Of a stretch of DNA of 64,000 bases, positions 1-64,000 are shown piece after piece. The notes beneath the pieces are model-generated. The model worked only from the letters and a program-made list of their open reading frames with translations, made no database searches and had not been told where the DNA came from. The position numbers and the translations under genes are program-made. Origin of the DNA: Bradyrhizobium sp. RD5-C2 (lineage in GTDB: Bacteria > Pseudomonadota > Alphaproteobacteria > Rhizobiales > Xanthobacteraceae); NCBI RefSeq assembly GCF_019972155.1, contig NZ_BOVL01000005.1, forward strand, positions 248,001 through 312,000, given 5' to 3'. Each line of letters starts with the position of its first letter. The first letter of the stretch is position 1.

Positions 1-1009
1 CGCCGACGTCGGGCGTCAGCACACCGGCCGCGCAGACCTTCTCGACCGCGGCCATCAGGCGCGCTGCGGCATCCTTTTCGCCGAGATGCTCCAGCATCTG
101 CGCGCCGGTCCAGAAGGTCGCGACCGGGTTGGCGATGCCCTTGCCGGTGATGTCGAAGGCCGAGCCGTGGATCGGCTCGAACATCGAGGGGAAGCGGCGC
201 TGCGGGTCGATATTGCCGGTCGGCGCGACGCCGAGGCTGCCGGCCAGCGCGCCTGCCAGATCGGACAGGATGTCGGCGTGCAGGTTGGTCGCCACGATGG
301 TGTCGAGGCTCTTCGGATGCAGCGTCATCCGCACCGTCATGGCGTCGACCAGCATCTTGTCCCAGGTGACGTCGGGAAATTCCTTCGCCACCTCGGCGGC
401 GATCTCGTCCCACATCACCATGCCGTGGCGCTGCGCGTTCGACTTGGTCACCACGGTGAGGAATTTGCGCGGCCGCGACTGCGCGAGCTGGAACGCATAG
501 CGCATGATCCGCGTCACGCCGACGCGCGTGAACACCGCGACCTCGGTGCCGACCTCTTCCGGCAGGCCGCGGTGCGCGCGGCCGCCCATCCCGGCATATT
601 CGCCTTCGGAGTTCTCGCGCACGATTACCCAGTCGAGATCGCCGACGCCGACATTGCGCAGCGGCGAGGCGACACCGGGCAGGATTTTTGTCGGCCGCAC
701 ATTGGCGTATTGGTCAAAACCCTGGCAGATCGGCAGCCGCAGGCCCCACAGCGTGATGTGGTCGGGCACGTCGGGCGCGCCGACCGCGCCGAAATAGATC
801 GCGTCGAGATTCTTCAGGTCTTTGAGCCCGTCGGCCGGCATCATCACGCCGTGCTTCTTGTAATAGTCCGAGCCCCAGTCGAAGGTTTTGACGTTGAAGC
901 TGATGTCGCCCGAGCGCTTCGCCAGCGCCTGGAGCACGCGGACACCCGCGGAGATCACTTCAGGGCCGATGCCGTCGGCGGGGATAGCGGCGATGGAATG
1001 GGTACGCAT
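1..1009 (-). CDS. ttuC: Tartrate/D-malate-type dehydrogenase (isocitrate/isopropylmalate dehydrogenase family), C-terminus cut by window edge
   Basis: This is an NAD-dependent beta-decarboxylating dehydrogenase of the isopropylmalate dehydrogenase family. The protein starts MRTHSIAAIPADGIGPEV, the usual N-terminal strand and glycine turn. It keeps the substrate-arginine segment (VIVRENSEGEY), the lysine helix (VTKSNAQRHG), the metal-binding aspartates (LVDAMTVRM and NLHADILSDLAG) and the cofactor segment (PIHGSAFDITGKGIANP). The Y-A-G-M-G-G run after SEGE resembles tartrate dehydrogenase/decarboxylase (TtuC) more than LeuB, which fits the neighbouring carboxylate transporter. Such enzymes act in the cytoplasm on tartrate or D-malate. 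About 336 residues are present and only the extreme C-terminus is missing. The exact substrate is inferred. Confidence 0.8.
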   Translation of the reverse strand, partial: MRTHSIAAIPADGIGPEVISAGVRVLQALAKRSGDISFNVKTFDWGSDYYKKHGVMMPADGLKDLKNLDAIYFGAVGAPDVPDHITLWGLRLPICQGFDQYANVRPTKILPGVASPLRNVGVGDLDWVIVRENSEGEYAGMGGRAHRGLPEEVGTEVAVFTRVGVTRIMRYAFQLAQSRPRKFLTVVTKSNAQRHGMVMWDEIAAEVAKEFPDVTWDKMLVDAMTVRMTLHPKSLDTIVATNLHADILSDLAGALAGSLGVAPTGNIDPQRRFPSMFEPIHGSAFDITGKGIANPVATFWTGAQMLEHLGEKDAAARLMAAVEKVCAAGVLTPDVG

Positions 1010-1030
1010 GGGTTGTCTCCGGATAAGTGG

Positions 1031-2344
1031 TTAGCGGGTTCGCATGGGGTTGGGTTGCGGTTCGGATTGCGCGGGCGCGGCTTGCGCGCGCGACAGCAGC
1101 AGCGTGAGCACGGCTGACAGCACCAGCAGGCCGGCGACGAAATAGAGGCCGCCCTCGAAACTGCCGGTGCGCTCCTTGATCCAGCCGATCATCGCAGGTC
1201 CGACGAAGCCGCCGAGATTGCCGATCGAGTTGATGGTGGCGATCCCGGCCGCGGCGGCCGAGCCTGACAGGAACATGGTCGGCATGCTCCACAGCGGCGG
1301 CTTGGACGAGGAGATGCCGATATTGACCAAGGTCAGCGCCGCGATCACGGCGGCGAGGCCGGTCCACAATCCGGCAAGCGCAAGTCCTGCGGCCGCGATC
1401 AGGCAGGCGATCACGACGTGCCAGGTGCGTTCGCCGGTGCGGTCGGAATGCCGCGCCCACAGGATCATCGCGATGACAGCGATGGTTGCCGGCACCGCGT
1501 TGAGGAAGCCGACTTGCAGCGACGACAGGCCGAACGCTTTGATGATCTGCGGCGCCCACACGCCAAGTGTGTAGAGCCCGGCCGAGGTACCGAAATAGAC
1601 CAGCGCCAGCGCCAGCACGCGCGGGTCGGCCAGGCCGCGCCAGATGCTGTGGCTCGCGGTCGCGGCCTTGCCGTCGTTCTCGGCCTTCATGGTCTTGACC
1701 AGCCAGGCGCGCTCGTCGTCGGCGAGCCATCTGGCCTGCTCCGGCCGGTCGGTCAGGAAGCCGAGCACGACGAAACCGAGCAGCACAGCCGGCACGGCCT
1801 CCAGCACGAACAGCCATTGCCAGCCCTTGAAGCCGAACAGGCCGTCCATCTCCAAGAGTGCGCCCGACACCGGCGAGCCGAGCACGGTCGAGAGCGGCGC
1901 TGCGGCCATGAACAGCGCGGTGACGGCGGCGCGCTGCCGCGCCGGGAACCAGTAGGAGAGGTAGAGGATGATGCCGGGGAAGAAGCCGGCCTCGGCGGCG
2001 CCGAGCAGGAAGCGCAGCACATAGAAGCTGGTCGCGCCCTGCACCAGCGCCATCGCCGCCGAAACGATACCCCAGGTGATCATCACCCGCGCGATCCAGA
2101 TCCGCGCGCCGATCTTGTGCAGGATGATGTTGGAGGGCACCTCGAACAGGAAGTAGCCCCAGAAGAAGATACCGGCGCCGAAGCCGTAGACGGTCGGCGA
2201 CAGGCCGATGTCCTTGTTCATGGTCAGCGAAGCGAAGCCGATATTGACGCGGTCGATGAAGGCCACGAAGTACAGCAGCATGATGAACGGCACGATGCGC
2301 AGTGAGATCTTGCGCAACACGCGCGTGCCAAGCTCGCTTTCCAT
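1031..2344 (-). CDS. MFS transporter, anion:cation symporter (ACS) family, probable tartrate/hydroxycarboxylate uptake
   Basis: A 437-residue inner-membrane protein with about twelve hydrophobic segments. The first loop holds FIDRVNIGFASLTM, the typical ACS-family signature (D-R-x-N-x-G-x-A), and segment 4 holds LRFLLGAAEAGFFPGIILYLSYWFP, also typical. The ATG at 2344 is chosen because GAGGAAG lies just upstream; an in-frame extension to 2398 has no such site. It lies 21 bp upstream of the dehydrogenase gene on the same strand, so the two probably form a tartrate or malate uptake-and-oxidation operon, as in ttu loci. The divergent LysR gene is the likely regulator. The substrate is inferred from context only. 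Confidence 0.85.
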   Translation of the reverse strand: MESELGTRVLRKISLRIVPFIMLLYFVAFIDRVNIGFASLTMNKDIGLSPTVYGFGAGIFFWGYFLFEVPSNIILHKIGARIWIARVMITWGIVSAAMALVQGATSFYVLRFLLGAAEAGFFPGIILYLSYWFPARQRAAVTALFMAAAPLSTVLGSPVSGALLEMDGLFGFKGWQWLFVLEAVPAVLLGFVVLGFLTDRPEQARWLADDERAWLVKTMKAENDGKAATASHSIWRGLADPRVLALALVYFGTSAGLYTLGVWAPQIIKAFGLSSLQVGFLNAVPATIAVIAMILWARHSDRTGERTWHVVIACLIAAAGLALAGLWTGLAAVIAALTLVNIGISSSKPPLWSMPTMFLSGSAAAAGIATINSIGNLGGFVGPAMIGWIKERTGSFEGGLYFVAGLLVLSAVLTLLLSRAQAAPAQSEPQPNPMRTR

Positions 2345-2482
2345 GGGCTTCCTCAGGGTTCGTCTTTGTTTGTTGGATGGCGCATGTCGCCGCGCCATCG
2401 GGAAGCTAGAGGCTTGCGCCCTTCCGATTCAATCCGCGCCGGTTTATACAAAAAAATGATATAATCGCCGCAGCTCTCACCG

Positions 2483-2569
2483 GCGTCATGCCCGGCCTTG
2501 TGCCGGGCATCCACGCCTTGGCGGCACAGGGAGACGTGGATGGCCGGGACAAGCCCGGCCATGACGATG
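2483..2569. repeat. Bradyrhizobium-type intergenic palindromic repeat (CGTCATGCCCGG family)
   Basis: The element begins CGTCATGCCCGGCCTTG and ends GGGACAAGCCCGGCCATGACG, so the outer arms are inverted copies of each other. An inner inverted pair is CATCCACG / CGTGGAT. It fills the divergent promoter gap between the transporter and the LysR gene. Such elements are dispersed through Bradyrhizobium-like genomes. No coding capacity is evident. Confidence 0.75.
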
Positions 2570-2594
2570 ACTGAGCCGAAGGGAAGTTTGGACC

Positions 2595-3512
2595 TTGGAA
2601 CTGCACCAACTTCGCTGCTTCGTGGCGGCCGCCGAGGAATTGCATTTCGGCCGCGCGGCGCAGCGCCTGCAGATGATGCCCTCGGCGCTCGGCCGCCACA
2701 TCAAGCTGCTGGAGGAGGATCTCGGGGTGCGGCTGTTCGCGCGCACCACGCGCGCGGTGTCGCTGACCGAGGACGGCGCGGTGCTGCTGCGCGAGGGACG
2801 CGCGCTGCTCGGCCGCGCCGAGGCGATCGAGAACGGCTTTCGCCGGCGGCTGCGCAAGCCGCAGGCGCGGCGCTTCCGGATCGGCGCGATCGACAGCGCC
2901 GCGGCCGGCCTCTTGCCGCCGCTGCTGCGCGACCTCCGTGCCGCGCATCCGGACGTTGCCGTGCAGCTGCTCGAGGAGAAGACCATCCGGCTGCTGCCGA
3001 AGCTGTTGTCGGGCGCGCTCGATCTCGCTTTCGTGCGCCCGCCGGAGCGGCCCGACCGGCGCATCGAGTTTTTTCCGCTGCTGCAGGAGACAGCCGTAGT
3101 GGCGCTGTCGCACAAGCATGCGCTGGCGCGGCGCAAGCAGATCGTGCTGTCCGATATCGCCGATCAGCCCTTGATCGTGCCGGAGCGCCGCTCGCGGCCG
3201 CACAGCCACGATCTCACGACCAAGCTGTTCGACGAGGCCGGGCTGACGCCGCGCATCCAGGAGATCGCCGACGAGAAGCAGACCATCGTCAATATGGTCG
3301 CAGCAAGGCTCGGCGTCGCCATCGTGCCGCGCTGGACCGCGCGCATGGCGATCCCGGGCGTGCGTTTCGTTCCCTTAAGGCTCAAGCGCGGCAGCAGCAC
3401 CGGCCGCCTGCCGCTCGCCGCCGCCTGGCTGAAAGGCTCCCGCGATCCGGTCCGCGACCAGGTGATCGCGGTGCTCGAGGCGAGGTTGAAGAGTTACGCG
3501 CGGGAGGCGTGA
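2595..3512 (+). CDS. LysR-family transcriptional regulator
   Basis: A 305-residue LysR-type regulator. Residues 1-60 form the winged helix-turn-helix (MELHQLRCFVAAAEELHFGR, then LGRHIKLLEEDLGVRLFART). The remainder is a periplasmic-binding-protein-like effector domain starting near residue 92 (FRIGAIDSAAAGLLPPLLRDL). The frame begins with a TTG; upstream ATGs at 2561 and 2567 are in another frame, and GGGAAG precedes the TTG. It is divergent from the carboxylate transporter and dehydrogenase, the usual LysR arrangement, so it probably controls them. The effector, perhaps a hydroxycarboxylate, is inferred. Confidence 0.88.
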   Translation: MELHQLRCFVAAAEELHFGRAAQRLQMMPSALGRHIKLLEEDLGVRLFARTTRAVSLTEDGAVLLREGRALLGRAEAIENGFRRRLRKPQARRFRIGAIDSAAAGLLPPLLRDLRAAHPDVAVQLLEEKTIRLLPKLLSGALDLAFVRPPERPDRRIEFFPLLQETAVVALSHKHALARRKQIVLSDIADQPLIVPERRSRPHSHDLTTKLFDEAGLTPRIQEIADEKQTIVNMVAARLGVAIVPRWTARMAIPGVRFVPLRLKRGSSTGRLPLAAAWLKGSRDPVRDQVIAVLEARLKSYAREA

Positions 3513-3527
3513 GCGCATACCTCGCCT

Positions 3528-3633
3528 CGTCATTCCGGGGCTCGCGAAGCGAGAGCCCGGAATCCATTTCACCGCGCGTGCTGTGGCGTGATGGATTCCG
3601 GGCTCGCGCCAAGGGGCGCGCCCCGGAATGACG
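3528..3633. repeat. Intergenic palindromic repeat (CGTCATTCCGGGG family)
   Basis: Starts CGTCATTCCGGGGCTCGCG and ends CGCGCCCCGGAATGACG; the two ends are inverted repeats. The inner halves GCCCGGAATCCATT and TGATGGATTCCGGGC also pair. It lies between the convergent LysR and DHA2 genes. The copies at 12998-13061 and 31918-32013 share the outer arms. Confidence 0.75.
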
Positions 3634-3644
3634 AAGGGGGCACC

Positions 3645-5048
3645 CTACCGCTGCTCCGCCGGGCTTTCCGACGCTCCGGTCTTCACCGCAGGAAACAGCA
3701 TGGCGGCGGCAACCACGCCGGCAATCGCTCCGAACGCTGCAAGAACGAACGGGGCCGCGAATGCCGAAGTCGATTCCGTTGTCCCGAGCGTCGCCCCCAG
3801 CACCGCGATACTGATGGCAAAACCGGCCTGGCGGACGATCATAGTCATGGCGGACGCCATGCCGGCCTGCGCGGGTGGCGCCAGCGCCAGGGCGACGCTT
3901 CCCAATTGCGGGTTCGCCAGTGCAGCTCCAATGCCGATCGTCAGCATGCCGGCCGCCGTTGCGATGCCGCGCAGCCCGGCGTCGGCGGATAGCGCAGCGG
4001 TCACGAGCAGCACATCTCCGGCAGCGATGATGCCGGAGGCGATCATGAAGAAGCGCCGCCAGCCCCATTGGGTGACGAAGCGGCCACCGAGCAGCGGGAC
4101 CAGCAGCATCGGCAATGTCGCCGCAAGCAACGCCACGCCAGCCACTTCCATGCTGACATGCAGGGCGGTGCTCAGGAACAGCGGCAGATAGACCAACACC
4201 GCCCAGTAACCGAACTGGATCGCGATCAACGAGGCCGCGACGGCGATCATCGGCGGAGCCGCGAACACGCGCGGGTCGAGCACCGGATTGTGGCTGCGCC
4301 ACTGTTGCCGGACGAACCCGACGGCGGTCGCCACGCTTGCGATCAGCCCGGCCGCTCTCACGATCGGCGAGGCGTCATGCCTCAACAGCGCATCGATCGC
4401 GAGACCCAGCGAGAGCGTCAGCAGGACGATACCCGCCGGATCGAGCGGGCGCCCGCCCGGCTGATGCGTCTCGGCAACGACCCGCGGCACGGCAAAGGCC
4501 AGCGTCAGGCAGAAGGGGATGTTGGCATAAAAGATCCAGCGCCAGCCGAACCAGGCGGCAAGCAGGCCACCGAGGGTTGGCCCTAGCGCCATGGCGACGC
4601 CCGAGATCATCCCGATGGTGCCGAAGGCCCGCGCCCGCTGAGGCTGATGCGGGAATGCCCCTGCGACCAGCGCAATGGCGCCTGTGCTCAGGAAGGCCGC
4701 ACCGATGCCTTGCAGCATGCGTGCGGCGAGCAGCAACGGACCGCTCGTCGCCGCGCCGCAGGCAATCGACGCCAGCAGAAACACGACGTTGCCGGCCAGC
4801 ATCGCGCGCCGCCGCCCGAACCGGTCCGCAAGCGCGCCTGATGCCAATAGCGCGCCGGTGAGGGCAAGGCTGTAGGCATCGATCACCCAGGCGGAGCCGG
4901 CGACGGCGAACCCGAGATCCCCGGCTATGCCCGGCATGGCGACCACGACCGCGGTCACATCGAAAAGGATCAGGAACGCGCCAAGGCCAAGAACGAGCGT
5001 GATCAGGGTCGATCGCTCTTGGGCGACGTCAGATGAGCGATCGTGCAT
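3645..5048 (-). CDS. MFS multidrug efflux transporter, DHA2 (EmrB/QacA-like) family
   Basis: A 467-residue membrane protein with about 14 hydrophobic segments, the DHA2 topology. Segment 1 contains LFDVTAVVVAMPGIAGDLG, followed by AWVIDAYSLALTGALLASGALADRFGRRR, which contains motif A. Segment 5 carries GIGAAFLSTGAIALV and MISGVAMALGPTLGGLL, which corresponds to antiporter motif C. It probably exports hydrophobic drugs or dyes using the proton gradient. The ATG at 5048 is preceded by GGGAGGC at good spacing. No membrane-fusion partner is adjacent. The substrate cannot be read from the sequence. Confidence 0.85.
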   Translation of the reverse strand: MHDRSSDVAQERSTLITLVLGLGAFLILFDVTAVVVAMPGIAGDLGFAVAGSAWVIDAYSLALTGALLASGALADRFGRRRAMLAGNVVFLLASIACGAATSGPLLLAARMLQGIGAAFLSTGAIALVAGAFPHQPQRARAFGTIGMISGVAMALGPTLGGLLAAWFGWRWIFYANIPFCLTLAFAVPRVVAETHQPGGRPLDPAGIVLLTLSLGLAIDALLRHDASPIVRAAGLIASVATAVGFVRQQWRSHNPVLDPRVFAAPPMIAVAASLIAIQFGYWAVLVYLPLFLSTALHVSMEVAGVALLAATLPMLLVPLLGGRFVTQWGWRRFFMIASGIIAAGDVLLVTAALSADAGLRGIATAAGMLTIGIGAALANPQLGSVALALAPPAQAGMASAMTMIVRQAGFAISIAVLGATLGTTESTSAFAAPFVLAAFGAIAGVVAAAMLFPAVKTGASESPAEQR

Positions 5049-5286
5049 GCCACGCTGCCTCCCAATCCCGCCCGGGGTTGTACCCGCACGAGGTTTGCCT
5101 ACGCCCGTCGTGCTGACAGCGTGGTGTCAGCAGGGCCGGCTGCCTGAACCTGTTTGCGATCGGGGCGGACCAACTTGCAAAGCAAGTGTCATATTGGCCT
5201 GCTAGCGCTTCAGTTGCGGCCTGCCCGTGCGCTCCTGCGCGGAAGTGGCTTGACGCTTCGCCGGCATTCCTTGACCGGAGGGGACC

Positions 5287-5595
5287 ATGCTCCGCATCGT
5301 CACGTGTCTGACGCTTTTGATTTCCCTTCAAGCGGCCGCGGCGCAAGACAGGGCGCCGGGCGTTTCTTCACAGCCCTATTTGGGCGGATCCACTTCGCCG
5401 CCGACCGATCTGCCGTCCGGGATCGGCAGTTACTGCATCTACGAAAACCTCATCTTCTCGATTGGCTCGCCCATGTGCGTTGGCAAGACGAGCTACGTAT
5501 GTGCTCCCGCGACAAACGATGCGGAGCTCGGTCAGCGGGGATATTGGTCAGCAAGACCAGCCGACCCGAAACTGACCGCGCCGGTGTGCCAGTAG
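5287..5595 (+). CDS. Small exported cysteine-containing protein of unknown function
   Basis: A 102-residue protein. Residues 1-19 (MLRIVTCLTLLISLQAAAA) form a clear Sec signal peptide, with cleavage probably just before QDRAPG. The mature part has four cysteines (in SYCIYENL, SPMCVGK, YVCAPA and the last CQ), which could form two disulphides in the periplasm. GGAGGGGACC sits directly upstream of the ATG, an excellent ribosome site. I recognise no family. It stands alone between the efflux pump and a repeat element. Confidence 0.7.
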   Translation: MLRIVTCLTLLISLQAAAAQDRAPGVSSQPYLGGSTSPPTDLPSGIGSYCIYENLIFSIGSPMCVGKTSYVCAPATNDAELGQRGYWSARPADPKLTAPVCQ

Positions 5596-5636
5596 ACTGG
5601 CTCCCGTCTCTCCCTTGAATCGAGAACCATCCTCAT

Positions 5637-5759
5637 CGTCGTCCTGGCGGAGGCCAGGACCCATTACCCCAAGTCTCGATTGTTGCGCGACGTTGGGGCC
5701 GCGAGCGTGTTCATCACTGAATGCGGTGGTTATGGATCCTGGCTTTCGCCAGGACGACG
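5637..5759. repeat. Intergenic palindromic repeat (CGTCCTGGCG...CCAGGACG family)
   Basis: Starts CGTCGTCCTGGCGGAGGCCAG and ends CTGGCTTTCGCCAGGACGACG, inverted copies of one another. The centre also has an inverted pair (GACCCATTACC / GGTTATGGATC, imperfect). It occupies the convergent gap between the small exported protein and the 100-aa gene. Confidence 0.7.
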
Positions 5760-5791
5760 CTGGAGAGAACTGCGCGCGAGCCCGCGTCCGC

Positions 5792-6094
5792 CTAACCCAC
5801 ATACACAAGGCTATAAACATACGACTTCGTCCCCTTGCGGCTCACCCAGTCGCCTTCCGGCGGATGATCGCCCTGATCGGCCGGCAGCACGTTCCAGGGG
5901 CGGCCGCTGCAGGATTGGCTCTCGGCGTCCCAGGCCACCCAGCCCCAGCTCGGCCGGTGCTCAATCCAAAGATCCTGATCCTGACGCTGGTAGCCGACGG
6001 TTCCATCGGGGCGGACTTTCCGGACAAAGCTGTAAACCAGGTCGTCACTCTGCCGGCGCAGCTCGAATCTCTCCCGGTTTTGCGGAGCGGCCAT
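5792..6094 (-). CDS. Conserved-looking hypothetical protein, probably Zur-controlled
   Basis: A 100-residue, tryptophan- and tyrosine-rich protein with no signal peptide or membrane segment (start MAAPQNRERFELRRQSDD; end YVYSLVYVG). The upstream strand reads GAGGAACTC before the ATG, a good ribosome site. Its start codon is only 27 bp from the Zur-box palindrome at 6122-6136, which it shares with the divergent zinc-uptake operon. This suggests expression under zinc starvation. I do not recognise a family. Its function is unknown. Confidence 0.65.
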   Translation of the reverse strand: MAAPQNRERFELRRQSDDLVYSFVRKVRPDGTVGYQRQDQDLWIEHRPSWGWVAWDAESQSCSGRPWNVLPADQGDHPPEGDWVSRKGTKSYVYSLVYVG

Positions 6095-6121
6095 GAGTTC
6101 CTCGTTGGTAGACTCGCGTTA

Positions 6122-6136
6122 TGTTATAATATAACA
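6122..6136. promoter_or_regulatory. Zur box (zinc-uptake repressor operator) in a bidirectional promoter
   Basis: The 15-bp sequence TGTTATAATATAACA has TGTTAT and ATAACA as perfect inverted arms around a 3-bp centre. This matches the alphaproteobacterial Zur motif (GTTAT-N3-ATAAC) as I know it. It contains a TATAAT hexamer (6125-6130) on the plus strand and a similar hexamer on the minus strand. Zn-Zur binding would therefore cover the -10 regions of both the zinc importer operon and the divergent 100-aa gene. Confidence 0.85.
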
Positions 6137-6144
6137 GTTGCCTC

Positions 6145-6342
6145 ATGGCGCATACGCACTCCCACGACGACCACCACCATCACGGCCACAGCCATCCCCA
6201 CGGGCACAGCCATGGCCCCTCGGCGCATCCGGCCCAGGCCGCGCCCTGGTCGATTCTGCGCATGCCGGTGCCGGCCCGGCTGGGCGCGGCGCTCGCGGTC
6301 TCGGCCTGCCTGTGGGCCGTCGTCTGGCTGGCGATGAGGTGA
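6145..6342 (+). CDS. Small His-rich single-pass membrane protein, first gene of the zinc operon
   Basis: A 65-residue protein. Residues 3-27 are a histidine/aspartate tract (MAHTHSHDDHHHHGHSHPHG), a likely Zn(II)-binding tail. Residues about 43-64 form one transmembrane helix (RLGAALAVSACLWAVVWLAM). The ATG lies 8 bp after the Zur box with no Shine-Dalgarno sequence, so the transcript may be nearly leaderless. The stop codon abuts the ATG of the ABC ATPase, which implies co-expression. A role in presenting zinc to the importer is inferred. I know of no named family. Confidence 0.75.
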   Translation: MAHTHSHDDHHHHGHSHPHGHSHGPSAHPAQAAPWSILRMPVPARLGAALAVSACLWAVVWLAMR

Positions 6343-7104
6343 ATGATGGGGTCTCCGCTTGTCACCTTCCGCGACGTCACGCTCGGCTACGATCGGCACC
6401 CGGCGGTGCACCATCTCAACGGCGCGGTTGAGGCGGGCGCGCTGCTGGCCGTGATCGGCCCGAACGGCGCCGGCAAGTCGACGCTGCTACGCGGCATCGC
6501 CGGCGTGCTCAAGCCGCTGTCGGGCGTGATCGATCTCGACGGGCTCGACCACCGTGACATCGCCTACCTGCCGCAATCCGCCGACATCGACCGTACGTTT
6601 CCGATCTCGGTGTTCGATTTCGTCGGCACCGGGCTGTGGCGCTCGACCGGCTTCTTCGGCGGCATCGGCAAGGCCGCGCGCGACAAGATTTTGGCGGCGC
6701 TCGCCGCCGTCGGCCTCAACGGCTTCGAGAACCGTCCGATCGGCACGCTGTCCGGCGGCCAGATGCAGCGCATGCTGTTCGCGCGTGTGCTGTTGCAGGA
6801 TGCCCGTCTGATCGTGCTCGACGAGCCGTTCAACGCGATCGATGCCAAGACCACTGCCGACCTGCTGACGCTGGTGAAGCGCTGGAACGGCGAGGGCCGC
6901 ACGGTGCTGGCGGCGCTGCACGACCTCGACATGGTGCGCAACAATTTCCCGGAAACGCTGCTCCTGGCGCGCGGCCCGGTGGAATGGGGCCCGACCGCGG
7001 AGACGCTGACGCCGGACAATCTGACGGTCGCGATGCGGATGTGCGAGGCGTTCGACGACAGTGCCGCGGCCTGCGCCGCCGATCCGCGCTCACGGGCCGC
7101 CTGA
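6343..7104 (+). CDS. aztA: Zinc ABC transporter ATP-binding protein (AztA/ZnuC type)
   Basis: A 253-residue ABC ATPase that powers Zn(II) import. Walker A is GPNGAGKST (residues 39-47), the signature is LSGGQMQRM, Walker B is LIVLDEP, and the switch histidine is in ALHDLDM. The family is the metal-chelate (ZnuC/MntB-type) group. It follows the His-rich peptide without a gap and is followed 5 bp later by the permease gene. Zinc specificity is supported by the upstream Zur box and the downstream CobW gene. The Azt rather than Znu assignment rests on overall appearance and the lack of a His-rich loop in the binding protein. Confidence 0.88.
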   Translation: MMGSPLVTFRDVTLGYDRHPAVHHLNGAVEAGALLAVIGPNGAGKSTLLRGIAGVLKPLSGVIDLDGLDHRDIAYLPQSADIDRTFPISVFDFVGTGLWRSTGFFGGIGKAARDKILAALAAVGLNGFENRPIGTLSGGQMQRMLFARVLLQDARLIVLDEPFNAIDAKTTADLLTLVKRWNGEGRTVLAALHDLDMVRNNFPETLLLARGPVEWGPTAETLTPDNLTVAMRMCEAFDDSAAACAADPRSRAA

Positions 7105-7109
7105 CGCCG

Positions 7110-7979
7110 ATGCTGACTGACGCGCTGATCACGCCCTTTACCGAATTCGAATTCATGCGCCGCGCGCTCGCGGCTGTGATCGCGCTGTCGCTTGGTGGAG
7201 CGCCGATCGGCGTGTTCCTGATGCTGCGGCGGATGAGCCTGGTCGGCGACGCCATGGCGCATGCGATCCTGCCGGGGGCCGCGATCGGCTTCCTGCTGTC
7301 CGGGCTCAATCTGTTCGCGATGACGACCGGCGGCCTGATTGCCGGCTTTGCGGTGGCGCTGCTCGCCGGCCTCGTCGCCCGCACCACCGAGTTGAAGGAG
7401 GATGCTTCGCTTGCGACCTTCTATCTGGTCTCGCTCGCGCTCGGTGTCACGATCGTCTCCATCAAGGGCACCAACATCGACCTGCTGCACGTGCTGTTCG
7501 GCAACATTCTCGCGATGGACGACCAGACCCTGCTGGTGATCGCGTTCAACGCCACCATCACGCTCTTGGTGCTCGCGGTGATCTATCGTCCGCTGGTGAT
7601 CGAATGCGTCGATCCGGTGTTCCTGCGCACCGTGAGCCGGGCCGGCGCGCCGGCCCATCTCGCCTTCCTCGCGCTGGTCGTCGTCAATCTCGTCAACGGC
7701 TTCCATGCGCTCGGCACGCTGCTCGGCGTCGGGTTGATGATCCTGCCCGCGGGCATCGCACGGTTCTGGTCGCGCGACATCACCACCATGATCTGCATCG
7801 CGGTCGCGAGCGCGATCGTGTCGGGCTATGCCGGGCTGGTGCTGTCGTACCAGACCCGGATTCCCTCCGGCCCTGCGATCATCCTGGTCGCGGCCGGGCT
7901 CTATATCGTGTCGCTGCTGTTCGGCAATGTCAGCGGCCTGGTCCGACAGCTGTTTCCCGGCCGCCATCTCGAGGCGTGA
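7110..7979 (+). CDS. aztB: Zinc ABC transporter permease (AztB/ZnuB type)
   Basis: A 289-residue integral membrane protein of the ABC-3 family with about eight or nine hydrophobic segments. It carries the family segment RRMSLVGDAMAHAILPGAAIGFLLSG near residues 40-65, the loop that couples to the ATPase, and the C-terminal GVGLMILPAGIARF. The ATG at 7110 lies 5 bp after the ATPase stop; the open frame extends upstream, but only within the ATPase gene. It forms the inner-membrane channel for zinc with the flanking ATPase and binding protein. Confidence 0.88.
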   Translation: MLTDALITPFTEFEFMRRALAAVIALSLGGAPIGVFLMLRRMSLVGDAMAHAILPGAAIGFLLSGLNLFAMTTGGLIAGFAVALLAGLVARTTELKEDASLATFYLVSLALGVTIVSIKGTNIDLLHVLFGNILAMDDQTLLVIAFNATITLLVLAVIYRPLVIECVDPVFLRTVSRAGAPAHLAFLALVVVNLVNGFHALGTLLGVGLMILPAGIARFWSRDITTMICIAVASAIVSGYAGLVLSYQTRIPSGPAIILVAAGLYIVSLLFGNVSGLVRQLFPGRHLEA

Positions 7980-7984
7980 GGACG

Positions 7985-8857
7985 ATGCGGCGGTTGTTCG
8001 GATTGATCGGTCTGGTGCTGCTGCTGGCGAGCGGCGCGGCGCGCGCCGAGGAGCGCATCAACGTCGTTGCGAGCTTCTCGATCCTCGCCGACATGGTGCG
8101 CAATGTCGGCGGCAACAGCGTCGACGTGGTGGCGCTGGTCGGGCCCGACGGCGACGCGCATGTCTACGCGCCGACGCCGGCGGATGCCAAGAAGGTCGCC
8201 GACGCGAAGCTGCTGGTCATCAACGGCCTCGGCTTCGAGGGCTGGCTGCCGCGGCTGCTGCAAGCCTCCGGCAGCAAGGCGCCGGTCGCGATGGCAACCA
8301 AGGGCATCATGCCGCGCAAGATGGGCGGCCATGACGATCCGCATGCCTGGCAATCGGTGGCCAATGCGAAGATCTATGTCGTCAATATTCGCGACGGGTT
8401 GATCGCCGCGGCCCCCGACCATGCCGGCGTCTTCAAGGCCAATGCCGACGCCTATCTGGCCAGGCTCGAGGCGCTCGACCGGGAGGTGCATGAGGCGGTG
8501 GCGAAAATACCGGACGCGCGGCGCAAGGTGATTTCGACCCACGACGCCTTCGGCTATTTCGCCGACGCCTACGGAATTACGTTTTTCTCGCCGCTCAGCG
8601 TCTCGACCGATTCCGAGCCCAGCGCACGCGATATCGCCGCCATCATCGCCCAGATCAGGGTCGCGAAAATTCCGGCAGTTTTTCTCGAAAATATCAGCGA
8701 TCCCCGCCTGGTCGAGCGGATCGCGGCCGAGACCGGGGCCAAGGTCGGCGGGACCCTGTATTCGGACAGTTTGACGGCCGAAAAGGGCCAGGCACCCACT
8801 TACATTGATATGGTCAGGCACAATATAAAGGCCCTGACCAGCGCGCTCGCCAACTAG
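7985..8857 (+). CDS. aztC: Zinc ABC transporter substrate-binding protein (AztC/ZnuA type, cluster A-I)
   Basis: A 290-residue periplasmic protein. Residues 1-21 are a signal peptide (MRRLFGLIGLVLLLASGAARA). The mature part has the cluster A-I fold. Likely zinc ligands are histidines in GDAHVYAPTP, HDDPHAW and STHDAFGYF, plus an acidic residue near DSLTAEKG. The long His-rich loop of classical ZnuA is absent, which resembles AztC. It starts 5 bp after the permease stop. It captures Zn(II) and delivers it to the permease. Confidence 0.87.
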   Translation: MRRLFGLIGLVLLLASGAARAEERINVVASFSILADMVRNVGGNSVDVVALVGPDGDAHVYAPTPADAKKVADAKLLVINGLGFEGWLPRLLQASGSKAPVAMATKGIMPRKMGGHDDPHAWQSVANAKIYVVNIRDGLIAAAPDHAGVFKANADAYLARLEALDREVHEAVAKIPDARRKVISTHDAFGYFADAYGITFFSPLSVSTDSEPSARDIAAIIAQIRVAKIPAVFLENISDPRLVERIAAETGAKVGGTLYSDSLTAEKGQAPTYIDMVRHNIKALTSALAN

Positions 8858-8911
8858 GGCAGGGGCCCCCTTGCCGGGATTGAGCGCGGCCCCAAGTTCC
8901 TCGGAGTTGTT

Positions 8912-9961
8912 ATGGCTGAAGCTTCGCAAAAAATTCCAGTGACCGTGCTGACGGGCTATCTCGGCGCCGGCAAGACCACGCTGCTGAACCGCATCCTGTC
9001 GGAAAACCACGGCAAGAAATACGCCGTCATCGTCAACGAATTCGGTGAGATCGGCATCGACAACGACCTCATCATCGGCGCCGATGAGGAAGTGTTCGAG
9101 ATGAACAATGGCTGCGTCTGCTGCACGGTGCGCGGCGACCTCGTCCGCATCATGGACGGGTTGATGAAGCGCAAGGGCAAGTTCGACGCCATCATCGTCG
9201 AGACCACGGGCCTTGCCGATCCAGCGCCGGTCGCGCAGACTTTCTTCGTCGACGAGGACGTGCAGAAGAACGCCCGGCTCGATGCCGTGGTGACCGTCGC
9301 CGACGCCAAGTGGCTGAGCGACCGCCTCAAGGACGCGCCGGAAGCCAAGAACCAGATCGCGTTCGCCGACGTCATCGTGCTGAACAAGACCGACCTGGTC
9401 TCGAAGGCTGAGCTCGCCGAGGTCGAGGCCCGGATTCGCGGCATCAATCCCTACGCAAAACTGCATCGCACCGAGCGTTGCCAGGTCGGGATATCAGACG
9501 TGCTGGAGCGCGGCGCGTTCGATCTCGACCGCATCCTGGAGATCGAGCCGGATTTCCTCGAGGCCGGCGACGGTCACGACCACGACCACGATCATCACCA
9601 CGGTCATGACCATGATCACCATCACCAGGATCACGGCCACGGGCTGAAGCACTATCACGACGAGGACATGCAATCGCTGTCGCTGCGTTCGGACAAGCCG
9701 CTCGACCCGACCAAGTTCATGCCCTGGTTGCAGAACCTCGTCGCCACCGAAGGCCAGAAGATCCTGCGCTCGAAGGGCATCCTCGCCTTCACCGGCGATG
9801 ACGACCGCTACGTGTTCCAGGGTGTCCACATGATGCTGGAGGGCGACCATCAGCGGAAGTGGAAGGACGGCGAGAAGCGCGAAAGCCGCGTCGTGTTCAT
9901 CGGTCGCGAATTGCCGGAGCAGGCGATCCGCGACGGCTTCGAGCAGTGCATCACCACGTGA
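8912..9961 (+). CDS. CobW/COG0523-family G3E GTPase with His-rich loop (zinc metallochaperone)
   Basis: A 349-residue GTPase. Walker A is GYLGAGKTT (residues 15-23), the metal site is GCVCC (67-71), and the guanine motif is NKTD (158-161). Residues 222-249 form a His/Asp-rich loop. The CobW C-terminal domain follows, ending RELPEQAIRDGFEQCI. Zur-regulated COG0523 proteins of this type (ZigA/ZagA group) are zinc-transfer chaperones used during zinc limitation. The ATG at 8912 is 54 bp after the binding-protein gene, and the frame ends by overlapping the WD40 gene by one base. The client enzyme is unknown. Confidence 0.88.
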   Translation: MAEASQKIPVTVLTGYLGAGKTTLLNRILSENHGKKYAVIVNEFGEIGIDNDLIIGADEEVFEMNNGCVCCTVRGDLVRIMDGLMKRKGKFDAIIVETTGLADPAPVAQTFFVDEDVQKNARLDAVVTVADAKWLSDRLKDAPEAKNQIAFADVIVLNKTDLVSKAELAEVEARIRGINPYAKLHRTERCQVGISDVLERGAFDLDRILEIEPDFLEAGDGHDHDHDHHHGHDHDHHHQDHGHGLKHYHDEDMQSLSLRSDKPLDPTKFMPWLQNLVATEGQKILRSKGILAFTGDDDRYVFQGVHMMLEGDHQRKWKDGEKRESRVVFIGRELPEQAIRDGFEQCITT

Positions 9962-10980
9962 TGAAAGAGTTCGATCCGGGCGAGGCCCCTTCTTCCATCG
10001 TGTCGATCACCGATCGCGTCAAGCCGCTTCCGCTTGGTGCTGCGGTCGGTTCGGTGCATTTCCTCGGCGACCGCGCGTTCTTCGTCGGCGCCGAGGAGAG
10101 TGTCGCGATCGCGACCGCCGACGGCGAGATCACGCGCACCGAGACGCATTTCGGCGCCATCCTGTGCGCGGTCTCCGACGGCAAGCGGCTCGTCACCGGC
10201 GGTGACGACGGCAAGCTGATCGCGATCGACGCCAAGGGCGAGACCTCTGTCATTGCGACCGACGCCAAGCGGCGCTGGATCGACAATGTCGCCCTGCACG
10301 GCGACGGCACCGTGGCGTGGTCGGCGGGCAAGACTGCCTTCGTGCGTAATCCCAAGGGCGAAGAGAAAACCTTCGAAGTGCCGTCGACCGTCGGCGGGCT
10401 GGCGTTCGCGCCGAAGGGCCTGCGGCTTGCGATCGCGCATTACAACGGCGTGACCTTGTGGTTTCCCAACATGGCGGCCAATCCGGAATTCCTGGAATGG
10501 GCCGGCTCGCATCTCGCGGTCTCTTTCAGCCCGGACAATAAATTCCTGGTCACGGCGATGCACGAGGCCGCGATGCATGGCTGGCGGCTCGCCGATAACA
10601 GGCACATGCGGATGAGCGGCTATCCCGGCCGCGTGCGCTCGATGTCATGGAGCGCCGGCGGCAAGGGGCTCGCGACCTCGGGCGCCGATACCGTGATCGT
10701 CTGGCCGTTCACCAGCAAGGACGGGCCGATGGGCAAGGAGCCGGCGATGCTGGCGCCGATGCCGGCGCGGGTCGCAGTGGTCGCCTGCCATCCGAAGAAC
10801 GACATCATGGCGGTCGGCTATGCCGACGGTACTGTGCTGATGGTCCGGCTCGAAGACGGCGCCGAGATCCTGGTGCGCCGGAATGCCGGTACCGCGGTCT
10901 CCGCGCTGGGATGGAATGCCAAGGGCACGCTGCTCGCCTTCGGCACGGAAGATGGTGACGCGGGCATCGTGGAAATGTAA
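9961..10980 (+). CDS. Cytoplasmic WD40-like beta-propeller protein coupled to the CobW GTPase
   Basis: A 339-residue protein made of repeated beta-strand blades. Examples are TGGDDGKLIAIDAKGE, VSFSPDNKFLVTAMHEAAMHGWRL, SWSAGGKGLATSGADTVIVWPF and VGYADGTVLMVRLEDGAEIL. There is no signal peptide, so it should be cytoplasmic. The ATG overlaps the CobW stop codon by one base, which implies translational coupling and joint function. The WD40 fold suggests a scaffold, perhaps presenting a client protein to the GTPase. This differs from periplasmic AztD, which is also a propeller but is exported. The role is inferred from position. Confidence 0.82.
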   Translation: MKEFDPGEAPSSIVSITDRVKPLPLGAAVGSVHFLGDRAFFVGAEESVAIATADGEITRTETHFGAILCAVSDGKRLVTGGDDGKLIAIDAKGETSVIATDAKRRWIDNVALHGDGTVAWSAGKTAFVRNPKGEEKTFEVPSTVGGLAFAPKGLRLAIAHYNGVTLWFPNMAANPEFLEWAGSHLAVSFSPDNKFLVTAMHEAAMHGWRLADNRHMRMSGYPGRVRSMSWSAGGKGLATSGADTVIVWPFTSKDGPMGKEPAMLAPMPARVAVVACHPKNDIMAVGYADGTVLMVRLEDGAEILVRRNAGTAVSALGWNAKGTLLAFGTEDGDAGIVEM

Positions 10981-11024
10981 GAGATCGCTGCATCGTTCTC
11001 GGGCGAGGAAGAATCGGCAGCGCC

Positions 11025-11741
11025 ATGCGATTTCTCACCACATTCCAGCTCGCCGACTTCATCGACACCCTGGTCAGCCTGACGTCAGCTTTTGTGCTGG
11101 GCACGCTGATCGGGGCCGAGCGGCAGTACCGCCAGCGCACCGCGGGGCTGCGCACCAATGTGCTGGTCGCGGTCGGCGCGGCGGCTTTCGTCGACCTCGC
11201 GATGCATCTGGCCGGCGCCGACGGCGCGGTGCGGGTGATCGCCTATGTGGTGTCGGGGATCGGCTTCCTGGGCGCCGGCGTCATCATGAAGCAGGGCATG
11301 GACGTGCGCGGGCTGAACACCGCGGCGACGCTGTGGGCCTCGGCCGCGGTCGGCTCCTGCGCCGGCGCCGACCTGGTGGCGCAGGCGGCGGTGCTGACCG
11401 TGTTCGTGATCGCCGGCAACACGCTGCTGCGCCCGCTGGTCAACGCCATCAACCGCATCCCGCTGAACGAGAAGGCGCTTGAGGCGACCTACTACTTCAA
11501 GCTCGCGGTCACCCCCGAGGTGCTGCCCGACATGCGCGACCGCCTGGTGGAGAAGCTCGAGGCCGCGAATTATCCGGTCGCCGATGTCAACGTGGTCGAG
11601 GCCGGCGACGACTTCCTGGAGATCGTGGCGGAGCTGGTCTCGACCGCGGTCGACCCCAACGAGCTGAATGCCGTGGTGGTCGACCTGCAGCATCAGCCGG
11701 GCGTGCGGCACGTGACCTGGGAAATCAGCACCACGGATTGA
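11025..11741 (+). CDS. MgtC/SapB-family membrane protein
   Basis: A 238-residue protein. The first ~140 residues hold four or five transmembrane segments with family motifs: LGTLIGAERQYRQRTAGLRTN, GIGFLGAGVIMKQGMDVRGLNTAATLWASAAVG. Residues ~150-238 form a soluble ACT-like C-terminal domain. MgtC relatives modulate Mg2+ homeostasis, the F-ATPase or acid/magnesium-starvation survival. It starts 44 bp after the WD40 gene, so it could be the last gene of the zinc operon or have its own promoter. GAGGAAG lies upstream of the ATG. Confidence 0.83.
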   Translation: MRFLTTFQLADFIDTLVSLTSAFVLGTLIGAERQYRQRTAGLRTNVLVAVGAAAFVDLAMHLAGADGAVRVIAYVVSGIGFLGAGVIMKQGMDVRGLNTAATLWASAAVGSCAGADLVAQAAVLTVFVIAGNTLLRPLVNAINRIPLNEKALEATYYFKLAVTPEVLPDMRDRLVEKLEAANYPVADVNVVEAGDDFLEIVAELVSTAVDPNELNAVVVDLQHQPGVRHVTWEISTTD

Positions 11742-11813
11742 GGCCGGGTTCCCGCAAGCTCTGCTCAGGAACCATGCGGCAGCCGGATCGTTGACCTCGC
11801 TGACAATACGCGG

Positions 11814-12128
11814 GTGAACGAGATGGTTGCGGATCGGACCAGGCTGCGGAACGACGTGCTGATCGCCTCAACGCTGGTAGTGGCAGGCGTCGCGATCGCG
11901 GTAGTTTCGCTGCACGCGATCAACGCTGCCCCGCCGCAGGAAATGGCGCAGGCGACCCAGCCGCCGCAGACAACGCCGCCGGCCGAGTCAAAACCCGGTG
12001 GCGAGCGGCCGACCACGCCGGCGCCGGAGCCGGCGCGTCCCGACGCTGAGGCCCAGAAGGCCGGCGCCAAGCCGGCGCTGCCGCCGGCGCCCGCCGAGAA
12101 GATCGCCCCGCCGATCGAGAAGAAATAG
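11814..12128 (+). CDS. Small membrane-anchored proline/alanine-rich protein
   Basis: The frame gives 104 residues from a GTG (an ATG follows three codons later at 11823). Residues ~14-37 are one hydrophobic helix (NDVLIASTLVVAGVAIAVVS), followed by a Pro/Ala/Lys-rich tail of about 65 residues. This is typical of a short inner-membrane anchor with an extended periplasmic linker. I know no family. The start is uncertain and the ribosome site is weak. Low-complexity composition makes it less certain than its neighbours. Confidence 0.5.
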   Translation: MNEMVADRTRLRNDVLIASTLVVAGVAIAVVSLHAINAAPPQEMAQATQPPQTTPPAESKPGGERPTTPAPEPARPDAEAQKAGAKPALPPAPAEKIAPPIEKK

Positions 12129-12247
12129 CCGCGTTCGGCCGACGCATTGTGACGCGCATTTGACTGATGCTGCCGATTATACGGTCTCGCCTCCGCCGCC
12201 CGCGCCCGCCATAATCTGTCGTCTTGCAACGACAGATGGGGCCTTTC

Positions 12248-12988
12248 ATGAAGATCGAGGACGTCCGGCGCACCGCCTATTCGATGCCGCTCACCAACCC
12301 GTCGTTTCCGCCGGGACCGTACCGGTTCTTTGACCGCGAATATTTCATCATCACCTACAAGACCGACCCGGAAGCACTCGCGGCCGTGGTGCCGGAGCCG
12401 CTTGAGGTTGCCGAGCCTGTCGTGAAGTATGAATTCATCCGCATGCCCGACTCGACCGGCTTCGGCGACTACACCGAGACCGGGCAGGTGATCCCGGTCC
12501 GCTTCAAGGGCGAGCTCGGGGCCTATACCCACGCGATGTATCTCGACGACGAGGCCCCGATCGCGGGCGGCCGCGAGCTGTGGGGATTTCCGAAGAAGCT
12601 GGCGCGGCCCAAGATCGCGGTCGAGAGCGACGTGCTGGTCGGCTCGTTGCATTACGGCTCGGTGCTCTGCGCCTCCGCCACGATGGGCTACAAGTACCAC
12701 AAGGTCGATCACGACACGGTCTTGAACGCGATGAAGGCGCCGAACTTCATCCTGAAGATCATTCCGCATGTCGACGGCACGCCGCGGATCTGCGAACTGG
12801 TGCGTTTCCATCTCGACGACATCACCTTGAAGGAGGCCTGGACAGGGCCCTCCGCGCTCGGTCTGTTCCCGCACGCGCTGTGCGACGTCGCCCGCCTGCC
12901 TGTGCGCGAGGTGGTCTCGGCGCTGCACTACAAGGCGGATTTGACGCTGGGCCTGGGCTCGGTGGCGTTCGACTACATGGCGAAGTGA
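12248..12988 (+). CDS. adc: Acetoacetate decarboxylase family protein
   Basis: A 246-residue cytoplasmic enzyme of the Adc family, which decarboxylates acetoacetate to acetone and CO2 through a Schiff-base lysine. The diagnostic segment is [17 protein letters not shown] near residues 109-125; the first lysine of the KK pair corresponds to the catalytic lysine with perturbed pKa. The ATG at 12248 ([15 protein letters not shown]) fits family starts; an upstream TTG would add eight residues. It stands alone. Some family members act on other keto acids, so the substrate is probable rather than certain. Confidence 0.85.
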
Positions 12989-12997
12989 GCCGCCGCT

Positions 12998-13061
12998 GTC
13001 ATTCTCCGGTGCGCAATTGCGCACCGGAGGGCCTGGCCCTTTCGGGCCAGCCCGGAATGAC
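12998..13061. repeat. Short intergenic palindromic repeat (GTCATTC...GAATGAC family)
   Basis: GTCATTC and GAATGAC bound the element. Inside are two hairpins: CTCCGGTGCGCAATTGCGCACCGGAG has perfect 12-13 bp arms, and CTGGCCCTTTCGGGCCAG is a second stem-loop. It lies between the convergent adc and hss genes, where the stems could slow transcription from both sides. Confidence 0.7.
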
Positions 13062-13127
13062 GAGAGCCAGCCGATCTCGCCGGCTACTGTGCATGGGGTT
13101 GTTTTCGAGATTTGGCCGGAAGGCCTC

Positions 13128-14573
13128 TCAGCGCACCAGGACGTTCTTGAACTGCCAGGGATCGCTGGTGTCGATATCTTCCGGGAACAGTCCCGGACGA
13201 TCCGTCAGCGGGGTCCAGTCGGTGTAGAAACCCTTCACCGGGCCGAGATACGGTAGCTGGATTTCCAGCAGACGATCGAAATCCATCTCATCGGCTTCGA
13301 CGATGCCCTCGTTCGGGTTCTCCAGCGCCCACACCATGCCGCCGAGCACGGCCGAGGTCACCTGCAGGCCGGTCGCGTTCTGGTAGGGCGCGAGCTTGCG
13401 GGTCTCTTCGATCGAGAGCTGCGAGCCGTACCAGTAGGCATTGTTGTCGTGGCCGAACAGCAGCACGCCGAGTTCGTCGATGCCGTCGACGATTTCGTTC
13501 TCGTCGAGGATGTGGTGCTTCTCCTGCATCTTGGCTGCGCGGCCGAACATTTCGTGCAGCGACAGCACGGCATCGTCAGCCGGATGATACGCATAGTGGC
13601 AGGTCGGCCGATAGATCGCCTTGCCCGATGCGTCATGCACCGTGAAGTAATCGGCGATCGAGATCGACTCATTGTGGGTGACGAGGAAGCCGTACTGCGC
13701 GCCGCGGGTCGGGCACCAGGTCCGCACGCGCGTATTGGCGCCGGGCTGCATCAGATAGATGGCCGCGCCGCAGCCGGCTTCGTGGGTATGCGCATTCTCG
13801 GGCATCCATTTTTCATGGGTGCCCCAACCGAGTTCGGACGGCTGCACGCCTTCCGACAGGAAACCTTCCACCGACCAGGTGTTGACGAAGACATCCGGCT
13901 CTTTCGGCGACTTGGAGCGCTGGGTGTCGCGCTCGGCGATATGGATGCCCTTGATGCCGGCCTGCCGCATCAGGTCCGCCCATTCGGCCTTGGTCTTCGG
14001 CTTGGGGGCATTGAGCTTCAGATCGGCGGCGACATTGAGCAGCGCCTGCTTGACGAAAAACGAGACCATGCCGGGATTGGCGCCACAGCAGGAGACCGCC
14101 GTCGTCGAGCCCGCCGGACGCGCCTTCTTGGCGGCCAGCGTCACTTCGCGCAACGCGTAGTTGGAGCGCGCTTCCGGGCCCTTCGAAGCATCGAAATAGA
14201 AGCCGAGCCAGGGCTCGTTGACGGTGTCGATATAAAGGGCACCGAGCTCGTTGCAGAGCTCCATGATGTCGGTCGAGCCGGTATCGACCGAAAGATTGAC
14301 GCAGAAGCCCTGACCGCCGCCCTCGGTGAGCAGCGGGGTCAGCAGGTCGCGATAATTGTCCTTGGTCACGGCCTGCTGGATGAATTTGACATTCTGCTTC
14401 TCGCAATGGGCCTTGCGGCCCTCATCCTTGGGATCGATCACGGTGATGCGCGACTTGTCGTAATCGAGATGCCGCTCGATCATCGGCAGCGTGCCTTTGC
14501 CGATCGAGCCGAAGCCGATCATGACAATGGGACCGGTGATTTTCGCGTAGATCTGCGAGGAGGGGCTCATCAT
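13128..14573 (-). CDS. hss: Homospermidine synthase
   Basis: A 481-residue NAD-dependent enzyme that builds sym-homospermidine, the main polyamine of many rhizobia, from putrescine units. Residues ~16-27 hold the Rossmann turn (IGFGSIGKGTLP). The conserved family regions include NLSVDTGSTDIMELCNELGALYIDTVNEPW, SCCGANPGMVSFFVKQAL and WCPTRGAQYGFLVTHNE. Length matches the family (~480). TGGAG lies upstream of the ATG pair at 14573/14570. It is downstream of RidA on the same strand and in the same block as ornithine decarboxylase, which supplies its putrescine. Confidence 0.95.
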   Translation of the reverse strand: MMSPSSQIYAKITGPIVMIGFGSIGKGTLPMIERHLDYDKSRITVIDPKDEGRKAHCEKQNVKFIQQAVTKDNYRDLLTPLLTEGGGQGFCVNLSVDTGSTDIMELCNELGALYIDTVNEPWLGFYFDASKGPEARSNYALREVTLAAKKARPAGSTTAVSCCGANPGMVSFFVKQALLNVAADLKLNAPKPKTKAEWADLMRQAGIKGIHIAERDTQRSKSPKEPDVFVNTWSVEGFLSEGVQPSELGWGTHEKWMPENAHTHEAGCGAAIYLMQPGANTRVRTWCPTRGAQYGFLVTHNESISIADYFTVHDASGKAIYRPTCHYAYHPADDAVLSLHEMFGRAAKMQEKHHILDENEIVDGIDELGVLLFGHDNNAYWYGSQLSIEETRKLAPYQNATGLQVTSAVLGGMVWALENPNEGIVEADEMDFDRLLEIQLPYLGPVKGFYTDWTPLTDRPGLFPEDIDTSDPWQFKNVLVR

Positions 14574-14610
14574 TTTCTCCAGGAGAGCGCCGAGCGGCGA
14601 GTAGAGTGGA

Positions 14611-15000
14611 TCAGGGGTTGCGTCGCTTTGCGGTGACTTCGATCTCGACCTTCATCTCGGGCTTGTAGAGCCCCGCGACGATCAGCAGCGTCGCGGCAGG
14701 TCGGATCTCGCCGAGCACCTCGCCGCAGACCGCGAAATGGGCATCCGCGTCACTGACGTCAGTGAGGTAGTAGGTCGCGCGGACGATGTCGGCCATCGCG
14801 AAGCCACCCTCCTTGAGGGCAGCCTCGATGGTCTTGAAGCAGTTCCGTGACTGGCTCGTGACATCATCGGGCATCGTCATCGTGGCGTAGTCGTAGCCGG
14901 TGGTTCCCGCGACAAAGGCGAAGTCGCCGTCGATCACGGCACGGCTGTAGCCCGCGGTTTTCTCGAACGGCGAGCCGGTGGAAATCAGGCGGCGGGACAT
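14611..15000 (-). CDS. RidA/YjgF/YER057c family protein
   Basis: A 129-residue protein of the RidA fold. Typical segments are AGYSRAVIDGDFAFVAGTTGYD, the helix SQSRNCFKTIEAALKEGGF, DIVRATYYLTD and the C-terminal RPAATLLIVAGLYKPEMKVEIEVTA. The catalytic arginine of true RidA enamine/imine deaminases corresponds to R in IRPAATLL, and is present. Family members hydrolyse reactive imines made by PLP enzymes, which fits a locus with a PLP-dependent decarboxylase. The start at 15000 gives the standard length. It lies 37 bp upstream of hss. Confidence 0.88.
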   Translation of the reverse strand: MSRRLISTGSPFEKTAGYSRAVIDGDFAFVAGTTGYDYATMTMPDDVTSQSRNCFKTIEAALKEGGFAMADIVRATYYLTDVSDADAHFAVCGEVLGEIRPAATLLIVAGLYKPEMKVEIEVTAKRRNP

Positions 15001-15092
15001 CTCGAACCTCGGCTGAAAATGGCTTTGCGCGGGGTTTACGGGCATTTTTGGCGCCCGCGCAACCCCTTCTATTCTGGGCCTTGCGGGCGGCG

Positions 15093-15260
15093 CTAGTGGG
15101 ACTGCTGCGTGGTGTCCGGTGGCGACGGCGGCGTGCCGGTCCAGCGCCGGATCAGGATGTCCCTGACGATCATGACCGAGATCAGGACCAGCATGACCGT
15201 GGTGACGAGGCCGCGCCAACGCGGGCGTGCGCCATCGATTGCAGGAAGGTTCTCTGCCAT
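15093..15260 (-). CDS. Small single-pass membrane protein (55 aa)
   Basis: This short frame (56 codons including stop) starts MAENLPAIDGARPRWRGL, continues with one strongly hydrophobic helix (VTTVMLVLISVMIVRDIL, residues ~19-36), and ends with a Pro/Thr/Gln-rich tail (PPSPPDTTQQSH). Its ATG lies 10 bp after the GNAT stop on the same strand, so it is probably co-transcribed. No family is recognised. The clear membrane profile and tight spacing make it more credible than a chance frame. Confidence 0.6.
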   Translation of the reverse strand: MAENLPAIDGARPRWRGLVTTVMLVLISVMIVRDILIRRWTGTPPSPPDTTQQSH

Positions 15261-15270
15261 AGCGCCCGCC

Positions 15271-15888
15271 TTACGCCGCGTGCGGCACGGCGAGCGGTGC
15301 CTTCCGGTTGCGGGTTGCCTTGCTCGATGCCTTGCTCTTGGGCAGCGGTGCGCCAGTCGGCGTGATCATGCCCCAGGCGCCGTCCAGTGTGCCCTCGACC
15401 AGCTCGAGGCCGAGCAGCCGCTCGCGCGCAAACGCGCCGGGCAGCGACAATTCGCCGGTCCTGGCGGTGGTGAAGCCATAGCGGGCGTAGTAGGGCGCAT
15501 CGCCAAGCAGGATCACCGCGCCGTGGCCGCGGGCCTTCGCCACGGCCAGCGCGCGCTGCATCAGCGCCGCGCCGACGCCGAGGCCGCGGCAGTCGTCGCC
15601 GACCGCCAGCGGCCCCAGCATCAGCGCGCTGCGGCCCCCCGCGCTGACGTGCCACAGCCGCACGGTTCTAACCAGCCGGCCGTCCTGGCGCACGGCCGCA
15701 AGGCTCAGACCTTGGGCGGGCGCGCGTCCGTCGCGCAGGCGCTGGCAAATGCGGGCATGGCGGTTCTCGCCAAAGCAGGCATCCAGCAGCGCTTCGCGCG
15801 CGACGACGTCCGAAGCCCGCTCCGCACGGATCGCGAACGGAGCGGCATTTCGGATGAGGGCAACGGGGGTGTTCCGATTTGCAGTCAT
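15271..15888 (-). CDS. GNAT family N-acetyltransferase (YhbS-like)
   Basis: A 205-residue acetyltransferase. Residues ~15-150 form the GNAT domain. LMLGPLAVGDDCRGLGVGAALMQRAL carries the acetyl-CoA pyrophosphate loop (R/Q-G-x-G-x-G/A, here RGLGVGAA). The segment VILLGDAPYYARYGFTTARTGE is the YhbS-type C-terminal motif. The last ~30 residues are a Lys/Ala-rich tail. Substrate unknown. Its position between ornithine decarboxylase and hss makes a polyamine or ornithine substrate conceivable, but this is only context. Confidence 0.8.
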   Translation of the reverse strand: MTANRNTPVALIRNAAPFAIRAERASDVVAREALLDACFGENRHARICQRLRDGRAPAQGLSLAAVRQDGRLVRTVRLWHVSAGGRSALMLGPLAVGDDCRGLGVGAALMQRALAVAKARGHGAVILLGDAPYYARYGFTTARTGELSLPGAFARERLLGLELVEGTLDGAWGMITPTGAPLPKSKASSKATRNRKAPLAVPHAA

Positions 15889-15943
15889 GGCACGTCAGTC
15901 CCCGCCTGCAACGGCATGTCGCACGCCGCGCAAGCGTCGTTCA

Positions 15944-15987
15944 GAAAAATCAAAAATGATCGGGAAGGAGCCGGCGGGGCCGGCTCC
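15944..15987 (-). terminator. Rho-independent terminator after ornithine decarboxylase
   Basis: On the minus strand, GGAGCCGGC and GCCGGCTCC form a 9-bp GC stem around a 3-nt loop (15967-15987). Downstream, after a short spacer, come two T runs (15944-15956). It lies 30 bp after the decarboxylase stop codon and before the GNAT start. It would separate the decarboxylase transcript from the GNAT-RidA-hss group, at least partly. Confidence 0.65.
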
Positions 15988-16017
15988 CGGTTTATCAGGC
16001 CTCGATCAGGAGGCGGC

Positions 16018-17160
16018 TTAGATGTGGTAGGTCTTCAGCGGCGGAATGCCGTTGAACGCCACCGACGAGTAGGTCGACGTATAGGCGCCGGTGCCTTCGA
16101 TCAGCAGCTTGTCGCCGATCTCGAGCGTTACCGGGAGCGGATACGGCAGCTTCTCGTACAGCACGTCGGCGCTATCGCAGGTCGGGCCCGCGAGCACGCA
16201 CGGCGTCATGTCCGCCCCGTCATGCGGGGTGCGGATGGCGTAGCGGATCGACTCGTCCATCGTCTCGGCGAGACCGCCGAACTTGCCGATGTCGAGATAG
16301 ACCCAGCGCACTTCGTCCTCGTCGCTCTTCTTCGAGATCAGAACGACTTCGGTCTCGATGATGCCCGCATTGCCGACCATGCCGCGGCCCGGCTCGATGA
16401 TCGTCTCCGGGATCTGGTTGCCGAAATGCTTGCGCAGCGCGCGGAAGATCGACCGGCCATATTGCAGGACCGGCGGAACGTCCTTGAGATACTTGGTCGG
16501 GAAGCCACCGCCCATGTTGACCATGGTGAGGTTGATCCCGCGCTCGGCGCAGTCACGGAACACGGTCGAGGCCATCGCGAGCGCGCGGTCCCACGCCTTC
16601 ACCTTGCGCTGCTGCGAGCCGACATGGAACGAGATGCCGCACGGCTCCAGACCAAGGCGCTTGGCGAGGTCGAGCACGTCGACCGCCATCTCCGGATCGC
16701 AGCCGAACTTGCGCGACAGCGGCCACTCGGCGCCGGCGCAATCATAGAGGATGCGGCAGAACACCTTGGCGCCGGGAGCGGCGCGGGAGATCTTCTCGAC
16801 CTCGGCGGCGCAGTCGACTGCGAACAGGCGAATGCCGAGCGCGAAGGCACGCGCGATGTCGCGCTCTTTCTTGATCGTGTTGCCATAGGAGATGCGGTCC
16901 GGCGTCGCACCGGCAGCCAGCGCCATCTCGATTTCCGCAACGGTTGCGGTGTCGAAGCAGGAGCCGAGCGAGGCGAGCAGCGCCAGCACTTCGGGCGCCG
17001 GGTTGGCCTTCACCGCGTAGAACACGCGGCTGTCCGGCAGCACCTTCGCGAAGGTCTGGTAATTGTCGCGCACGACATCGAGGTCGACGACGAGGCACGG
17101 CTCGGTGTCGAGACCTTCGCTGCGGCGGTGACGCAGGAATTCCTGGATACGTTCGGTCAT
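16018..17160 (-). CDS. odc: Ornithine (possibly lysine/ornithine) decarboxylase, alanine-racemase-fold PLP enzyme
   Basis: A 380-residue eukaryotic-type (fold III) decarboxylase that converts ornithine to putrescine. The PLP lysine is K51 in FYAVKANPAP. Other family marks are FHVGSQQRK, NMGGGFPTKY, EPGRGMVGNAG (phosphate-binding glycines) and the active-site cysteine in LAGPTCDSADVLYE. GGAGAG precedes the ATG at 17160; the open frame runs further upstream to 17724, but that part is the leader and shows no protein-like character. It supplies putrescine for homospermidine synthase. Bifunctional lysine/ornithine activity occurs in relatives and cannot be excluded. Confidence 0.92.
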   Translation of the reverse strand: MTERIQEFLRHRRSEGLDTEPCLVVDLDVVRDNYQTFAKVLPDSRVFYAVKANPAPEVLALLASLGSCFDTATVAEIEMALAAGATPDRISYGNTIKKERDIARAFALGIRLFAVDCAAEVEKISRAAPGAKVFCRILYDCAGAEWPLSRKFGCDPEMAVDVLDLAKRLGLEPCGISFHVGSQQRKVKAWDRALAMASTVFRDCAERGINLTMVNMGGGFPTKYLKDVPPVLQYGRSIFRALRKHFGNQIPETIIEPGRGMVGNAGIIETEVVLISKKSDEDEVRWVYLDIGKFGGLAETMDESIRYAIRTPHDGADMTPCVLAGPTCDSADVLYEKLPYPLPVTLEIGDKLLIEGTGAYTSTYSSVAFNGIPPLKTYHI

Positions 17161-17821
17161 GGCACTCTCCAACGGCCCCAGCGACGGGATCCGCATCAAC
17201 GTGACGTCGGATAAGAGTGCTCTGGCCGCATTGCGCGATGGAGGCGCAACGAAAGCCAAAAGACTCAAACCAGACTGTGCTGCCGTGGATTGGTTGGGAG
17301 AGTTTCCCGCCCGCACACCTGGCAATGAAGGACAAGCCTTTTCAGTAGCCCGCGCCGGCGTTGGACTGCCGGTAGAGACCAAAAAAGCCCGATCCGTCGT
17401 TGCTTTAAGTCGCGTCCCCCGTTGAGAGCGGGGTGCGCCGGTTCGCCTCCGGCTGCCAGTCACGGTTGCAAAGAGTGGTGAGACCTTCAACGGCATCCCT
17501 GGAGAGGGAGGCTGGCCACCTCGTGTCCTGACGGACGTAAGCGACCCTCGGTTCTTCCACCCCTTGGCGGCTGTCCGGCCTCTTGTCCGGATACCTACCG
17601 ACTGACACACGACCACAGGCACGTGCGAAATTGGGCAAGGCAGGAAATAAGTCTTTTGAATTCGCTTCGCAAGAATTTTTTTGCGATAGCGACAAATTTC
17701 CCTAACGCGTGCTTGCGATGGCACGCCGAGCAGGCGTTGAAGATGAACGGCTGTTAAGAATGACTAACGAAGCGTGTGCGTTTAAGCCCTGTGCCGCAGC
17801 GCTTTCTTGAATCGCTCGAAC
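17161..17821 (-). promoter_or_regulatory. Long structured 5' leader of ornithine decarboxylase, candidate speF-type leader RNA
   Basis: This 660-bp gene-free stretch lies upstream of the decarboxylase on its strand. It contains several stem-loops: 17574-17591 (TCCGG/CCGGA arms), CCCT/AGGG arms near 17495-17510, CCGG/CCGG arms at 17438-17452, and CCCCG/CGGGG arms at 17417-17433. An AT-rich inverted repeat (TCGC..CGCAA / TTTGCG..GCGA) lies near 17665-17695, possibly around the promoter. A conserved 'speF' leader RNA is known upstream of alphaproteobacterial ornithine decarboxylase genes. I propose this is one by position and structure; I cannot align it to the family model. No protein-coding gene is credible here. 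Confidence 0.5.
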
Positions 17822-18082
17822 TCACGCGCGACGCGTGAACGGCTCAACGCGCTGCGCGGCGCGGATGAAGGCGATCATGATCAGCACGCCGATGCCGAAC
17901 AGCACGGCCTGCAGGATGTGCGCGCCGACGTCGTCGAGCCCGAACAGGATCGCGAGCGCCCAGCCGCCAGCGAAGGCCGCACCGAACACTTCCGCGCCGA
18001 TCAGGATCGCCGCCGAGATCACGGTGATGACGCTCGGCCAGAGGATCTGGCTCTTGCCTGCGGTGGAGGGCTGCATGGTCAT
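17822..18082 (-). CDS. Small two-helix membrane protein of unknown function
   Basis: An 86-residue protein (MTMQPSTAGKSQILW...). Two hydrophobic helices are visible: SVITVISAAILIGAEVFGAAFAGGWALAIL and ILQAVLFGIGVLIMIAFIRAA. The C-terminus is basic (EPFTRRA). Length and composition suggest a conserved inner-membrane protein. An alternative ATG lies two codons downstream. It is divergent from the Dcp peptidase and upstream of the decarboxylase leader on the same strand. No family name is recognised. Confidence 0.65.
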   Translation of the reverse strand: MTMQPSTAGKSQILWPSVITVISAAILIGAEVFGAAFAGGWALAILFGLDDVGAHILQAVLFGIGVLIMIAFIRAAQRVEPFTRRA

Positions 18083-18211
18083 GGAATAGGTCCTGTTCAG
18101 GGGCGCAATCTCTCCGAAAAGTGCCCATCTATCAAGCGCAAAAGGCCCAAAAATGCCGTATCGCGTGATATAGATTGGGCAGCATTTTCAAGGCGAAAAA
18201 CGGGACATTCG

Positions 18212-20299
18212 ATGTCAGAAACCAGCGCAGAGGCCGACGTCCAGACTTTGGCCAACCCCCTCCTGAAGGCGTGGCAGACGCCGCTCGAGACCCCGCCCTT
18301 CGCCGAGATCAAGCCGGAGCATTTCCTCCCCGCCTTCGAGCAGGCCTTCGCCGACCATTCGGCCGAAGTGGCTGCGATTACCCATGATCCAGCGATGCCC
18401 GACTTCGACAACACGATCACGGCGCTGGAACGCTCCGGCAAGCTGCTGTCGAAGGTCTCGGCGGTGTTCTACGACCTGGTCTCGGCCCATTCGAGCCCTG
18501 CGATCCTTGAGATCGACAAGGAGGTGTCGCCCCGGATGGCGCGGCACTGGAATCCGATCATGATGAACGCTGTGCTGTTTGGCCGCATCGCCATGCTGCA
18601 CGAGAAGCGCGCCTCGCTCGGCCTGACCGGCGAGCAGATGCGGCTGCTGGAGCGCACCTATACCCGCTTCCACCGCTCCGGCGCCGGGCTCGACGACGCG
18701 GCCAAGGCCCGCATGGCCGCGATCAACGAGCGCCTCGCGCAGCTCGGCACCTCGTTCAGCCACCATCTGCTCGGTGACGAGCAGGAGTGGTCCATGGAGC
18801 TCGGCGAGGGCGACCGCGCCGGCCTGTCCGACACATTTGTGGCGGCCGCCAAGGCTGCGGCGGAAGAGCGCGGCATGGGGGGCAAGGCGATCGTGACGCT
18901 GTCGCGCTCCTCGGTCGAGCCGTTCCTGCAGAGCTCGTCGCGGCGCGACCTGCGCGAGAAGGTCTACAAGGCGTTCACGGCCCGCGGCGACAATGGCAAC
19001 GCCAACGACAACAACGCGACCATCGTGGAGATCCTCACGCTCCGCGAGGAGACCGCGAATATCCTGGGCTTCCCGACCTACGCCGCCTACCGCCTCGAGG
19101 ATTCCATGGCCAAGACGCCGGAGGCGGTGCGCGGCCTGCTGGAGCGGGTCTGGAAGCCGGCACGGGCGCGGGCGCTCGCCGACCGCGATGCGCTGCAGGC
19201 GCTGATCGCTGAGGAGGGCGGCAATTTCACCCTGGCGTCCTGGGACTGGCGCTACTACGCCGAGAAGCTGCGCCAACGCCGCGCCAATTTCGACGATTCC
19301 GCGATCAAGCCGTATCTCGTGCTCGACCACATGATCGAGGCCGCGTTCGACTGCGCCACCCGCCTGTTCGGCGTCACCTTCGTGGAGCGCAAGGACGTCC
19401 CGGTCTGGCACCCGGATGTGCGGGTCTGGGAGGTCAAGGGCCGCGACGGCCAGCACAAGGCGCTGTTCTACGGCGACTACTTCGCGCGGCCTTCGAAGCG
19501 CTCCGGCGCCTGGATGACCTCGCTGCGCGACCAGCAAAAGCTCGACGGCGACGTCGCGCCGCTGGTCATCAATGTCTGCAACTTCGCCAAGGGCGCCGAC
19601 GGCGCGCCGTCGCTGCTGTCGCCCGACGACGCGCGGACCCTATTCCACGAGTTCGGCCATGGCCTGCACGGCATGCTCTCGGACGTGACCTATCCGTCGC
19701 TGTCGGGGACGTCGGTTTTCACCGACTTCGTCGAGCTGCCCTCGCAGCTCTACGAGCACTGGCAGGAGCGGCCCGAGGTGCTGCAGCGCTTCGCCCGCCA
19801 CTACCAGACCGGGGAGGCGCTGCCGGACGACCTCCTCAAGCGCTTCCTTGCCGCGCGCAAGTTCAACCAGGGCTTTGCCACCGTGGAGTTCGTCTCCTCG
19901 GCGCTGGTCGACCTCGAATTCCACACCCAGCCGGCGGCGGCGAGCCGCGACGTCCGCGCCTTCGAGCAGAAGGAACTGGAGAAGATCGGCATGCCCGCGG
20001 AAATCTCGCTGCGGCACCGGCCGACCCAGTTCGGCCACATCTTCTCCGGCGACCACTATGCGTCGGGCTACTACAGCTACATGTGGTCGGAGGTGATGGA
20101 CGCCGACGCGTTCGGCGCCTTTGAAGAGGCCGGCGACATCTTCGATCCGGCGACCGCCAAGCGGCTGCATGACGACATCTATTCGTCGGGCGGCTCGCGC
20201 GATCCTGAGGAGGCCTATGTCGCCTTCCGCGGCCGCGAGCCCGAGCCGGATGCGCTGCTGCGCCGTCGCGGCCTGCTCGAGACGCCCAAGGCGGCCTGA
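18212..20299 (+). CDS. dcp: Dipeptidyl carboxypeptidase / oligopeptidase, family M3 (Dcp-like)
   Basis: A 695-residue zinc metallopeptidase. The active-site motif is HEFGHGLHG with H479, E480 and H483; the third ligand is the Glu in FVELPSQLYEHW downstream. The N-terminus (NPLLKAWQTPLETPPFAEIKP) and MPDFDNTITALERSGKLL match the Dcp branch. It has no signal peptide here, so it should act in the cytoplasm, trimming peptides from protein turnover. The ATG at 18212 is chosen because upstream frame sequence crosses the divergent promoter. The DUF1007 gene follows after 2 bp. Confidence 0.92.
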   Translation: MSETSAEADVQTLANPLLKAWQTPLETPPFAEIKPEHFLPAFEQAFADHSAEVAAITHDPAMPDFDNTITALERSGKLLSKVSAVFYDLVSAHSSPAILEIDKEVSPRMARHWNPIMMNAVLFGRIAMLHEKRASLGLTGEQMRLLERTYTRFHRSGAGLDDAAKARMAAINERLAQLGTSFSHHLLGDEQEWSMELGEGDRAGLSDTFVAAAKAAAEERGMGGKAIVTLSRSSVEPFLQSSSRRDLREKVYKAFTARGDNGNANDNNATIVEILTLREETANILGFPTYAAYRLEDSMAKTPEAVRGLLERVWKPARARALADRDALQALIAEEGGNFTLASWDWRYYAEKLRQRRANFDDSAIKPYLVLDHMIEAAFDCATRLFGVTFVERKDVPVWHPDVRVWEVKGRDGQHKALFYGDYFARPSKRSGAWMTSLRDQQKLDGDVAPLVINVCNFAKGADGAPSLLSPDDARTLFHEFGHGLHGMLSDVTYPSLSGTSVFTDFVELPSQLYEHWQERPEVLQRFARHYQTGEALPDDLLKRFLAARKFNQGFATVEFVSSALVDLEFHTQPAAASRDVRAFEQKELEKIGMPAEISLRHRPTQFGHIFSGDHYASGYYSYMWSEVMDADAFGAFEEAGDIFDPATAKRLHDDIYSSGGSRDPEEAYVAFRGREPEPDALLRRRGLLETPKAA

Positions 20300-20301
20300 A
20301 G

Positions 20302-20949
20302 GTGCGGCAGTCCCTGAAGTGCCTGATTGCCGGGCTCGCGCTTACGGCGTCCGTCGTGCTCGGCACGGTGGCCGCCGCGGCCCATCCGCATGTCTGGATC
20401 GTGGCCAAGAGTGAGCTGATCTACGCGCCTGACGGCACCATCACCGGGGTCCGCCACGCCTGGACCTTCGATGACATGTTCTCGACCTATGCGCTGCAGG
20501 GCATCGAGACCAAGGTGAAGGGCGCGTACAGCCGCGAGGAGCTGGCGCCGCTGGCGCAGACCAATGTCGAGTCGCTGAAGGAATACGCCTACTTCACCTT
20601 TGCCAAGGGCGACGGCAAGAAGCAGAAGTTCACCGAGCCGGTCGATTACTTCCTCGAATACAAGGATTCGGCGCTGACGCTGCACTTCACCCTGCCGGTG
20701 AAAACGCCGTTCAAGGCCCGGCAGCTGTCGCTCGAAGTGTTCGACCCGACCTACTTCATCGACTTCCAGTTCGCCGAGAAGGAACCGGTCAAGCTGGTCG
20801 GCGCCGCGGCCGACTGCAAGATGGCGTTCGAGCGGCCGAATGACGGCACCGCCGCCGCGCAGAAGCTCGGCGAGCAGAACTTCCTCGACGGCAGTGCCGG
20901 CAATTTCGCGATGATGTTCGCCAACAAGATCACGGTGGAGTGCCCATGA
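20302..20949 (+). CDS. DUF1007 family exported protein
   Basis: A 215-residue protein from a GTG start. Residues ~1-27 are a signal peptide ending in VAAAA, followed immediately by HPHVWIVAKSELIY, the hallmark H-P-H-x-W start of mature DUF1007 proteins. DUF1007 proteins are almost always paired with a NicO/RcnA-type nickel/cobalt exporter, as here: the next gene overlaps by 4 bp (ATGA). It probably works in the periplasm in metal handling with that transporter. The biochemical role is unknown. Confidence 0.85.
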   Translation: MRQSLKCLIAGLALTASVVLGTVAAAAHPHVWIVAKSELIYAPDGTITGVRHAWTFDDMFSTYALQGIETKVKGAYSREELAPLAQTNVESLKEYAYFTFAKGDGKKQKFTEPVDYFLEYKDSALTLHFTLPVKTPFKARQLSLEVFDPTYFIDFQFAEKEPVKLVGAAADCKMAFERPNDGTAAAQKLGEQNFLDGSAGNFAMMFANKITVECP

Positions 20950-22067
20950 CGCCGATCGCCTCCCGCGTGATGCGTAGTCTCGCCGTTTTCACGGCCGTGC
21001 TGGCGGCAGTCGCGGTGCTCGATGGTGCGGTTCATGCACTGCTGGCGCAAAATCCGTTCGGCGCACCGCGCGCGGCGGAGCCGCAGGGCGGGATCGTGGG
21101 CTGGCTCTTGGCAAAGCAGTCGGAGTTTTATCGCGAGATGTCGGCGACCATCCGTGCCGCGAAATCCGACGGCTCGGCGGTCTGGACGCTGCTTGCGATC
21201 TCGTTTGCCTACGGGATATTCCATGCCGCCGGCCCCGGCCACGGCAAGGCGGTGATCTCGTCCTACATGGTCGCCAATCGCGAGACCGCGCGGCGCGGCA
21301 TCGTGCTGTCGTTCGCCTCGGCGCTGATGCAGTCGCTGGTCGCCGTCGCCATCGTCGGGATCTGCGCCTGGCTGCTCAATGCGACGGCGAAGACCATGTG
21401 CGGCGCAGAGAAGGCAATCGAGATCGCAAGCTACGCGCTGATCGCGGCGTTCGGCGCCCGGCTGGTCTGGGTCAAGGGTGGCGGCTTCCTCCGCGCGCTC
21501 CGGCTGCCGCGGCCGGCGCTGGCGATGGCCGGCGCGCATCAGCACGATCACGACCACCATGATCACGACCACCACGACCATGGCCATGAGCATCATCATC
21601 GTCACGCGCATGACGATCATGACCATCATCATGACCGCGGCCACGATCACGGGCATGACGCGCAGCACGTCCATGACGAGCATTGCGGCCATTCGCACGG
21701 GCCGACGCCGGCCGAGCTCGCCGGTCCCGGCGGCTGGCGGCGCGGCCTAGGTGCGATCCTCACGGTCGGGATCCGGCCGTGCTCGGGCGCGATCCTGGTG
21801 CTGGTGTTCGCCCTGGCGCAGGGCCTGTTCTGGGCCGGCATTGCCGCGACCTTCGTGATGGGGCTCGGCACCGCGATCACGGTGGCCGCGATCGCGCTGG
21901 TCGCGGTGTCGGCGCGCGGCGTGGCCGAGCGGCTGAGCGGCGCGCGCGACGGCGGCGGCATGGTGATCATGCGCGGCCTGGAATTCGCCGCCGCCGCACT
22001 CGTGCTGCTGTTCGGGCTCGGGCTGCTGTTCGGCTACGTTGCGGCCGAGCGGGCGACGTGTCTTTGA
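20946..22067 (+). CDS. Nickel/cobalt efflux protein, NicO/RcnA family, with His-rich loop
   Basis: A 373-residue inner-membrane protein. The first half holds four hydrophobic stretches, including FAYGIFHAAGPGHGKAVISSYM (family H-x(n)-G-P-G-H-G-K motif). Residues ~200-255 are a cytoplasmic-type loop densely packed with His and Asp. The second half has ILTVGIRPCSGAILVLVFALAQGL, the conserved G-x-R-P-C-x-G motif, and two further helices. Such proteins export Ni(II)/Co(II) and possibly Zn. Its ATG overlaps the DUF1007 stop, showing translational coupling. The exact metal is not readable. Confidence 0.85.
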   Translation: MTPIASRVMRSLAVFTAVLAAVAVLDGAVHALLAQNPFGAPRAAEPQGGIVGWLLAKQSEFYREMSATIRAAKSDGSAVWTLLAISFAYGIFHAAGPGHGKAVISSYMVANRETARRGIVLSFASALMQSLVAVAIVGICAWLLNATAKTMCGAEKAIEIASYALIAAFGARLVWVKGGGFLRALRLPRPALAMAGAHQHDHDHHDHDHHDHGHEHHHRHAHDDHDHHHDRGHDHGHDAQHVHDEHCGHSHGPTPAELAGPGGWRRGLGAILTVGIRPCSGAILVLVFALAQGLFWAGIAATFVMGLGTAITVAAIALVAVSARGVAERLSGARDGGGMVIMRGLEFAAAALVLLFGLGLLFGYVAAERATCL

Positions 22068-22080
22068 GGTGACTTGTCTT

Positions 22081-22251
22081 ACCCTCCCCTGGAGGGGGAG
22101 GGTCGCTACGCATGAAGCGCAGCGAAATGCGTAGCGGGGTGGGGTGACGGTCTTCCCGCGCCCGACAGCGCCCGAGCTGAGAGATCACCCCACCCCGGAT
22201 CGCTCCTCGCTTCGCTCGATGCGAACCGACCCTCCCCCTCCAGGGGAGGGT
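22081..22251. repeat. Intergenic palindromic repeat (ACCCTCCCCTGGAGGGGGAGGGT family)
   Basis: A GC-rich stem element lies at each end: ACCCTCCCCTGGAGGGGGAG at the left and CCTCCCCCTCCAGGGGAGGGT at the right, inverted copies of one another. The interior GGGGTGGGGTGAC / ATCACCCCACCCC also pairs, so a long fold-back is possible. It lies in the convergent gap between the Ni/Co exporter and the MAPEG gene. Similar purine/pyrimidine-rich elements are common in Bradyrhizobium-like genomes. Confidence 0.75.
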
Positions 22252-22259
22252 GAGCGCGC

Positions 22260-22658
22260 TCAGCTCGTCAGGTACCCCTTGATCGCCGGCAGGAAGAAAA
22301 TCGCGATGTTGATCGCAAAGCCGATGCTCCAGAGGATCGAGCGCAGCGTCGGGCGGTTGCCGATATAGGTGAAGACGTAGGCGATCCGCACGATCAGGAA
22401 CAGCACCGCGAGCTCGTCGATCAGCCGCAGCGGCCCGACACGGAATTCGGCGAGCAGCACGGCGAAGGCGAAGAACGGGAAGGCCTCGATGCCGTTCTGG
22501 TGGGCGCCGAGCGCCCGCGAGCGGATCGGGTCGTCGTAGAAATCGGGGTCGCGAGGCTTCGAATTGTCGAAACCGCGGATGCCGGCCCATTTCACCGATA
22601 CGATCGTCAGCAGCGAGAGCAGCAGCGTCCCGAAGACGCACCATTCGGCGATCGTCAT
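22260..22658 (-). CDS. MAPEG family membrane protein
   Basis: A 132-residue protein with four hydrophobic helices, the MAPEG topology. The signature is ALGAHQNGIEAFPFFAFAVLLAE (residues ~49-71), with the conserved R-x-x-x-A-x-x-N-x-x-E arrangement, followed by RIAYVFTYIGNRPTLRS. Bacterial MAPEG proteins include glutathione transferase-like membrane enzymes. Ribosome site GGGAGGA lies just upstream of the ATG at 22658, which settles the start. Substrate unknown. Confidence 0.85.
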   Translation of the reverse strand: MTIAEWCVFGTLLLSLLTIVSVKWAGIRGFDNSKPRDPDFYDDPIRSRALGAHQNGIEAFPFFAFAVLLAEFRVGPLRLIDELAVLFLIVRIAYVFTYIGNRPTLRSILWSIGFAINIAIFFLPAIKGYLTS

Positions 22659-22774
22659 GGTTCCTCCCAATTCACGGAGGGGAACGTAGCCAACCCGCAC
22701 TCGGCTTGACAAGGTTGGAGCAACGCGCGAAGCCCAAGGCCTCTCAAGCGAAGGACGTTAGGCGCAACGCCATC

Positions 22775-23812
22775 ATGAGCACGGTGATCCCCTTCGAGAG
22801 CGCGAAGCCCGCCGCGGCGCCGAAGCCGGAGCGCGTCGGCGTGCTCCTGGTCAATCTCGGCACGCCGGATACGGCCGATGCCACCGGCGTGCGGGTCTAT
22901 CTGAGGGAATTCCTGTCCGATCCGCGGGTGATCGAGAACCAGGGCTTGCTCTGGAAGCTGATCCTCAACGGCATCATCCTGCGCATTCGGCCGGCCCGCA
23001 AGGCGCGCGACTATCTGAAGATCTGGAACACCGAGAAGAACGAGTCGCCGCTGAAGACCATCACGCGTTCGCAGGCCGACAAGCTCGCCGAGGCGATCGC
23101 CGATCACGATCACGTCGTGGTCGACTGGGCGATGCGCTACGGCAATCCGTCGATCAAGGAGCGCATCGAGGCGCTGGCCACGCAGGGCTGCGGCCGGCTG
23201 CTGGTGGTGCCGCTCTATCCGCAATATTCCGCGGCGACGTCGGCGACCGTCTGCGACGAGGCGTTTCGCGTGCTGGCCGGCATGCGCGTGCAACCGATCC
23301 TGCGGGTGACGCCGCCCTATTACGACGACCCAGAGTACATCGAGGCGCTCGCGGTCTCGATCAACGACCATCTCGCGACGCTGCCGTTCCAGCCCGAGAT
23401 CATCCTTGCCTCGTTCCACGGCATGCCGAAGGCATATGTCGACAAGGGCGATCCCTATCAGGCGCAGTGCATCGCTACGACCAACGCGCTGCGCAAGCGG
23501 CTCGGGCTTGAACCCTCCCGTCTGATTCTCACCTTCCAGTCGCGCTTCGGCAATGCCGAGTGGCTGCAGCCCTATACCGACAAGACGGTCGAGAAGCTCG
23601 CCAAGGACGGCGTGCGGCGAATTGCCGTGGTCACGCCCGGCTTCTCCGCCGATTGCCTGGAGACGCTGGAGGAGATCGCGCAGGAGAATGCCGAGATCTT
23701 CCGCCACAATGGCGGCGAGCAATTCGCGGCCATCCCCTGCCTCAACGACAGCGACGGCGGCATGGACCTGATCCGCCAGCTCGTGCTGCGCGAGCTTCAG
23801 GGCTGGATCTAG
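22775..23812 (+). CDS. hemH: Ferrochelatase
   Basis: A 345-residue enzyme that inserts Fe(II) into protoporphyrin IX, the last step of haem synthesis, at the inner-membrane face. Family marks are VGVLLVNLGTPDTAD, RYGNPSIKERI, VVPLYPQYSAATSATV, the active-site ILASFHGMPKAYVDKGDPY (metal-site His) and FQSRFGNAEWLQPYT. ATG at 22775 (MSTVIPFES) gives the expected alphaproteobacterial length; the open frame continues upstream to 22706 without family character. It forms its own transcription unit, divergent from MAPEG. Confidence 0.95.
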   Translation: MSTVIPFESAKPAAAPKPERVGVLLVNLGTPDTADATGVRVYLREFLSDPRVIENQGLLWKLILNGIILRIRPARKARDYLKIWNTEKNESPLKTITRSQADKLAEAIADHDHVVVDWAMRYGNPSIKERIEALATQGCGRLLVVPLYPQYSAATSATVCDEAFRVLAGMRVQPILRVTPPYYDDPEYIEALAVSINDHLATLPFQPEIILASFHGMPKAYVDKGDPYQAQCIATTNALRKRLGLEPSRLILTFQSRFGNAEWLQPYTDKTVEKLAKDGVRRIAVVTPGFSADCLETLEEIAQENAEIFRHNGGEQFAAIPCLNDSDGGMDLIRQLVLRELQGWI

Positions 23813-24051
23813 CAGGGCTTGATCCAAACTGGCTGGATCTGATTGTTAACGATCCGTGACACCGGACACCGCGGTTCGTTCAGCCTTGCTGCATCTCGTG
23901 TTCAGCTTGCGTGCATCTGGCAGTCCGACAACCGCTTCCTATGTGCTAGAGAGAACAACAGCCGGCTGAACCGGCGGAGCGGTCCTGCCGACCAATGCAC
24001 GACCGTGCCTGGCGACGGTCTCGCGGGTCTCGCGGTGCCTTGGAGGACTTC

Positions 24052-25053
24052 ATGACTGGCTTCGACATTTTCGCGATCGCGCTTGTTCTTCTCGTCATCG
24101 TCACGCTGTTCGCCGGGATCAAGACCGTCCCGCAGGGTTATGACTGGACCATCGAGCGGTTCGGCAAATACACCCGCACGCTGTCGCCGGGCCTCAATCT
24201 GATCGTGCCCTACTTCGATCGCATCGGGCGCAAGATGAACATGATGGAGCAGGTGATCAACATCCCCGAGCAGGAGGTGATCACCAAGGACAACGCCACC
24301 GTGACGGTGGACGGCGTCGCGTTCTTCCAGGTGTTCGATGCCGCGAAGGCGAGCTACGAGGTCGCCAATCTCAACCAGGCGATCATCGTGCTGACCATGA
24401 CCAACATCCGCTCGGTGATGGGCTCTATGGATCTCGACCAGGTGCTGTCGCATCGCGACGAGATCAACGAGCGGCTGCTGCGCGTGGTCGACGCGGCGGT
24501 GTCGCCCTGGGGCCTCAAGGTCAACCGCATCGAGATCAAGGACATCGTGCCGCCGGCCGACCTCGTCGAGGCGATGGGCCGGCAGATGAAGGCCGAGCGC
24601 GTCAAGCGCGCCGACATCCTGCAGGCGGAAGGCCAGCGGCAGTCCGAGATCCTGCGCGCCGAGGGCGCCAAGCAGGGCCAGATCCTGCAGGCGGAAGGCC
24701 GCAAGGAGGCTGCATTCCGCGACGCCGAGGCGCGCGAGCGCTCCGCCGAAGCCGAGGCGAGAGCCACCCAGATGGTCAGCGATGCCATCGCCAAGGGCGA
24801 CGTCGCCGCGCTGAACTATTTCATCGCCGACAAATACATCAAGGCGTTCGGGCAGTTGGCTGATTCGCCGAACCAGAAAGTGCTGATGCTGCCGATCGAG
24901 GCGACCAGCATCCTCGGCTCGCTCGCCGGCATTGGCGAGATCGCCAAGGCAACGTTCGGCGAGAGTGCCGCATCCGCAGCGGCTGCCGCACGGCGCGGCT
25001 CGGTGCCGTCGGCAGGTCCGACGCCGCCACCGCCGGTGCCGCCGCAGCGGTAA
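24052..25053 (+). CDS. SPFH/Band 7 (stomatin/prohibitin-like) membrane protein, QmcA type
   Basis: A 333-residue protein. Residues ~3-22 are one N-terminal transmembrane helix. The SPFH domain follows ([35 protein letters not shown] to about residue 190), then a charged coiled coil with repeated ILQAEG/ILRAEG units (~185-250), and a Pro-rich C-terminus (TPPPPVPPQ). GGAGGAC precedes the ATG. These proteins assemble membrane-microdomain scaffolds. The NfeD partner gene follows 41 bp downstream, the classic pairing. Confidence 0.9.
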
Positions 25054-25094
25054 GGGCGTGACGGCGTCACGCCTGCAATGTGAGAGGTCACGTC

Positions 25095-25541
25095 ATGGCC
25101 GAGATGTTTTCGACACTGGGTACCTGGAACTGGCTGATCTTCGGCTTCATCCTGATGGCGCTGGAGCTCGCAGCGCCCGGCGTCTTCCTGTTCTGGCTCG
25201 GGCTCGCGGCGCTGCTGGTCGGGCTGCTGTCGTTCGTGTTCACGCCGTCCTGGCAGACGCAGCTGCTGATGTTCGCGGTGTTCGCAGCGCTCGCGGTGCC
25301 GGCGTGGCGGCATTTTGCCAGGGGCGCGACCGAGGCGAGCAAGACCAATCCGTTCCTCAACCGCCGCAACGAAGCCCTGGTCGGCCGCGAATTCACGCTG
25401 GAGAAGCCGATCATCGATGGCGCAGGCACTGTGCGGATCGACGACACGGTCTGGCGCGTCGCCGGCCCCGATGCGCCGGCCGGCAGCCGGGTGAAGGTGG
25501 TCCGCGCCGACGGTGCGAGCCTCACGGTGGCGGCGGTCTAA
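25095..25541 (+). CDS. NfeD family protein (short form)
   Basis: A 148-residue partner of the SPFH protein. Residues ~10-75 contain two or three transmembrane helices (WNWLIFGFILMALELAAPGVFLFWLGLAALLVG, then LLMFAVFAALAV). Residues ~90-148 form the OB-fold domain (NEALVGREFTLEKPI...GTVRIDDTVWRVAGPDAPAGSRVKVVRADG). The N-terminal ClpP-like protease domain of long NfeD forms is absent, as usual when paired with a QmcA-type protein. It probably forms a complex with the upstream gene product. Confidence 0.9.
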   Translation: MAEMFSTLGTWNWLIFGFILMALELAAPGVFLFWLGLAALLVGLLSFVFTPSWQTQLLMFAVFAALAVPAWRHFARGATEASKTNPFLNRRNEALVGREFTLEKPIIDGAGTVRIDDTVWRVAGPDAPAGSRVKVVRADGASLTVAAV

Positions 25542-25589
25542 GGCGCGATGATTTCTTAGTTGAGGCAGCCGGCCGCAGACTCGTTTCGC

Positions 25590-25700
25590 CTCTCCCGCTT
25601 GCGGGGGAGGCCGACGCGCGCAGCGCGGCGGGTGGGGGCTCTCTCCACGATGGGATTTGCGGCGAAACCCCCACCCCAGCCCTCCCCCGCAAGCGGGAGA
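25590..25700. repeat. Intergenic palindromic repeat (TCTCCCGCTTGCGGGGGAGG family)
   Basis: Left end CTCTCCCGCTTGCGGGGGAG and right end CTCCCCCGCAAGCGGGAGAG are inverted copies. Inner GGTGGGGGCT and CCCCCACCCCAGCC also pair. It lies in the convergent gap between nfeD and the HxlR gene. Confidence 0.75.
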
Positions 25701-25750
25701 GGGAGCACAGCGTCTTTGCGGTTGCCAGTTCAACCTGACTTCATCACGGC

Positions 25751-26086
25751 CTAGCTGCCGCCCCGCTTGCTCCAGCGCTCGGCGAAGCGACTGAGTGGGG
25801 TGAAGGTCGCAAACAGCTCCCGGCCGAGCCCGGTGAGGCCGTAACCATCATCCGTCAGCTCGACGAACCCGGCCTCGCGCAACTCGGTCAATCGCGTCTG
25901 CAGGATGGTCGGTGACGCCTCGTCGCAGGCGGTGCGCAACGCGCGCGAGGTCAGTGCGCCCTCGCGCAGCTCCCAGACGATGCGCAAGGTCCAGCGCCGC
26001 CCCAACAGATCGAGCAGCGCCATGATCGGGCGGCCGGTCCGCGAGCCGCGGACGCCGGGTTTTGTCGCTGGAACCTGCTTCGCCAT
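25751..26086 (-). CDS. HxlR-family transcriptional regulator
   Basis: A 111-residue winged-helix protein. The HxlR core runs from MALLDLLGRRWTLRIVWELREG through ALRTACDEASPTILQTRLTELREAGFVE to GYGLTGLGREL. The ATG at 26086 is preferred over a TTG at 26119; the frame upstream lacks family sequence. It is divergent from the AhpD-like gene. Two matching palindromes at 26137-26177 lie between them and are the likely operators, so it probably represses both itself and the divergent gene. There is only one cysteine, so the signal need not be redox. Confidence 0.87.
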   Translation of the reverse strand: MAKQVPATKPGVRGSRTGRPIMALLDLLGRRWTLRIVWELREGALTSRALRTACDEASPTILQTRLTELREAGFVELTDDGYGLTGLGRELFATFTPLSRFAERWSKRGGS

Positions 26087-26136
26087 GTCGCGAATCCCTC
26101 TTGAATCTGGCTTGCGCAAATCTTTCTTGCGTCGGT

Positions 26137-26177
26137 CGCTACAGATATTGTAGCGTGTCGCTACAGTAAATGTAGCA
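26137..26177. promoter_or_regulatory. Twin palindromic operators in the HxlR/AhpD-like divergent promoter
   Basis: Site 1 (26137-26155) is CGCTACAGATATTGTAGCG, with perfect 7-bp arms CGCTACA/TGTAGCG around 5 bp. Site 2 (26159-26177) is CGCTACAGTAAATGTAGCA, with the same arms and one mismatch. The centres are 22 bp apart, about two helical turns, so two dimers would bind the same DNA face. Site 2 ends 13 bp before the AhpD-like ATG, so bound protein would block its transcription or initiation. Confidence 0.8.
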
Positions 26178-26190
26178 ACGAGATCGGCCT

Positions 26191-26730
26191 ATGTCACGCA
26201 TCGCACCGCTCGATCCGCCCTATGCGGCGGATGTTCAACAGCATTTCGACCGCATCATGCGCGGCAAGCCGCCGCTGGTGCTGTTCCGCATGATGGCGGG
26301 GCACCCGCGCGCCTGGGAGAAGTTTCGCGGCGGCAGCCTGCTCGACCGCGGGCCGCTGCCGTTGCGGGAGCGCGAGATCGTGATCGACCGCACCTGCGCG
26401 CTCAACGCCTGCGAATATGAATGGGGCGTGCATGTCACGGCGTTCGGCGCCGCCGCCGGGTTGTCGGAGCAGCAGATCCACGCCACCGTGCGTGGTGCGG
26501 CCGATGCCGGCTGCTGGTCGCCGGCCGAACAGGTCTTGATCGCCGCGGTCGATGCGCTGCATGCGCGCGCGACGCTGGATGACGCGGAATTCGCCGCGCT
26601 GTCGGCGCATTATGATGACGATCAGGTGCTGGAGATCATCCTGCTGTGCGGCTTCTACCGCACGGTCTCCTACCTCGCCAACGCGCTGGCGCTGCCGCTG
26701 GAGGCGACCGCGGCAAGATTTCCGAGGTAA
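26191..26730 (+). CDS. Carboxymuconolactone decarboxylase (AhpD-like) family protein
   Basis: A 179-residue helical protein. The family core is LREREIVIDRTCALNACEYEWGVHVTAFGAAAGLSEQQI, with two cysteines (CALNAC) and a histidine (WGVH) in the AhpD-like arrangement. The tail LEIILLCGFYRTVSYLANAL is also typical. Such proteins act as disulphide-dependent peroxidases or decarboxylases, often under an HxlR or TetR regulator. It is the presumed target of the divergent HxlR repressor. The reaction is not determined. Confidence 0.85.
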   Translation: MSRIAPLDPPYAADVQQHFDRIMRGKPPLVLFRMMAGHPRAWEKFRGGSLLDRGPLPLREREIVIDRTCALNACEYEWGVHVTAFGAAAGLSEQQIHATVRGAADAGCWSPAEQVLIAAVDALHARATLDDAEFAALSAHYDDDQVLEIILLCGFYRTVSYLANALALPLEATAARFPR

Positions 26731-26734
26731 CCGC

Positions 26735-26818
26735 CGTCATTGCGAGGAGCGAAGCGACGAAGCAATCCATGCCTCCGCAAACGGAGAGATGGATTGCTTC
26801 GCTTCGCTCGCAATGACG
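26735..26818. repeat. Intergenic palindromic repeat (CGTCATTGCGAGGAGCGAAGCG family)
   Basis: 84 bp. Left half CGTCATTGCGAGGAGCGAAG with AAGCAATCCAT; right half ATGGATTGCTTCG with CGCTCGCAATGACG; nearly complete inverted repeat. This element is very common in Bradyrhizobium, Rhodopseudomonas and Nitrobacter genomes in my knowledge. It lies in the convergent gap before kdsD. Confidence 0.8.
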
Positions 26819-26833
26819 GAGAGAAGCGTGGCC

Positions 26834-27844
26834 CTACGCCACGCCGGCGCGCAGCAGATCGTGCAGATGGATGATGCCGACCGGCTTCTTCGCATCCGTC
26901 ACGATCAGCGTCGTGATCTTCGAGGCGTTGAGCAGCTCCAGCGCCTCGCCGGCCAGCGTGTCGCGGCTGATCGTCTTCGGGGTCCTGGTCATGACCTCGT
27001 CGACCAATAGCGTCAAAAGGTCGGGGCGCGTCAGCTGCCGGCGCAGATCGCCGTCGGTGACGATGCCGGCGAGATGGCCGTGGCGGTCGACGATGCCGAC
27101 GCAGCCAAAGCCCTTCGAGGTCATCTCGACCAGCGCGTCCGACATCCTGGTGCCGAGCGGCTTCAGCGGCAGCGCGTCGCCGCTATGCATCAGGTCGCGG
27201 GCATATTTCAGCAGCGCGCCGAGCTTGCCGCCCGGATGCAGCACGCTGAAATCGGTCGAGGTGAAGCCGCGGCCTTCGAGCAGCGCGATCGCCAGCGCAT
27301 CGCCGAGCGCCAGCATCATCAGCGAGGAGGTGGTCGGCGCCAGATTGTGCGGGCAGGCCTCGCGGGCCTTCGGCAGCGTCAGCTGCACGTCGGCGGCCTT
27401 GCTCAGCGTCGAGTCCTTGTCGGCAGTCATCGCGATCAGCGGAATGCTGAAGCGCGCGGCATAGGCGATCAGATTGCGCATCTCCGGCTGCTCGCCGGAC
27501 CATGACAGCGCCAGGATCGCGTCGTCGGCGGTGATCATGCCGAGATCGCCGTGGCTGGCTTCGGCGGTGTGCACGAAGAACGCCGGCGTGCCTGTGGAGG
27601 CGAAGGTCGCGGCGATCTTGCGGCCGATATGGCCCGACTTGCCGAGCCCGGTGACGATCAGCCGCCCCTTGGCCTTGCGGATCAGCTCGGCCGCCGCCGT
27701 GAACGCCGCGCCGAGGTCGGACTTGAGTGCCGCAGAGAGCGCAGCGACGCCGCTTGCTTCGGCATCGAGGGTGCGGAGCGCCGACTGAATGGCGCCGTCA
27801 TCGGGGCCGGATGATTTGGTCATCAGCGGTTTCGGTTTGGCCAT
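26834..27844 (-). CDS. kdsD: Arabinose-5-phosphate isomerase (KpsF/GutQ family)
   Basis: A 336-residue cytoplasmic enzyme that converts ribulose-5-P to arabinose-5-P for the Kdo of lipopolysaccharide. The SIS domain covers ~45-180 (RLIVTGLGKSGHIGRKIAATFASTGTPAFFVHTAEASHGDLGMI). The conserved FSVLHPGGKLGALL follows, then two CBS domains (~210-330). ATG at 27844 (MAKPKPLMTK) is the more usual start than an upstream one at 27892. It is divergent from the outer-membrane barrel gene. Confidence 0.92.
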   Translation of the reverse strand: MAKPKPLMTKSSGPDDGAIQSALRTLDAEASGVAALSAALKSDLGAAFTAAAELIRKAKGRLIVTGLGKSGHIGRKIAATFASTGTPAFFVHTAEASHGDLGMITADDAILALSWSGEQPEMRNLIAYAARFSIPLIAMTADKDSTLSKAADVQLTLPKAREACPHNLAPTTSSLMMLALGDALAIALLEGRGFTSTDFSVLHPGGKLGALLKYARDLMHSGDALPLKPLGTRMSDALVEMTSKGFGCVGIVDRHGHLAGIVTDGDLRRQLTRPDLLTLLVDEVMTRTPKTISRDTLAGEALELLNASKITTLIVTDAKKPVGIIHLHDLLRAGVA

Positions 27845-27991
27845 TTCGTATTCCAGGGGAGGGGTTTTGCACCCGGGCGTCTCCCTTAGCACGTTCGATT
27901 CCGCGATGCGACGCGCGGCGGCGGATCCTCAACGGCTCATTAACCATAATTGTTTTAACTCCATTAACGACGTTTTTCGCCGCCCGGCGGG

Positions 27992-29782
27992 ATGCGTACG
28001 TCAAGTGCATGGATTCGTTGGAGTATTTCCATCGTGTGGCGGCGGCCAGCAAGCGGCCCAAATCGGCGTGGACACTTCGTTCGCGTGGTTTTGCTATGCC
28101 TTTTGCTGACTTTTTCGCTGACCGCGATGACCGGGCTCGCCATCGCCCAGACCGTGACGCCGGATCTGTTCAGCCCGAACCGGCAGAGCCAGGTGATCAC
28201 TCAGGATTCGCCGCTGCGCCGGACCACGGCCGATGCCACGGATCCGCTCAACGGCTTGCGGCTGCCCGACGCCGATCCCGGCCGGCGTGCCTCGTCGTCG
28301 TCGACATCAACCACGGACCGTGTCGGACAGGTCCCGACCTACGGACTCCCTGCCGCGAATGGCGCCGCGACATCAGGCTATGACTCGCTCAATCGGAAGC
28401 GCCTGAAGCCGAAGTATTATCCGGGCCAGGCCAAGCCGAAGCCGCCGCCGGGACCCGGCTCGCCGGTGCCGACGCCACAGCCGTTGACCGCGGCCGGGCA
28501 GCTGCGGCTGTCGATCCCGCCGTCGGAGACCGCCAGCAAGCCGCCGCTGCCGCCGGCGATGGCCGGCACCATCGTCGGCCAGCCGGCGCGCAGGCGGCTC
28601 AAGCTCGACGACGATCCGTTCGGCGCGGTCGGCGATTACGCCGGCTCGTTCATGGTCAAGACCGCGGTCGAGGTGATGGCGGGCTACGACACCAATCCGG
28701 GCCGATTGAATTCGCCGCAAGGCAAGGCGTTCTACATGGTCGCGCCGGAATTCGTCGCGATGTCGGACTGGGAGCGCCACGCCGTCGTCGCCGATCTGCG
28801 CGGCTCCTTCACCGGCTACGGCTCCCAGCTCACGCCGATCGACGGTACGCCGCTGTCGGCGCCGCTCGATGTCGACCGTCCGAACTTCACCGGGCATATC
28901 GACGGCCGCCTCGATGTGTCGAGGGACACGCATCTGACGGGACAGGCCCGCATGCTGGTCTCGACCGACAATCCCGGCAGCCCGAACGTGCAGGCCGGCC
29001 TCGCCAAATATCCGATCTACACCACGGTCGGCGGCACCTTCGGCATCGACCAGAATTTCAACCGCATGCAGGTCTCGCTTGGCGGCACCGTCGACCGCAC
29101 CGATTACCAATGGTCGAAGCTGACCGACGGCACCTCGTCGTCGAACGACGACCGCAACTTCACCCAATATGGCGGTGTCGGCCGCGTCAGCTATGAGCTC
29201 AATCCGGCCGTGAAGCCGTTCGTGGAAGTGGAGGGCGACAGCCGCTTCCATGATCTCTATCTCGACCGCGCCGGTTACGCGCGCAATTCGTCGGGCGGTT
29301 ACGCCAAGGTCGGCACGTCGTTCGAATTCACGCGGATTCTGTTCGGCGAAATCTCGATCGGCTATGCTAGGCGCGACTATGTCGACCCGCGGCTTAGCCC
29401 GCTTGAGGGCCTGCTGACCACCGCCTCGCTGACCTGGAATGCGACGCCGCTGACCACGGCCAAATTCTACTCCGACACCCAGCTCGGCGAGACCACGCTG
29501 CCCGGCACCTCGGGCGTGCTGTCGCGCACCTACACCGTCGAGGTCGATCACGACTTCCGCCGCTGGCTGACCGCGATCGGCAAGTTCACCTACGGCACGC
29601 TCGACTACCAGGGCGACAACCGCAACGACACCATCTACTCGGTGTCCGCCGACCTGATCTACAAGATGACCCGCAGCCTCTGGATCAAGGGCACGGTGCG
29701 CCGCGACTGGCTGGATTCGAATTTGGCGGGACAGAGCTCGTCGTCGACGGTGGTGATGCTGGGCGTGCGGGTGCAGAACTAG
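27992..29782 (+). CDS. Outer-membrane beta-barrel protein
   Basis: A 596-residue exported protein. The N-terminus is long and basic, followed by a hydrophobic core (VVLLCLLLTFSLTAMTGLAIAQ, cleavage near residue 53). Residues ~60-220 are Pro/Ser-rich. The C-terminal ~370 residues alternate polar and hydrophobic residues in long beta hairpins (VEVMAGYDTNPGRLNS, ISIGYARRDYVDPRLSP, VVMLGVRVQN), typical of the BBP2-type outer-membrane barrel. A GTG at 28034 could be the true start. The divergent neighbour is kdsD, an LPS gene. Function is unknown, perhaps exopolysaccharide-linked as in related barrels. Confidence 0.75.
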   Translation: MRTSSAWIRWSISIVWRRPASGPNRRGHFVRVVLLCLLLTFSLTAMTGLAIAQTVTPDLFSPNRQSQVITQDSPLRRTTADATDPLNGLRLPDADPGRRASSSSTSTTDRVGQVPTYGLPAANGAATSGYDSLNRKRLKPKYYPGQAKPKPPPGPGSPVPTPQPLTAAGQLRLSIPPSETASKPPLPPAMAGTIVGQPARRRLKLDDDPFGAVGDYAGSFMVKTAVEVMAGYDTNPGRLNSPQGKAFYMVAPEFVAMSDWERHAVVADLRGSFTGYGSQLTPIDGTPLSAPLDVDRPNFTGHIDGRLDVSRDTHLTGQARMLVSTDNPGSPNVQAGLAKYPIYTTVGGTFGIDQNFNRMQVSLGGTVDRTDYQWSKLTDGTSSSNDDRNFTQYGGVGRVSYELNPAVKPFVEVEGDSRFHDLYLDRAGYARNSSGGYAKVGTSFEFTRILFGEISIGYARRDYVDPRLSPLEGLLTTASLTWNATPLTTAKFYSDTQLGETTLPGTSGVLSRTYTVEVDHDFRRWLTAIGKFTYGTLDYQGDNRNDTIYSVSADLIYKMTRSLWIKGTVRRDWLDSNLAGQSSSSTVVMLGVRVQN

Positions 29783-29888
29783 AGGGCCTCGCTGCTTCAC
29801 GTGCGCCCTCTGGCACTTTGGCGGAGTTCGTCCAGAATGGCCGGACGACGAGAATGACGCTTTCAATCCATCGCGAGGAACGACGACT

Positions 29889-30215
29889 ATGCGCAAACTT
29901 TCCCTGGCTGCCGCAGCACTGGTCATCGCCGCCGGCGCCGCTCATGCCGATTCGATCGACGGCGCCTGGATTACCGCGCGCGGCGATACGGCCGTGATCT
30001 CCGGCGGCACGATCACGCTAAAGACCGGCAAGTTTGCCGGCAAGACCATCGGTTCGATGAAACCCGCAGGTGACGGAACTTATGCCGGCACGATCACAGA
30101 TCCGCAGGACGACAAGACCTATTCAGGCACAGCCAAGCTTGCCGGGTCCTCGCTGGAACTGACCGGTTGCGCGATGAGCGTGTTCTGCCGGACGCAGACC
30201 TGGAAGAAGAAATAG
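29889..30215 (+). CDS. Small exported protein, DUF2147-like
   Basis: A 108-residue protein. Residues 1-20 are a signal peptide ([20 protein letters not shown]). The mature part reads [16 protein letters not shown]...[43 protein letters not shown]. The G-x-W start, the D-P-x-D-x-K-x-Y-x-G middle and the cysteine pair C..C near the end followed by W resemble DUF2147 proteins. It acts in the periplasm; role unknown. The gene has its own start region 107 bp after the barrel gene. Confidence 0.75.
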
Positions 30216-30361
30216 GACGAGCCGTCCCGTTGCCCTAACGACGCAAGCTTCTAACTGGGCGCTGAGTTCAAGTACCGAGCCCGAAGTGGTCGATTGGGTC
30301 CGCGAGCCGCCGGGTGTGCCGCGGTTCCTGCGCTCCAGCTCTGACGTCTCTGGAATACTGG

Positions 30362-30383
30362 ATCGCCCGCTTTCGCGGGCGAT
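30362..30383. repeat. Perfect 9-bp hairpin in convergent gap (part of a dispersed repeat)
   Basis: ATCGCCCGC and GCGGGCGAT surround TTTC. The flanking text (TGGAATACTGG before, GACAGC after) resembles another dispersed Bradyrhizobium repeat. It lies between the convergent DUF2147-like gene and gltD and may act as a bidirectional terminator, although no T run follows. Confidence 0.55.
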
Positions 30384-30428
30384 GACAGCTGAATTGCTGA
30401 GATGCAGTTCGACGTGTCTGCCGAGCGA

Positions 30429-31886
30429 CTACCCCGGCAGATCGGTCTTCCCCATCAGGAAGCTGTCGATCGAGCGTGCGCACTGGCGGCCTTCGCGGAT
30501 CGCCCAGACCACGAGCGACTGGCCACGGCGCATGTCGCCGGCGGAGAAGATTTTCGCGCGCGAGGTCTGGTAGTCGTGCAGGGAGGCGCGGACGTTGCCG
30601 CGCTGGTCGAGCTCGACGCCGAGCGTCTTGAGCAGGCCCTCGTGCACCGGATGCACGAAGCCCATTGCCAGCAGCACGAGCTCGGCGTCGAGCGTGAACT
30701 CGGTGCCGGGCAGCGGCTTGAACTTGTCGTCGACCTTGACGCAATGCAGCTTGGTGACCTTGCCGTCCTTGCCCTCGAACTTCGTCGTCAGCACCGCGTA
30801 TTCGCGCACCGCGCCTTCGGCCTGGCTCGACGAGGTCCGCATCTTCAGCGGCCAGTTCGGCCAGGTCACGCCCTTGTTCTCGTGCTCGGGCGGCGCCGCC
30901 ATGATCTCGAGCTGGGTCACCGACTTCGCGCCCTGCCGGAACGAGGTGCCGATGCAATCCGATCCGGTGTCGCCGCCGCCGATCACGACGACATGCTTGC
31001 CGCCGGCCAGGATGTCGGCGGTGTCGTTCAGCGGCTCGCCGGAGACGCGGCGGTTCTGCTGCGGCAGGAAGTCCATCGCGAAGTGGATGCCGGCGAGATC
31101 GCGGCCGGGGATCGGCAGGTCGCGCGGGGCTTCCGCGCCGCCGGTCAGCGCCACCGCGTCATACTGCTTGGCGAGCTCCTGCGGATCGATCGCACCGGGC
31201 GTCGAGCCGCCCACGGCCTTGCCGTAGTGGAAGGTGACGCCTTCGGCTTCCATCTGCGCCACGCGGCGGTCGATGACGTCCTTCTCCATCTTGAAGTCGG
31301 GAATGCCGTAGCGCAGCAGGCCGCCGGCCTTGGCAAACTTCTCGTAGACATGCACCTCGTGGCCGGCGCGCGCGAGCTGCTGCGCGGCGGCCATGCCGGC
31401 GGGGCCGGAGCCGATCACGGCGACCTTCTTGCCGGTCTTCTGCGCTGCGATCTCCGGCTTCAGCCAGCCATTGTCCCAGGCGCGGTCGACGATCGCGCAT
31501 TCGATAGTCTTGATGGTGACCGGGTTGTCGTCGATGTTGAGCGTGCAGGACGCCTCGCACGGCGCCGGGCAGATGCGGCCGGTGAACTCGGGGAAATTGT
31601 TGGTCGAGTGCAGGTTGCGCGAGGCCTCTTCCCAGTTGCCCTGATAGACGAGGTCGTTGAAATCGGGGATCTGGTTGTTGACCGGACAGCCCGGCGTGCC
31701 CGGCGCGGTCGAGCCGGTGCCGTGGCAATAGGGGATGCCGCAATTCATGCAGCGCGCGGCCTGGTCGCGCGTATCCTTCTCACTCAGCGGAATCACGAAC
31801 TCGTTGAAGTTCTTGAGCCGATCGGCGACCGGCTCGTACTTGCGGTCATGCCGCTCGATCTCGAGAAAACCTGTAATCTTACCCAT
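30429..31886 (-). CDS. gltD: Glutamate synthase (NADPH) small subunit
   Basis: A 485-residue flavoprotein that feeds electrons from NADPH to the large subunit. The N-terminal [4Fe-4S] cysteines are in [23 protein letters not shown] and [13 protein letters not shown] binding is at [25 protein letters not shown] (~residue 150) and NADPH binding at [15 protein letters not shown]. The C-terminal ATG motif is [24 protein letters not shown] at 31886 ([12 protein letters not shown]) is the standard family start; another ATG lies seven codons upstream. It follows gltB with a repeat in the 137-bp gap. Confidence 0.95.
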
Positions 31887-31917
31887 TGAAACCCGATGCC
31901 CCTGCATCTCAGTTGTC

Positions 31918-32013
31918 CGTCATTCCGGGCTGCGCCGCGAGACGCAGACCCGGAGGTCTCGAAGTGGTCTGGCGAGATTCCGGGCACGCGCTGATGCGCG
32001 CCCCGGAATGACG
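31918..32013. repeat. Intergenic palindromic repeat between gltB and gltD (CGTCATTCCGGG family)
   Basis: Starts CGTCATTCCGGGCTGCGCCG and ends TGCGCGCCCCGGAATGACG. The arms match the element at 3528-3633. It sits inside the gltB-gltD transcription unit, where its stem could cause partial termination or mark RNA processing. Confidence 0.7.
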
Positions 32014-32023
32014 CCCGGTGATA

Positions 32024-36787
<4,764 letters not shown>

Positions 36788-37258
36788 GTGTCCTCTCCCT
36801 TTCGTAAGGGGCCTCACCGTATTTGGCGCACCTTGGACGTTGCGGCACCCACCGGGCCACCGCTCGTCCGCCGCGAGCCGCATTTTCCTAAATTCAGGCG
36901 ACGGGCGTTTCAACGTCCCCTGAGGGACGGCCCTGCCTGCAGCATTCTCGGAGCCCGGGGCGCCGAGTTTTCGTTGCAATCCCTATGCCGGAATGGCCTC
37001 GAAATTGAGACAGCTTTGCTGTCCTAACCTCGACCTTGCCAAATTTTTGTCTATCACACAAGCGCGAGGAAGTCCTCGCCCGCATGCTTGGATCGGACAG
37101 CTCGGCGGGTGCCCGGGCGCCGCTGATTCGAAGCAAACACGCCGTGATCTGGCCCAAGGAGGGACCAAGGACCGCCGGAATTCAAACCGAAATTTCGCCC
37201 GGCAAGCCGGCAAGAGAGCGGGAAGCTCCTCAAGGCGGGCCAGACAGGAGTTACGGCG
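36788..37258. other. Gene-free divergent promoter region, gltB / exported protein
   Basis: 471 bp between gltB and the 263-aa exported gene. No credible frame is present. An AT-richer core lies near 37010-37060 (CAAATTTTTGTCTATCACAC), where the two divergent promoters probably sit. The right end has AGGAG just before the ATG at 37259. I recognise no NtrC or RpoN site with confidence. Confidence 0.5.
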
Positions 37259-38050
37259 ATGAAGTTGTTCACAGGTTCGGTTGCAGCCGCCGCACTCGCG
37301 CTCAGCGCAGCCTCGGCCCAGGCGCAGCTGGTGACATCAGTCCGGATCGGCAGCCCGGCTCTGGTCAGGGTATCCGACATGGACGGGCCCTACGCCGCCA
37401 TGCCCGAGGTTCCGCCGCCGCCGCGCTTCGGCCGCGTCCCGAGCCTGTTGCCGCCGGTCGAGGTCTATACCGTGCTGCGCGAGAACGGCTATCTGCCGCT
37501 CGGTGCGCCCCAGCAGCGGGGCTTCGTCTACACCATCTCGGTGATTGACCAGGGCGGCGACGACGGCCGGCTGGTGATCGACGCCCGCGACGGGCACATC
37601 GTCCGCTTCACCCCGGCCTACCGGCTCGGCGACAATTTCGAAGAGGAGATGAGCGCGACCTACGGCCCGGTCGGCCCGATGCCCCGGGCGATCCAGGCCC
37701 GGGTGCCGCGGCCGCCGGCCCCGATCCCGCATGTCGCCAGCCGCGTGCCGGTGCCGAAGCGGAGCCCGCTTGCGGCCAAGGCCCAGGTTCCCGCCACTCC
37801 GGCTCCCGCATCTGCGGCCCAGGCGGCCGTCCCGCCGACCGCTGCGCCACAGCCTGCACCGGCCCAGGCAGCCGCACCCGCGCCAACCGAGCAGGCTGCG
37901 GCGGCGCCCAAGCCGGCGGAGACCCAGGCGGCGGCGCCGCAGGCCGTTAGGCAAGCCCAGGTCCCGACCGTCGGTCAGGCCGCTTTGCCGCCGCCGGCGC
38001 CCGCGATCCTGCCGACCCAGCAAATGCCGAAGGTGCAGGGGCTGGAGTAA
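37259..38050 (+). CDS. Exported protein with proline/alanine-rich C-terminal region
   Basis: A 263-residue protein. Residues 1-22 are a signal peptide (MKLFTGSVAAAALALSAASA then QAQ). Residues ~45-135 form a folded unit (PPVEVYTVLRENGYLPLGAPQQRGFVYTISVIDQGGDDGRLVIDARDGHIVRFTPAYRLG) that resembles a small PepSY-like or SH3-like domain. Residues ~150-263 are a disordered Pro/Ala/Gln tail. AGGAG precedes the ATG. Such tails often span the periplasm or bind peptidoglycan. The function is unknown. Confidence 0.75.
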   Translation: MKLFTGSVAAAALALSAASAQAQLVTSVRIGSPALVRVSDMDGPYAAMPEVPPPPRFGRVPSLLPPVEVYTVLRENGYLPLGAPQQRGFVYTISVIDQGGDDGRLVIDARDGHIVRFTPAYRLGDNFEEEMSATYGPVGPMPRAIQARVPRPPAPIPHVASRVPVPKRSPLAAKAQVPATPAPASAAQAAVPPTAAPQPAPAQAAAPAPTEQAAAAPKPAETQAAAPQAVRQAQVPTVGQAALPPPAPAILPTQQMPKVQGLE

Positions 38051-38081
38051 TTGGCTCCATCCGGGCTACGAAGCCGCCAAC

Positions 38082-38110
38082 AAAAACGCCCCGGTTTCCC
38101 GGGGCGTTTT
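38082..38110. terminator. Bidirectional Rho-independent terminator
   Basis: AAAAACGCCCC-GGTTTCC... folds as ACGCCCCGG / CCGGGGCGT with an A run on the left and a T run on the right. Each strand therefore ends in a U tract. It serves the convergent exported-protein gene and the Hsp20 gene. Confidence 0.85.
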
Positions 38111-38148
38111 CGCGTGCAGCCAATATCTGCCGACGCGGGATCTGTCGC

Positions 38149-38625
38149 TTAGGCCGCGACCTTGCTGGCCGAGCCGTCAACCACCTGCGGGGCCTTGTCG
38201 CCGCTGCCGATCGGAATGCTGCGGGGCTTCTTGGCCTCGGGAATCTCGCGAACGAGATCGACGTGGAGCAGGCCGTTCTCGAGCGAAGCGTTCTTCACCT
38301 GCACGAAGTCGGCAAGCTGGAAAACGCGCTCGAAGGCGCGGGAGGCGATGCCGCGATAGAGCACTTCGGCCGTGTTGCCAGAGTTCTCGTTGGCGGTTTT
38401 CTCGCCCTTGATCGTCAGCGTGTTCTCCTTCGCGACGATCGAAAGCTCGGCCTGCGAGAAGCCGGAGACCGCAACGCTGATCCGGTAAGCATTCTCGCCG
38501 GTGCGCTCGATGTTGTAGGGGGGATAGCCGGGGCTGCCGTCCGAGGTCACCTGATCGAGCAGGCTGAAGAGGCGGTCGAAGCCGACGGTGGAACGATAGA
38601 ACGGAGTGAGGTCGTAGCTACGCAT
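38149..38625 (-). CDS. Small heat shock protein, Hsp20 family (rhizobial class A type)
   Basis: A 158-residue holdase chaperone. The N-terminus is MRSYDLTPFYRSTVGFDRLFSLLD. The alpha-crystallin domain runs ~38-130 (YPPYNIERTGENAYRISVAVSGFSQAELSI to ASLENGLLHVDLVREIPE). The C-terminal I-x-I anchor is in RSIPIGSG. It binds unfolded proteins in the cytoplasm during heat stress. The ATG at 38625 is chosen because GGAGGA lies eight bases upstream, inside a predicted ROSE-like hairpin; an upstream in-frame start at 38640 would overlap that site. Confidence 0.93.
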   Translation of the reverse strand: MRSYDLTPFYRSTVGFDRLFSLLDQVTSDGSPGYPPYNIERTGENAYRISVAVSGFSQAELSIVAKENTLTIKGEKTANENSGNTAEVLYRGIASRAFERVFQLADFVQVKNASLENGLLHVDLVREIPEAKKPRSIPIGSGDKAPQVVDGSASKVAA

Positions 38626-38718
38626 AGGGTAGTCCTCCAATGAGCGACTGTTTCAGTTACCCGCCCGCCATCGGGCCGGGCTTAGATGTGTGCAGCCTCA
38701 TGTTCCGGTTCCGAAACA
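38626..38718 (-). promoter_or_regulatory. Candidate ROSE-type RNA thermometer in the Hsp20 5' UTR
   Basis: Read on the minus strand, the hairpin next to the start codon is GTCGCTCATTGGAGGAC (38632-38648). GUC and CUC pair with GAG-GAC around an AUUG loop, with one extra G facing the Shine-Dalgarno GGAGGA. The UCGCU stretch fits the U(U/C)GCU motif of ROSE elements, known from Bradyrhizobium hsp genes. Two more stem-loops lie upstream: CCCGGCC/GGCGGG (about 38660-38680) and TGTTTCGG/CCGGAACA (about 38700-38718). Heating would free the ribosome site. Confidence 0.7.
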
Positions 38719-38845
38719 CTGGTAGCGGCCTGCACCGAGGTGATATGGGAGGGGTCACGTCGCGTTCAAGAGGCGGAAACCGCGCAGCTTTTTTCGGCGC
38801 CCGCGTGCTTGATCTCCACCCTGTCCCACCACTTCGGTCTCCTGC

Positions 38846-39793
38846 ATGACGCTCGTCTCGATCCCCGCCAACCCGGTTCCGGACGACGTTGTCAGTGGCA
38901 CCATCAAGACACCTGACGGGGCCGAGCTGCGCTTCGCGCGCTGGGCGCCGCCGCCCGGCCGCAAGGGCACGGTCTGCGTGTTCGGCGGGCGCGGCGAGAT
39001 GATCGAGAAATACTTCGAGACGGTGCGCGACCTGCGCGACCGCGGCTTTGCGGTGGCGATGATCGACTGGCGCGGGCAGGGCCACTCGTCGCGGCGGCTG
39101 CGCGATCCGCGCAAGGGCTATGTGCGCGACTTCGCCGACTATGAGGTCGATGTCGAGGCTTTCGTGCAGCAGGTGGTGCTGCCGGATTGCCCACCGCCCT
39201 ATTTCGCGTTGGCGCATTCGATGGGCGGCGCTGTCCTGCTGCGGATCGCGCATGCCGGCAAGCGCTGGTTCGACCGCATGGTGCTGTCGGCGCCGATGAT
39301 CGACCTGCCGCGCCGCCGCGTCTCGTTCTTTCCGAGCGCGCTGCTCAGGATCATGCGGCTGACCGGGCAGGGCGGCAACTACGTTCCGGGCGGTAACGAT
39401 GAGCTGGTCGGCCTCGCGCCCTTCATCGGCAATCCCGTCACCAGCGACCCGGTGCGCCACGCCCGCAATGCGGCGATCCTGGAAGAAGACCCGACGCTCG
39501 GCATCGCGGCGCCGACGGTCGCCTGGGCCGACACCGCGTTCACCGCGATGCGCACCTTCCGCGGCATGTCGTATCCGACCGAAATCCGCCAGCCGATCCT
39601 GATGCTGGCGGCGAGCAATGATGAGGTGGTGTCAACGGCGGCGATCGAGGAATTCGCCTACCATTTGCGCGCCGGCTCGCATCTGGTGATCGCCGGCTCC
39701 AAGCACGAGATCCTGCAGGAGCAGGATCGCTACCGCGGGCAATTCTGGGCGGCGTTCGACGCCTTCGTGCCGGGCACGCCACTGTTCAAGTGA
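38846..39793 (+). CDS. Alpha/beta hydrolase, lysophospholipase/monoacylglycerol lipase-like
   Basis: A 315-residue serine hydrolase without a signal peptide. Nucleophile S125 is in ALAHSMGGAVLL. The preceding segment VAMIDWRGQGHSSRRL is the PldB/monoglyceride-lipase signature, and the likely acid and base are in LMLAASNDEVVST and AGSKHEILQEQD. It probably hydrolyses lysophospholipids or monoacylglycerols at the membrane surface. It is divergent from Hsp20, with 220 bp between. The substrate is inferred from family resemblance. Confidence 0.87.
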   Translation: MTLVSIPANPVPDDVVSGTIKTPDGAELRFARWAPPPGRKGTVCVFGGRGEMIEKYFETVRDLRDRGFAVAMIDWRGQGHSSRRLRDPRKGYVRDFADYEVDVEAFVQQVVLPDCPPPYFALAHSMGGAVLLRIAHAGKRWFDRMVLSAPMIDLPRRRVSFFPSALLRIMRLTGQGGNYVPGGNDELVGLAPFIGNPVTSDPVRHARNAAILEEDPTLGIAAPTVAWADTAFTAMRTFRGMSYPTEIRQPILMLAASNDEVVSTAAIEEFAYHLRAGSHLVIAGSKHEILQEQDRYRGQFWAAFDAFVPGTPLFK

Positions 39794-39819
39794 ACCATCT
39801 ATGGTGTGGAGCTCGCGGC

Positions 39820-40482
39820 TCAGCCGTTGAGCAGCGCGACGATCCGGTCGGGAAAGCGCTTTTCCACGAACAAGGTCCTGACCTCGGCGACGCTGAGATA
39901 GCGGTCCTGGCCTTCGCCCCTGCCCATGATGTCGAGCAGCACCGGCCACTCGCCAAGCATCAGCAGCGGATAGTAGCAGTGCAGGATCGCGTAGGACGGA
40001 GGATGCTCGTCCTTGGCGCGCTGGAAGTTCGCCGCCATGAAATTCTTGATCTCGGAGGCCGACAGCCCGCGTTCGACGCTGCCGTCGGGGGCCTTGTGGT
40101 CCGTGCCGAAGGTCGCGAGCCGCGCGATCTCGTCCTCATGCACGACGGCATGCTGATCGAGGATGCGCGAGCCGGCGCCGTGCTTGTCGAGCGGGCCGTT
40201 GCGCAATTCGTCGAGGATAGCGCCCTGCAACAGGCTGCGCACCTGGCTGAAGGGGCCGACGCCGTTGGCCATCTGCGCGACCATGAAGATCTTGGCGCCG
40301 GCGCTGAGCGCCGGAAGGCCGGTCTTGCCGGTGGCGCGGTCGATGGTTTCGGTCAGCTTCGGCAGCGGCACGATATGGCCGCCGATATAGTCGCCGGCAA
40401 CCAGCGCACGCAGGAACGGGCACGGATTGTCAGGGGAAACCTGCGGGGCGGGTGCCGCGCTTGCAGCCGTATCGGACATCAA
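39820..40482 (-). CDS. Uncharacterised protein with a possible haem-thiolate peroxidase (chloroperoxidase-like) N-terminal motif
   Basis: A 220-residue protein without a signal peptide. Near the N-terminus is NPCPFLRALVAGDYIGG (C21 in a P-C-P motif), resembling the haem-ligand segment of chloroperoxidases and unspecific peroxygenases (P-C-P-x-L-N-x-L-A-N-H-G-Y). Residues ~108-120 (LDQHAVVHEDEIARL) resemble the family's H-x-x-x-E-H-D-x-S-x-S-R segment. A GLSASEIKNFMAANFQRAKD helix and a C-terminal SVAEVRTLFVEKRFPDRI follow, the latter also found in the fungal enzymes in a loose sense. These resemblances are weak and read by eye. It may simply be a protein of unknown function. Confidence 0.6.
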   Translation of the reverse strand: MMSDTAASAAPAPQVSPDNPCPFLRALVAGDYIGGHIVPLPKLTETIDRATGKTGLPALSAGAKIFMVAQMANGVGPFSQVRSLLQGAILDELRNGPLDKHGAGSRILDQHAVVHEDEIARLATFGTDHKAPDGSVERGLSASEIKNFMAANFQRAKDEHPPSYAILHCYYPLLMLGEWPVLLDIMGRGEGQDRYLSVAEVRTLFVEKRFPDRIVALLNG

Positions 40483-40539
40483 ACCACATCCTGAAAAGCT
40501 TCAGCTTAAAAAGCATCCGTTACCGGTGGATGAATTCGC

Positions 40540-42339
40540 TCAGGAATCAGCGGCGAATTTCGAGTTGGATGCAACCAGAGCGAGTTTGCCGAAGGGGAGG
40601 CCGGCTTTCAAGAGGCCATCGCGATAGAGCGCGATATCGGCCGGGTTCTTCCAGTGGAAATTGCGCAGGTGACGCTCGACCGTGAGGTCGGGATGGTTGG
40701 CGAGCAGCGCTTCGGCCGCCTGCGCGGCTTCGTCGGCGCGGCCGAGCTGGGCGAGTGCCGCGGCGCGCACCGCAAGACCCTGCAGGTGGTTCGGGTTGAG
40801 ATAGAGCGTTTCGCGCGACCATGACAGCGATGCGTCGTATTGTCCGAGCAGGTAATGGCTGAACGCGTTCAATGCGCCCCATTGGTAGCGCGGGTCGCTG
40901 TTGCCGCGCTGGACCGCGGTCGAGAACAGATCGACCGCCTTGCGATGATCGCCGATCACCATGTGGCAGATGCCGAGCACGCCGCGGGCGCCCATGTCGT
41001 AGGGGTTGAGCTCGATCGCCCGCTTGATGGCGTCCATCGCGGCTTCATAGTGGCCCTGCATCGCATGCAGATAGGCCAGCAGCGAAAATGCGAACGAGGA
41101 GCGCGGGTCGAGCCGGACGCTGCTCTCGGCCAGGCTGACTGACGAGGCCCACAATTCGCGCGTGCTCGGAATCCAGCCGAACTGCACGCTCTGGATCTGG
41201 ATAAGCGCGAGATAGGCGCGCGCGATCGACAGCGCGGGGTCGAGCTCGATCGCCTCCTTGAACAGCGCGATCGCGGTTTCGCAATCGTCCTTGGTCTGGT
41301 GATAGTAGTGCGAAAGACCCTTCAGGAAGCGGTCCCACGCAGTCAGCTCGGCGTTCGGCGAGCGCGCCGGCGCCGAGGCCTCGGCACGGTAGATCTCCTG
41401 GGCCACCGCGGCGGAGAGGTTCGCGGTGATCTCGTCCTGCATTGCGAACAGGTCGCCCATGTCGCGGTCGTAGCGGCCGGTCCACAGCTGCTCGCCCTTC
41501 TCGGGCGCGATCAGCTCGGCGGAGACGCGGATCTTGTTGCCGGCGCGGCGCACCGAGCCCTGGATCAGATAGGTCGCGTCGATCTCGCGCGCGATCAGGC
41601 GGGTCGAGACGCTCTTGCCTTTGTAGGCGAAGGTCGAGTTGCGGCTCAGCACGCGGTAGAAGGATTGCAGCGACAGCGCGTGGATCAGATCCTCGGTCAG
41701 GCCGTCGGAAAAATATTCGTCTGCGCCGCCGCTCAGATTATCGAACGGCAGCACGCCGACGATCGCGGTCCGGTATTGCCCCGGCAGATGCGGGCCGTCG
41801 TCGGGAACCTGCTCCTGCTTGTCGGAGCCCGCCGGCGCCCAGGTCCAGACATGGACCGGCTCGGTGATGTTCTTGAAGCGGTGCGGGCCGGCATCGACCA
41901 GGCTGACGGCAAGTCGCCGCCCTGACTCGGTGCGGGCCTTGTCCGACACCGCAATGCCGCCCGGCACGGCGACGGTCTCGAGGCGGACCGCGATGTTGAC
42001 GTCGTCGCCGAACACCTCGTCCTCGTCGGCCATGACGTCGCCCATGTGGACGCCCATCCGGAAGTGCATGGCGCGTTCGGCCGGCAGATGTTCGTTGCGC
42101 TCGGCCATCAGGGTCTGCATCGCGACGGCAGCCTCGATAGCGCCGATGATGCTCGGAAATTCCAGCAGGAAGCCGTCGCCGGTGTTTTTGACGATTCGGC
42201 CGCCATGGTTGAGGATGATCGGGTAGATCGCGCTGCGATGCGCCTTGAACGAGGCATGCGTCCCCGCCTCGTCGACACCCATCATGCGGGAATAGCCGGC
42301 GATATCAGCGCAAAGAATGGCAGCGAGCCTTCTTTCCAT
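40540..42339 (-). CDS. Class III adenylate/guanylate cyclase with TolB-like and TPR domains
   Basis: A 599-residue protein. Residues ~1-170 are a class III cyclase domain; LCADIAGYSRMMGVDEAGT contains the first metal aspartate and KNTGDGFLLEFPS the second. Residues ~195-325 are a TolB-like N-terminal region (IVGVLPFDNLSGGADEYFSDGLTEDLIHAL). Residues ~345-590 are tetratricopeptide repeats (e.g. FKEAIELDPALSIARAYLAL, IKRAIELNPYDMGARGVLGI). It has no obvious membrane segment. This three-part architecture is common and multicopy in Bradyrhizobium. It probably makes cAMP in response to an unknown cue. AGGAGA precedes the ATG. Confidence 0.9.
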   Translation of the reverse strand: MERRLAAILCADIAGYSRMMGVDEAGTHASFKAHRSAIYPIILNHGGRIVKNTGDGFLLEFPSIIGAIEAAVAMQTLMAERNEHLPAERAMHFRMGVHMGDVMADEDEVFGDDVNIAVRLETVAVPGGIAVSDKARTESGRRLAVSLVDAGPHRFKNITEPVHVWTWAPAGSDKQEQVPDDGPHLPGQYRTAIVGVLPFDNLSGGADEYFSDGLTEDLIHALSLQSFYRVLSRNSTFAYKGKSVSTRLIAREIDATYLIQGSVRRAGNKIRVSAELIAPEKGEQLWTGRYDRDMGDLFAMQDEITANLSAAVAQEIYRAEASAPARSPNAELTAWDRFLKGLSHYYHQTKDDCETAIALFKEAIELDPALSIARAYLALIQIQSVQFGWIPSTRELWASSVSLAESSVRLDPRSSFAFSLLAYLHAMQGHYEAAMDAIKRAIELNPYDMGARGVLGICHMVIGDHRKAVDLFSTAVQRGNSDPRYQWGALNAFSHYLLGQYDASLSWSRETLYLNPNHLQGLAVRAAALAQLGRADEAAQAAEALLANHPDLTVERHLRNFHWKNPADIALYRDGLLKAGLPFGKLALVASNSKFAADS

Positions 42340-42570
42340 GTCTCCTGTGCCCTGGAATTGGCCACTTAGCCGAGGTGACCGAATCCGATACTTACAAGAC
42401 AGGCCGGGTCCGGCGGAAGCGCGGTTTACGGGCACCTATAATGCATAGTAGCAGGAATTGGCATGCGACCAACGGATCGTACAGTCCGTTTCTCTACTGA
42501 ATTCGTGTGTCGCTGCGATGGCGCAGGTTGGCTGACCGTCCTTTCAGGGTCGTTACTTACGTAGGTTAAC

Positions 42571-43215
42571 GTGGCCGAGATGCTGGGAATTCACGAGCTT
42601 TGGCTGTTCGTCCTGTCCGGGTTGCTGCTCAACGTCACGCCAGGGCCGGATACCGCTTATATCATAGGGCGCACGATTCAGCACGGTTGGCGTGGCGGAG
42701 CCGCTGCGGCGATCGGTATCAGCTGCGGCTGCCTGGTCCACGTGCTGGGCGCGGCGATCGGGCTGTCGGCGCTGCTGATGGCGTCGTCGACGGCGTTCCT
42801 GGCCGTCAAGCTGATCGGCGCGGCCTATCTGGTGCTGACCGGCCTGCAGATGCTGCTGTCGCGCGCCAAACCGATCGCTGACATCGCCGGGCAGGGCGGC
42901 GAGGCCTCGATCTCGCGTGTGTTCTGGCAGGGGGCGCTGACCAACATCCTCAACCCCAAGGTGGCGCTGTTCTTCCTTGCATTCCTGCCGCAATTCGTGG
43001 CGGCGGACTCAGCCCACAAGACGCTCGCCTTCCTGGTGCTCGGGCTGATCTTCATCGCCGGCGGCACGCTGTGGTGCCTTGGCCTCGCCGCCTTTGCGGC
43101 GCGGGCTGCCGGCCGCATCCGGCAATCGACCGGCGTGATCGCCTGGATCAACCGCTCGCTCGGCGCGCTCTTCATCTATCTCGGCGTCCGCGTCGCGATG
43201 CTGGAGGCGCGCTAG
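42571..43215 (+). CDS. LysE/RhtB family amino-acid exporter
   Basis: A 214-residue membrane protein from a GTG start, with about six hydrophobic helices. The signature is LLLNVTPGPDTAYIIGRTIQHGWRGGAAAAIGISCGCLVH (residues ~18-57), followed by NILNPKVALFFLAFLPQFV, both diagnostic of LysE/RhtB exporters. It exports an amino acid or related metabolite. An ATG three codons in (42580) is an alternative start. It is divergent from the cyclase gene. Substrate unknown. Confidence 0.88.
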   Translation: MAEMLGIHELWLFVLSGLLLNVTPGPDTAYIIGRTIQHGWRGGAAAAIGISCGCLVHVLGAAIGLSALLMASSTAFLAVKLIGAAYLVLTGLQMLLSRAKPIADIAGQGGEASISRVFWQGALTNILNPKVALFFLAFLPQFVAADSAHKTLAFLVLGLIFIAGGTLWCLGLAAFAARAAGRIRQSTGVIAWINRSLGALFIYLGVRVAMLEAR

Positions 43216-43227
43216 CCTTCACTTGGG

Positions 43228-43275
43228 CATGGTCTCATCGGAAAACCGCTTCGCACTTTTCCGGATCATGCTCTA
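43228..43275. repeat. Short rhizobial repeat (GAAAACCGCTTCGCACTTTTCCGGATCATGC type)
   Basis: The core GGAAAACCGCTTCGCACTTT followed by TCCGGATCATGC is a widely dispersed intergenic element in rhizobia as I know it. A partial palindrome is CATGGTCTCATCGGAAAA / TTTTCCGGATCATG. It fills the convergent gap and overlaps the stop codon of the TauE gene. Confidence 0.65.
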
Positions 43276-44025
43276 GCCGTGGATCTTGAGCAGCGCGCTG
43301 CCGGCCAGATAGATGCCGAGCAGGATCATCGAGATCAGGAACCAGCGGCGGAATACGTCCGGCTGCATCCGGGTGCGGACCGCCTGGCCGATGAACATGC
43401 CGATGAATGACGCCACCATCGCGACCGCGCCCGGCAGCGCGGTGGCCGCGGTCAGCAGTCCCGAGGCCGTGAGGTTGAAGGCGAGCGCGATGGTCGCGGT
43501 GGTGAAGAAGACGCCGAGCGCCTGCACCAGTTCGTCCCGCTCCATGCCGATCGCCTGCATGAACGGCATCGAGGGAATGACCTGGACGCCGGTTGCCGCC
43601 GAGATCAGTCCGGTGATGACGCCAACGATGCCGCCGATCCATTTCTCGTCGCGCCGCCTGACCTTGAAGCTGAACCTGCTCAGGCCGACGATCGCGTAGA
43701 TCACCAGCAGCGCGCCGAGCACCACGGTGCCGTAGGCTGCGTACGGCCCGGTCAGCAGCCCGGCATTGATCCAGATTCCGACCACGGTGCCGAGCATCAG
43801 CGGCCACAGCCGCTTGAGGATGTCGCGCAGATAGGGGCCGACGAAGGTCTGCCAGATATTGGTGACGATCGCCGGCACGATCACGATCGCAATCGCCTGA
43901 CCCGGCGCCATCGTGGTTGCCAGCAATCCCATCGCGACCGTCGGCAGACCGAGGCCGAGTGTCCCCTTGACGAAGCCGGCGAGCAGGAAGGCGAAAGCGA
44001 TGAAGATCAGGAGATGGTCGACCAT
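43273..44025 (-). CDS. TauE/SafE family sulfite/organic-anion exporter-like membrane protein
   Basis: A 250-residue protein with about eight hydrophobic segments. The family repeat is visible near the N-terminus (AFLLAGFVKGTLGLGLPTVAMGLLATTMAPGQAIAIVIVPAIVTNIWQ) and again at GIVGVITGLISAATGVQVIPSMPFMQAIG. Such proteins move sulfite, sulfoacetate or other anions. ATG at 44025 (MVDHLLIFIAF) is preferred to an upstream GTG. The divergent LysR gene is probably its regulator. The substrate is not readable. Confidence 0.87.
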   Translation of the reverse strand: MVDHLLIFIAFAFLLAGFVKGTLGLGLPTVAMGLLATTMAPGQAIAIVIVPAIVTNIWQTFVGPYLRDILKRLWPLMLGTVVGIWINAGLLTGPYAAYGTVVLGALLVIYAIVGLSRFSFKVRRRDEKWIGGIVGVITGLISAATGVQVIPSMPFMQAIGMERDELVQALGVFFTTATIALAFNLTASGLLTAATALPGAVAMVASFIGMFIGQAVRTRMQPDVFRRWFLISMILLGIYLAGSALLKIHG

Positions 44026-44116
44026 CGCTGCACATTGACCGATCGCGCCGATCGGCACAATCTGGAGGTTACGGAGTTAGCCTTCGGATCACCCGAAGGG
44101 CGGGGCGGGAAACGTC

Positions 44117-45010
44117 ATGCGGTTCGACCTGATCGACTTGCAATTGTTCATCGCGGTTTCGGATGCACGTAGCATCACGCAGGGCGCGGCGCGCGCGAAC
44201 CTTGCGCTAGCCTCGGCCAGCGAGCGGATCAAGGGGCTTGAAGAGGCGCTCGGCGTCGCGCTGCTCAAGCGCGGCCGCCGCGGCGTCGAACTGACGGCGG
44301 CGGGCGAGAGCCTGCTCGGTCACGCGCGGATCGTGATGCATAATGTCGAGGCCTTGCAGAGCGATCTCGCCGCCTATGCCAGCGGCGTCCGCGCCAACGT
44401 GCTGCTGCTCGCCAACACCTCGGGTCTCTCGGAGCATCTGCCGCGGGCGCTGGCGGCGTTCCTGCACGAACATCCCGATATCAGCGTCGATGTCGAGGAG
44501 CGCGAGAGCACCGATATCGCGACCGCGATCGCCAGCGGCGCCGCCGATCTCGGCTTCGCCGCCGAACACGCGCTGCCCGACAGCGTCGAACGCTTCCTGT
44601 TCAGCGAGGACCGGCTGATGCTGGTGGCGTCGCGGCGCAGCGATCTCGGCGGCCGCCGCCAGATCGACTTCCAGGAGGTGGTCGGCCGCGATTTCGTCGG
44701 CCTCACGGCGACGTCGGCGCTGCAGGTCCATATTTCGAGGCACGCGGCAAAACTTGGTGCGCGGCTGCGCTTCCGCGCCCGCCTGCGCGGCTTCGACGCC
44801 ATCTGCCAGATGGTCGCCGCCGATGTCGGCATTGCGGTGATCCCGGAAACCGCGGCGCGGCGCTGCGCGGCGGCGATGCCGATCACAACGATAAGAATCC
44901 GCGACGCCTGGGCCAACCGCCGGCTGACGATCTGCGCGCGCAGCTTCAAGGCATTGCCGCGCGCGGCCAAGCAGCTGGTGGAGTATCTGCGGGCCGAAGC
45001 GCAACGCTGA
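44117..45010 (+). CDS. LysR-family transcriptional regulator
   Basis: A 297-residue regulator. The helix-turn-helix is in residues ~1-60 (DLIDLQLFIAVSDARSITQGAARANLALASASERIKGLEEALGVALLKR). The effector domain begins near residue 92 (VLLLANTSGLSEHLPRALAAFLHEHPDISVDVEERES). It is divergent from the TauE-type gene across 91 bp, so it likely controls that transporter. The GST gene follows 19 bp downstream and may be co-transcribed. Effector unknown. Confidence 0.88.
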   Translation: MRFDLIDLQLFIAVSDARSITQGAARANLALASASERIKGLEEALGVALLKRGRRGVELTAAGESLLGHARIVMHNVEALQSDLAAYASGVRANVLLLANTSGLSEHLPRALAAFLHEHPDISVDVEERESTDIATAIASGAADLGFAAEHALPDSVERFLFSEDRLMLVASRRSDLGGRRQIDFQEVVGRDFVGLTATSALQVHISRHAAKLGARLRFRARLRGFDAICQMVAADVGIAVIPETAARRCAAAMPITTIRIRDAWANRRLTICARSFKALPRAAKQLVEYLRAEAQR

Positions 45011-45029
45011 CGAAGCCGAGGAGAGTGCG

Positions 45030-45677
45030 ATGCTCAAGGTCTGGGGACGGCGCAGTTCGTTCAACGTGCAGAAGGTGATGTGGCTGATCGGCGAGCTCGA
45101 TCTGGCGCACGAGCACATCGATGCCGGCGGCGCGTTCGGCGGGCTCGATGCGCCGGCGTTCCTCGCGATGAACCCGCACGGCCGTGTGCCCGTCGTCCGG
45201 GATGACGACGCCACCGTCTGGGAATCCCACGCCATCCTGCGCTACCTCGCCGCGCGCCACGGCAACGGTCGCTTCTGGTCCGACGATCCCGTCATCCGGG
45301 CGCGGGTCGATGGCTGGATGGATTGGTCGCAAACCGCGCTGCAGCCGGATTTTCTCGGCGGCGTGTTCTGGGGATTTTTCCGTACGCCGGAGAGCCAGCG
45401 CGACTGGGCGGCGATTCACAAGGCGCTCGCCCGTTGCGAGCAGCACTTTGCGAAACTCGAACGGCTCCTCGAAGCCACGCCGTTCCTGCTCGGCGAGACG
45501 CTGTCGCTCGCGGACATCACCGCAGGAACTTCGCTCTATCGCTATTTCGGGCTCGAGATCGCCCGCCCGCCGCTGCCGGCGGTCGAGCGCTGGTATCAGC
45601 GGCTGCAGCAGCGGCCGCCGTTTCGCAGCCACGTCATGATTCCGTTCGAGGAGCTGCGCGGCCGGCTCGATTACTAG
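45030..45677 (+). CDS. Glutathione S-transferase family protein
   Basis: A 215-residue protein. Residues ~1-78 are the thioredoxin-like domain: LKVWGRRSSFNVQKVMWLIGELDL (active Ser/Asn near residue 10), NPHGRVPVVRDDDATVWESHAILRYLA (conserved cis-Pro and E-S glutathione site). Residues ~85-205 are the helical domain with the N-capping motif LLGETLSLADITAG. It probably conjugates or reduces electrophiles with glutathione. It starts 19 bp after the LysR gene, with GGAGAG upstream. Confidence 0.9.
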   Translation: MLKVWGRRSSFNVQKVMWLIGELDLAHEHIDAGGAFGGLDAPAFLAMNPHGRVPVVRDDDATVWESHAILRYLAARHGNGRFWSDDPVIRARVDGWMDWSQTALQPDFLGGVFWGFFRTPESQRDWAAIHKALARCEQHFAKLERLLEATPFLLGETLSLADITAGTSLYRYFGLEIARPPLPAVERWYQRLQQRPPFRSHVMIPFEELRGRLDY

Positions 45678-45735
45678 AGCGTTTTCGAGCGAAGTGGATA
45701 CCGGTTCGCGTGAAGAAAACGCGTCAAACGAGAAT
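45676..45735. repeat. Dispersed repeat (AGAGCGTTTTCGAGCGAAGTGGATACC type)
   Basis: The core GAGCGTTTTCGAGCGAAGTG followed by GATACCGGTTCGCGTGAAGAAAACGCGTC is, to my knowledge, common in Bradyrhizobium intergenic DNA. GCGTTTTC at the left and GAAAACGC at the right are inverted copies. It joins directly to the long hairpin at 45736-45776. Confidence 0.65.
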
Positions 45736-45776
45736 CGAGAGCTTCGGTTCTGATTCAATCAGAACCGAAGCTCTCG
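45736..45776. terminator. Long perfect hairpin between convergent genes, likely bidirectional terminator
   Basis: Two 20-bp perfect inverted arms (CGAGAGCTTCGGTTCTGATT and AATCAGAACCGAAGCTCTCG) are separated by a single C. It ends 3 bp before the stop codon of the Bug-type gene and follows the GST gene. There is no long U run, so termination strength is uncertain. Confidence 0.65.
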
Positions 45777-45779
45777 CTC

Positions 45780-46748
45780 TTACTTCGCCGCCACCACGCC
45801 GGCGTCCTGGATCACCTTCGCCCACCTCTTGATGTCGGCGACGATGAAGTCGCGGAAATGCTCCGGCGTGTCGCCGACCAGTGTCAGGCCTTGCTCGGCG
45901 AGCTTTGCCTTCACGCTTGGATCGGCCATCGCGTCGGTCGTGATCTTGTTCAGCCTGGTGACGATCGGCGGCGGCGTGCCGGCGGGGGCGACCATGCCGT
46001 ACCAGTTCTCGATGATCAGGTCGGGCATGCCGGCCTCCGCCGTGGTCGGTACGTCGGGCGCGGTCGGGGCACGCTCGCGGCCGCCGAGCGCAATCGGTCG
46101 CAGCGTGCCCGCCTTGATCTGCGGCAGGATCACCGGCAAGTCGAGGAAGGTCATCTGCACCTGCTGCCCCAGGAGGTCGTTCACCGCCGGCGCCGCGCCG
46201 CGATAGGGCACGTGCACGATGTCGATCTTCGCCGTCAGCTTGAACAATTCGCAGGCCAGATGCGGCAGGCTGCCGGGGCCGGAGGATGCGAAGTTGAGCT
46301 TGCCCGGCTGTGCCTTGGCGAGCGCGACCAGCTCGCTCATGTTCCTTGCCGGCACGTCGGTGGCGACAACCAGCATCTCCGGCACGGTCGCGACCAGCGT
46401 CACCGGCGCGAGATCCTTCAGCGTGTCGTAGGCGACCTTCTCCATGCTCGGGCTGATCGCAAGCGCCCCGGCGCTGGCGATTGCAACCGTGTAGCCGTCG
46501 GGTGCGGCCTTCGCGACCGCATCGGTGCCGAGCACGCCGCCCTGGCCGGCGCGGTTGTCGACGATGACCGGCTGCTTCACCAGTTCCGAGATCTTCTGCC
46601 CGATCACCCGCGCGATGATGTCGTTCGGTCCGCCGGGCGGGAACGGCACGATCAGGCGGATCGGTTTGGTCGGGAACTGCTGGGCGCTGGCGGTGACGGG
46701 CGCGAGAAGCAGGAGAATGGCTGCCAGCAGCCTGCCGCAAATCGTCAT
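45780..46748 (-). CDS. Tripartite tricarboxylate transporter substrate-binding protein (Bug/TctC family)
   Basis: A 322-residue periplasmic protein. Residues 1-23 are a signal peptide (MTICGRLLAAILLLLAPVTASA). The mature part opens QQFPTKPIRLIVPFPPGGPNDIIAR and contains the ligand loop ASSGPGSLPHLACELFKL and HVPYRGAAPAVNDLLGQQVQM, all typical of Bug proteins. They bind carboxylates such as citrate or dicarboxylates. No TctA/TctB membrane genes are adjacent, so it is an orphan receptor, as many Bug genes are. Confidence 0.9.
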   Translation of the reverse strand: MTICGRLLAAILLLLAPVTASAQQFPTKPIRLIVPFPPGGPNDIIARVIGQKISELVKQPVIVDNRAGQGGVLGTDAVAKAAPDGYTVAIASAGALAISPSMEKVAYDTLKDLAPVTLVATVPEMLVVATDVPARNMSELVALAKAQPGKLNFASSGPGSLPHLACELFKLTAKIDIVHVPYRGAAPAVNDLLGQQVQMTFLDLPVILPQIKAGTLRPIALGGRERAPTAPDVPTTAEAGMPDLIIENWYGMVAPAGTPPPIVTRLNKITTDAMADPSVKAKLAEQGLTLVGDTPEHFRDFIVADIKRWAKVIQDAGVVAAK

Positions 46749-46835
46749 GTGCGCCGATCCCTGACTTTTCTCGTTGCCGTCAGGATGGGCGCAGATCAAT
46801 CGCCCGGCAACTCAAGAAATCAGGCGGAGCTAGGA

Positions 46836-47615
46836 TCAGGCGTTGAGCAGCTTCATCGCGGCTTCGTGCACGCGCGGATCGCCGGCTGCGATGATGCGGC
46901 CGCCGCCTTGCGCCGGCTTGCCGTCCCAGGTGGTGACGACGCCGCCGGCGCCGGTGACGATCGGGATCAGCCCGGCAATGTCGTAGGGTTTCAGCTCGGT
47001 CTCGACCACGAGGTCGAGATGGCCGGCCGCGAGCATGCAATAGGAGTAGCAGTCGCCGCCGTAGCGCGACAGGCGCGCCGCATGCTCGACGCGGCCGAAG
47101 CGGGCGCGGTCATCCGGATTCATCAGCAGCGGGCTCGTGGTGAAGACGGTCGCCTCCTTCAGCGAGGCGCAGCGTCGCACCGAGAGCCGCCGCTCGCCCG
47201 ACGGCCCGGCGTAATTCGCCGAGCCGTTATCACCGGAGAAGCGCTCGCCGATATAGGGCTGGTGCATCATGCCGAATACCGGCGTACCTTTGTGCAGCAG
47301 CGCGATCAGCGTGCCCCAGATCGGAAAGCCGGCGATGAACGACTTCGTGCCGTCGATCGGGTCGAGCACCCAGACATAGTCGGCGTCCTCCCGCTCGTTG
47401 CCGAACTCCTCGCCGACGATGCCGTGCTGGGGGAAGTTCGCCTTGATCAGCCGCCGCATCACCGCTTCCGCGGCCCGGTCGGCTTCGGTGACCGGATCGA
47501 AGTCGCTCGAGCTCTTGTTGTCGACCGAGAGCGAGGTGCGGAAGAAGGGCAGGATGGTTTCGCCGGATGCGGTCGCGAGGCGGCCGATGAAGGCGGTAAA
47601 GTCGATGACCGTCAC
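46836..47615 (-). CDS. hisN: Histidinol-phosphatase, inositol monophosphatase family (HisN type)
   Basis: A 259-residue Mg2+-dependent phosphatase. The metal-site motifs are GEEFGNE (Glu, residues ~68-74), WVLDPIDGTKSFIAG (D-P-I-D-G-T, ~82-96) and KPYDIAGLIPIVTGAGG (W/Y-D-x-A). The G-T-K-S-F-I form and overall length match the alphaproteobacterial HisN group, which completes histidine synthesis by dephosphorylating histidinol phosphate. Another IMPase-family substrate is possible. It has no histidine-operon neighbours. An sRNA of the suhB/mmgR family lies divergently upstream. Confidence 0.87.
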   Translation of the reverse strand: MTVIDFTAFIGRLATASGETILPFFRTSLSVDNKSSSDFDPVTEADRAAEAVMRRLIKANFPQHGIVGEEFGNEREDADYVWVLDPIDGTKSFIAGFPIWGTLIALLHKGTPVFGMMHQPYIGERFSGDNGSANYAGPSGERRLSVRRCASLKEATVFTTSPLLMNPDDRARFGRVEHAARLSRYGGDCYSYCMLAAGHLDLVVETELKPYDIAGLIPIVTGAGGVVTTWDGKPAQGGGRIIAAGDPRVHEAAMKLLNA

Positions 47616-47979
47616 GGCATGTCCCTGAAATGCGCAAACGACGCGATAGAAACCGGATGCGCTCTTGCCTAGCTCAATCGCAGACGGCGCGCACGATTAA
47701 CGAAGCGTTATCCCAGCCTGATGACGCGGTTCCGGACTTTCGAGTTGGCTTCGATTCGAAAGTCTCCCTGGCTTCGGGGCGGATCACGAAGTTGCGAGTT
47801 CTGGTATACAAGCTATGCGCTGAACGCTGTCCGATCTCGATTTCTCGCGTAAGATATTGATATTCAACATCTTAATTTGGACCTCCGGCCATGTTGCAGT
47901 TTCGCCAGACTTACCAACATTACCCAAGAAATGTTTCGAAAGTTCTTGCGTTTTGTGCAGCGCGGTCGCATATTGTTGC
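47616..47979. other. Gene-free region upstream of hisN
   Basis: About 360 bp between hisN and the sRNA. Frames present (for example near 47630-47860) have no ribosome site or protein-like pattern. The hisN promoter should lie near 47620-47700 on the minus strand. Near 47950-47976 a TTGCGT and a CATATT hexamer about 18 bp apart may form the sRNA promoter on the plus strand. Confidence 0.5.
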
Positions 47980-48068
47980 GGTGCGGTAGCGCCTCGCGCT
48001 ATCGCTGCCCTCCTTGGGCGTTTCCTCCCTAGACTTGGGCCGCTTGTTCATTCAAGCGGCCCTTTTTT
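47980..48068 (+). ncRNA. mmgR: suhB/MmgR-family small regulatory RNA
   Basis: A short transcript is predicted. A first stem-loop lies at 47983-48005 (GCGGTAGCG / CGCTATCGC arms). Then comes a single-stranded core containing TTTCCTCCCT (48021-48030), which I recall as the conserved core of MmgR/suhB (alpha-r8) RNAs and which is complementary to Shine-Dalgarno sequences. A strong Rho-independent terminator follows (GGGCCGCTTG / CAAGCGGCCC, 48037-48062, then six Ts). The RNA lies divergent from an inositol-monophosphatase-family gene, as in the original suhB motif. It probably represses mRNAs with Hfq; in Sinorhizobium MmgR limits PHB granule accumulation. Confidence 0.8.
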
Positions 48069-48179
48069 CTTGGGCCGTCATTTCTGCGAGTGAACTGGGA
48101 ATCCAATTCGGCGCTTTCGCATCGCCAGTTTGAATTCTTGGTTCATGTCTTTATCGGCATCACGGTGCCGACGAAGGAT

Positions 48180-49148
48180 TTACTCCGCTGCCGCCTGAAA
48201 CGGGCCGAGATCTCCGAACGGAATTTTCGCGAGCGCATCCGCCAAGGTCGCGAAGTCGGCCGCCACCTGGGCGAAGCGCGGTGAACGCTCGCGTTGGCGC
48301 TCATCCATGTAGACCGCGCGGTTGAGTTCGATCTGCACCGTGTGCAGGCCGCTCGCCGGGTTGCCGTAATGCTCAGTGATGAAGCCGCCGGCATAGGGCT
48401 TGTTGCGGCCGACCGAATAGCCGAGCGAGCCCATGATCTCCTCGACCAGGTCGGGCAGCAGCGGCGCGCAGCTCGTGCCGTAGCGGTCGCCGATCACGAC
48501 GTCGGGCCGCCGCGGCTCGTCGCGCGATACGCCGACTGACGGCATCGAATGGCAATCGACCAGAATCACGGCACCGAACGCCTGGTGCGCCTTGTTGATC
48601 AGCCGGCGTAGCGCGCGGTGATAGGGCTTGTAGAGCACCTCGATCCGCCGCAGCGCCTCGTCGACGTCGAGCCGCTCGCGGTAGATCTCCTGGCCGTCGC
48701 CGACCACGCGCGGGATGGTGCCGAGACCACCGGCCACCCGCATCGAGCGTGTATTGGCAAAGCTCGGCAGCCGTCCGGTGAACATCCGCGGGTCGAGCTC
48801 ATAGGGCTCGCGGTTCACGTCGACATAGGACCGCGGGAAGTTGACCCGGATGATCGGAAACCCGCGATCGCTCACGCCCGCGATCAACTCGTCCATGAAG
48901 CTATCTTCGGAGCGGCGCAGCGAGGCCACGTCGATTCGCGACGCCTCAAGGAACTCGGCCGGGTACACCGAGCCCGAATGCGGGGAATTGAAGATGATCG
49001 GCGCGCGCCAGGCCTGCGGCTCAACGATCTCGAACGGGGGCGACAACTCGCCAGCAAATTCGGTCATTCCCTTGGCGCCGTCCCTTGCGTCCGCCTCGCC
49101 CCGCAAGAACTGATTCTGCCGGAAAAGCGGAGATTTATAGGCGGGCAT
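48180..49148 (-). CDS. hutG: N-formylglutamate amidohydrolase family protein (HutG-like)
   Basis: A 322-residue metal-dependent hydrolase that releases glutamate from N-formylglutamate in histidine breakdown. Family marks are IIFNSPHSGSVYPAEFL (residues ~51-67), RVNFPRSYVDVNREPYELD, VILVDCHSMPSVG (metal ligands D-C-H) and HTVQIELNRAVYMDE. The first 27 residues are charged and not family-like, and an ATG at 49067 (MTEFAGEL) would give 295 residues, so the start is uncertain. No other hut genes are adjacent; pairing with cpdR nearby is common in rhizobia. Confidence 0.87.
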   Translation of the reverse strand: MPAYKSPLFRQNQFLRGEADARDGAKGMTEFAGELSPPFEIVEPQAWRAPIIFNSPHSGSVYPAEFLEASRIDVASLRRSEDSFMDELIAGVSDRGFPIIRVNFPRSYVDVNREPYELDPRMFTGRLPSFANTRSMRVAGGLGTIPRVVGDGQEIYRERLDVDEALRRIEVLYKPYHRALRRLINKAHQAFGAVILVDCHSMPSVGVSRDEPRRPDVVIGDRYGTSCAPLLPDLVEEIMGSLGYSVGRNKPYAGGFITEHYGNPASGLHTVQIELNRAVYMDERQRERSPRFAQVAADFATLADALAKIPFGDLGPFQAAAE

Positions 49149-49373
49149 TGTCGGTAATCGCGATCATTCTGCCAAGTGAAAAGAGTGTGGCGCCGCCTGG
49201 AACGCGTCTTAAAGGCGGGAAATGCCGCACAAGGTTGATTCGATGCGTGGTTTCGGTCCACAAATGGTCGGCGCGCATTTGCCGCTGGCTTGACGCAAAT
49301 TTCACCCGAAATTTACCGTCTGTCGGGCTTACTGTTCGGACTGCTCCTCAAGCCGGATTCGACGATCCCTGCC

Positions 49374-49733
49374 ATGCCGAAAATTCTTCTCGCCGAAGAC
49401 GACACCGATATGCGCCGCTTTCTGGTCAAGGCACTGGAAAATGCGGGTTTCAAGGTCTCGCCGCACGACAACGGCATGTCGGCCTATCAGCGGCTGCGTG
49501 AGGAGCCGTTCGAAATGCTGCTCACCGACATCGTGATGCCCGAGATGGACGGTATCGAGCTGGCGCGCCGTGCCTCGGAACTCGATCCCGATATCAAGAT
49601 CATGTTCATCACCGGCTTTGCCGCGGTGGCCCTCAATTCCGATTCGGAGGCGCCGAAAAACGCCAAGGTGCTGTCGAAGCCCGTGCACCTCCGGGAATTG
49701 GTTAGCGAAGTGAATAAGTTGCTGGCGGCCTGA
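49374..49733 (+). CDS. cpdR: Single-domain response regulator CpdR
   Basis: A 119-residue receiver domain with no output domain. The acidic pocket is E8-D9-D10 (LLAEDDTD), the phospho-acceptor is D52 (LLTDIVMPEMDG), and the conserved lysine is in VLSKPVHL. In Caulobacter and rhizobia unphosphorylated CpdR directs ClpXP to degrade CtrA and other clients, linking phosphorelay CckA-ChpT to the cell cycle. The ATG at 49374 gives the usual CpdR start (MPKILLAEDD); an upstream TTG extension to 49290 is not family-like. Confidence 0.93.
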   Translation: MPKILLAEDDTDMRRFLVKALENAGFKVSPHDNGMSAYQRLREEPFEMLLTDIVMPEMDGIELARRASELDPDIKIMFITGFAAVALNSDSEAPKNAKVLSKPVHLRELVSEVNKLLAA

Positions 49734-49812
49734 TTCGCCAAAAAACCTTCACTTTGTATCCTTGCCTGCCCCGTCCGGGTCCGTTATAGGGACCCGATCC
49801 AAACACGGCTTT

Positions 49813-49887
49813 GGGTGCGTAGCTCAGCGGGAGAGCACTACCTTGACATGGTAGGGGTCACAGGTTCGATCCCTGTCGCACCCACCA
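49813..49887 (+). tRNA. tRNA-Val (anticodon GAC)
   Basis: The cloverleaf is complete. The acceptor stem is GGGTGCG / CGCACCC. The D arm is GCTCAGCGGGAGAGC. The anticodon arm is CTACC-TTGACAT-GGTAG with anticodon GAC. The T arm is CAGGTTCGATCCCTG (stem with TTC loop). CCA is encoded (49885-49887). Anticodon GAC reads valine codons GUC and GUU. Confidence 0.97.
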
Positions 49888-50184
49888 CGCTTCGCCCTGA
49901 CGGGCTTCGCGTGGCGCAGCCACGCGGAGACCATCAGGTCGAAGCGTGTCCGGCGTAGCTTGAGCTTGCGAAAGCGAAGACGGACTACCTCCGTAAGCAA
50001 GCTTATCCTATCGTCGCGCAGCGAGAGAAGGATGCCACGCCGAAGCCCAACGGGCGAAGGCGGGCCCTTGGCCGCGAGCTACGGCTCGGCAAGCCACGCT
50101 TCGCCATGACGGCGCTCTTCTGATTCAGCCTGCCAAACAGCTTGTTCGACGGCACGCCGGCGACATCGTTGGCGCGGTGCTGAT
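49888..50184. repeat. Repeat-rich, gene-free segment after tRNA-Val
   Basis: About 300 bp of imperfect inverted repeats built from CGCTTCGCC, GCGTGGCGCAGCCACGCG (a perfect stem), TCCGGCGTAGCTTGAGC and GCGAAGACGGAC. This kind of mosaic follows several tRNA genes in Bradyrhizobium relatives in my recollection. No integrase, att duplication or frame is seen. The frame around 50003-50305 on the minus strand is not credible. Confidence 0.5.
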
Positions 50185-51021
50185 TCAGTGCTGCAGGTTC
50201 CTGCCGCTCCAGGGGGAGGGCCGCGCCGGTGCGGCCGCGGCGCCGACCAACGGACGCCGATTCCAGTCCAGCACGGAGTCGCTGTGCAGCTGCTCGACGA
50301 CCCACAGGAAATAAACCGAGGCGGGAATGCCGATCAGGTCGAAGACGAGCATCGATCCGCTGCCGTGCGTCGTCGCGTCAATGAGATGGATCAGCGCGCA
50401 GGAGAAGAAGACGCCCGCCAATGCGGCCCCCGACAGCGACCACACACCGGTCGCCAGATAGCGGCGCACCTGATGGTCAGCCAGATACCAGCCGACCAGG
50501 CCGTAGGTCACGGTGACGAACACATTGGCGTAGAACGTGGCCGAGGCGACGTCGATCCAGGTGCTCGGCATCGCCACGCGCGCGGCAAGTTCGGCTGACG
50601 TGCACAGGAACGGGATGTTCGCGCCGGGCTGGGCCATCGCCCAGGCCGCCAGCCAGCCTGCCGTGATGGCGAAGCCGCCGACCAGCAACATCGCGCGATG
50701 CGGCGAGAGAGCGATCAATCGCTCGCCCTGGCCGCCCAATATCGTCTCGAACCGCAGGTACACAAATGTCAAACCTGCCGGCAGCCCGAGCAGGGTGACG
50801 GCGAGCATCGACCAGGACACGCTTTCGCCCTGCAGCACCTGGAAGCCGTGCACCAGATGATGCGGGCCGCAGCTTGCAGCCATCATCGAAAATCCGATGC
50901 CGAAGCGGGACCAGCCGCGGTAACGATGCAGGCTGACCGTTTCCCAGGCCGACAAGACGCCAAGGCCGGCGTAAGCCAGTCCGATCGCCAGATTGCTGAG
51001 GCCGATGACGAGATACATCAT
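50185..51021 (-). CDS. Polytopic membrane protein of unknown function, coupled to a GGDEF-EAL protein
   Basis: A 278-residue protein with about seven hydrophobic helices (MMYLVIGLSNLAIGLAYAGLGVLSAW; WSMLAVTLLGLPAGLTFVYL; AMLLVGGFAITAGWLAAWAM; ATFYANVFVTVTYGLVGWYL; LSGAALAGVFFSCALIHLID). Histidines lie in or next to membrane segments (ASCGPHHLVHGFQ, ALIHLIDATTHGSG), which could bind metal or haem. Its ATG overlaps the stop of the upstream GGDEF-EAL gene, so it is translationally coupled. A sensor role for that enzyme is inferred. I know no family name. Confidence 0.7.
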   Translation of the reverse strand: MMYLVIGLSNLAIGLAYAGLGVLSAWETVSLHRYRGWSRFGIGFSMMAASCGPHHLVHGFQVLQGESVSWSMLAVTLLGLPAGLTFVYLRFETILGGQGERLIALSPHRAMLLVGGFAITAGWLAAWAMAQPGANIPFLCTSAELAARVAMPSTWIDVASATFYANVFVTVTYGLVGWYLADHQVRRYLATGVWSLSGAALAGVFFSCALIHLIDATTHGSGSMLVFDLIGIPASVYFLWVVEQLHSDSVLDWNRRPLVGAAAAPARPSPWSGRNLQH

Positions 51022-52592
51022 CGCGAGACCGTCGCCTTGGTGCCCATGGGAGCCCCGATGTGATCAAGGAATTCGTCGATGAAATAGTGATGACCGCGCC
51101 GGACTGGTCCCTCCACCGGCTGCGCGGCGTGCAGCGCGCGTCCCGAACTCGGATGCCAGAGCGCCCTGGTCAGCATCGGCGCGATCTGTTCGGCGGCAAC
51201 CGGCCGCGAAAAGAAATAGCCTTGGGCAACGTCGCAACCCATGCGGAGCAGCATTGCGGCCTGCTCACTCCGTTCCACGCCCTCGGCGATGGTGTGCTTG
51301 CCCATCGCGTAGGCGAGGCTGAGGATCGACGATACGATCGCCGTATCGCCGGGCTCGCTGCTGAGACCGTCGATGAAGCTGCGGTCGATCTTCAAGACTT
51401 CGGCCGGCATGTCGCGCAGGCGCGACAGCGATGAGTGCTCGGTGCCGAAATCATCGATCGCGACGAACACGCCGAGCTGGCGGATCTGATCGAGGATTTG
51501 GACGACCTCATCCGGGGCGCTCATCATGACGCTTTCGGTGATTTCGAGACACAGAGCGGTCGGATCGACATTGGTGCTGGCGAGAACCTGCCGGAGCTCC
51601 TGAATGAAGGTCGGCTCCGCGAGCTCGCGCGGCGACACGTTCACGGTCATGGCCAGCGGGCAGCCCGGCATCAGCCTCGTCCACTCGGCGAGCTGGCGAC
51701 AGGATTCCTGCAGCACCTGTCGTCCGATCTTGACGATGAGCCCGCATTCCTCGGCGACGGGGATGAAGTCGGCGGGCGAGATGATGCCGCGCTCCGGATG
51801 TCGCCAGCGCACCAGCGCCTCGACGCCGACGACGCGTCCATCCTTCAGGCGGACCTGCGGCTGATACTCCACGAACAGCTGCGATTCCCGCAGGGCCGCC
51901 CGCAAATCGGATTCGATCTGAACGCGCTTCTCGGCGCGGGCATGCAGCTCGTCGTTGAACTCTGCCAGTCGCGCACGACCACGGACCTTTGCCGCATAGA
52001 GCGCGGTGTCCGCCTCGCGCAGCAATTGTTCGGCGCCCTTGGTGCCGGGCTTGCAGTGCGCGAGCCCGACGCTCGCCGATACCACGACTTCCTTGCCGGA
52101 AAGCAGGATCGGCTCCGCCAGCGCCGCAAGGATCCGCTTGCCGAGGTCCGCTCCGGAGCAGTCCGAGGCGCGCGGATGGAGAACCACCATCTCGTCGCCG
52201 CCGAACCGGCTCGCAGTATCTTCCGGCCCGAGACAGCCAAGGATGCGCCGGGCCATTTCGGACAACACCTCGTCGCCGCTGCTATGGCCGAGTGAATCGT
52301 TGACGAGCTTGAAGTTGTCGAGATCGACGAACAGAACCGCGATCCGCGCGCCGTCATCGGCCTCGCGCGCCAGTTCGAGATCCAGCCGCTCGAGCAGCAA
52401 GCTGCGCGTCGGAAGTCCGGTCAGCTGGTCATGCGCCGCCGTGTGCATCAGGCGTGCAATGACGCCGCGCAGGCGCTCGACCTCGGGGTTTGTTCCGACC
52501 GATGGAACGGCGGAATCACGCTCAACGCCCGAATGCTGTTCCCTGATCGCGGCCCCGAGCCGTATTGAAATGTTCGGCCGCAGTCCAGCCAT
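51018..52592 (-). CDS. GGDEF-EAL domain protein (cyclic-di-GMP turnover)
   Basis: A 524-residue cytoplasmic protein. The GGDEF domain runs ~55-220 with the active-site SRFGGDEMV; the usual RxxD inhibitory site upstream is missing (GPEDTASR). The EAL domain runs ~235-480 with VGVEALVRW, TVNVSPREL, EITESVMM, AIDDFGTEHSSL and LKIDRSFIDGL, so the catalytic Glu, Asn, Asp pair and Lys remain. The loop normally DDFGTGYSSL reads DDFGTEHSSL. ATG at 52592 (MAGLRPNIS) has GGGGACGGGA upstream; a longer frame to 52649 is less likely. The downstream gene overlaps its stop. Confidence 0.87.
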   Translation of the reverse strand: MAGLRPNISIRLGAAIREQHSGVERDSAVPSVGTNPEVERLRGVIARLMHTAAHDQLTGLPTRSLLLERLDLELAREADDGARIAVLFVDLDNFKLVNDSLGHSSGDEVLSEMARRILGCLGPEDTASRFGGDEMVVLHPRASDCSGADLGKRILAALAEPILLSGKEVVVSASVGLAHCKPGTKGAEQLLREADTALYAAKVRGRARLAEFNDELHARAEKRVQIESDLRAALRESQLFVEYQPQVRLKDGRVVGVEALVRWRHPERGIISPADFIPVAEECGLIVKIGRQVLQESCRQLAEWTRLMPGCPLAMTVNVSPRELAEPTFIQELRQVLASTNVDPTALCLEITESVMMSAPDEVVQILDQIRQLGVFVAIDDFGTEHSSLSRLRDMPAEVLKIDRSFIDGLSSEPGDTAIVSSILSLAYAMGKHTIAEGVERSEQAAMLLRMGCDVAQGYFFSRPVAAEQIAPMLTRALWHPSSGRALHAAQPVEGPVRRGHHYFIDEFLDHIGAPMGTKATVSR

Positions 52593-52956
52593 TCCCGTCC
52601 CCACTATCACTATAATATCCGGTGACGGTAGGCAGTCTGGAGTTTGCAAAAGGTTGCGTGAAGGCTGCCCGCGACTTTTGCCCGATAACGATTTGCAAGA
52701 TGGTTACAAATCTACGACAGGCGCGTGGTCCATTTGTTGCGACTTTCGTCGAGGGCCAATTGCCGCTGTGCCGACGCATGGCTACCGGAACGGGCGCGAT
52801 TGCCGGGACAATCGGCCACCGGAATGACTCCGGCTCCCGAGGCCGGCGGCCCCTTCCGCATCTCGACGATCGCGGCGCGTCGGGCAATAAAGGGCGAGGA
52901 GCACAGTGTGCACAGGGCTCCCGGCGCGATCACGGAAGGTCGAAGGAGATATCGCA

Positions 52957-53391
52957 GTGCTCGATCATATCCTGAAGTTCATGACGCTCGGGACCATTAT
53001 CGTCGGCGTCACCGCGATCTACACGGCGCTGCACACCAACAACCGGCGTCTGGGAGCCGACATCTTCCTCAGATATTCCGAGCGCATATCCGATCTGCGG
53101 CGTCGCCTGCCAACGGCGGCGTTCCATGACGAGGGCGCTGGCGGCGCCATCGAGATGACGCCGGACGAGCGCCGAATTGTGCATGAAGTCATCTTCTCGA
53201 TCTTTGAACTTTACGAGCTCAAGGTGCATGGCTTCGTTCCGCCGGGAATCTGGAAGATCAGGGAGCCCGATATCGAACGGGTGCTCTCTTTGCCGGTCTT
53301 CCAGCAGGAGTTGGCGGTCGTGCAAGGCAGGTTCGCGAAGCATCCGCGCTTTGCGGCATGGCTCGACGGGATCGGGCAAGGCAAGGCATAG
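52957..53391 (+). CDS. Small membrane-anchored protein of unknown function
   Basis: A 144-residue protein from a GTG at 52957, chosen because AAGGAG lies 9 bp upstream; the frame extends to 52906 without such a site. Residues ~1-25 are one membrane helix (LDHILKFMTLGTIIVGVTAIYTAL), and the rest is soluble and alpha-helical (ADIFLRYSERISDLRRRLP, VHEVIFSIFELYELKVHGFVP). The pattern of a short anchor and a helical domain with F-L-x-Y-S/T-x-R-x is seen in a widespread group of uncharacterised bacterial proteins. The role is unknown. Confidence 0.65.
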   Translation: MLDHILKFMTLGTIIVGVTAIYTALHTNNRRLGADIFLRYSERISDLRRRLPTAAFHDEGAGGAIEMTPDERRIVHEVIFSIFELYELKVHGFVPPGIWKIREPDIERVLSLPVFQQELAVVQGRFAKHPRFAAWLDGIGQGKA

Positions 53392-54132
53392 CCGGGCGAC
53401 GCCCGATCGAGGACCGCATGCTCTGTCGCGGGCGTGCGGTCAGGCTCGCCCTTCGGCATGGCGGGCGTGTTGACCGACGAATGTCATGAGCCATCATGAC
53501 TTTCGTCATCTCGACGTTCATATGAAAATGCCGCAGCGTGCGACGACATGTGCGCCTCGTGCGCGCGTGTTCCGTTCCCATCGATCTCATTGACGTCGCA
53601 CGTGGTGGAATGCCGCATGATTAGGCAAGCGTCTTCAGGCGCGGTCGACGCGAATCCCGTGCGCGGGATTCGCGATGTGTCATGTACCGTGCTTAAGCTG
53701 CTGCGCTCTTGCGACGTTCATTTCGTCCCAGCGCGAAGATCGAGAAAATTTTCTGAAGTCTCCGCGATGATGCGTTGCCCGATCGCATCGCATGAAAGCA
53801 ATGTTGGATTTCTTCACGGCGCACGTTGCTGCCGCTCTGGTTCTCGCACAGATTGTTCTCTAGATCGGCCAGACCGAGTCGATGACGGAGCTTCCGGGCC
53901 GGATCCGGCTATGACGCGACAATGATGAATGCCATGTGTGAGCCCGACTGCCGCAGGACCCATCGGCCCTATCAGGAGCGGCCGGCGTAAGCGGGTGATG
54001 TCCGCATCCGAAAATGCTGCTTCCTTGCCCGCCAGAAATTCGCCTGCCAGTCAGCGGCCGGCGACGTAACCTTGGGAATGCGCCCCCGTTGAGACGACGT
54101 TCGTCGTTTGCGACCACGGGGGACGGAATGAC
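53392..54132. other. 740-bp gene-free region with a long inverted repeat
   Basis: No credible gene was found here on either strand. One perfect 11-bp inverted repeat, CGCGAATCCCG / CGGGATTCGCG with a 4-nt loop, lies at 53649-53674. Repeated TCATGA/CGTCAT words occur around 53485-53520. The region is less GC-rich than the surrounding genes (for example GAAAATTTTCTGAAG near 53743) and probably includes the promoter of the AraC gene at its right end. It may be decayed coding DNA. Confidence 0.45.
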
Positions 54133-55185
54133 ATGCCAGAAGACGACAATGCGCCGGCAAGTGCCGCCAGGCTCCTCGAACAAGTTCCTCTGCCGCGCGA
54201 GCCCCGGAACATCAGGGACATAGTCCCGGCGGTACCGCGGCTTTTCACGACACGGCTCTATCCGCCATCGGAACAGTTCGAGGTCTGGAAGACGCGCATG
54301 GCCTCGCTGATCGACGTCGCGCCGCCCGATGGCTATAGCCCCGCACAGGGGTTCGAGGTGGAGTACCTGACCTGCAACATGGCCGACGTCGTCTTCACGT
54401 CAGGACGCGTTGCCGATCAAACATTCGCGCGCGTCGTCGAACCCTCGCACGGCGCGCCGGTCGATATCTGGTGGCTGTTCCGCCTGCGCTCCGGCGAAGC
54501 CCGCTTCGAAACCGCAGAGCGGCGGGTTCACGCCGGGCCAGGCGCGATGTTCCTGATCTCGCTCGACGATGATTTCCGCGGCAGCATCACGGACTATGAT
54601 GGCCTGGTGCTTGCTCTGCCGCGCCGGTCATTCGCAGACGTGGCCGATCAGCTTAACTGCGCCTGCAACATTCTGCTCTCGGGCAATCTGATCGAACTGC
54701 TGTCCGACTATCTCGACAGACTCGAAACGCGCCTGGTCCTGATGTCGCCGGAGGAACTGCGGCGGGCGGGGCGGGCGACCGCGCAGATGATCGCCGCATG
54801 CATTCAGCTTTCCTCGGACCGGCTGGAGCAAGCGCGCGGCGCAATCGAATCGGTGCTGTTCGAGCGTGCACGTCTTTATATAGAGACGAATCTCGGCGAC
54901 TTCGATCTGACGCCGGATCGCATTGCGCAGCAATTGCGGATCTCGCGCTCTGCCCTCTACCGTGCATTCGAGAGCGTCGGCGGGGTCGCCGGATATATCC
55001 TGCGCAAGCGGCTGCGCGCAGCACATGCCGAACTGGTCGCATCCACCGACAGGCAGGTGCAGGAGATCGCCTATTGTCACGGCTTCAAGCTGGCGTCGGA
55101 TTTCACGCGCGCGTTTCGGCGCGAGTTCGGCGTCAGTCCGCGCGAGATGCGTGAACGCGTGCGCCGCAGGTCAACTGCCGGTTGA
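54133..55185 (+). CDS. AraC-family transcriptional regulator (AraC-binding-like N-terminal domain)
   Basis: A 350-residue regulator. Residues ~35-230 are a cupin-like sensing domain of the type in MmsR/AraC-binding-like proteins (VWKTRMASLIDVAPP, WWLFRLRSGEARFETAERRVHAGPGAMFLISLDDDFRG). Residues ~245-345 are the two-helix DNA-binding domain (LTPDRIAQQLRISRSALYRAFESVGGVAGYILRKRLRAAHAEL; IAYCHGFKLASDFTRAFRREFGVSPREMR). It is upstream of the adhesin gene on the same strand, 336 bp away, and is the obvious candidate regulator of it. The signal is unknown. Confidence 0.88.
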   Translation: MPEDDNAPASAARLLEQVPLPREPRNIRDIVPAVPRLFTTRLYPPSEQFEVWKTRMASLIDVAPPDGYSPAQGFEVEYLTCNMADVVFTSGRVADQTFARVVEPSHGAPVDIWWLFRLRSGEARFETAERRVHAGPGAMFLISLDDDFRGSITDYDGLVLALPRRSFADVADQLNCACNILLSGNLIELLSDYLDRLETRLVLMSPEELRRAGRATAQMIAACIQLSSDRLEQARGAIESVLFERARLYIETNLGDFDLTPDRIAQQLRISRSALYRAFESVGGVAGYILRKRLRAAHAELVASTDRQVQEIAYCHGFKLASDFTRAFRREFGVSPREMRERVRRRSTAG

Positions 55186-55521
55186 AGATTTGCAGATTAC
55201 CCCACGGTGCATCGAGCAAATCATTCAACTTGTGAGACGAACTGCGCGCTATTTGGACGGCCTGCTGAGTGACGTTGTCAAATATGTGTCTATCATTTTT
55301 GATATGACGACTCGGGGCACATTGATGGGGCAGTCGAGCGAGCGCTGGGTGGCAAGATCGCGCTCGTTGAGTTCGACACATCGTTGGCCAGGACAGGAAG
55401 GCAGCCGTGCGTTGCGCTGTCTTCATTTCGTCACATGCGGTCCCAAAGGACGCGCGTGTCGGCACAGTCCGCGCCAAGGCACCCCCGACGTCTGGACAAG
55501 ATGTCACGAAGGGGGCGCACC
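55186..55521 (+). promoter_or_regulatory. Intergenic region upstream of the adhesin gene
   Basis: 336 bp without a credible gene. An AT-rich patch (GTCTATCATTTTTGATATGAC, about 55285-55310; 20 bases of it form ATATCA/TGATAG-like half sites) is the likeliest promoter or regulator site. The adhesin frame stays open from 55384, but this part has no signal-peptide character, and AAGGGGGCG precedes the chosen start at 55522. Confidence 0.45.
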
Positions 55522-58500
55522 ATGGTTGTCGCACGCAACTCATCCGAATCGCTGAAGCGTCAAGGCCGCACCGGCTTCGTCCGGAGCTGGGTCGCCTCGG
55601 GCGATGCGGGCAGCCGTTCGCTGCGGCGTCGGCTGTTGGCAGTGCTGCGTCAGGCGCACCGGACACTGGGTGTGAAGCGCGACCGGCTCGGGCTTGGTGC
55701 GCTCGGCGTCGGCGGGGTCACCTCCACGACGGCCGCAACGCTCGGTGCGTTCGCGATCATGGTCGCCGCTACTTCGGTTGCGAGCGCGCAGAACTACAAC
55801 GCCGGCACCGGAAGCGTCGCCTCGGGCGGCGGTGCAACGGCAGTCGGCACCAATGCGTCGGCGACGTCCTCGTCCGGGTCTGCCGTCGCGATGGGCGCCA
55901 ACGCCAAGGCCAACGCGACAGGGCAAGGCTCTCCGATCGCAATCGGCGCCGCCTCGAACGCGAGCGGCACCGCACCTGCCGGCTTTAGCTTCGAGGCGAT
56001 TGCCATCGGGACCGGCACGAACTCGACCGGACCATGGTCCACCGCCGTCGGCACCACGGCCACCGCGAGCGGGACCGGAGCGAGTGCGTTCGGCACCTCA
56101 GCGAGCGCGACGGGTAATCAGTCTACCGCGATCGGAAACGGCGCGAGCGCCAGCAACATCTATGCGATCGCGCAGGGCTACCTTGCCGCAGCATCAGGAC
56201 AATATGCGGTCGCACTCGGTCGGAACGCATCGGCCACGGGCGACGGCGGAATGGCGCTGGGTGCCGGCACGATCGCAAGCAACATCAATGCGGTCGCGCT
56301 TGGCGTCAACGCCAATGCGGCCGCAGCCGGTGCCAGCGCTTTGGGCACATTCGCTGCTGCCACCGGTGGAAATGCGACCGCTGTCGGCGTCAGCTCCTCG
56401 GCGAGCGGTAACTTTTCGTGGGCCGGAGGCTGGTCGTCCGTTGCCTCGGCGGACAGCGCGACTGCTTTGGGCAAGCAGGCGGTCGCGTCGGGGATCAACT
56501 CATTCGCCGGAGGCAGCTCCAGCAAAGCAGGTGCAGATTTTGCCGTGGCTGTGGGCAACCAGGCGCAGGCGCTCAGCACCGGCGGCTCGGTCGCGATTGG
56601 ATCGGGCGCAATCGTTAGCAGCACGGCGACCGGTGGCATCGCGCTCGGCAACAATGCGGCATCCGCCGGCACCAATTCGAACGCGACCGGCGTTGGGGCC
56701 AGTGCCGCCGGCACGAGTTCGCTGGCGATCGGCACTGCCGCAAATGCGAGCGCCGCTGCCAGCACTGCGGTTGGCAACACAGCCGTTGCCAGCGGCCAAA
56801 ACTCTTCCTCATTCGGATCTGCAGCGAGCGCGGCAGGAGACAACTCTCTCGCGGCCGGCGTCAGCGCCAGCGCCAGCGGAGTAGCCAGTACCGCGCTCGG
56901 CATCGGCGCCAAGGCGTCGGCTACAAGCGCCATCGCTATCGGTAACAATGCCGCGGCCAGTTCCGCCAACGCGGTGGCCTTGGGCACCAACTCGGTGGCA
57001 ACCGGCGGTCAGGCCGTCTCGATCGGCGCGAACAACACCGCCTTTGGCAACGGCGCGGTGGCGATCGGCGATCCCAGCTTTGCCAGCGGTACCGGCGCCT
57101 TCACCGGCGGCGCGAACAACATCGCCAACAGCGACGGCACGGCCAGCGCTAGCGCCGCCAACCAGGCCAACGGCGCGGTCGCGATCGGCAACAACAACAA
57201 GGCGATCGGGCAGGGCTCCGTGGCGCTCGGCAACGGCTCCACCGCGGGCGCCGCCGGTCTTGCCGGCAATATCGCACTTGGCAACGGCGCCACGGCGGCG
57301 GCAAAATCCGGCGATGTCGCGCTCGGCTCCGGCAGCGTCACCGTCGCCGCGGTCGGCACGCCGAATGCGGTGATCAACGGCATCACCTATTCGGGCTTCG
57401 CCGGCACCACCCCGGGCTCGACGGTCAGCGTCGGGGCGGTCGGCGCGGAACGGACCATCACCAACGTCGCGGCCGGGCGGATCAGTACGTCGAGCACGGA
57501 CGCCATCAACGGTTCGCAGCTCTACAGCGTTGCCAATACGCTCTCGAGCCAGATCACCGCCGGCGCGATCCACGACTACAGCGTCAACAGCACGACGCCG
57601 GGAACCGACACCAACTACAACAACGCCGGAGCTACCGGCGCCAACGCGCTCGCGACCGGCGTCAGTGCAAGTGCCGCCGGCGCGAGCAGCGTTGCGGTCG
57701 GCACCGGCGCTGCGGCACGGGCATCATCCGACACGGCGCTCGGTTCGGGCGCGCTTGCCGCGTCGCTCAGCAATTCGCCGCAGACCGGAGCCGTTGCCAT
57801 CGGTGCGGGGCAGGCCACGAATGATGGCGCCATCGCGATCGGCGATGGCTTCGGCGGTGGTCCGAAGGCTTCCGGGCGCGATTCGATTGCTCTCGGCACT
57901 CAGACCACCGCGTCGGGCTCCGCATCCAGCGCCGTTGGCGCCGGTGCGACGGCATCGGGCGCCAGCTCCTTTGCCGGCGGTATGTCCGCGACGGCCAGCC
58001 AGGCCAATTCGCTTGCGCTTGGCGCCAATGCCAACGCCTCGAACGCAAATGCGGTCGCGCTCGGCTCCGGCAGCGTGACGACCGCCGCGGTCGGCACCCC
58101 GAACACCGTGATCAACGGCACCACCTACAGCTTCGCCGGCACGACGCCGGGCTCGACCGTCAGCGTCGGTGCGGTGGGCGCCGAGCGCACCATCACCAAC
58201 GTCGCTGCGGGACAGCTCAACAACGGCTCGACGGATGCGGTCAACGGCTCGCAGCTGTTTGCCACCAACCAGGCGGTCGATGGCCTTGCAAGCACCGTCA
58301 ACAACATCAACACCGGCGGCGGCATCAAGTATTTCCACGCCAATTCGACGCTGGCCGATTCGTCTCCGGTCGGGACGAACTCGGTTGCGATCGGACCGGT
58401 GTCGACCGCCACCGGCGCCGGCTCGGTGTCGATCGGCAACGGCGCGACCGCCGCGAATGCCAACGATGTCGCGCTCGGCGCGGGCAGCCAGACCACGACG

Positions 58501-60939
58501 GCGGTCGGTACCCCGAATACGGTGATCAACGGTACGACCTACAGCTTCGCCGGCACGACACCGACCTCGACGGTCAGCGTCGGCACGGTCGGCAATGAGC
58601 GCACCATCACCAACGTGGCCGCGGGACGGCTCAATAACGGCTCGACGGATGCGGTCAACGGCTCCCAGCTCTGGTCCACCAACCAGGCCGTGGACGGTCT
58701 CGCGACCACCGTCAACAACATCAACAATGGCGGCGGCATCAAGTATTTCCATGCCAATTCGACGCTGGCCGATTCGTCCGCGGTGGGGACCAACTCGGTT
58801 GCGATCGGCCCGGTGTCGACCGCGACCGGCAGCGGCTCGGTGTCGATCGGCAACGGCGCGACCGCCGCGAATGCCAACGACATCGCGCTCGGCTCGGGCA
58901 GCCAGACCACCACGGCGGTCGGCACGTCAGGCATCACCATCGGCACCACCGCCTACAGCTTCGCCGGCACGACGCCGCTCTCGACCGTCAGCGTCGGTGC
59001 CGTTGGTGCCGAGCGCACCATCACCAATGTCGCGGCGGGACGGATCAGCAACGGCTCGACCGATGCGATCAACGGCTCGCAGCTGTTTGCCGCCACCTCG
59101 GCGATCGACAGCCTGTCGACCATCGTCAGCAACGGCCTGACGCATTATTATGGCGTCAACGACGGCGGCATCCAGAAGGCGAACTACACCAACAACGGAG
59201 CGACCGGCGTCAACTCGATGGCTGCCGGCGTCGCCGCGTCGGCGACGGCCGCGAATGCTACGGCGCTGGGCTTCAACACCCAGGCCACGGTCACCGATGG
59301 CGTCGCGATCGGCTCGGGCTCGATCTCCAACCGCGCGCTCGCGCCGGCGTCCGGCATCATCGGCGGCACCATCATCCCCTACAACACCACCGATCTCGCG
59401 CTGCTCGGCGCGGTGTCGGTCGGCAACGCGACGAGCTATCGCCAGATCACCAATGTGGCCGACGGCACCCAGTCGAGCGACGCCGTCACTGTGCGGCAGC
59501 TGACCGGCGCGCTGTCGTCGTTCGCGACCACGACGACAAAATACTTCCACGCCAACTCGACGCTCGCCGACTCGCTCGCGGTCGGCAACAATTCGGTCGC
59601 GGTCGGACCGCAGACCGTGGTCAATGGCGACAACGGCATCGGCATGGGCTTTGGCGCGACCGTGCAGCAGACCGCACCCGGCGGCATCGCGATCGGCCAA
59701 AATTCAGTATCGAACTTTGCCGACTCGATCGCGTTCGGAACCAATGCGGTGGCCAGCGGCATCCAGTCGGTGTCGATCGGCGCCGGATCCCAGACCACCA
59801 ACCCGACCAGCGTTGCGCTCGGTCCGAATGCCAAGGCGACGGCACAGGCCGGCGACGTCGCACTCGGTGCCAATTCGACCACCTCGACGGTGGTCAAAAC
59901 CGCCAGCACCACGATCGGCGGCACCACATACGCCTTCGCCGGCACGGCGCCGGCATCGACCGTCAGCGTCGGCAGCGTCGGGGCGGAACGCACCGTCACC
60001 AACGTCGCCGCGGGCCAGATCAGCTCGACCTCGACGGACGCGATCAACGGCTCGCAGCTCTGGGCCACCAACACCTCGCTCGACGCTCTCTATACGACGG
60101 TCAACAACATCTCGACCGGCAGTGGCGGCATCAAGTATTTCCACGCCAACTCCACCGCGGCGGATTCGTCCGCCACCGGCGCGGAGAGCGTCGCGATCGG
60201 CCCGCAGTCGGTCGCAAGTGGCGCGAACGCAGTGTCGATGGGCAACGGCTCGGCCGCATCGGGCGCCAATTCGGTCGCGATCGGCGCCGGCGCCAAGGCG
60301 ACTTCGGCCAACTCGCTGGCGCTCGGCGCGAACTCGACCACCACGGCCAATCTGAGCGATGCGGCCTATACGCCCGTCGTCGGCAAGAGCGTCGCGGGGG
60401 TTGCGACCGGCGAAGTGTCGGTCGGCTCGTCCGGGGCCGAACGCCGCGTCACCAATGTTGCCGCCGGATCGGCCGCGACCGATGCGGTCAATGTCAGCCA
60501 GCTGCAGGCGGTTTCCAGCGGCTCGATCCGCTACGACACCGATGCCTCAGGGAACACCACCAACAAGGTGACGCTGAACAGCGGCAGCAGCGGGCCGGTC
60601 ACCATCAGCAACGTGGCGGCGGGCGTCGCTGGCACCGATGCGGTCAACGTCAACCAGCTCAACAGCGCATTTCAGCAGCTCAATGGTCAGATCGGCGAGG
60701 TGCGGCAGGACGCCTGGCGTGCCGCCGCGATCGGCATGGCCGCGGCATCGCTGCGCTATGACGACCGGCCCGGCAAGATCAGCGCATCGGCCGGCGGCGG
60801 CGTCTGGCGCAGCCAGGGCGCGCTCGCCTTCGGCATCGGTTACACCAGCGAGAACAGCCGGCTGCGCAGCAATTTGGCGGCGACCACCGCCGGCAGCGAC
60901 TGGGGCGTCAGCGCCGGCGTGAGCCTGACGCTCAATTGA
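55522..60939 (+). CDS. Trimeric autotransporter adhesin (YadA-like, type Vc secretion)
   Basis: An 1805-residue surface adhesin. The N-terminus is an extended signal peptide of ~89 residues with a basic region and a hydrophobic core ending FAIMVAATSVASA, before QNYNAG. Residues ~90-650 are YadA-head repeats, about 14 residues each, of the type A-x-A-x-G-x-x-S-x-A (for example SATGNQSTAIGNGASAS). Further on come stalk/neck modules with TVSVGAVGAERTITNVAAG and STDAVNGSQL, three of them near-identical 414-bp tandem copies. The last ~75 residues (QLNGQIGEVRQDAWRAAAIGMAAASL ... GVSAGVSLTLN) form the coiled coil and four-strand YadA anchor. It would trimerise and mediate attachment to surfaces or hosts. 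Binding target unknown. Confidence 0.95.
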   Translation: MVVARNSSESLKRQGRTGFVRSWVASGDAGSRSLRRRLLAVLRQAHRTLGVKRDRLGLGALGVGGVTSTTAATLGAFAIMVAATSVASAQNYNAGTGSVASGGGATAVGTNASATSSSGSAVAMGANAKANATGQGSPIAIGAASNASGTAPAGFSFEAIAIGTGTNSTGPWSTAVGTTATASGTGASAFGTSASATGNQSTAIGNGASASNIYAIAQGYLAAASGQYAVALGRNASATGDGGMALGAGTIASNINAVALGVNANAAAAGASALGTFAAATGGNATAVGVSSSASGNFSWAGGWSSVASADSATALGKQAVASGINSFAGGSSSKAGADFAVAVGNQAQALSTGGSVAIGSGAIVSSTATGGIALGNNAASAGTNSNATGVGASAAGTSSLAIGTAANASAAASTAVGNTAVASGQNSSSFGSAASAAGDNSLAAGVSASASGVASTALGIGAKASATSAIAIGNNAAASSANAVALGTNSVATGGQAVSIGANNTAFGNGAVAIGDPSFASGTGAFTGGANNIANSDGTASASAANQANGAVAIGNNNKAIGQGSVALGNGSTAGAAGLAGNIALGNGATAAAKSGDVALGSGSVTVAAVGTPNAVINGITYSGFAGTTPGSTVSVGAVGAERTITNVAAGRISTSSTDAINGSQLYSVANTLSSQITAGAIHDYSVNSTTPGTDTNYNNAGATGANALATGVSASAAGASSVAVGTGAAARASSDTALGSGALAASLSNSPQTGAVAIGAGQATNDGAIAIGDGFGGGPKASGRDSIALGTQTTASGSASSAVGAGATASGASSFAGGMSATASQANSLALGANANASNANAVALGSGSVTTAAVGTPNTVINGTTYSFAGTTPGSTVSVGAVGAERTITNVAAGQLNNGSTDAVNGSQLFATNQAVDGLASTVNNINTGGGIKYFHANSTLADSSPVGTNSVAIGPVSTATGAGSVSIGNGATAANANDVALGAGSQTTTAVGTPNTVINGTTYSFAGTTPTSTVSVGTVGNERTITNVAAGRLNNGSTDAVNGSQLWSTNQAVDGLATTVNNINNGGGIKYFHANSTLADSSAVGTNSVAIGPVSTATGSGSVSIGNGATAANANDIALGSGSQTTTAVGTSGITIGTTAYSFAGTTPLSTVSVGAVGAERTITNVAAGRISNGSTDAINGSQLFAATSAIDSLSTIVSNGLTHYYGVNDGGIQKANYTNNGATGVNSMAAGVAASATAANATALGFNTQATVTDGVAIGSGSISNRALAPASGIIGGTIIPYNTTDLALLGAVSVGNATSYRQITNVADGTQSSDAVTVRQLTGALSSFATTTTKYFHANSTLADSLAVGNNSVAVGPQTVVNGDNGIGMGFGATVQQTAPGGIAIGQNSVSNFADSIAFGTNAVASGIQSVSIGAGSQTTNPTSVALGPNAKATAQAGDVALGANSTTSTVVKTASTTIGGTTYAFAGTAPASTVSVGSVGAERTVTNVAAGQISSTSTDAINGSQLWATNTSLDALYTTVNNISTGSGGIKYFHANSTAADSSATGAESVAIGPQSVASGANAVSMGNGSAASGANSVAIGAGAKATSANSLALGANSTTTANLSDAAYTPVVGKSVAGVATGEVSVGSSGAERRVTNVAAGSAATDAVNVSQLQAVSSGSIRYDTDASGNTTNKVTLNSGSSGPVTISNVAAGVAGTDAVNVNQLNSAFQQLNGQIGEVRQDAWRAAAIGMAAASLRYDDRPGKISASAGGGVWRSQGALAFGIGYTSENSRLRSNLAATTAGSDWGVSAGVSLTLN
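58042..59097 (+). repeat. 414-bp tandem modules inside the adhesin gene
   Basis: The word TACAGCTTCGCCGGCACGAC recurs with TTCGCC at 58132, 58546 and 58960, exactly 414 bp (138 codons) apart. Copies 1 and 2 also share GGCATCAAGTATTTCCA at 58321 and 58735 and long runs of the following head segment. Copy 3 is shorter and diverges after GGCTCGCAGCTGTTTGCC. The three modules encode a YadA-head plus neck block. Confidence 0.85.
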
Positions 60940-61514
60940 CCCGTACGGCGACGAGGCGGCTGGCGTGTCTGGCTTTGGCGATCTGGCTCTGCGCGGTGGT
61001 GAACGCGGCCGCGCAGGGCGTGCTGCCATCCGCCTACACCGTGAAGCCGTCGGACGTCGCGGTGCCGGAAGGCGAGACGCTCGGCGAGTTCAGGCGGATG
61101 ATCCAGCCGTTCAAGAACTGGACCTTGATTTGCGACGAGAGCCTGAAATCGAAGCGCCGCGTCTGCAACGTCACGCAGTCGATCGTCAACGCGCAGGGCG
61201 CGGTCGCCTTCAACTGGTCGCTGATTGCGACCGCCGACGGCAAGCCGCTGATGGCGATGCGGATTCCCACAGCCGCCGGCGTCGGCGCCCAGATCGAGCT
61301 TGCGATGGGCAATAGTCCGGACCGCATCGTCGCGCAGACCGATCGCTGCGACGCCAATTTCTGCTTTGCCACGATCGCGATCGGCAATGTGCTGAGGCGG
61401 CATATCCGCGCGGCGACGCCGTGCCTGGTGTCCTATCCGCTTCCGCAAGCAGGGCCGATCGTGCTGGAAGCGCCGCTCGACGGACTGTCCGGCGTGCTGG
61501 CGAAGCTGAAATGA
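60936..61514 (+). CDS. Exported protein of the invasion-associated locus B (IalB) type
   Basis: A 192-residue protein. TTG at 60936 overlaps the adhesin stop codon by four bases, implying coupling. Residues 1-27 are a signal peptide (MTRTATRRLACLALAIWLCAVVNAAAQ). The mature part has the IalB pattern F-K-N-W-T-L-I-C-D ... R-V-C-N-V-T-Q and three further cysteines (TDRCDANFCFATIAIG, ATPCLVSYPL), suggesting disulphides. IalB relatives occur in Bartonella and many rhizobia. It probably helps the adhesin's periplasmic passage or surface display, but this is inferred from position. Confidence 0.8.
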   Translation: MTRTATRRLACLALAIWLCAVVNAAAQGVLPSAYTVKPSDVAVPEGETLGEFRRMIQPFKNWTLICDESLKSKRRVCNVTQSIVNAQGAVAFNWSLIATADGKPLMAMRIPTAAGVGAQIELAMGNSPDRIVAQTDRCDANFCFATIAIGNVLRRHIRAATPCLVSYPLPQAGPIVLEAPLDGLSGVLAKLK

Positions 61515-61593
61515 AGCGAGGTCGGACATGCGGATCTGGAATTCCGGCGTCCAACTCGAAACTGAAGTGCGAAGTGAAAAGGACGGATTGTCG

Positions 61594-62271
61594 ATGCGGC
61601 GCACCCTTGGATTGATCTTTGTTGCGGTCGTCGTGGCCGCGCTCGGTGCTGCCGGCGTCGTGGTCTACGCGCAGCAAACGCAACCTGTACCCTTGCAGCC
61701 GGCCGTACCCGCGCCGGCCAAGAAGCCTGCCGCTGCTGCGAAGCCGCAGCCGCACAAACAGCGTCCGCAGGAGGCGCAGACGCCACCGGCTGCCGCGGCG
61801 TCCGTTCCGCCGCAGCAGGCCGGGCAGCAATCGACCGTGTTCGACGAGCATGCGCGGCAGGGCAACGTCGTGACCTGCGCCAATCTGTTCGGGTTGCTCG
61901 GCCGCGGTCTCGCGACCAACTCCAACTACACCGCGCAGTCGCAGTGGGATTCCAAGGCCGGCAATTCGCATTCGGTGCAGTCGTTGGTTGCGCTCGCGCC
62001 ACTCCAGGCGCCCCAGGGCAGCGCTGCCCAACGCGCCGCCGGCATCGTGTTTGCCGCGCCGGTCGGGTCGTCCTGCGAAGGCAATCTGGTGCGGGTAACG
62101 CCGAGCCCGGAAAGCTGCCCGACAGTTGCTGCCGAGCTCGCCAAGCTCAACGGGCAGAACGGCACGCTCGGTGACCTCGCGACGATCGCGTTGCCGAACG
62201 GCGCGCAGGTGGTGCTGATTCCGTTCGGCAACGCCTGCGTCGCGGTGACCGCGCTGCGGGTCGCTGGATAA
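61594..62271 (+). CDS. Exported membrane-anchored protein with Pro/Ala/Lys-rich linker
   Basis: A 225-residue protein. Residues ~5-27 are one hydrophobic segment (LGLIFVAVVVAALGAAGVVVYA), either a signal anchor or a signal peptide. Residues ~30-85 are a Pro/Ala/Lys/Gln linker. Residues ~95-225 form a folded domain with four cysteines (VVTCANLFGLLGRGL, GSSCEGNLVRVTPSPESCPTV, GNACVAVTALRV). The ATG at 61594 is chosen; a longer frame starts at 61528. It lies 79 bp after the IalB-like gene, same strand. No family recognised; a partner of the adhesin is plausible. Confidence 0.75.
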   Translation: MRRTLGLIFVAVVVAALGAAGVVVYAQQTQPVPLQPAVPAPAKKPAAAAKPQPHKQRPQEAQTPPAAAASVPPQQAGQQSTVFDEHARQGNVVTCANLFGLLGRGLATNSNYTAQSQWDSKAGNSHSVQSLVALAPLQAPQGSAAQRAAGIVFAAPVGSSCEGNLVRVTPSPESCPTVAAELAKLNGQNGTLGDLATIALPNGAQVVLIPFGNACVAVTALRVAG

Positions 62272-62534
62272 TGCGGCCCGCTCGGCGCGCGCTGCGCCGG
62301 GCGCCTTCCGCCTCGCATCCACATCTCCTCCGCAAGGCGCCTAGCAATCGCGGCGCCGATCCCCCTGCGCGCCACCGCATATGATGGCGGCAAGCGGTCT
62401 CTCGCGTGCGCGATCCGCCGAACCTGCCCGCTAACATCTTGGCGATCAGCCATCAAAGGGCTGGATTTTCGGCGCCGGATAGTCAATTCTGATTTGGAAC
62501 TTACCATCCGTGCCATACGCGGAGGAGATGTCCC

Positions 62535-63407
62535 ATGGAGGAAGCGCGTCCGGAGCGGTTTGTCCGCAAGGTCGGCGGTGAGCTTGTATCGTCCGTCATC
62601 GCGCGATCGGAGCCGATCAGGGTCGAGCTGCTCAGCCGAACCTCGCGGCCCCGCATGAACTGGCATTTCCGCCAGCCCGAACTGACGTTGTTCTGGTTCC
62701 GCAACGGCTGCTCGCGGTTGCAGGCCACGATCAACGGCCGTCCGGTCGAATATGAGTTCTCCAGCGCAGCCAACCTCGCGCTGTTTCCGGCCGGTACCGA
62801 GATCGAGGGCGAGTGGTCGGTCGGGCCGGCGTTCGACTATGTGGTCGTGTTTGTCGACCCGAAATTCGTGCAGAGCCGTCTCAACGGCTTGATCGAAACG
62901 CCGGCGATTGCGTTCGGCCATGACCAGCTCTGTCGTGGTCTCTCCGAACTTTGTCAGGAAGCAACCACACCGGACAATCTGTTCGATCTGTTCGCCGAAG
63001 GCTGGGCCAGCCAGGCGCTGGCGCATATGGCGCGGCTGTCGCGCGGCGCGGAACCGGCGAAGGCGTTGAGCCGTGGCGGACTGCCGGCGCTCAAGCTGCG
63101 GAGGATCGAGGAATTCGTCAGGGCCAATCTTGGCGAGACGATCTCGTTGTCGGCACTGTCGGATGTTGCCGGCCTGAGCAAGCGGCATTTCCTGCGCGCG
63201 TTCCAGGAGAGCATGGGCACCAGCCCGCATCGCTATGTGCTCGGCCTGCGCATCGAAACCGCCAAGCGTCGTCTCAGCGACACCGATGAGAGCATGACCA
63301 GCATCGCGCTGGCATCGGGGTTCAGCCACGCCCAGCATTTCTCGTCGACGTTCAGGCAGGTCACGGGTGTCAGTCCGTCGATGTTCCGGCAGCAGGGCCG
63401 GGCGTGA
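62535..63407 (+). CDS. AraC-family transcriptional regulator
   Basis: A 290-residue regulator. Residues ~30-165 are a sensing domain (RPRMNWHFRQPELTLFWFRNGC, VEYEFSSAANLALFPAGTEIEGEWSVG). Residues ~190-288 are the AraC DNA-binding domain (RIEEFVRANLGETISLSALSDVAGLSKRHFLRAFQESMGTSPHRYVLGLRIETAKRRLSDT; IALASGFSHAQHFSSTFRQVTGVSPSMFR). GGAGGAG sits upstream of the ATG at 62535. It may control the CoA-transferase gene 120 bp downstream or the adhesin group upstream. Confidence 0.9.
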   Translation: MEEARPERFVRKVGGELVSSVIARSEPIRVELLSRTSRPRMNWHFRQPELTLFWFRNGCSRLQATINGRPVEYEFSSAANLALFPAGTEIEGEWSVGPAFDYVVVFVDPKFVQSRLNGLIETPAIAFGHDQLCRGLSELCQEATTPDNLFDLFAEGWASQALAHMARLSRGAEPAKALSRGGLPALKLRRIEEFVRANLGETISLSALSDVAGLSKRHFLRAFQESMGTSPHRYVLGLRIETAKRRLSDTDESMTSIALASGFSHAQHFSSTFRQVTGVSPSMFRQQGRA

Positions 63408-63527
63408 CTTTCGGCGCTTTTTTGCAAGTCGAGGCGCTTTCCCGCAAGCACCAGTGGACGGTCCATCGTATGCCGAGGTTGCGCTCAGGGTTTGGTCGCA
63501 TCCGCGCATTGGATAAGGAAGCAAAGC

Positions 63528-64000
63528 ATGCCAGGGCCGTTGGCGGGAGTTCGCGTACTTGATCTGACCGGTGTCGTTTCGGGTCCGTTCGCGACGATGT
63601 TTCTGGCCGATCAGGGCGCCGATGTTCTGAAGGTTGAGCCGATCGGCGGCGACATCACCCGCCGCAGCCGGGCCAATGTCGACAAGACCGGCGAGTTCTC
63701 GGCGCTGTTCATCTCGTCGAACCGCGGCAAGCGTTCGCTCTCGATCGACATGAAGACCGATGCCGGCCGGGATGTCCTGGCCAAGCTGGTCATGCAGTCC
63801 GACGTGCTGGTGCAGAATTTCCGGCCCGGCACGATGGAGCGTCTCGGGCTCGGTCCGGACGAGGTGCGCAAGAAGAATCCGCGGCTGATCTATGTCTCGA
63901 TCAGCGGCGTCGGCGAAGACGGGCCTTACGCCAAGAAGCGCGTCTATGACCCCATCGTGCAGGCTCTGTCGGGGTTCTGCGATATCCAGGCGCAGCCGGT
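63528..64000 (+). CDS. Class III CoA-transferase (CaiB/BaiF family), C-terminus cut by window edge
   Basis: About 157 residues are visible. The start is MPGPLAGVRVLDLTGVVSGP, typical of the family. Other marks are FLADQGADVLKVEPIGGD, NRGKRSLSIDMKTDAGRDVL (the conserved N-R-x-K-x-S-x-x-x-D), ADVLVQNFRPG-like QSDVLVQNFRPGTMERLG, and SISGVGEDGPYAKKRVYDPIVQALSG. Such enzymes move CoA between carboxylic acids. The catalytic aspartate, normally in a L-G-D segment further on, lies beyond the window. Substrate unknown. AAGGAAG lies upstream of the ATG. Confidence 0.9.
   Translation, partial: MPGPLAGVRVLDLTGVVSGPFATMFLADQGADVLKVEPIGGDITRRSRANVDKTGEFSALFISSNRGKRSLSIDMKTDAGRDVLAKLVMQSDVLVQNFRPGTMERLGLGPDEVRKKNPRLIYVSISGVGEDGPYAKKRVYDPIVQALSGFCDIQAQP

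Follow-up and report, generated by a model that had tools for sequence, protein, structure and literature searches.

Zinc ABC importers of the AztABCD type, as in Paracoccus denitrificans, have the genes for an ATPase, a permease and a binding protein arranged in this order behind a Zur site. The same arrangement is found in the stretch of Bradyrhizobium sp. RD5-C2 DNA analysed here, which covers 64,000 nucleotides and is called the window below, and in NCBIfam its ATPase, permease and binding protein match AztA, AztB and AztC best. Unlike AztABCD, the window proteins score below the curated cut-offs of these families (215.2 against 220 bits for AztA, 262.1 against 280 for AztB and 295.4 against 350 for AztC); those of ZnuA, ZnuB and ZnuC are missed as well, at 74.1 of 268, 85.5 of 284 and 99.2 of 306 bits. 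The window operon also differs in opening with an extra small membrane protein, which was not seen in the azt loci examined from Paracoccus versutus, Klebsiella and Sinorhizobium numidicum. AztD is absent among the identified genes of the operon, and a search for it gave no match in 142 class genomes, the window genome included, a result that had no positive-control genome behind it and is taken as a hint only.

Two further systems are relevant for comparison. ZniCBA of Rhizobium leguminosarum is a Zur-controlled importer that has been compared with AztC, and its Zur motif lies 153 bp before zniC (PMC12183173). The available text of that account mentions no small gene; we predict that the 153-bp gap could hold one. 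The same source describes a His-rich domain in Paracoccus AztC, which is absent from the aztC-like protein of the window. The second system is the cluster of COG0523 subfamily 5 with a WD40 gene and znuABC, in which the link of the GTPase and WD40 genes to the transporter has been described (PMC2770081); the GTPase and WD40 genes that follow the transporter in the window fit that cluster, and no small membrane protein is mentioned in the text of that account available to us.

The zinc operon of the window lies on the plus strand and starts with an ORF of 65 codons at 6145-6342, whose product carries 13 histidines, all within residues 1-30, and one C-terminal hydrophobic segment. The part common to its homologues is the core of residues 35-65 (WSILRM...RL...LW..VWLAMR, 6247-6339). 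Immediately after the stop codon comes the ATG of an aztA-like zinc ABC transporter ATPase gene (6343-7104), followed by an aztB-like permease gene (PF00950, 7110-7979) and an aztC-like gene for a periplasmic zinc-binding protein (PF01297, 7985-8857). This binding protein is without a His-rich loop and has only a short GGHDDPHAW stretch. The operon goes on with a COG0523 (CobW/ZigA-like) GTPase (8912-9961), which contains a His-rich stretch, and a WD40-repeat protein (9961-10980), whose start shares one base with the GTPase stop; Skermanella mucosa has this gene order too.

The preliminary description had presented the small protein as a His-rich membrane peptide with a poly-His tail. Its richness in histidine and its membrane segment were borne out, but the poly-His run belongs to the N-terminal half, and it is the C-terminal half that is hydrophobic. 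In the genus alignment the N-terminal half is a variable His-rich stretch, while the C-terminal half is nearly fixed. The conserved part of the family is this C-terminal single transmembrane segment with the pattern R...LW..V.WA, and the window protein has the conserved R, LW and WA. Homologous small ORFs encode roughly 30-100 residues, with or without a His tail. Many members from the same order carry His-rich tails, and among the members examined outside the class one (L178) has a long tail. The best 19-residue hydropathy window had a mean of at least 1.6 in 141 of 142 loci. Since the net positive charge flanking the segment was higher on the N-side in 85 of these 142 loci and on the C-side in only 6 (51 equal), the N-terminus, with the His tail where there is one, is probably cytoplasmic.

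Comparison of coding frames indicates that the small ORF is a conserved gene whose protein sequence is under selection. For the core, pN/pS averaged 0.34 in frame versus 1.85 and 1.86 when the frame was shifted either way, calculated from 27 of 30 genus sequences after three that misfitted the pattern had been dropped; aztA gave 0.21 in the same analysis. Family searches returned no convincing match in Pfam or NCBIfam. The 65-residue window protein matched no Pfam family at E ≤1 and in NCBIfam only DmeF, at E 0.13. When 42 cores were compared with Pfam, weak matches were scattered over 11 families (CbtB, FixQ, FixS, DUF2474 and others), each in one or two members; the best was FixQ, in one of the 42 cores at E 0.004, from a search that does not give member cut-offs. 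For 20 full-length members, no NCBIfam match was better than E 0.026. We found no description of the protein in the open-access literature, a scope that leaves most subscription journals outside the search. Tiny single-helix subunits encoded beside the complex they serve are exemplified by CydX, KdpF and CbtB. The small protein of the window resembles this type in size, helix and gene position, although sequence matching gave no link (no Pfam family at E ≤1).

The place of the gene suggests a role in zinc import. Within the genus, the small protein was matched in 193 of 195 genomes, and in the 30 best loci, whose neighbours were examined, aztA lay directly downstream in every case. Alignment searches matched 34 of 297 genomes at the order level, four of the 34 being without a locus, and 51 of 289 at the class level, where 22 of the 51, the window's own genome included, gave no new locus. 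Adjacency was scored when the predicted aztA start fell between -13 and +64 nt from the stop of the small ORF. By this measure, 84 of the 88 loci have the small ORF next to an aztA-like gene, namely 30/30 from the genus, 29/29 further loci from the order and 25/29 further loci from the class. The four non-adjacent cases are two chance matches inside large unrelated proteins (L110 and L119), a contig end (L115) and a locus with aztA about 1 kb further on (L116). The phylum-level search matched 50 of 259 genomes, half of which (25) belong to other classes. After 5 of 30 fetched loci had been left out as repeats, all 25 examined loci had aztA beside the small ORF; 14 of these lie outside Alphaproteobacteria and 7 had already been seen at lower levels.

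Examples include a plasmid of Skermanella mucosa, on which a 46-aa hypothetical protein precedes AztA, a permease, a binding protein, a GTP-binding protein and a WD40 protein, and a plasmid of the betaproteobacterium Comamonas antarctica, again with a 46-aa hypothetical protein before AztA. In Neorhizobium the small ORF is present before aztA but unannotated, and plasmids of Azospirillum, Methylobacterium and Thioclava carry it likewise. Because the search alignments were enlarged stepwise by adding hits, weak matches gained late depend on the search itself; the position before aztA provides the independent test. The earlier suggestion that the 65-aa peptide is an undescribed partner of the zinc importer is strengthened by this conserved position, at a breadth beyond the one proposed.

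The relationship was also followed from the permease side. The AztB profile matched 183 of 289 class genomes at E ≤1e-45, a set that includes ZnuB-like permeases. Of the 61 top-ranking genomes, 58 carry the small ORF ahead of aztA, 24 of them by locus, 21 by the core profile upstream of the permease (four weak) and 13 by search coordinates only. The class search had given no match near the permease in 23 of the 61, and it was in 21 of these 23 that the core profile, run on the upstream DNA, recovered the ORF; the weak recoveries (L121, L140, L141 and L142) scored 9-11 bits. Since the core is short and hydrophobic, single weak matches carry little weight without position. The remaining three are a genome with no such ORF (G647, L138), one with the ORF about 1 kb from aztA (G498, L116/L150) and one with a stretch lacking aztA (G502, L124). 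An open frame of 22,922 aa was seen around the permease of G653:C3 (L131), perhaps owing to masked stretches.

Control loci with ZnuB-type permeases had no small ORF beside the ATPase gene (0 of 7), with two chance matches at E 0.88 and 1.9. Five plasmid aztA loci of the AztABCD type, from S. numidicum, P. versutus, Phyllobacterium, Mesorhizobium and Klebsiella (L154, L156, L158, L159 and L162), also were without the small ORF, and aztD is annotated beside three of them. Not every AztB relative thus needs the small protein. The possibility that the small ORF is an N-terminal piece of AztA was ruled out, because the offset between its stop and aztA falls in differing frames across lineages.

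In front of the operon lies a Zur-like operator, TGTTATAATATAACA, at 6122-6136, a palindrome listed without a strand. It contains the inverted repeat TGTTAT...ATAACA of reported alphaproteobacterial Zur sites exactly, and it has the same form as the Caulobacter sites listed and reported as validated in the text available to us (PMC4176598). The box is the sole match at ≤2 mismatches within the 64 kb window, and none of 100 dinucleotide-preserving shuffles had a match. It ends 8 nt before the ATG of the 65-aa ORF at 6145 and lies 27 nt from the minus-strand ATG at 6094 of a 100-aa ORF; both spacings are as the preliminary description gave them, and both flanking ORFs are open. The proposal made there that a Zur box heads the zinc operon is supported, in that a Zur-like box precedes the zinc genes; control by Zur is what we infer.

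In the whole genome, places with ≤1 mismatch to the box number three, the window box included. The second is at least about 0.5 kb upstream of a TonB-receptor plug domain gene, with another short ORF intervening, and the third is some 50-60 nt before a CobW/COG0523 GTPase gene; genes of this kind would be expected near the sites of a Zur regulon. Three proteins of the FUR family exceed the cut-off in this genome, and one has CAHC near its C-terminus, a cysteine pair of the kind that we take to be a mark of Zur, although it was not distinguished from other Fur proteins. At two loci (L071 and L085), a small protein without a His tail lies close behind a coding stretch with a Zur-like end, with CxxC near the C-terminus as judged by eye.

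Boxes of this kind accompany the small protein in other genomes too, as a search that had been suggested earlier now shows. A palindrome with ≤3 mismatches to TGTTATANTATAACA occurred in the 300 nt upstream of the core in 104 of 142 loci, a pool in which some loci repeat a genome; the reversed pattern gave 8 such loci and shuffled sequence 1. For the 103 loci above L066, nearly all from outside the family with a few genus repeats, the corresponding counts were 65, 7 and 1, which leaves 38 of the 103 without such a palindrome.

The box may also hold the promoter. Hexamers resembling -10 elements had been noticed on both of its strands and are present: the plus strand reads TGTTATAAT and the minus strand TGTTATATT, each near the extended -10 form TGnTATAAT. 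If transcription began about 7 nt beyond TGTTATAAT, the leader would be about 8 nt long. In Bradyrhizobium the box ends 7-10 nt before the ATG in 37 of 38 loci, four of which have a nearer in-frame TTG, so that there is no room for a Shine-Dalgarno sequence; its absence before 6145, remarked on earlier, was confirmed on reading the sequence between box and ATG. The view that the operon is nearly leaderless gains from the conservation of this very short gap. At the single exception (L057) the gap is 29 nt and holds a second, weaker palindrome, TGTTGTAATGTAACA (minus strand, about 1696-1740). Most Bradyrhizobium loci have a [TA][GA]GAC[AT] block 7 nt before the box. This block is disfavoured as a -35 element, and an extended -10 reading is preferred, because its spacing would be 15 to TATAAC and 10 to TATAAT. 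In Bradyrhizobium japonicum, a TGnTA motif before leaderless mRNAs and 320 start sites at 0-10 nt before start codons are reported in the text available to us (PMC4842269).

On the other side of the box, the minus strand encodes the 100-aa protein (5792-6094), a neighbour that is probably outside the zinc system. Its model, of high confidence (pLDDT 90.1), has eight beta-strands, and the predicted fold is a small beta-barrel. A solved relative was not convincingly found, the best E being 0.74 by sequence and 0.083 by Foldseek; the best VIA-align hit (Z 5.8, rmsd 3.1 over 79 residues) falls in the range that the tool calls common. A phage origin was considered and dropped, as there were no PHROGs families and no match in phage records. 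Beyond this gene, an inverted repeat at 5634-5762, with 35-nt arms at 5634-5668 and 5728-5762 that are 86% complementary, looks like a dispersed repeat, and a 102-aa ORF at 5287-5595 begins like a signal peptide and matches nothing in Pfam or NCBIfam at E ≤1.

The preliminary description had made the 100-aa protein a new zinc-starvation gene, and had suggested looking for it beside Zur boxes in other genomes. It was matched in 13 of 195 genus genomes and lies beside the box in nine, in three of which it is broken; its closest named match that also has the box is in Bradyrhizobium tropiciagri (L005). Across the 30 best loci of the small peptide, the 100-aa gene is intact in 6, broken in 3, reduced to its 5' end in 12 and without trace in 9, and the 12 remnant loci keep both box and small peptide intact. 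Relatives occur in Bradyrhizobium sp. BTAi1, with an IclR-type regulator among the neighbours, in Devosia, in a Caulobacter MAG and in Nostoc linckia, as well as in three other genomes of the order and four plasmid records. None of eight loci with relatives elsewhere (four named, four of the genus) has such a palindrome at ≤3 mismatches, and the genes around them differ. A gene that is rare, often broken or a remnant, and without the box elsewhere does not sustain the earlier claim; judged from these loci, the protein shows no general link to zinc, and we read the gene as one that ended up next to the box and is disappearing from this clade.

Within the clade, the 100-aa protein might still be a second, co-regulated zinc-starvation gene, transcribed from the minus-strand extended -10 in the same box. 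The 27-nt gap, an AGGA-like site before the start in intact copies and the constraint on these copies (pN/pS 0.31 for five, with 0.11 for aztA and 0.38 for the small-protein core in the same genomes) would agree with such a role, as would the Caulobacter MAG, where a TonB-receptor gene of unspecified substrate stands about 0.5 kb from the relative and a zinc link could also explain the pairing. The few matches in the genus, the remnants beside intact boxes, the relatives that are without the palindrome and the lack of a recognisable -35 on the minus strand, as read from the sequence, speak against it, and we hold co-regulation to be rather unlikely.

For the small protein itself, the histidines invite the idea of a free zinc buffer tethered to the membrane, in which the His-rich N-terminus binds zinc at the inner membrane face and the helix is only an anchor. 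The 13 histidines of the window protein and the His-rich tails of its relatives, up to L178 outside the class, are what such a buffer would have; yet many members do without a tail and keep the segment with its R, LW and WA residues, and conservation resides in the segment, not in the tail. This makes the buffer unlikely, slightly more so than the co-regulation just discussed. Leader peptides usually lack a conserved membrane helix. This counts against a model in which the small ORF serves only by being translated, this act governing how aztA is translated or transcribed, with a product that itself has no role. Its shortness, its first place in the operon and a stop that often overlaps or touches the aztA start would suit translational coupling, but the segment keeps its amino-acid sequence in different classes, and purifying selection acts on it within the genus; we regard the leader peptide as the least probable of the three alternatives.

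We favour, with modest confidence, a reading in which the 65-aa protein represents, in Bradyrhizobium, a widespread family of small membrane proteins and serves as a Zur-controlled subunit of an AztABC-like zinc importer. Position, conservation and selection support it, and from them we infer contact with a partner and a function. When zinc is scarce, Zur would leave the box, whose extended -10 RNA polymerase could then use; the resulting, nearly leaderless mRNA would yield the small protein, the ATPase and the permease. The single helix would most likely lie next to the AztB-like permease, with its N-terminus in the cytoplasm, and act as a small subunit for stabilising or gating. In lineages that have one, the His tail would probably catch zinc on the cytoplasmic side, and it may hand the metal on to the operon's own His-rich COG0523 GTPase.

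Zinc importers of this kind are described as three- or four-gene systems, and a conserved small membrane protein encoded just ahead of the ATPase would have consequences for reconstitution, assays and annotation. The protein may also link the importer to the His-rich COG0523 GTPase encoded with it. More broadly, we suggest, at a little under even chances, that a Pseudomonadota-wide branch of zinc ABC importers has an obligate extra membrane component, overlooked by annotation because it has only about 30-100 residues; it would contribute, on the cytoplasmic side, to the passage or hand-over of zinc and would mark the branch without AztD as AztD marks classical AztABCD.
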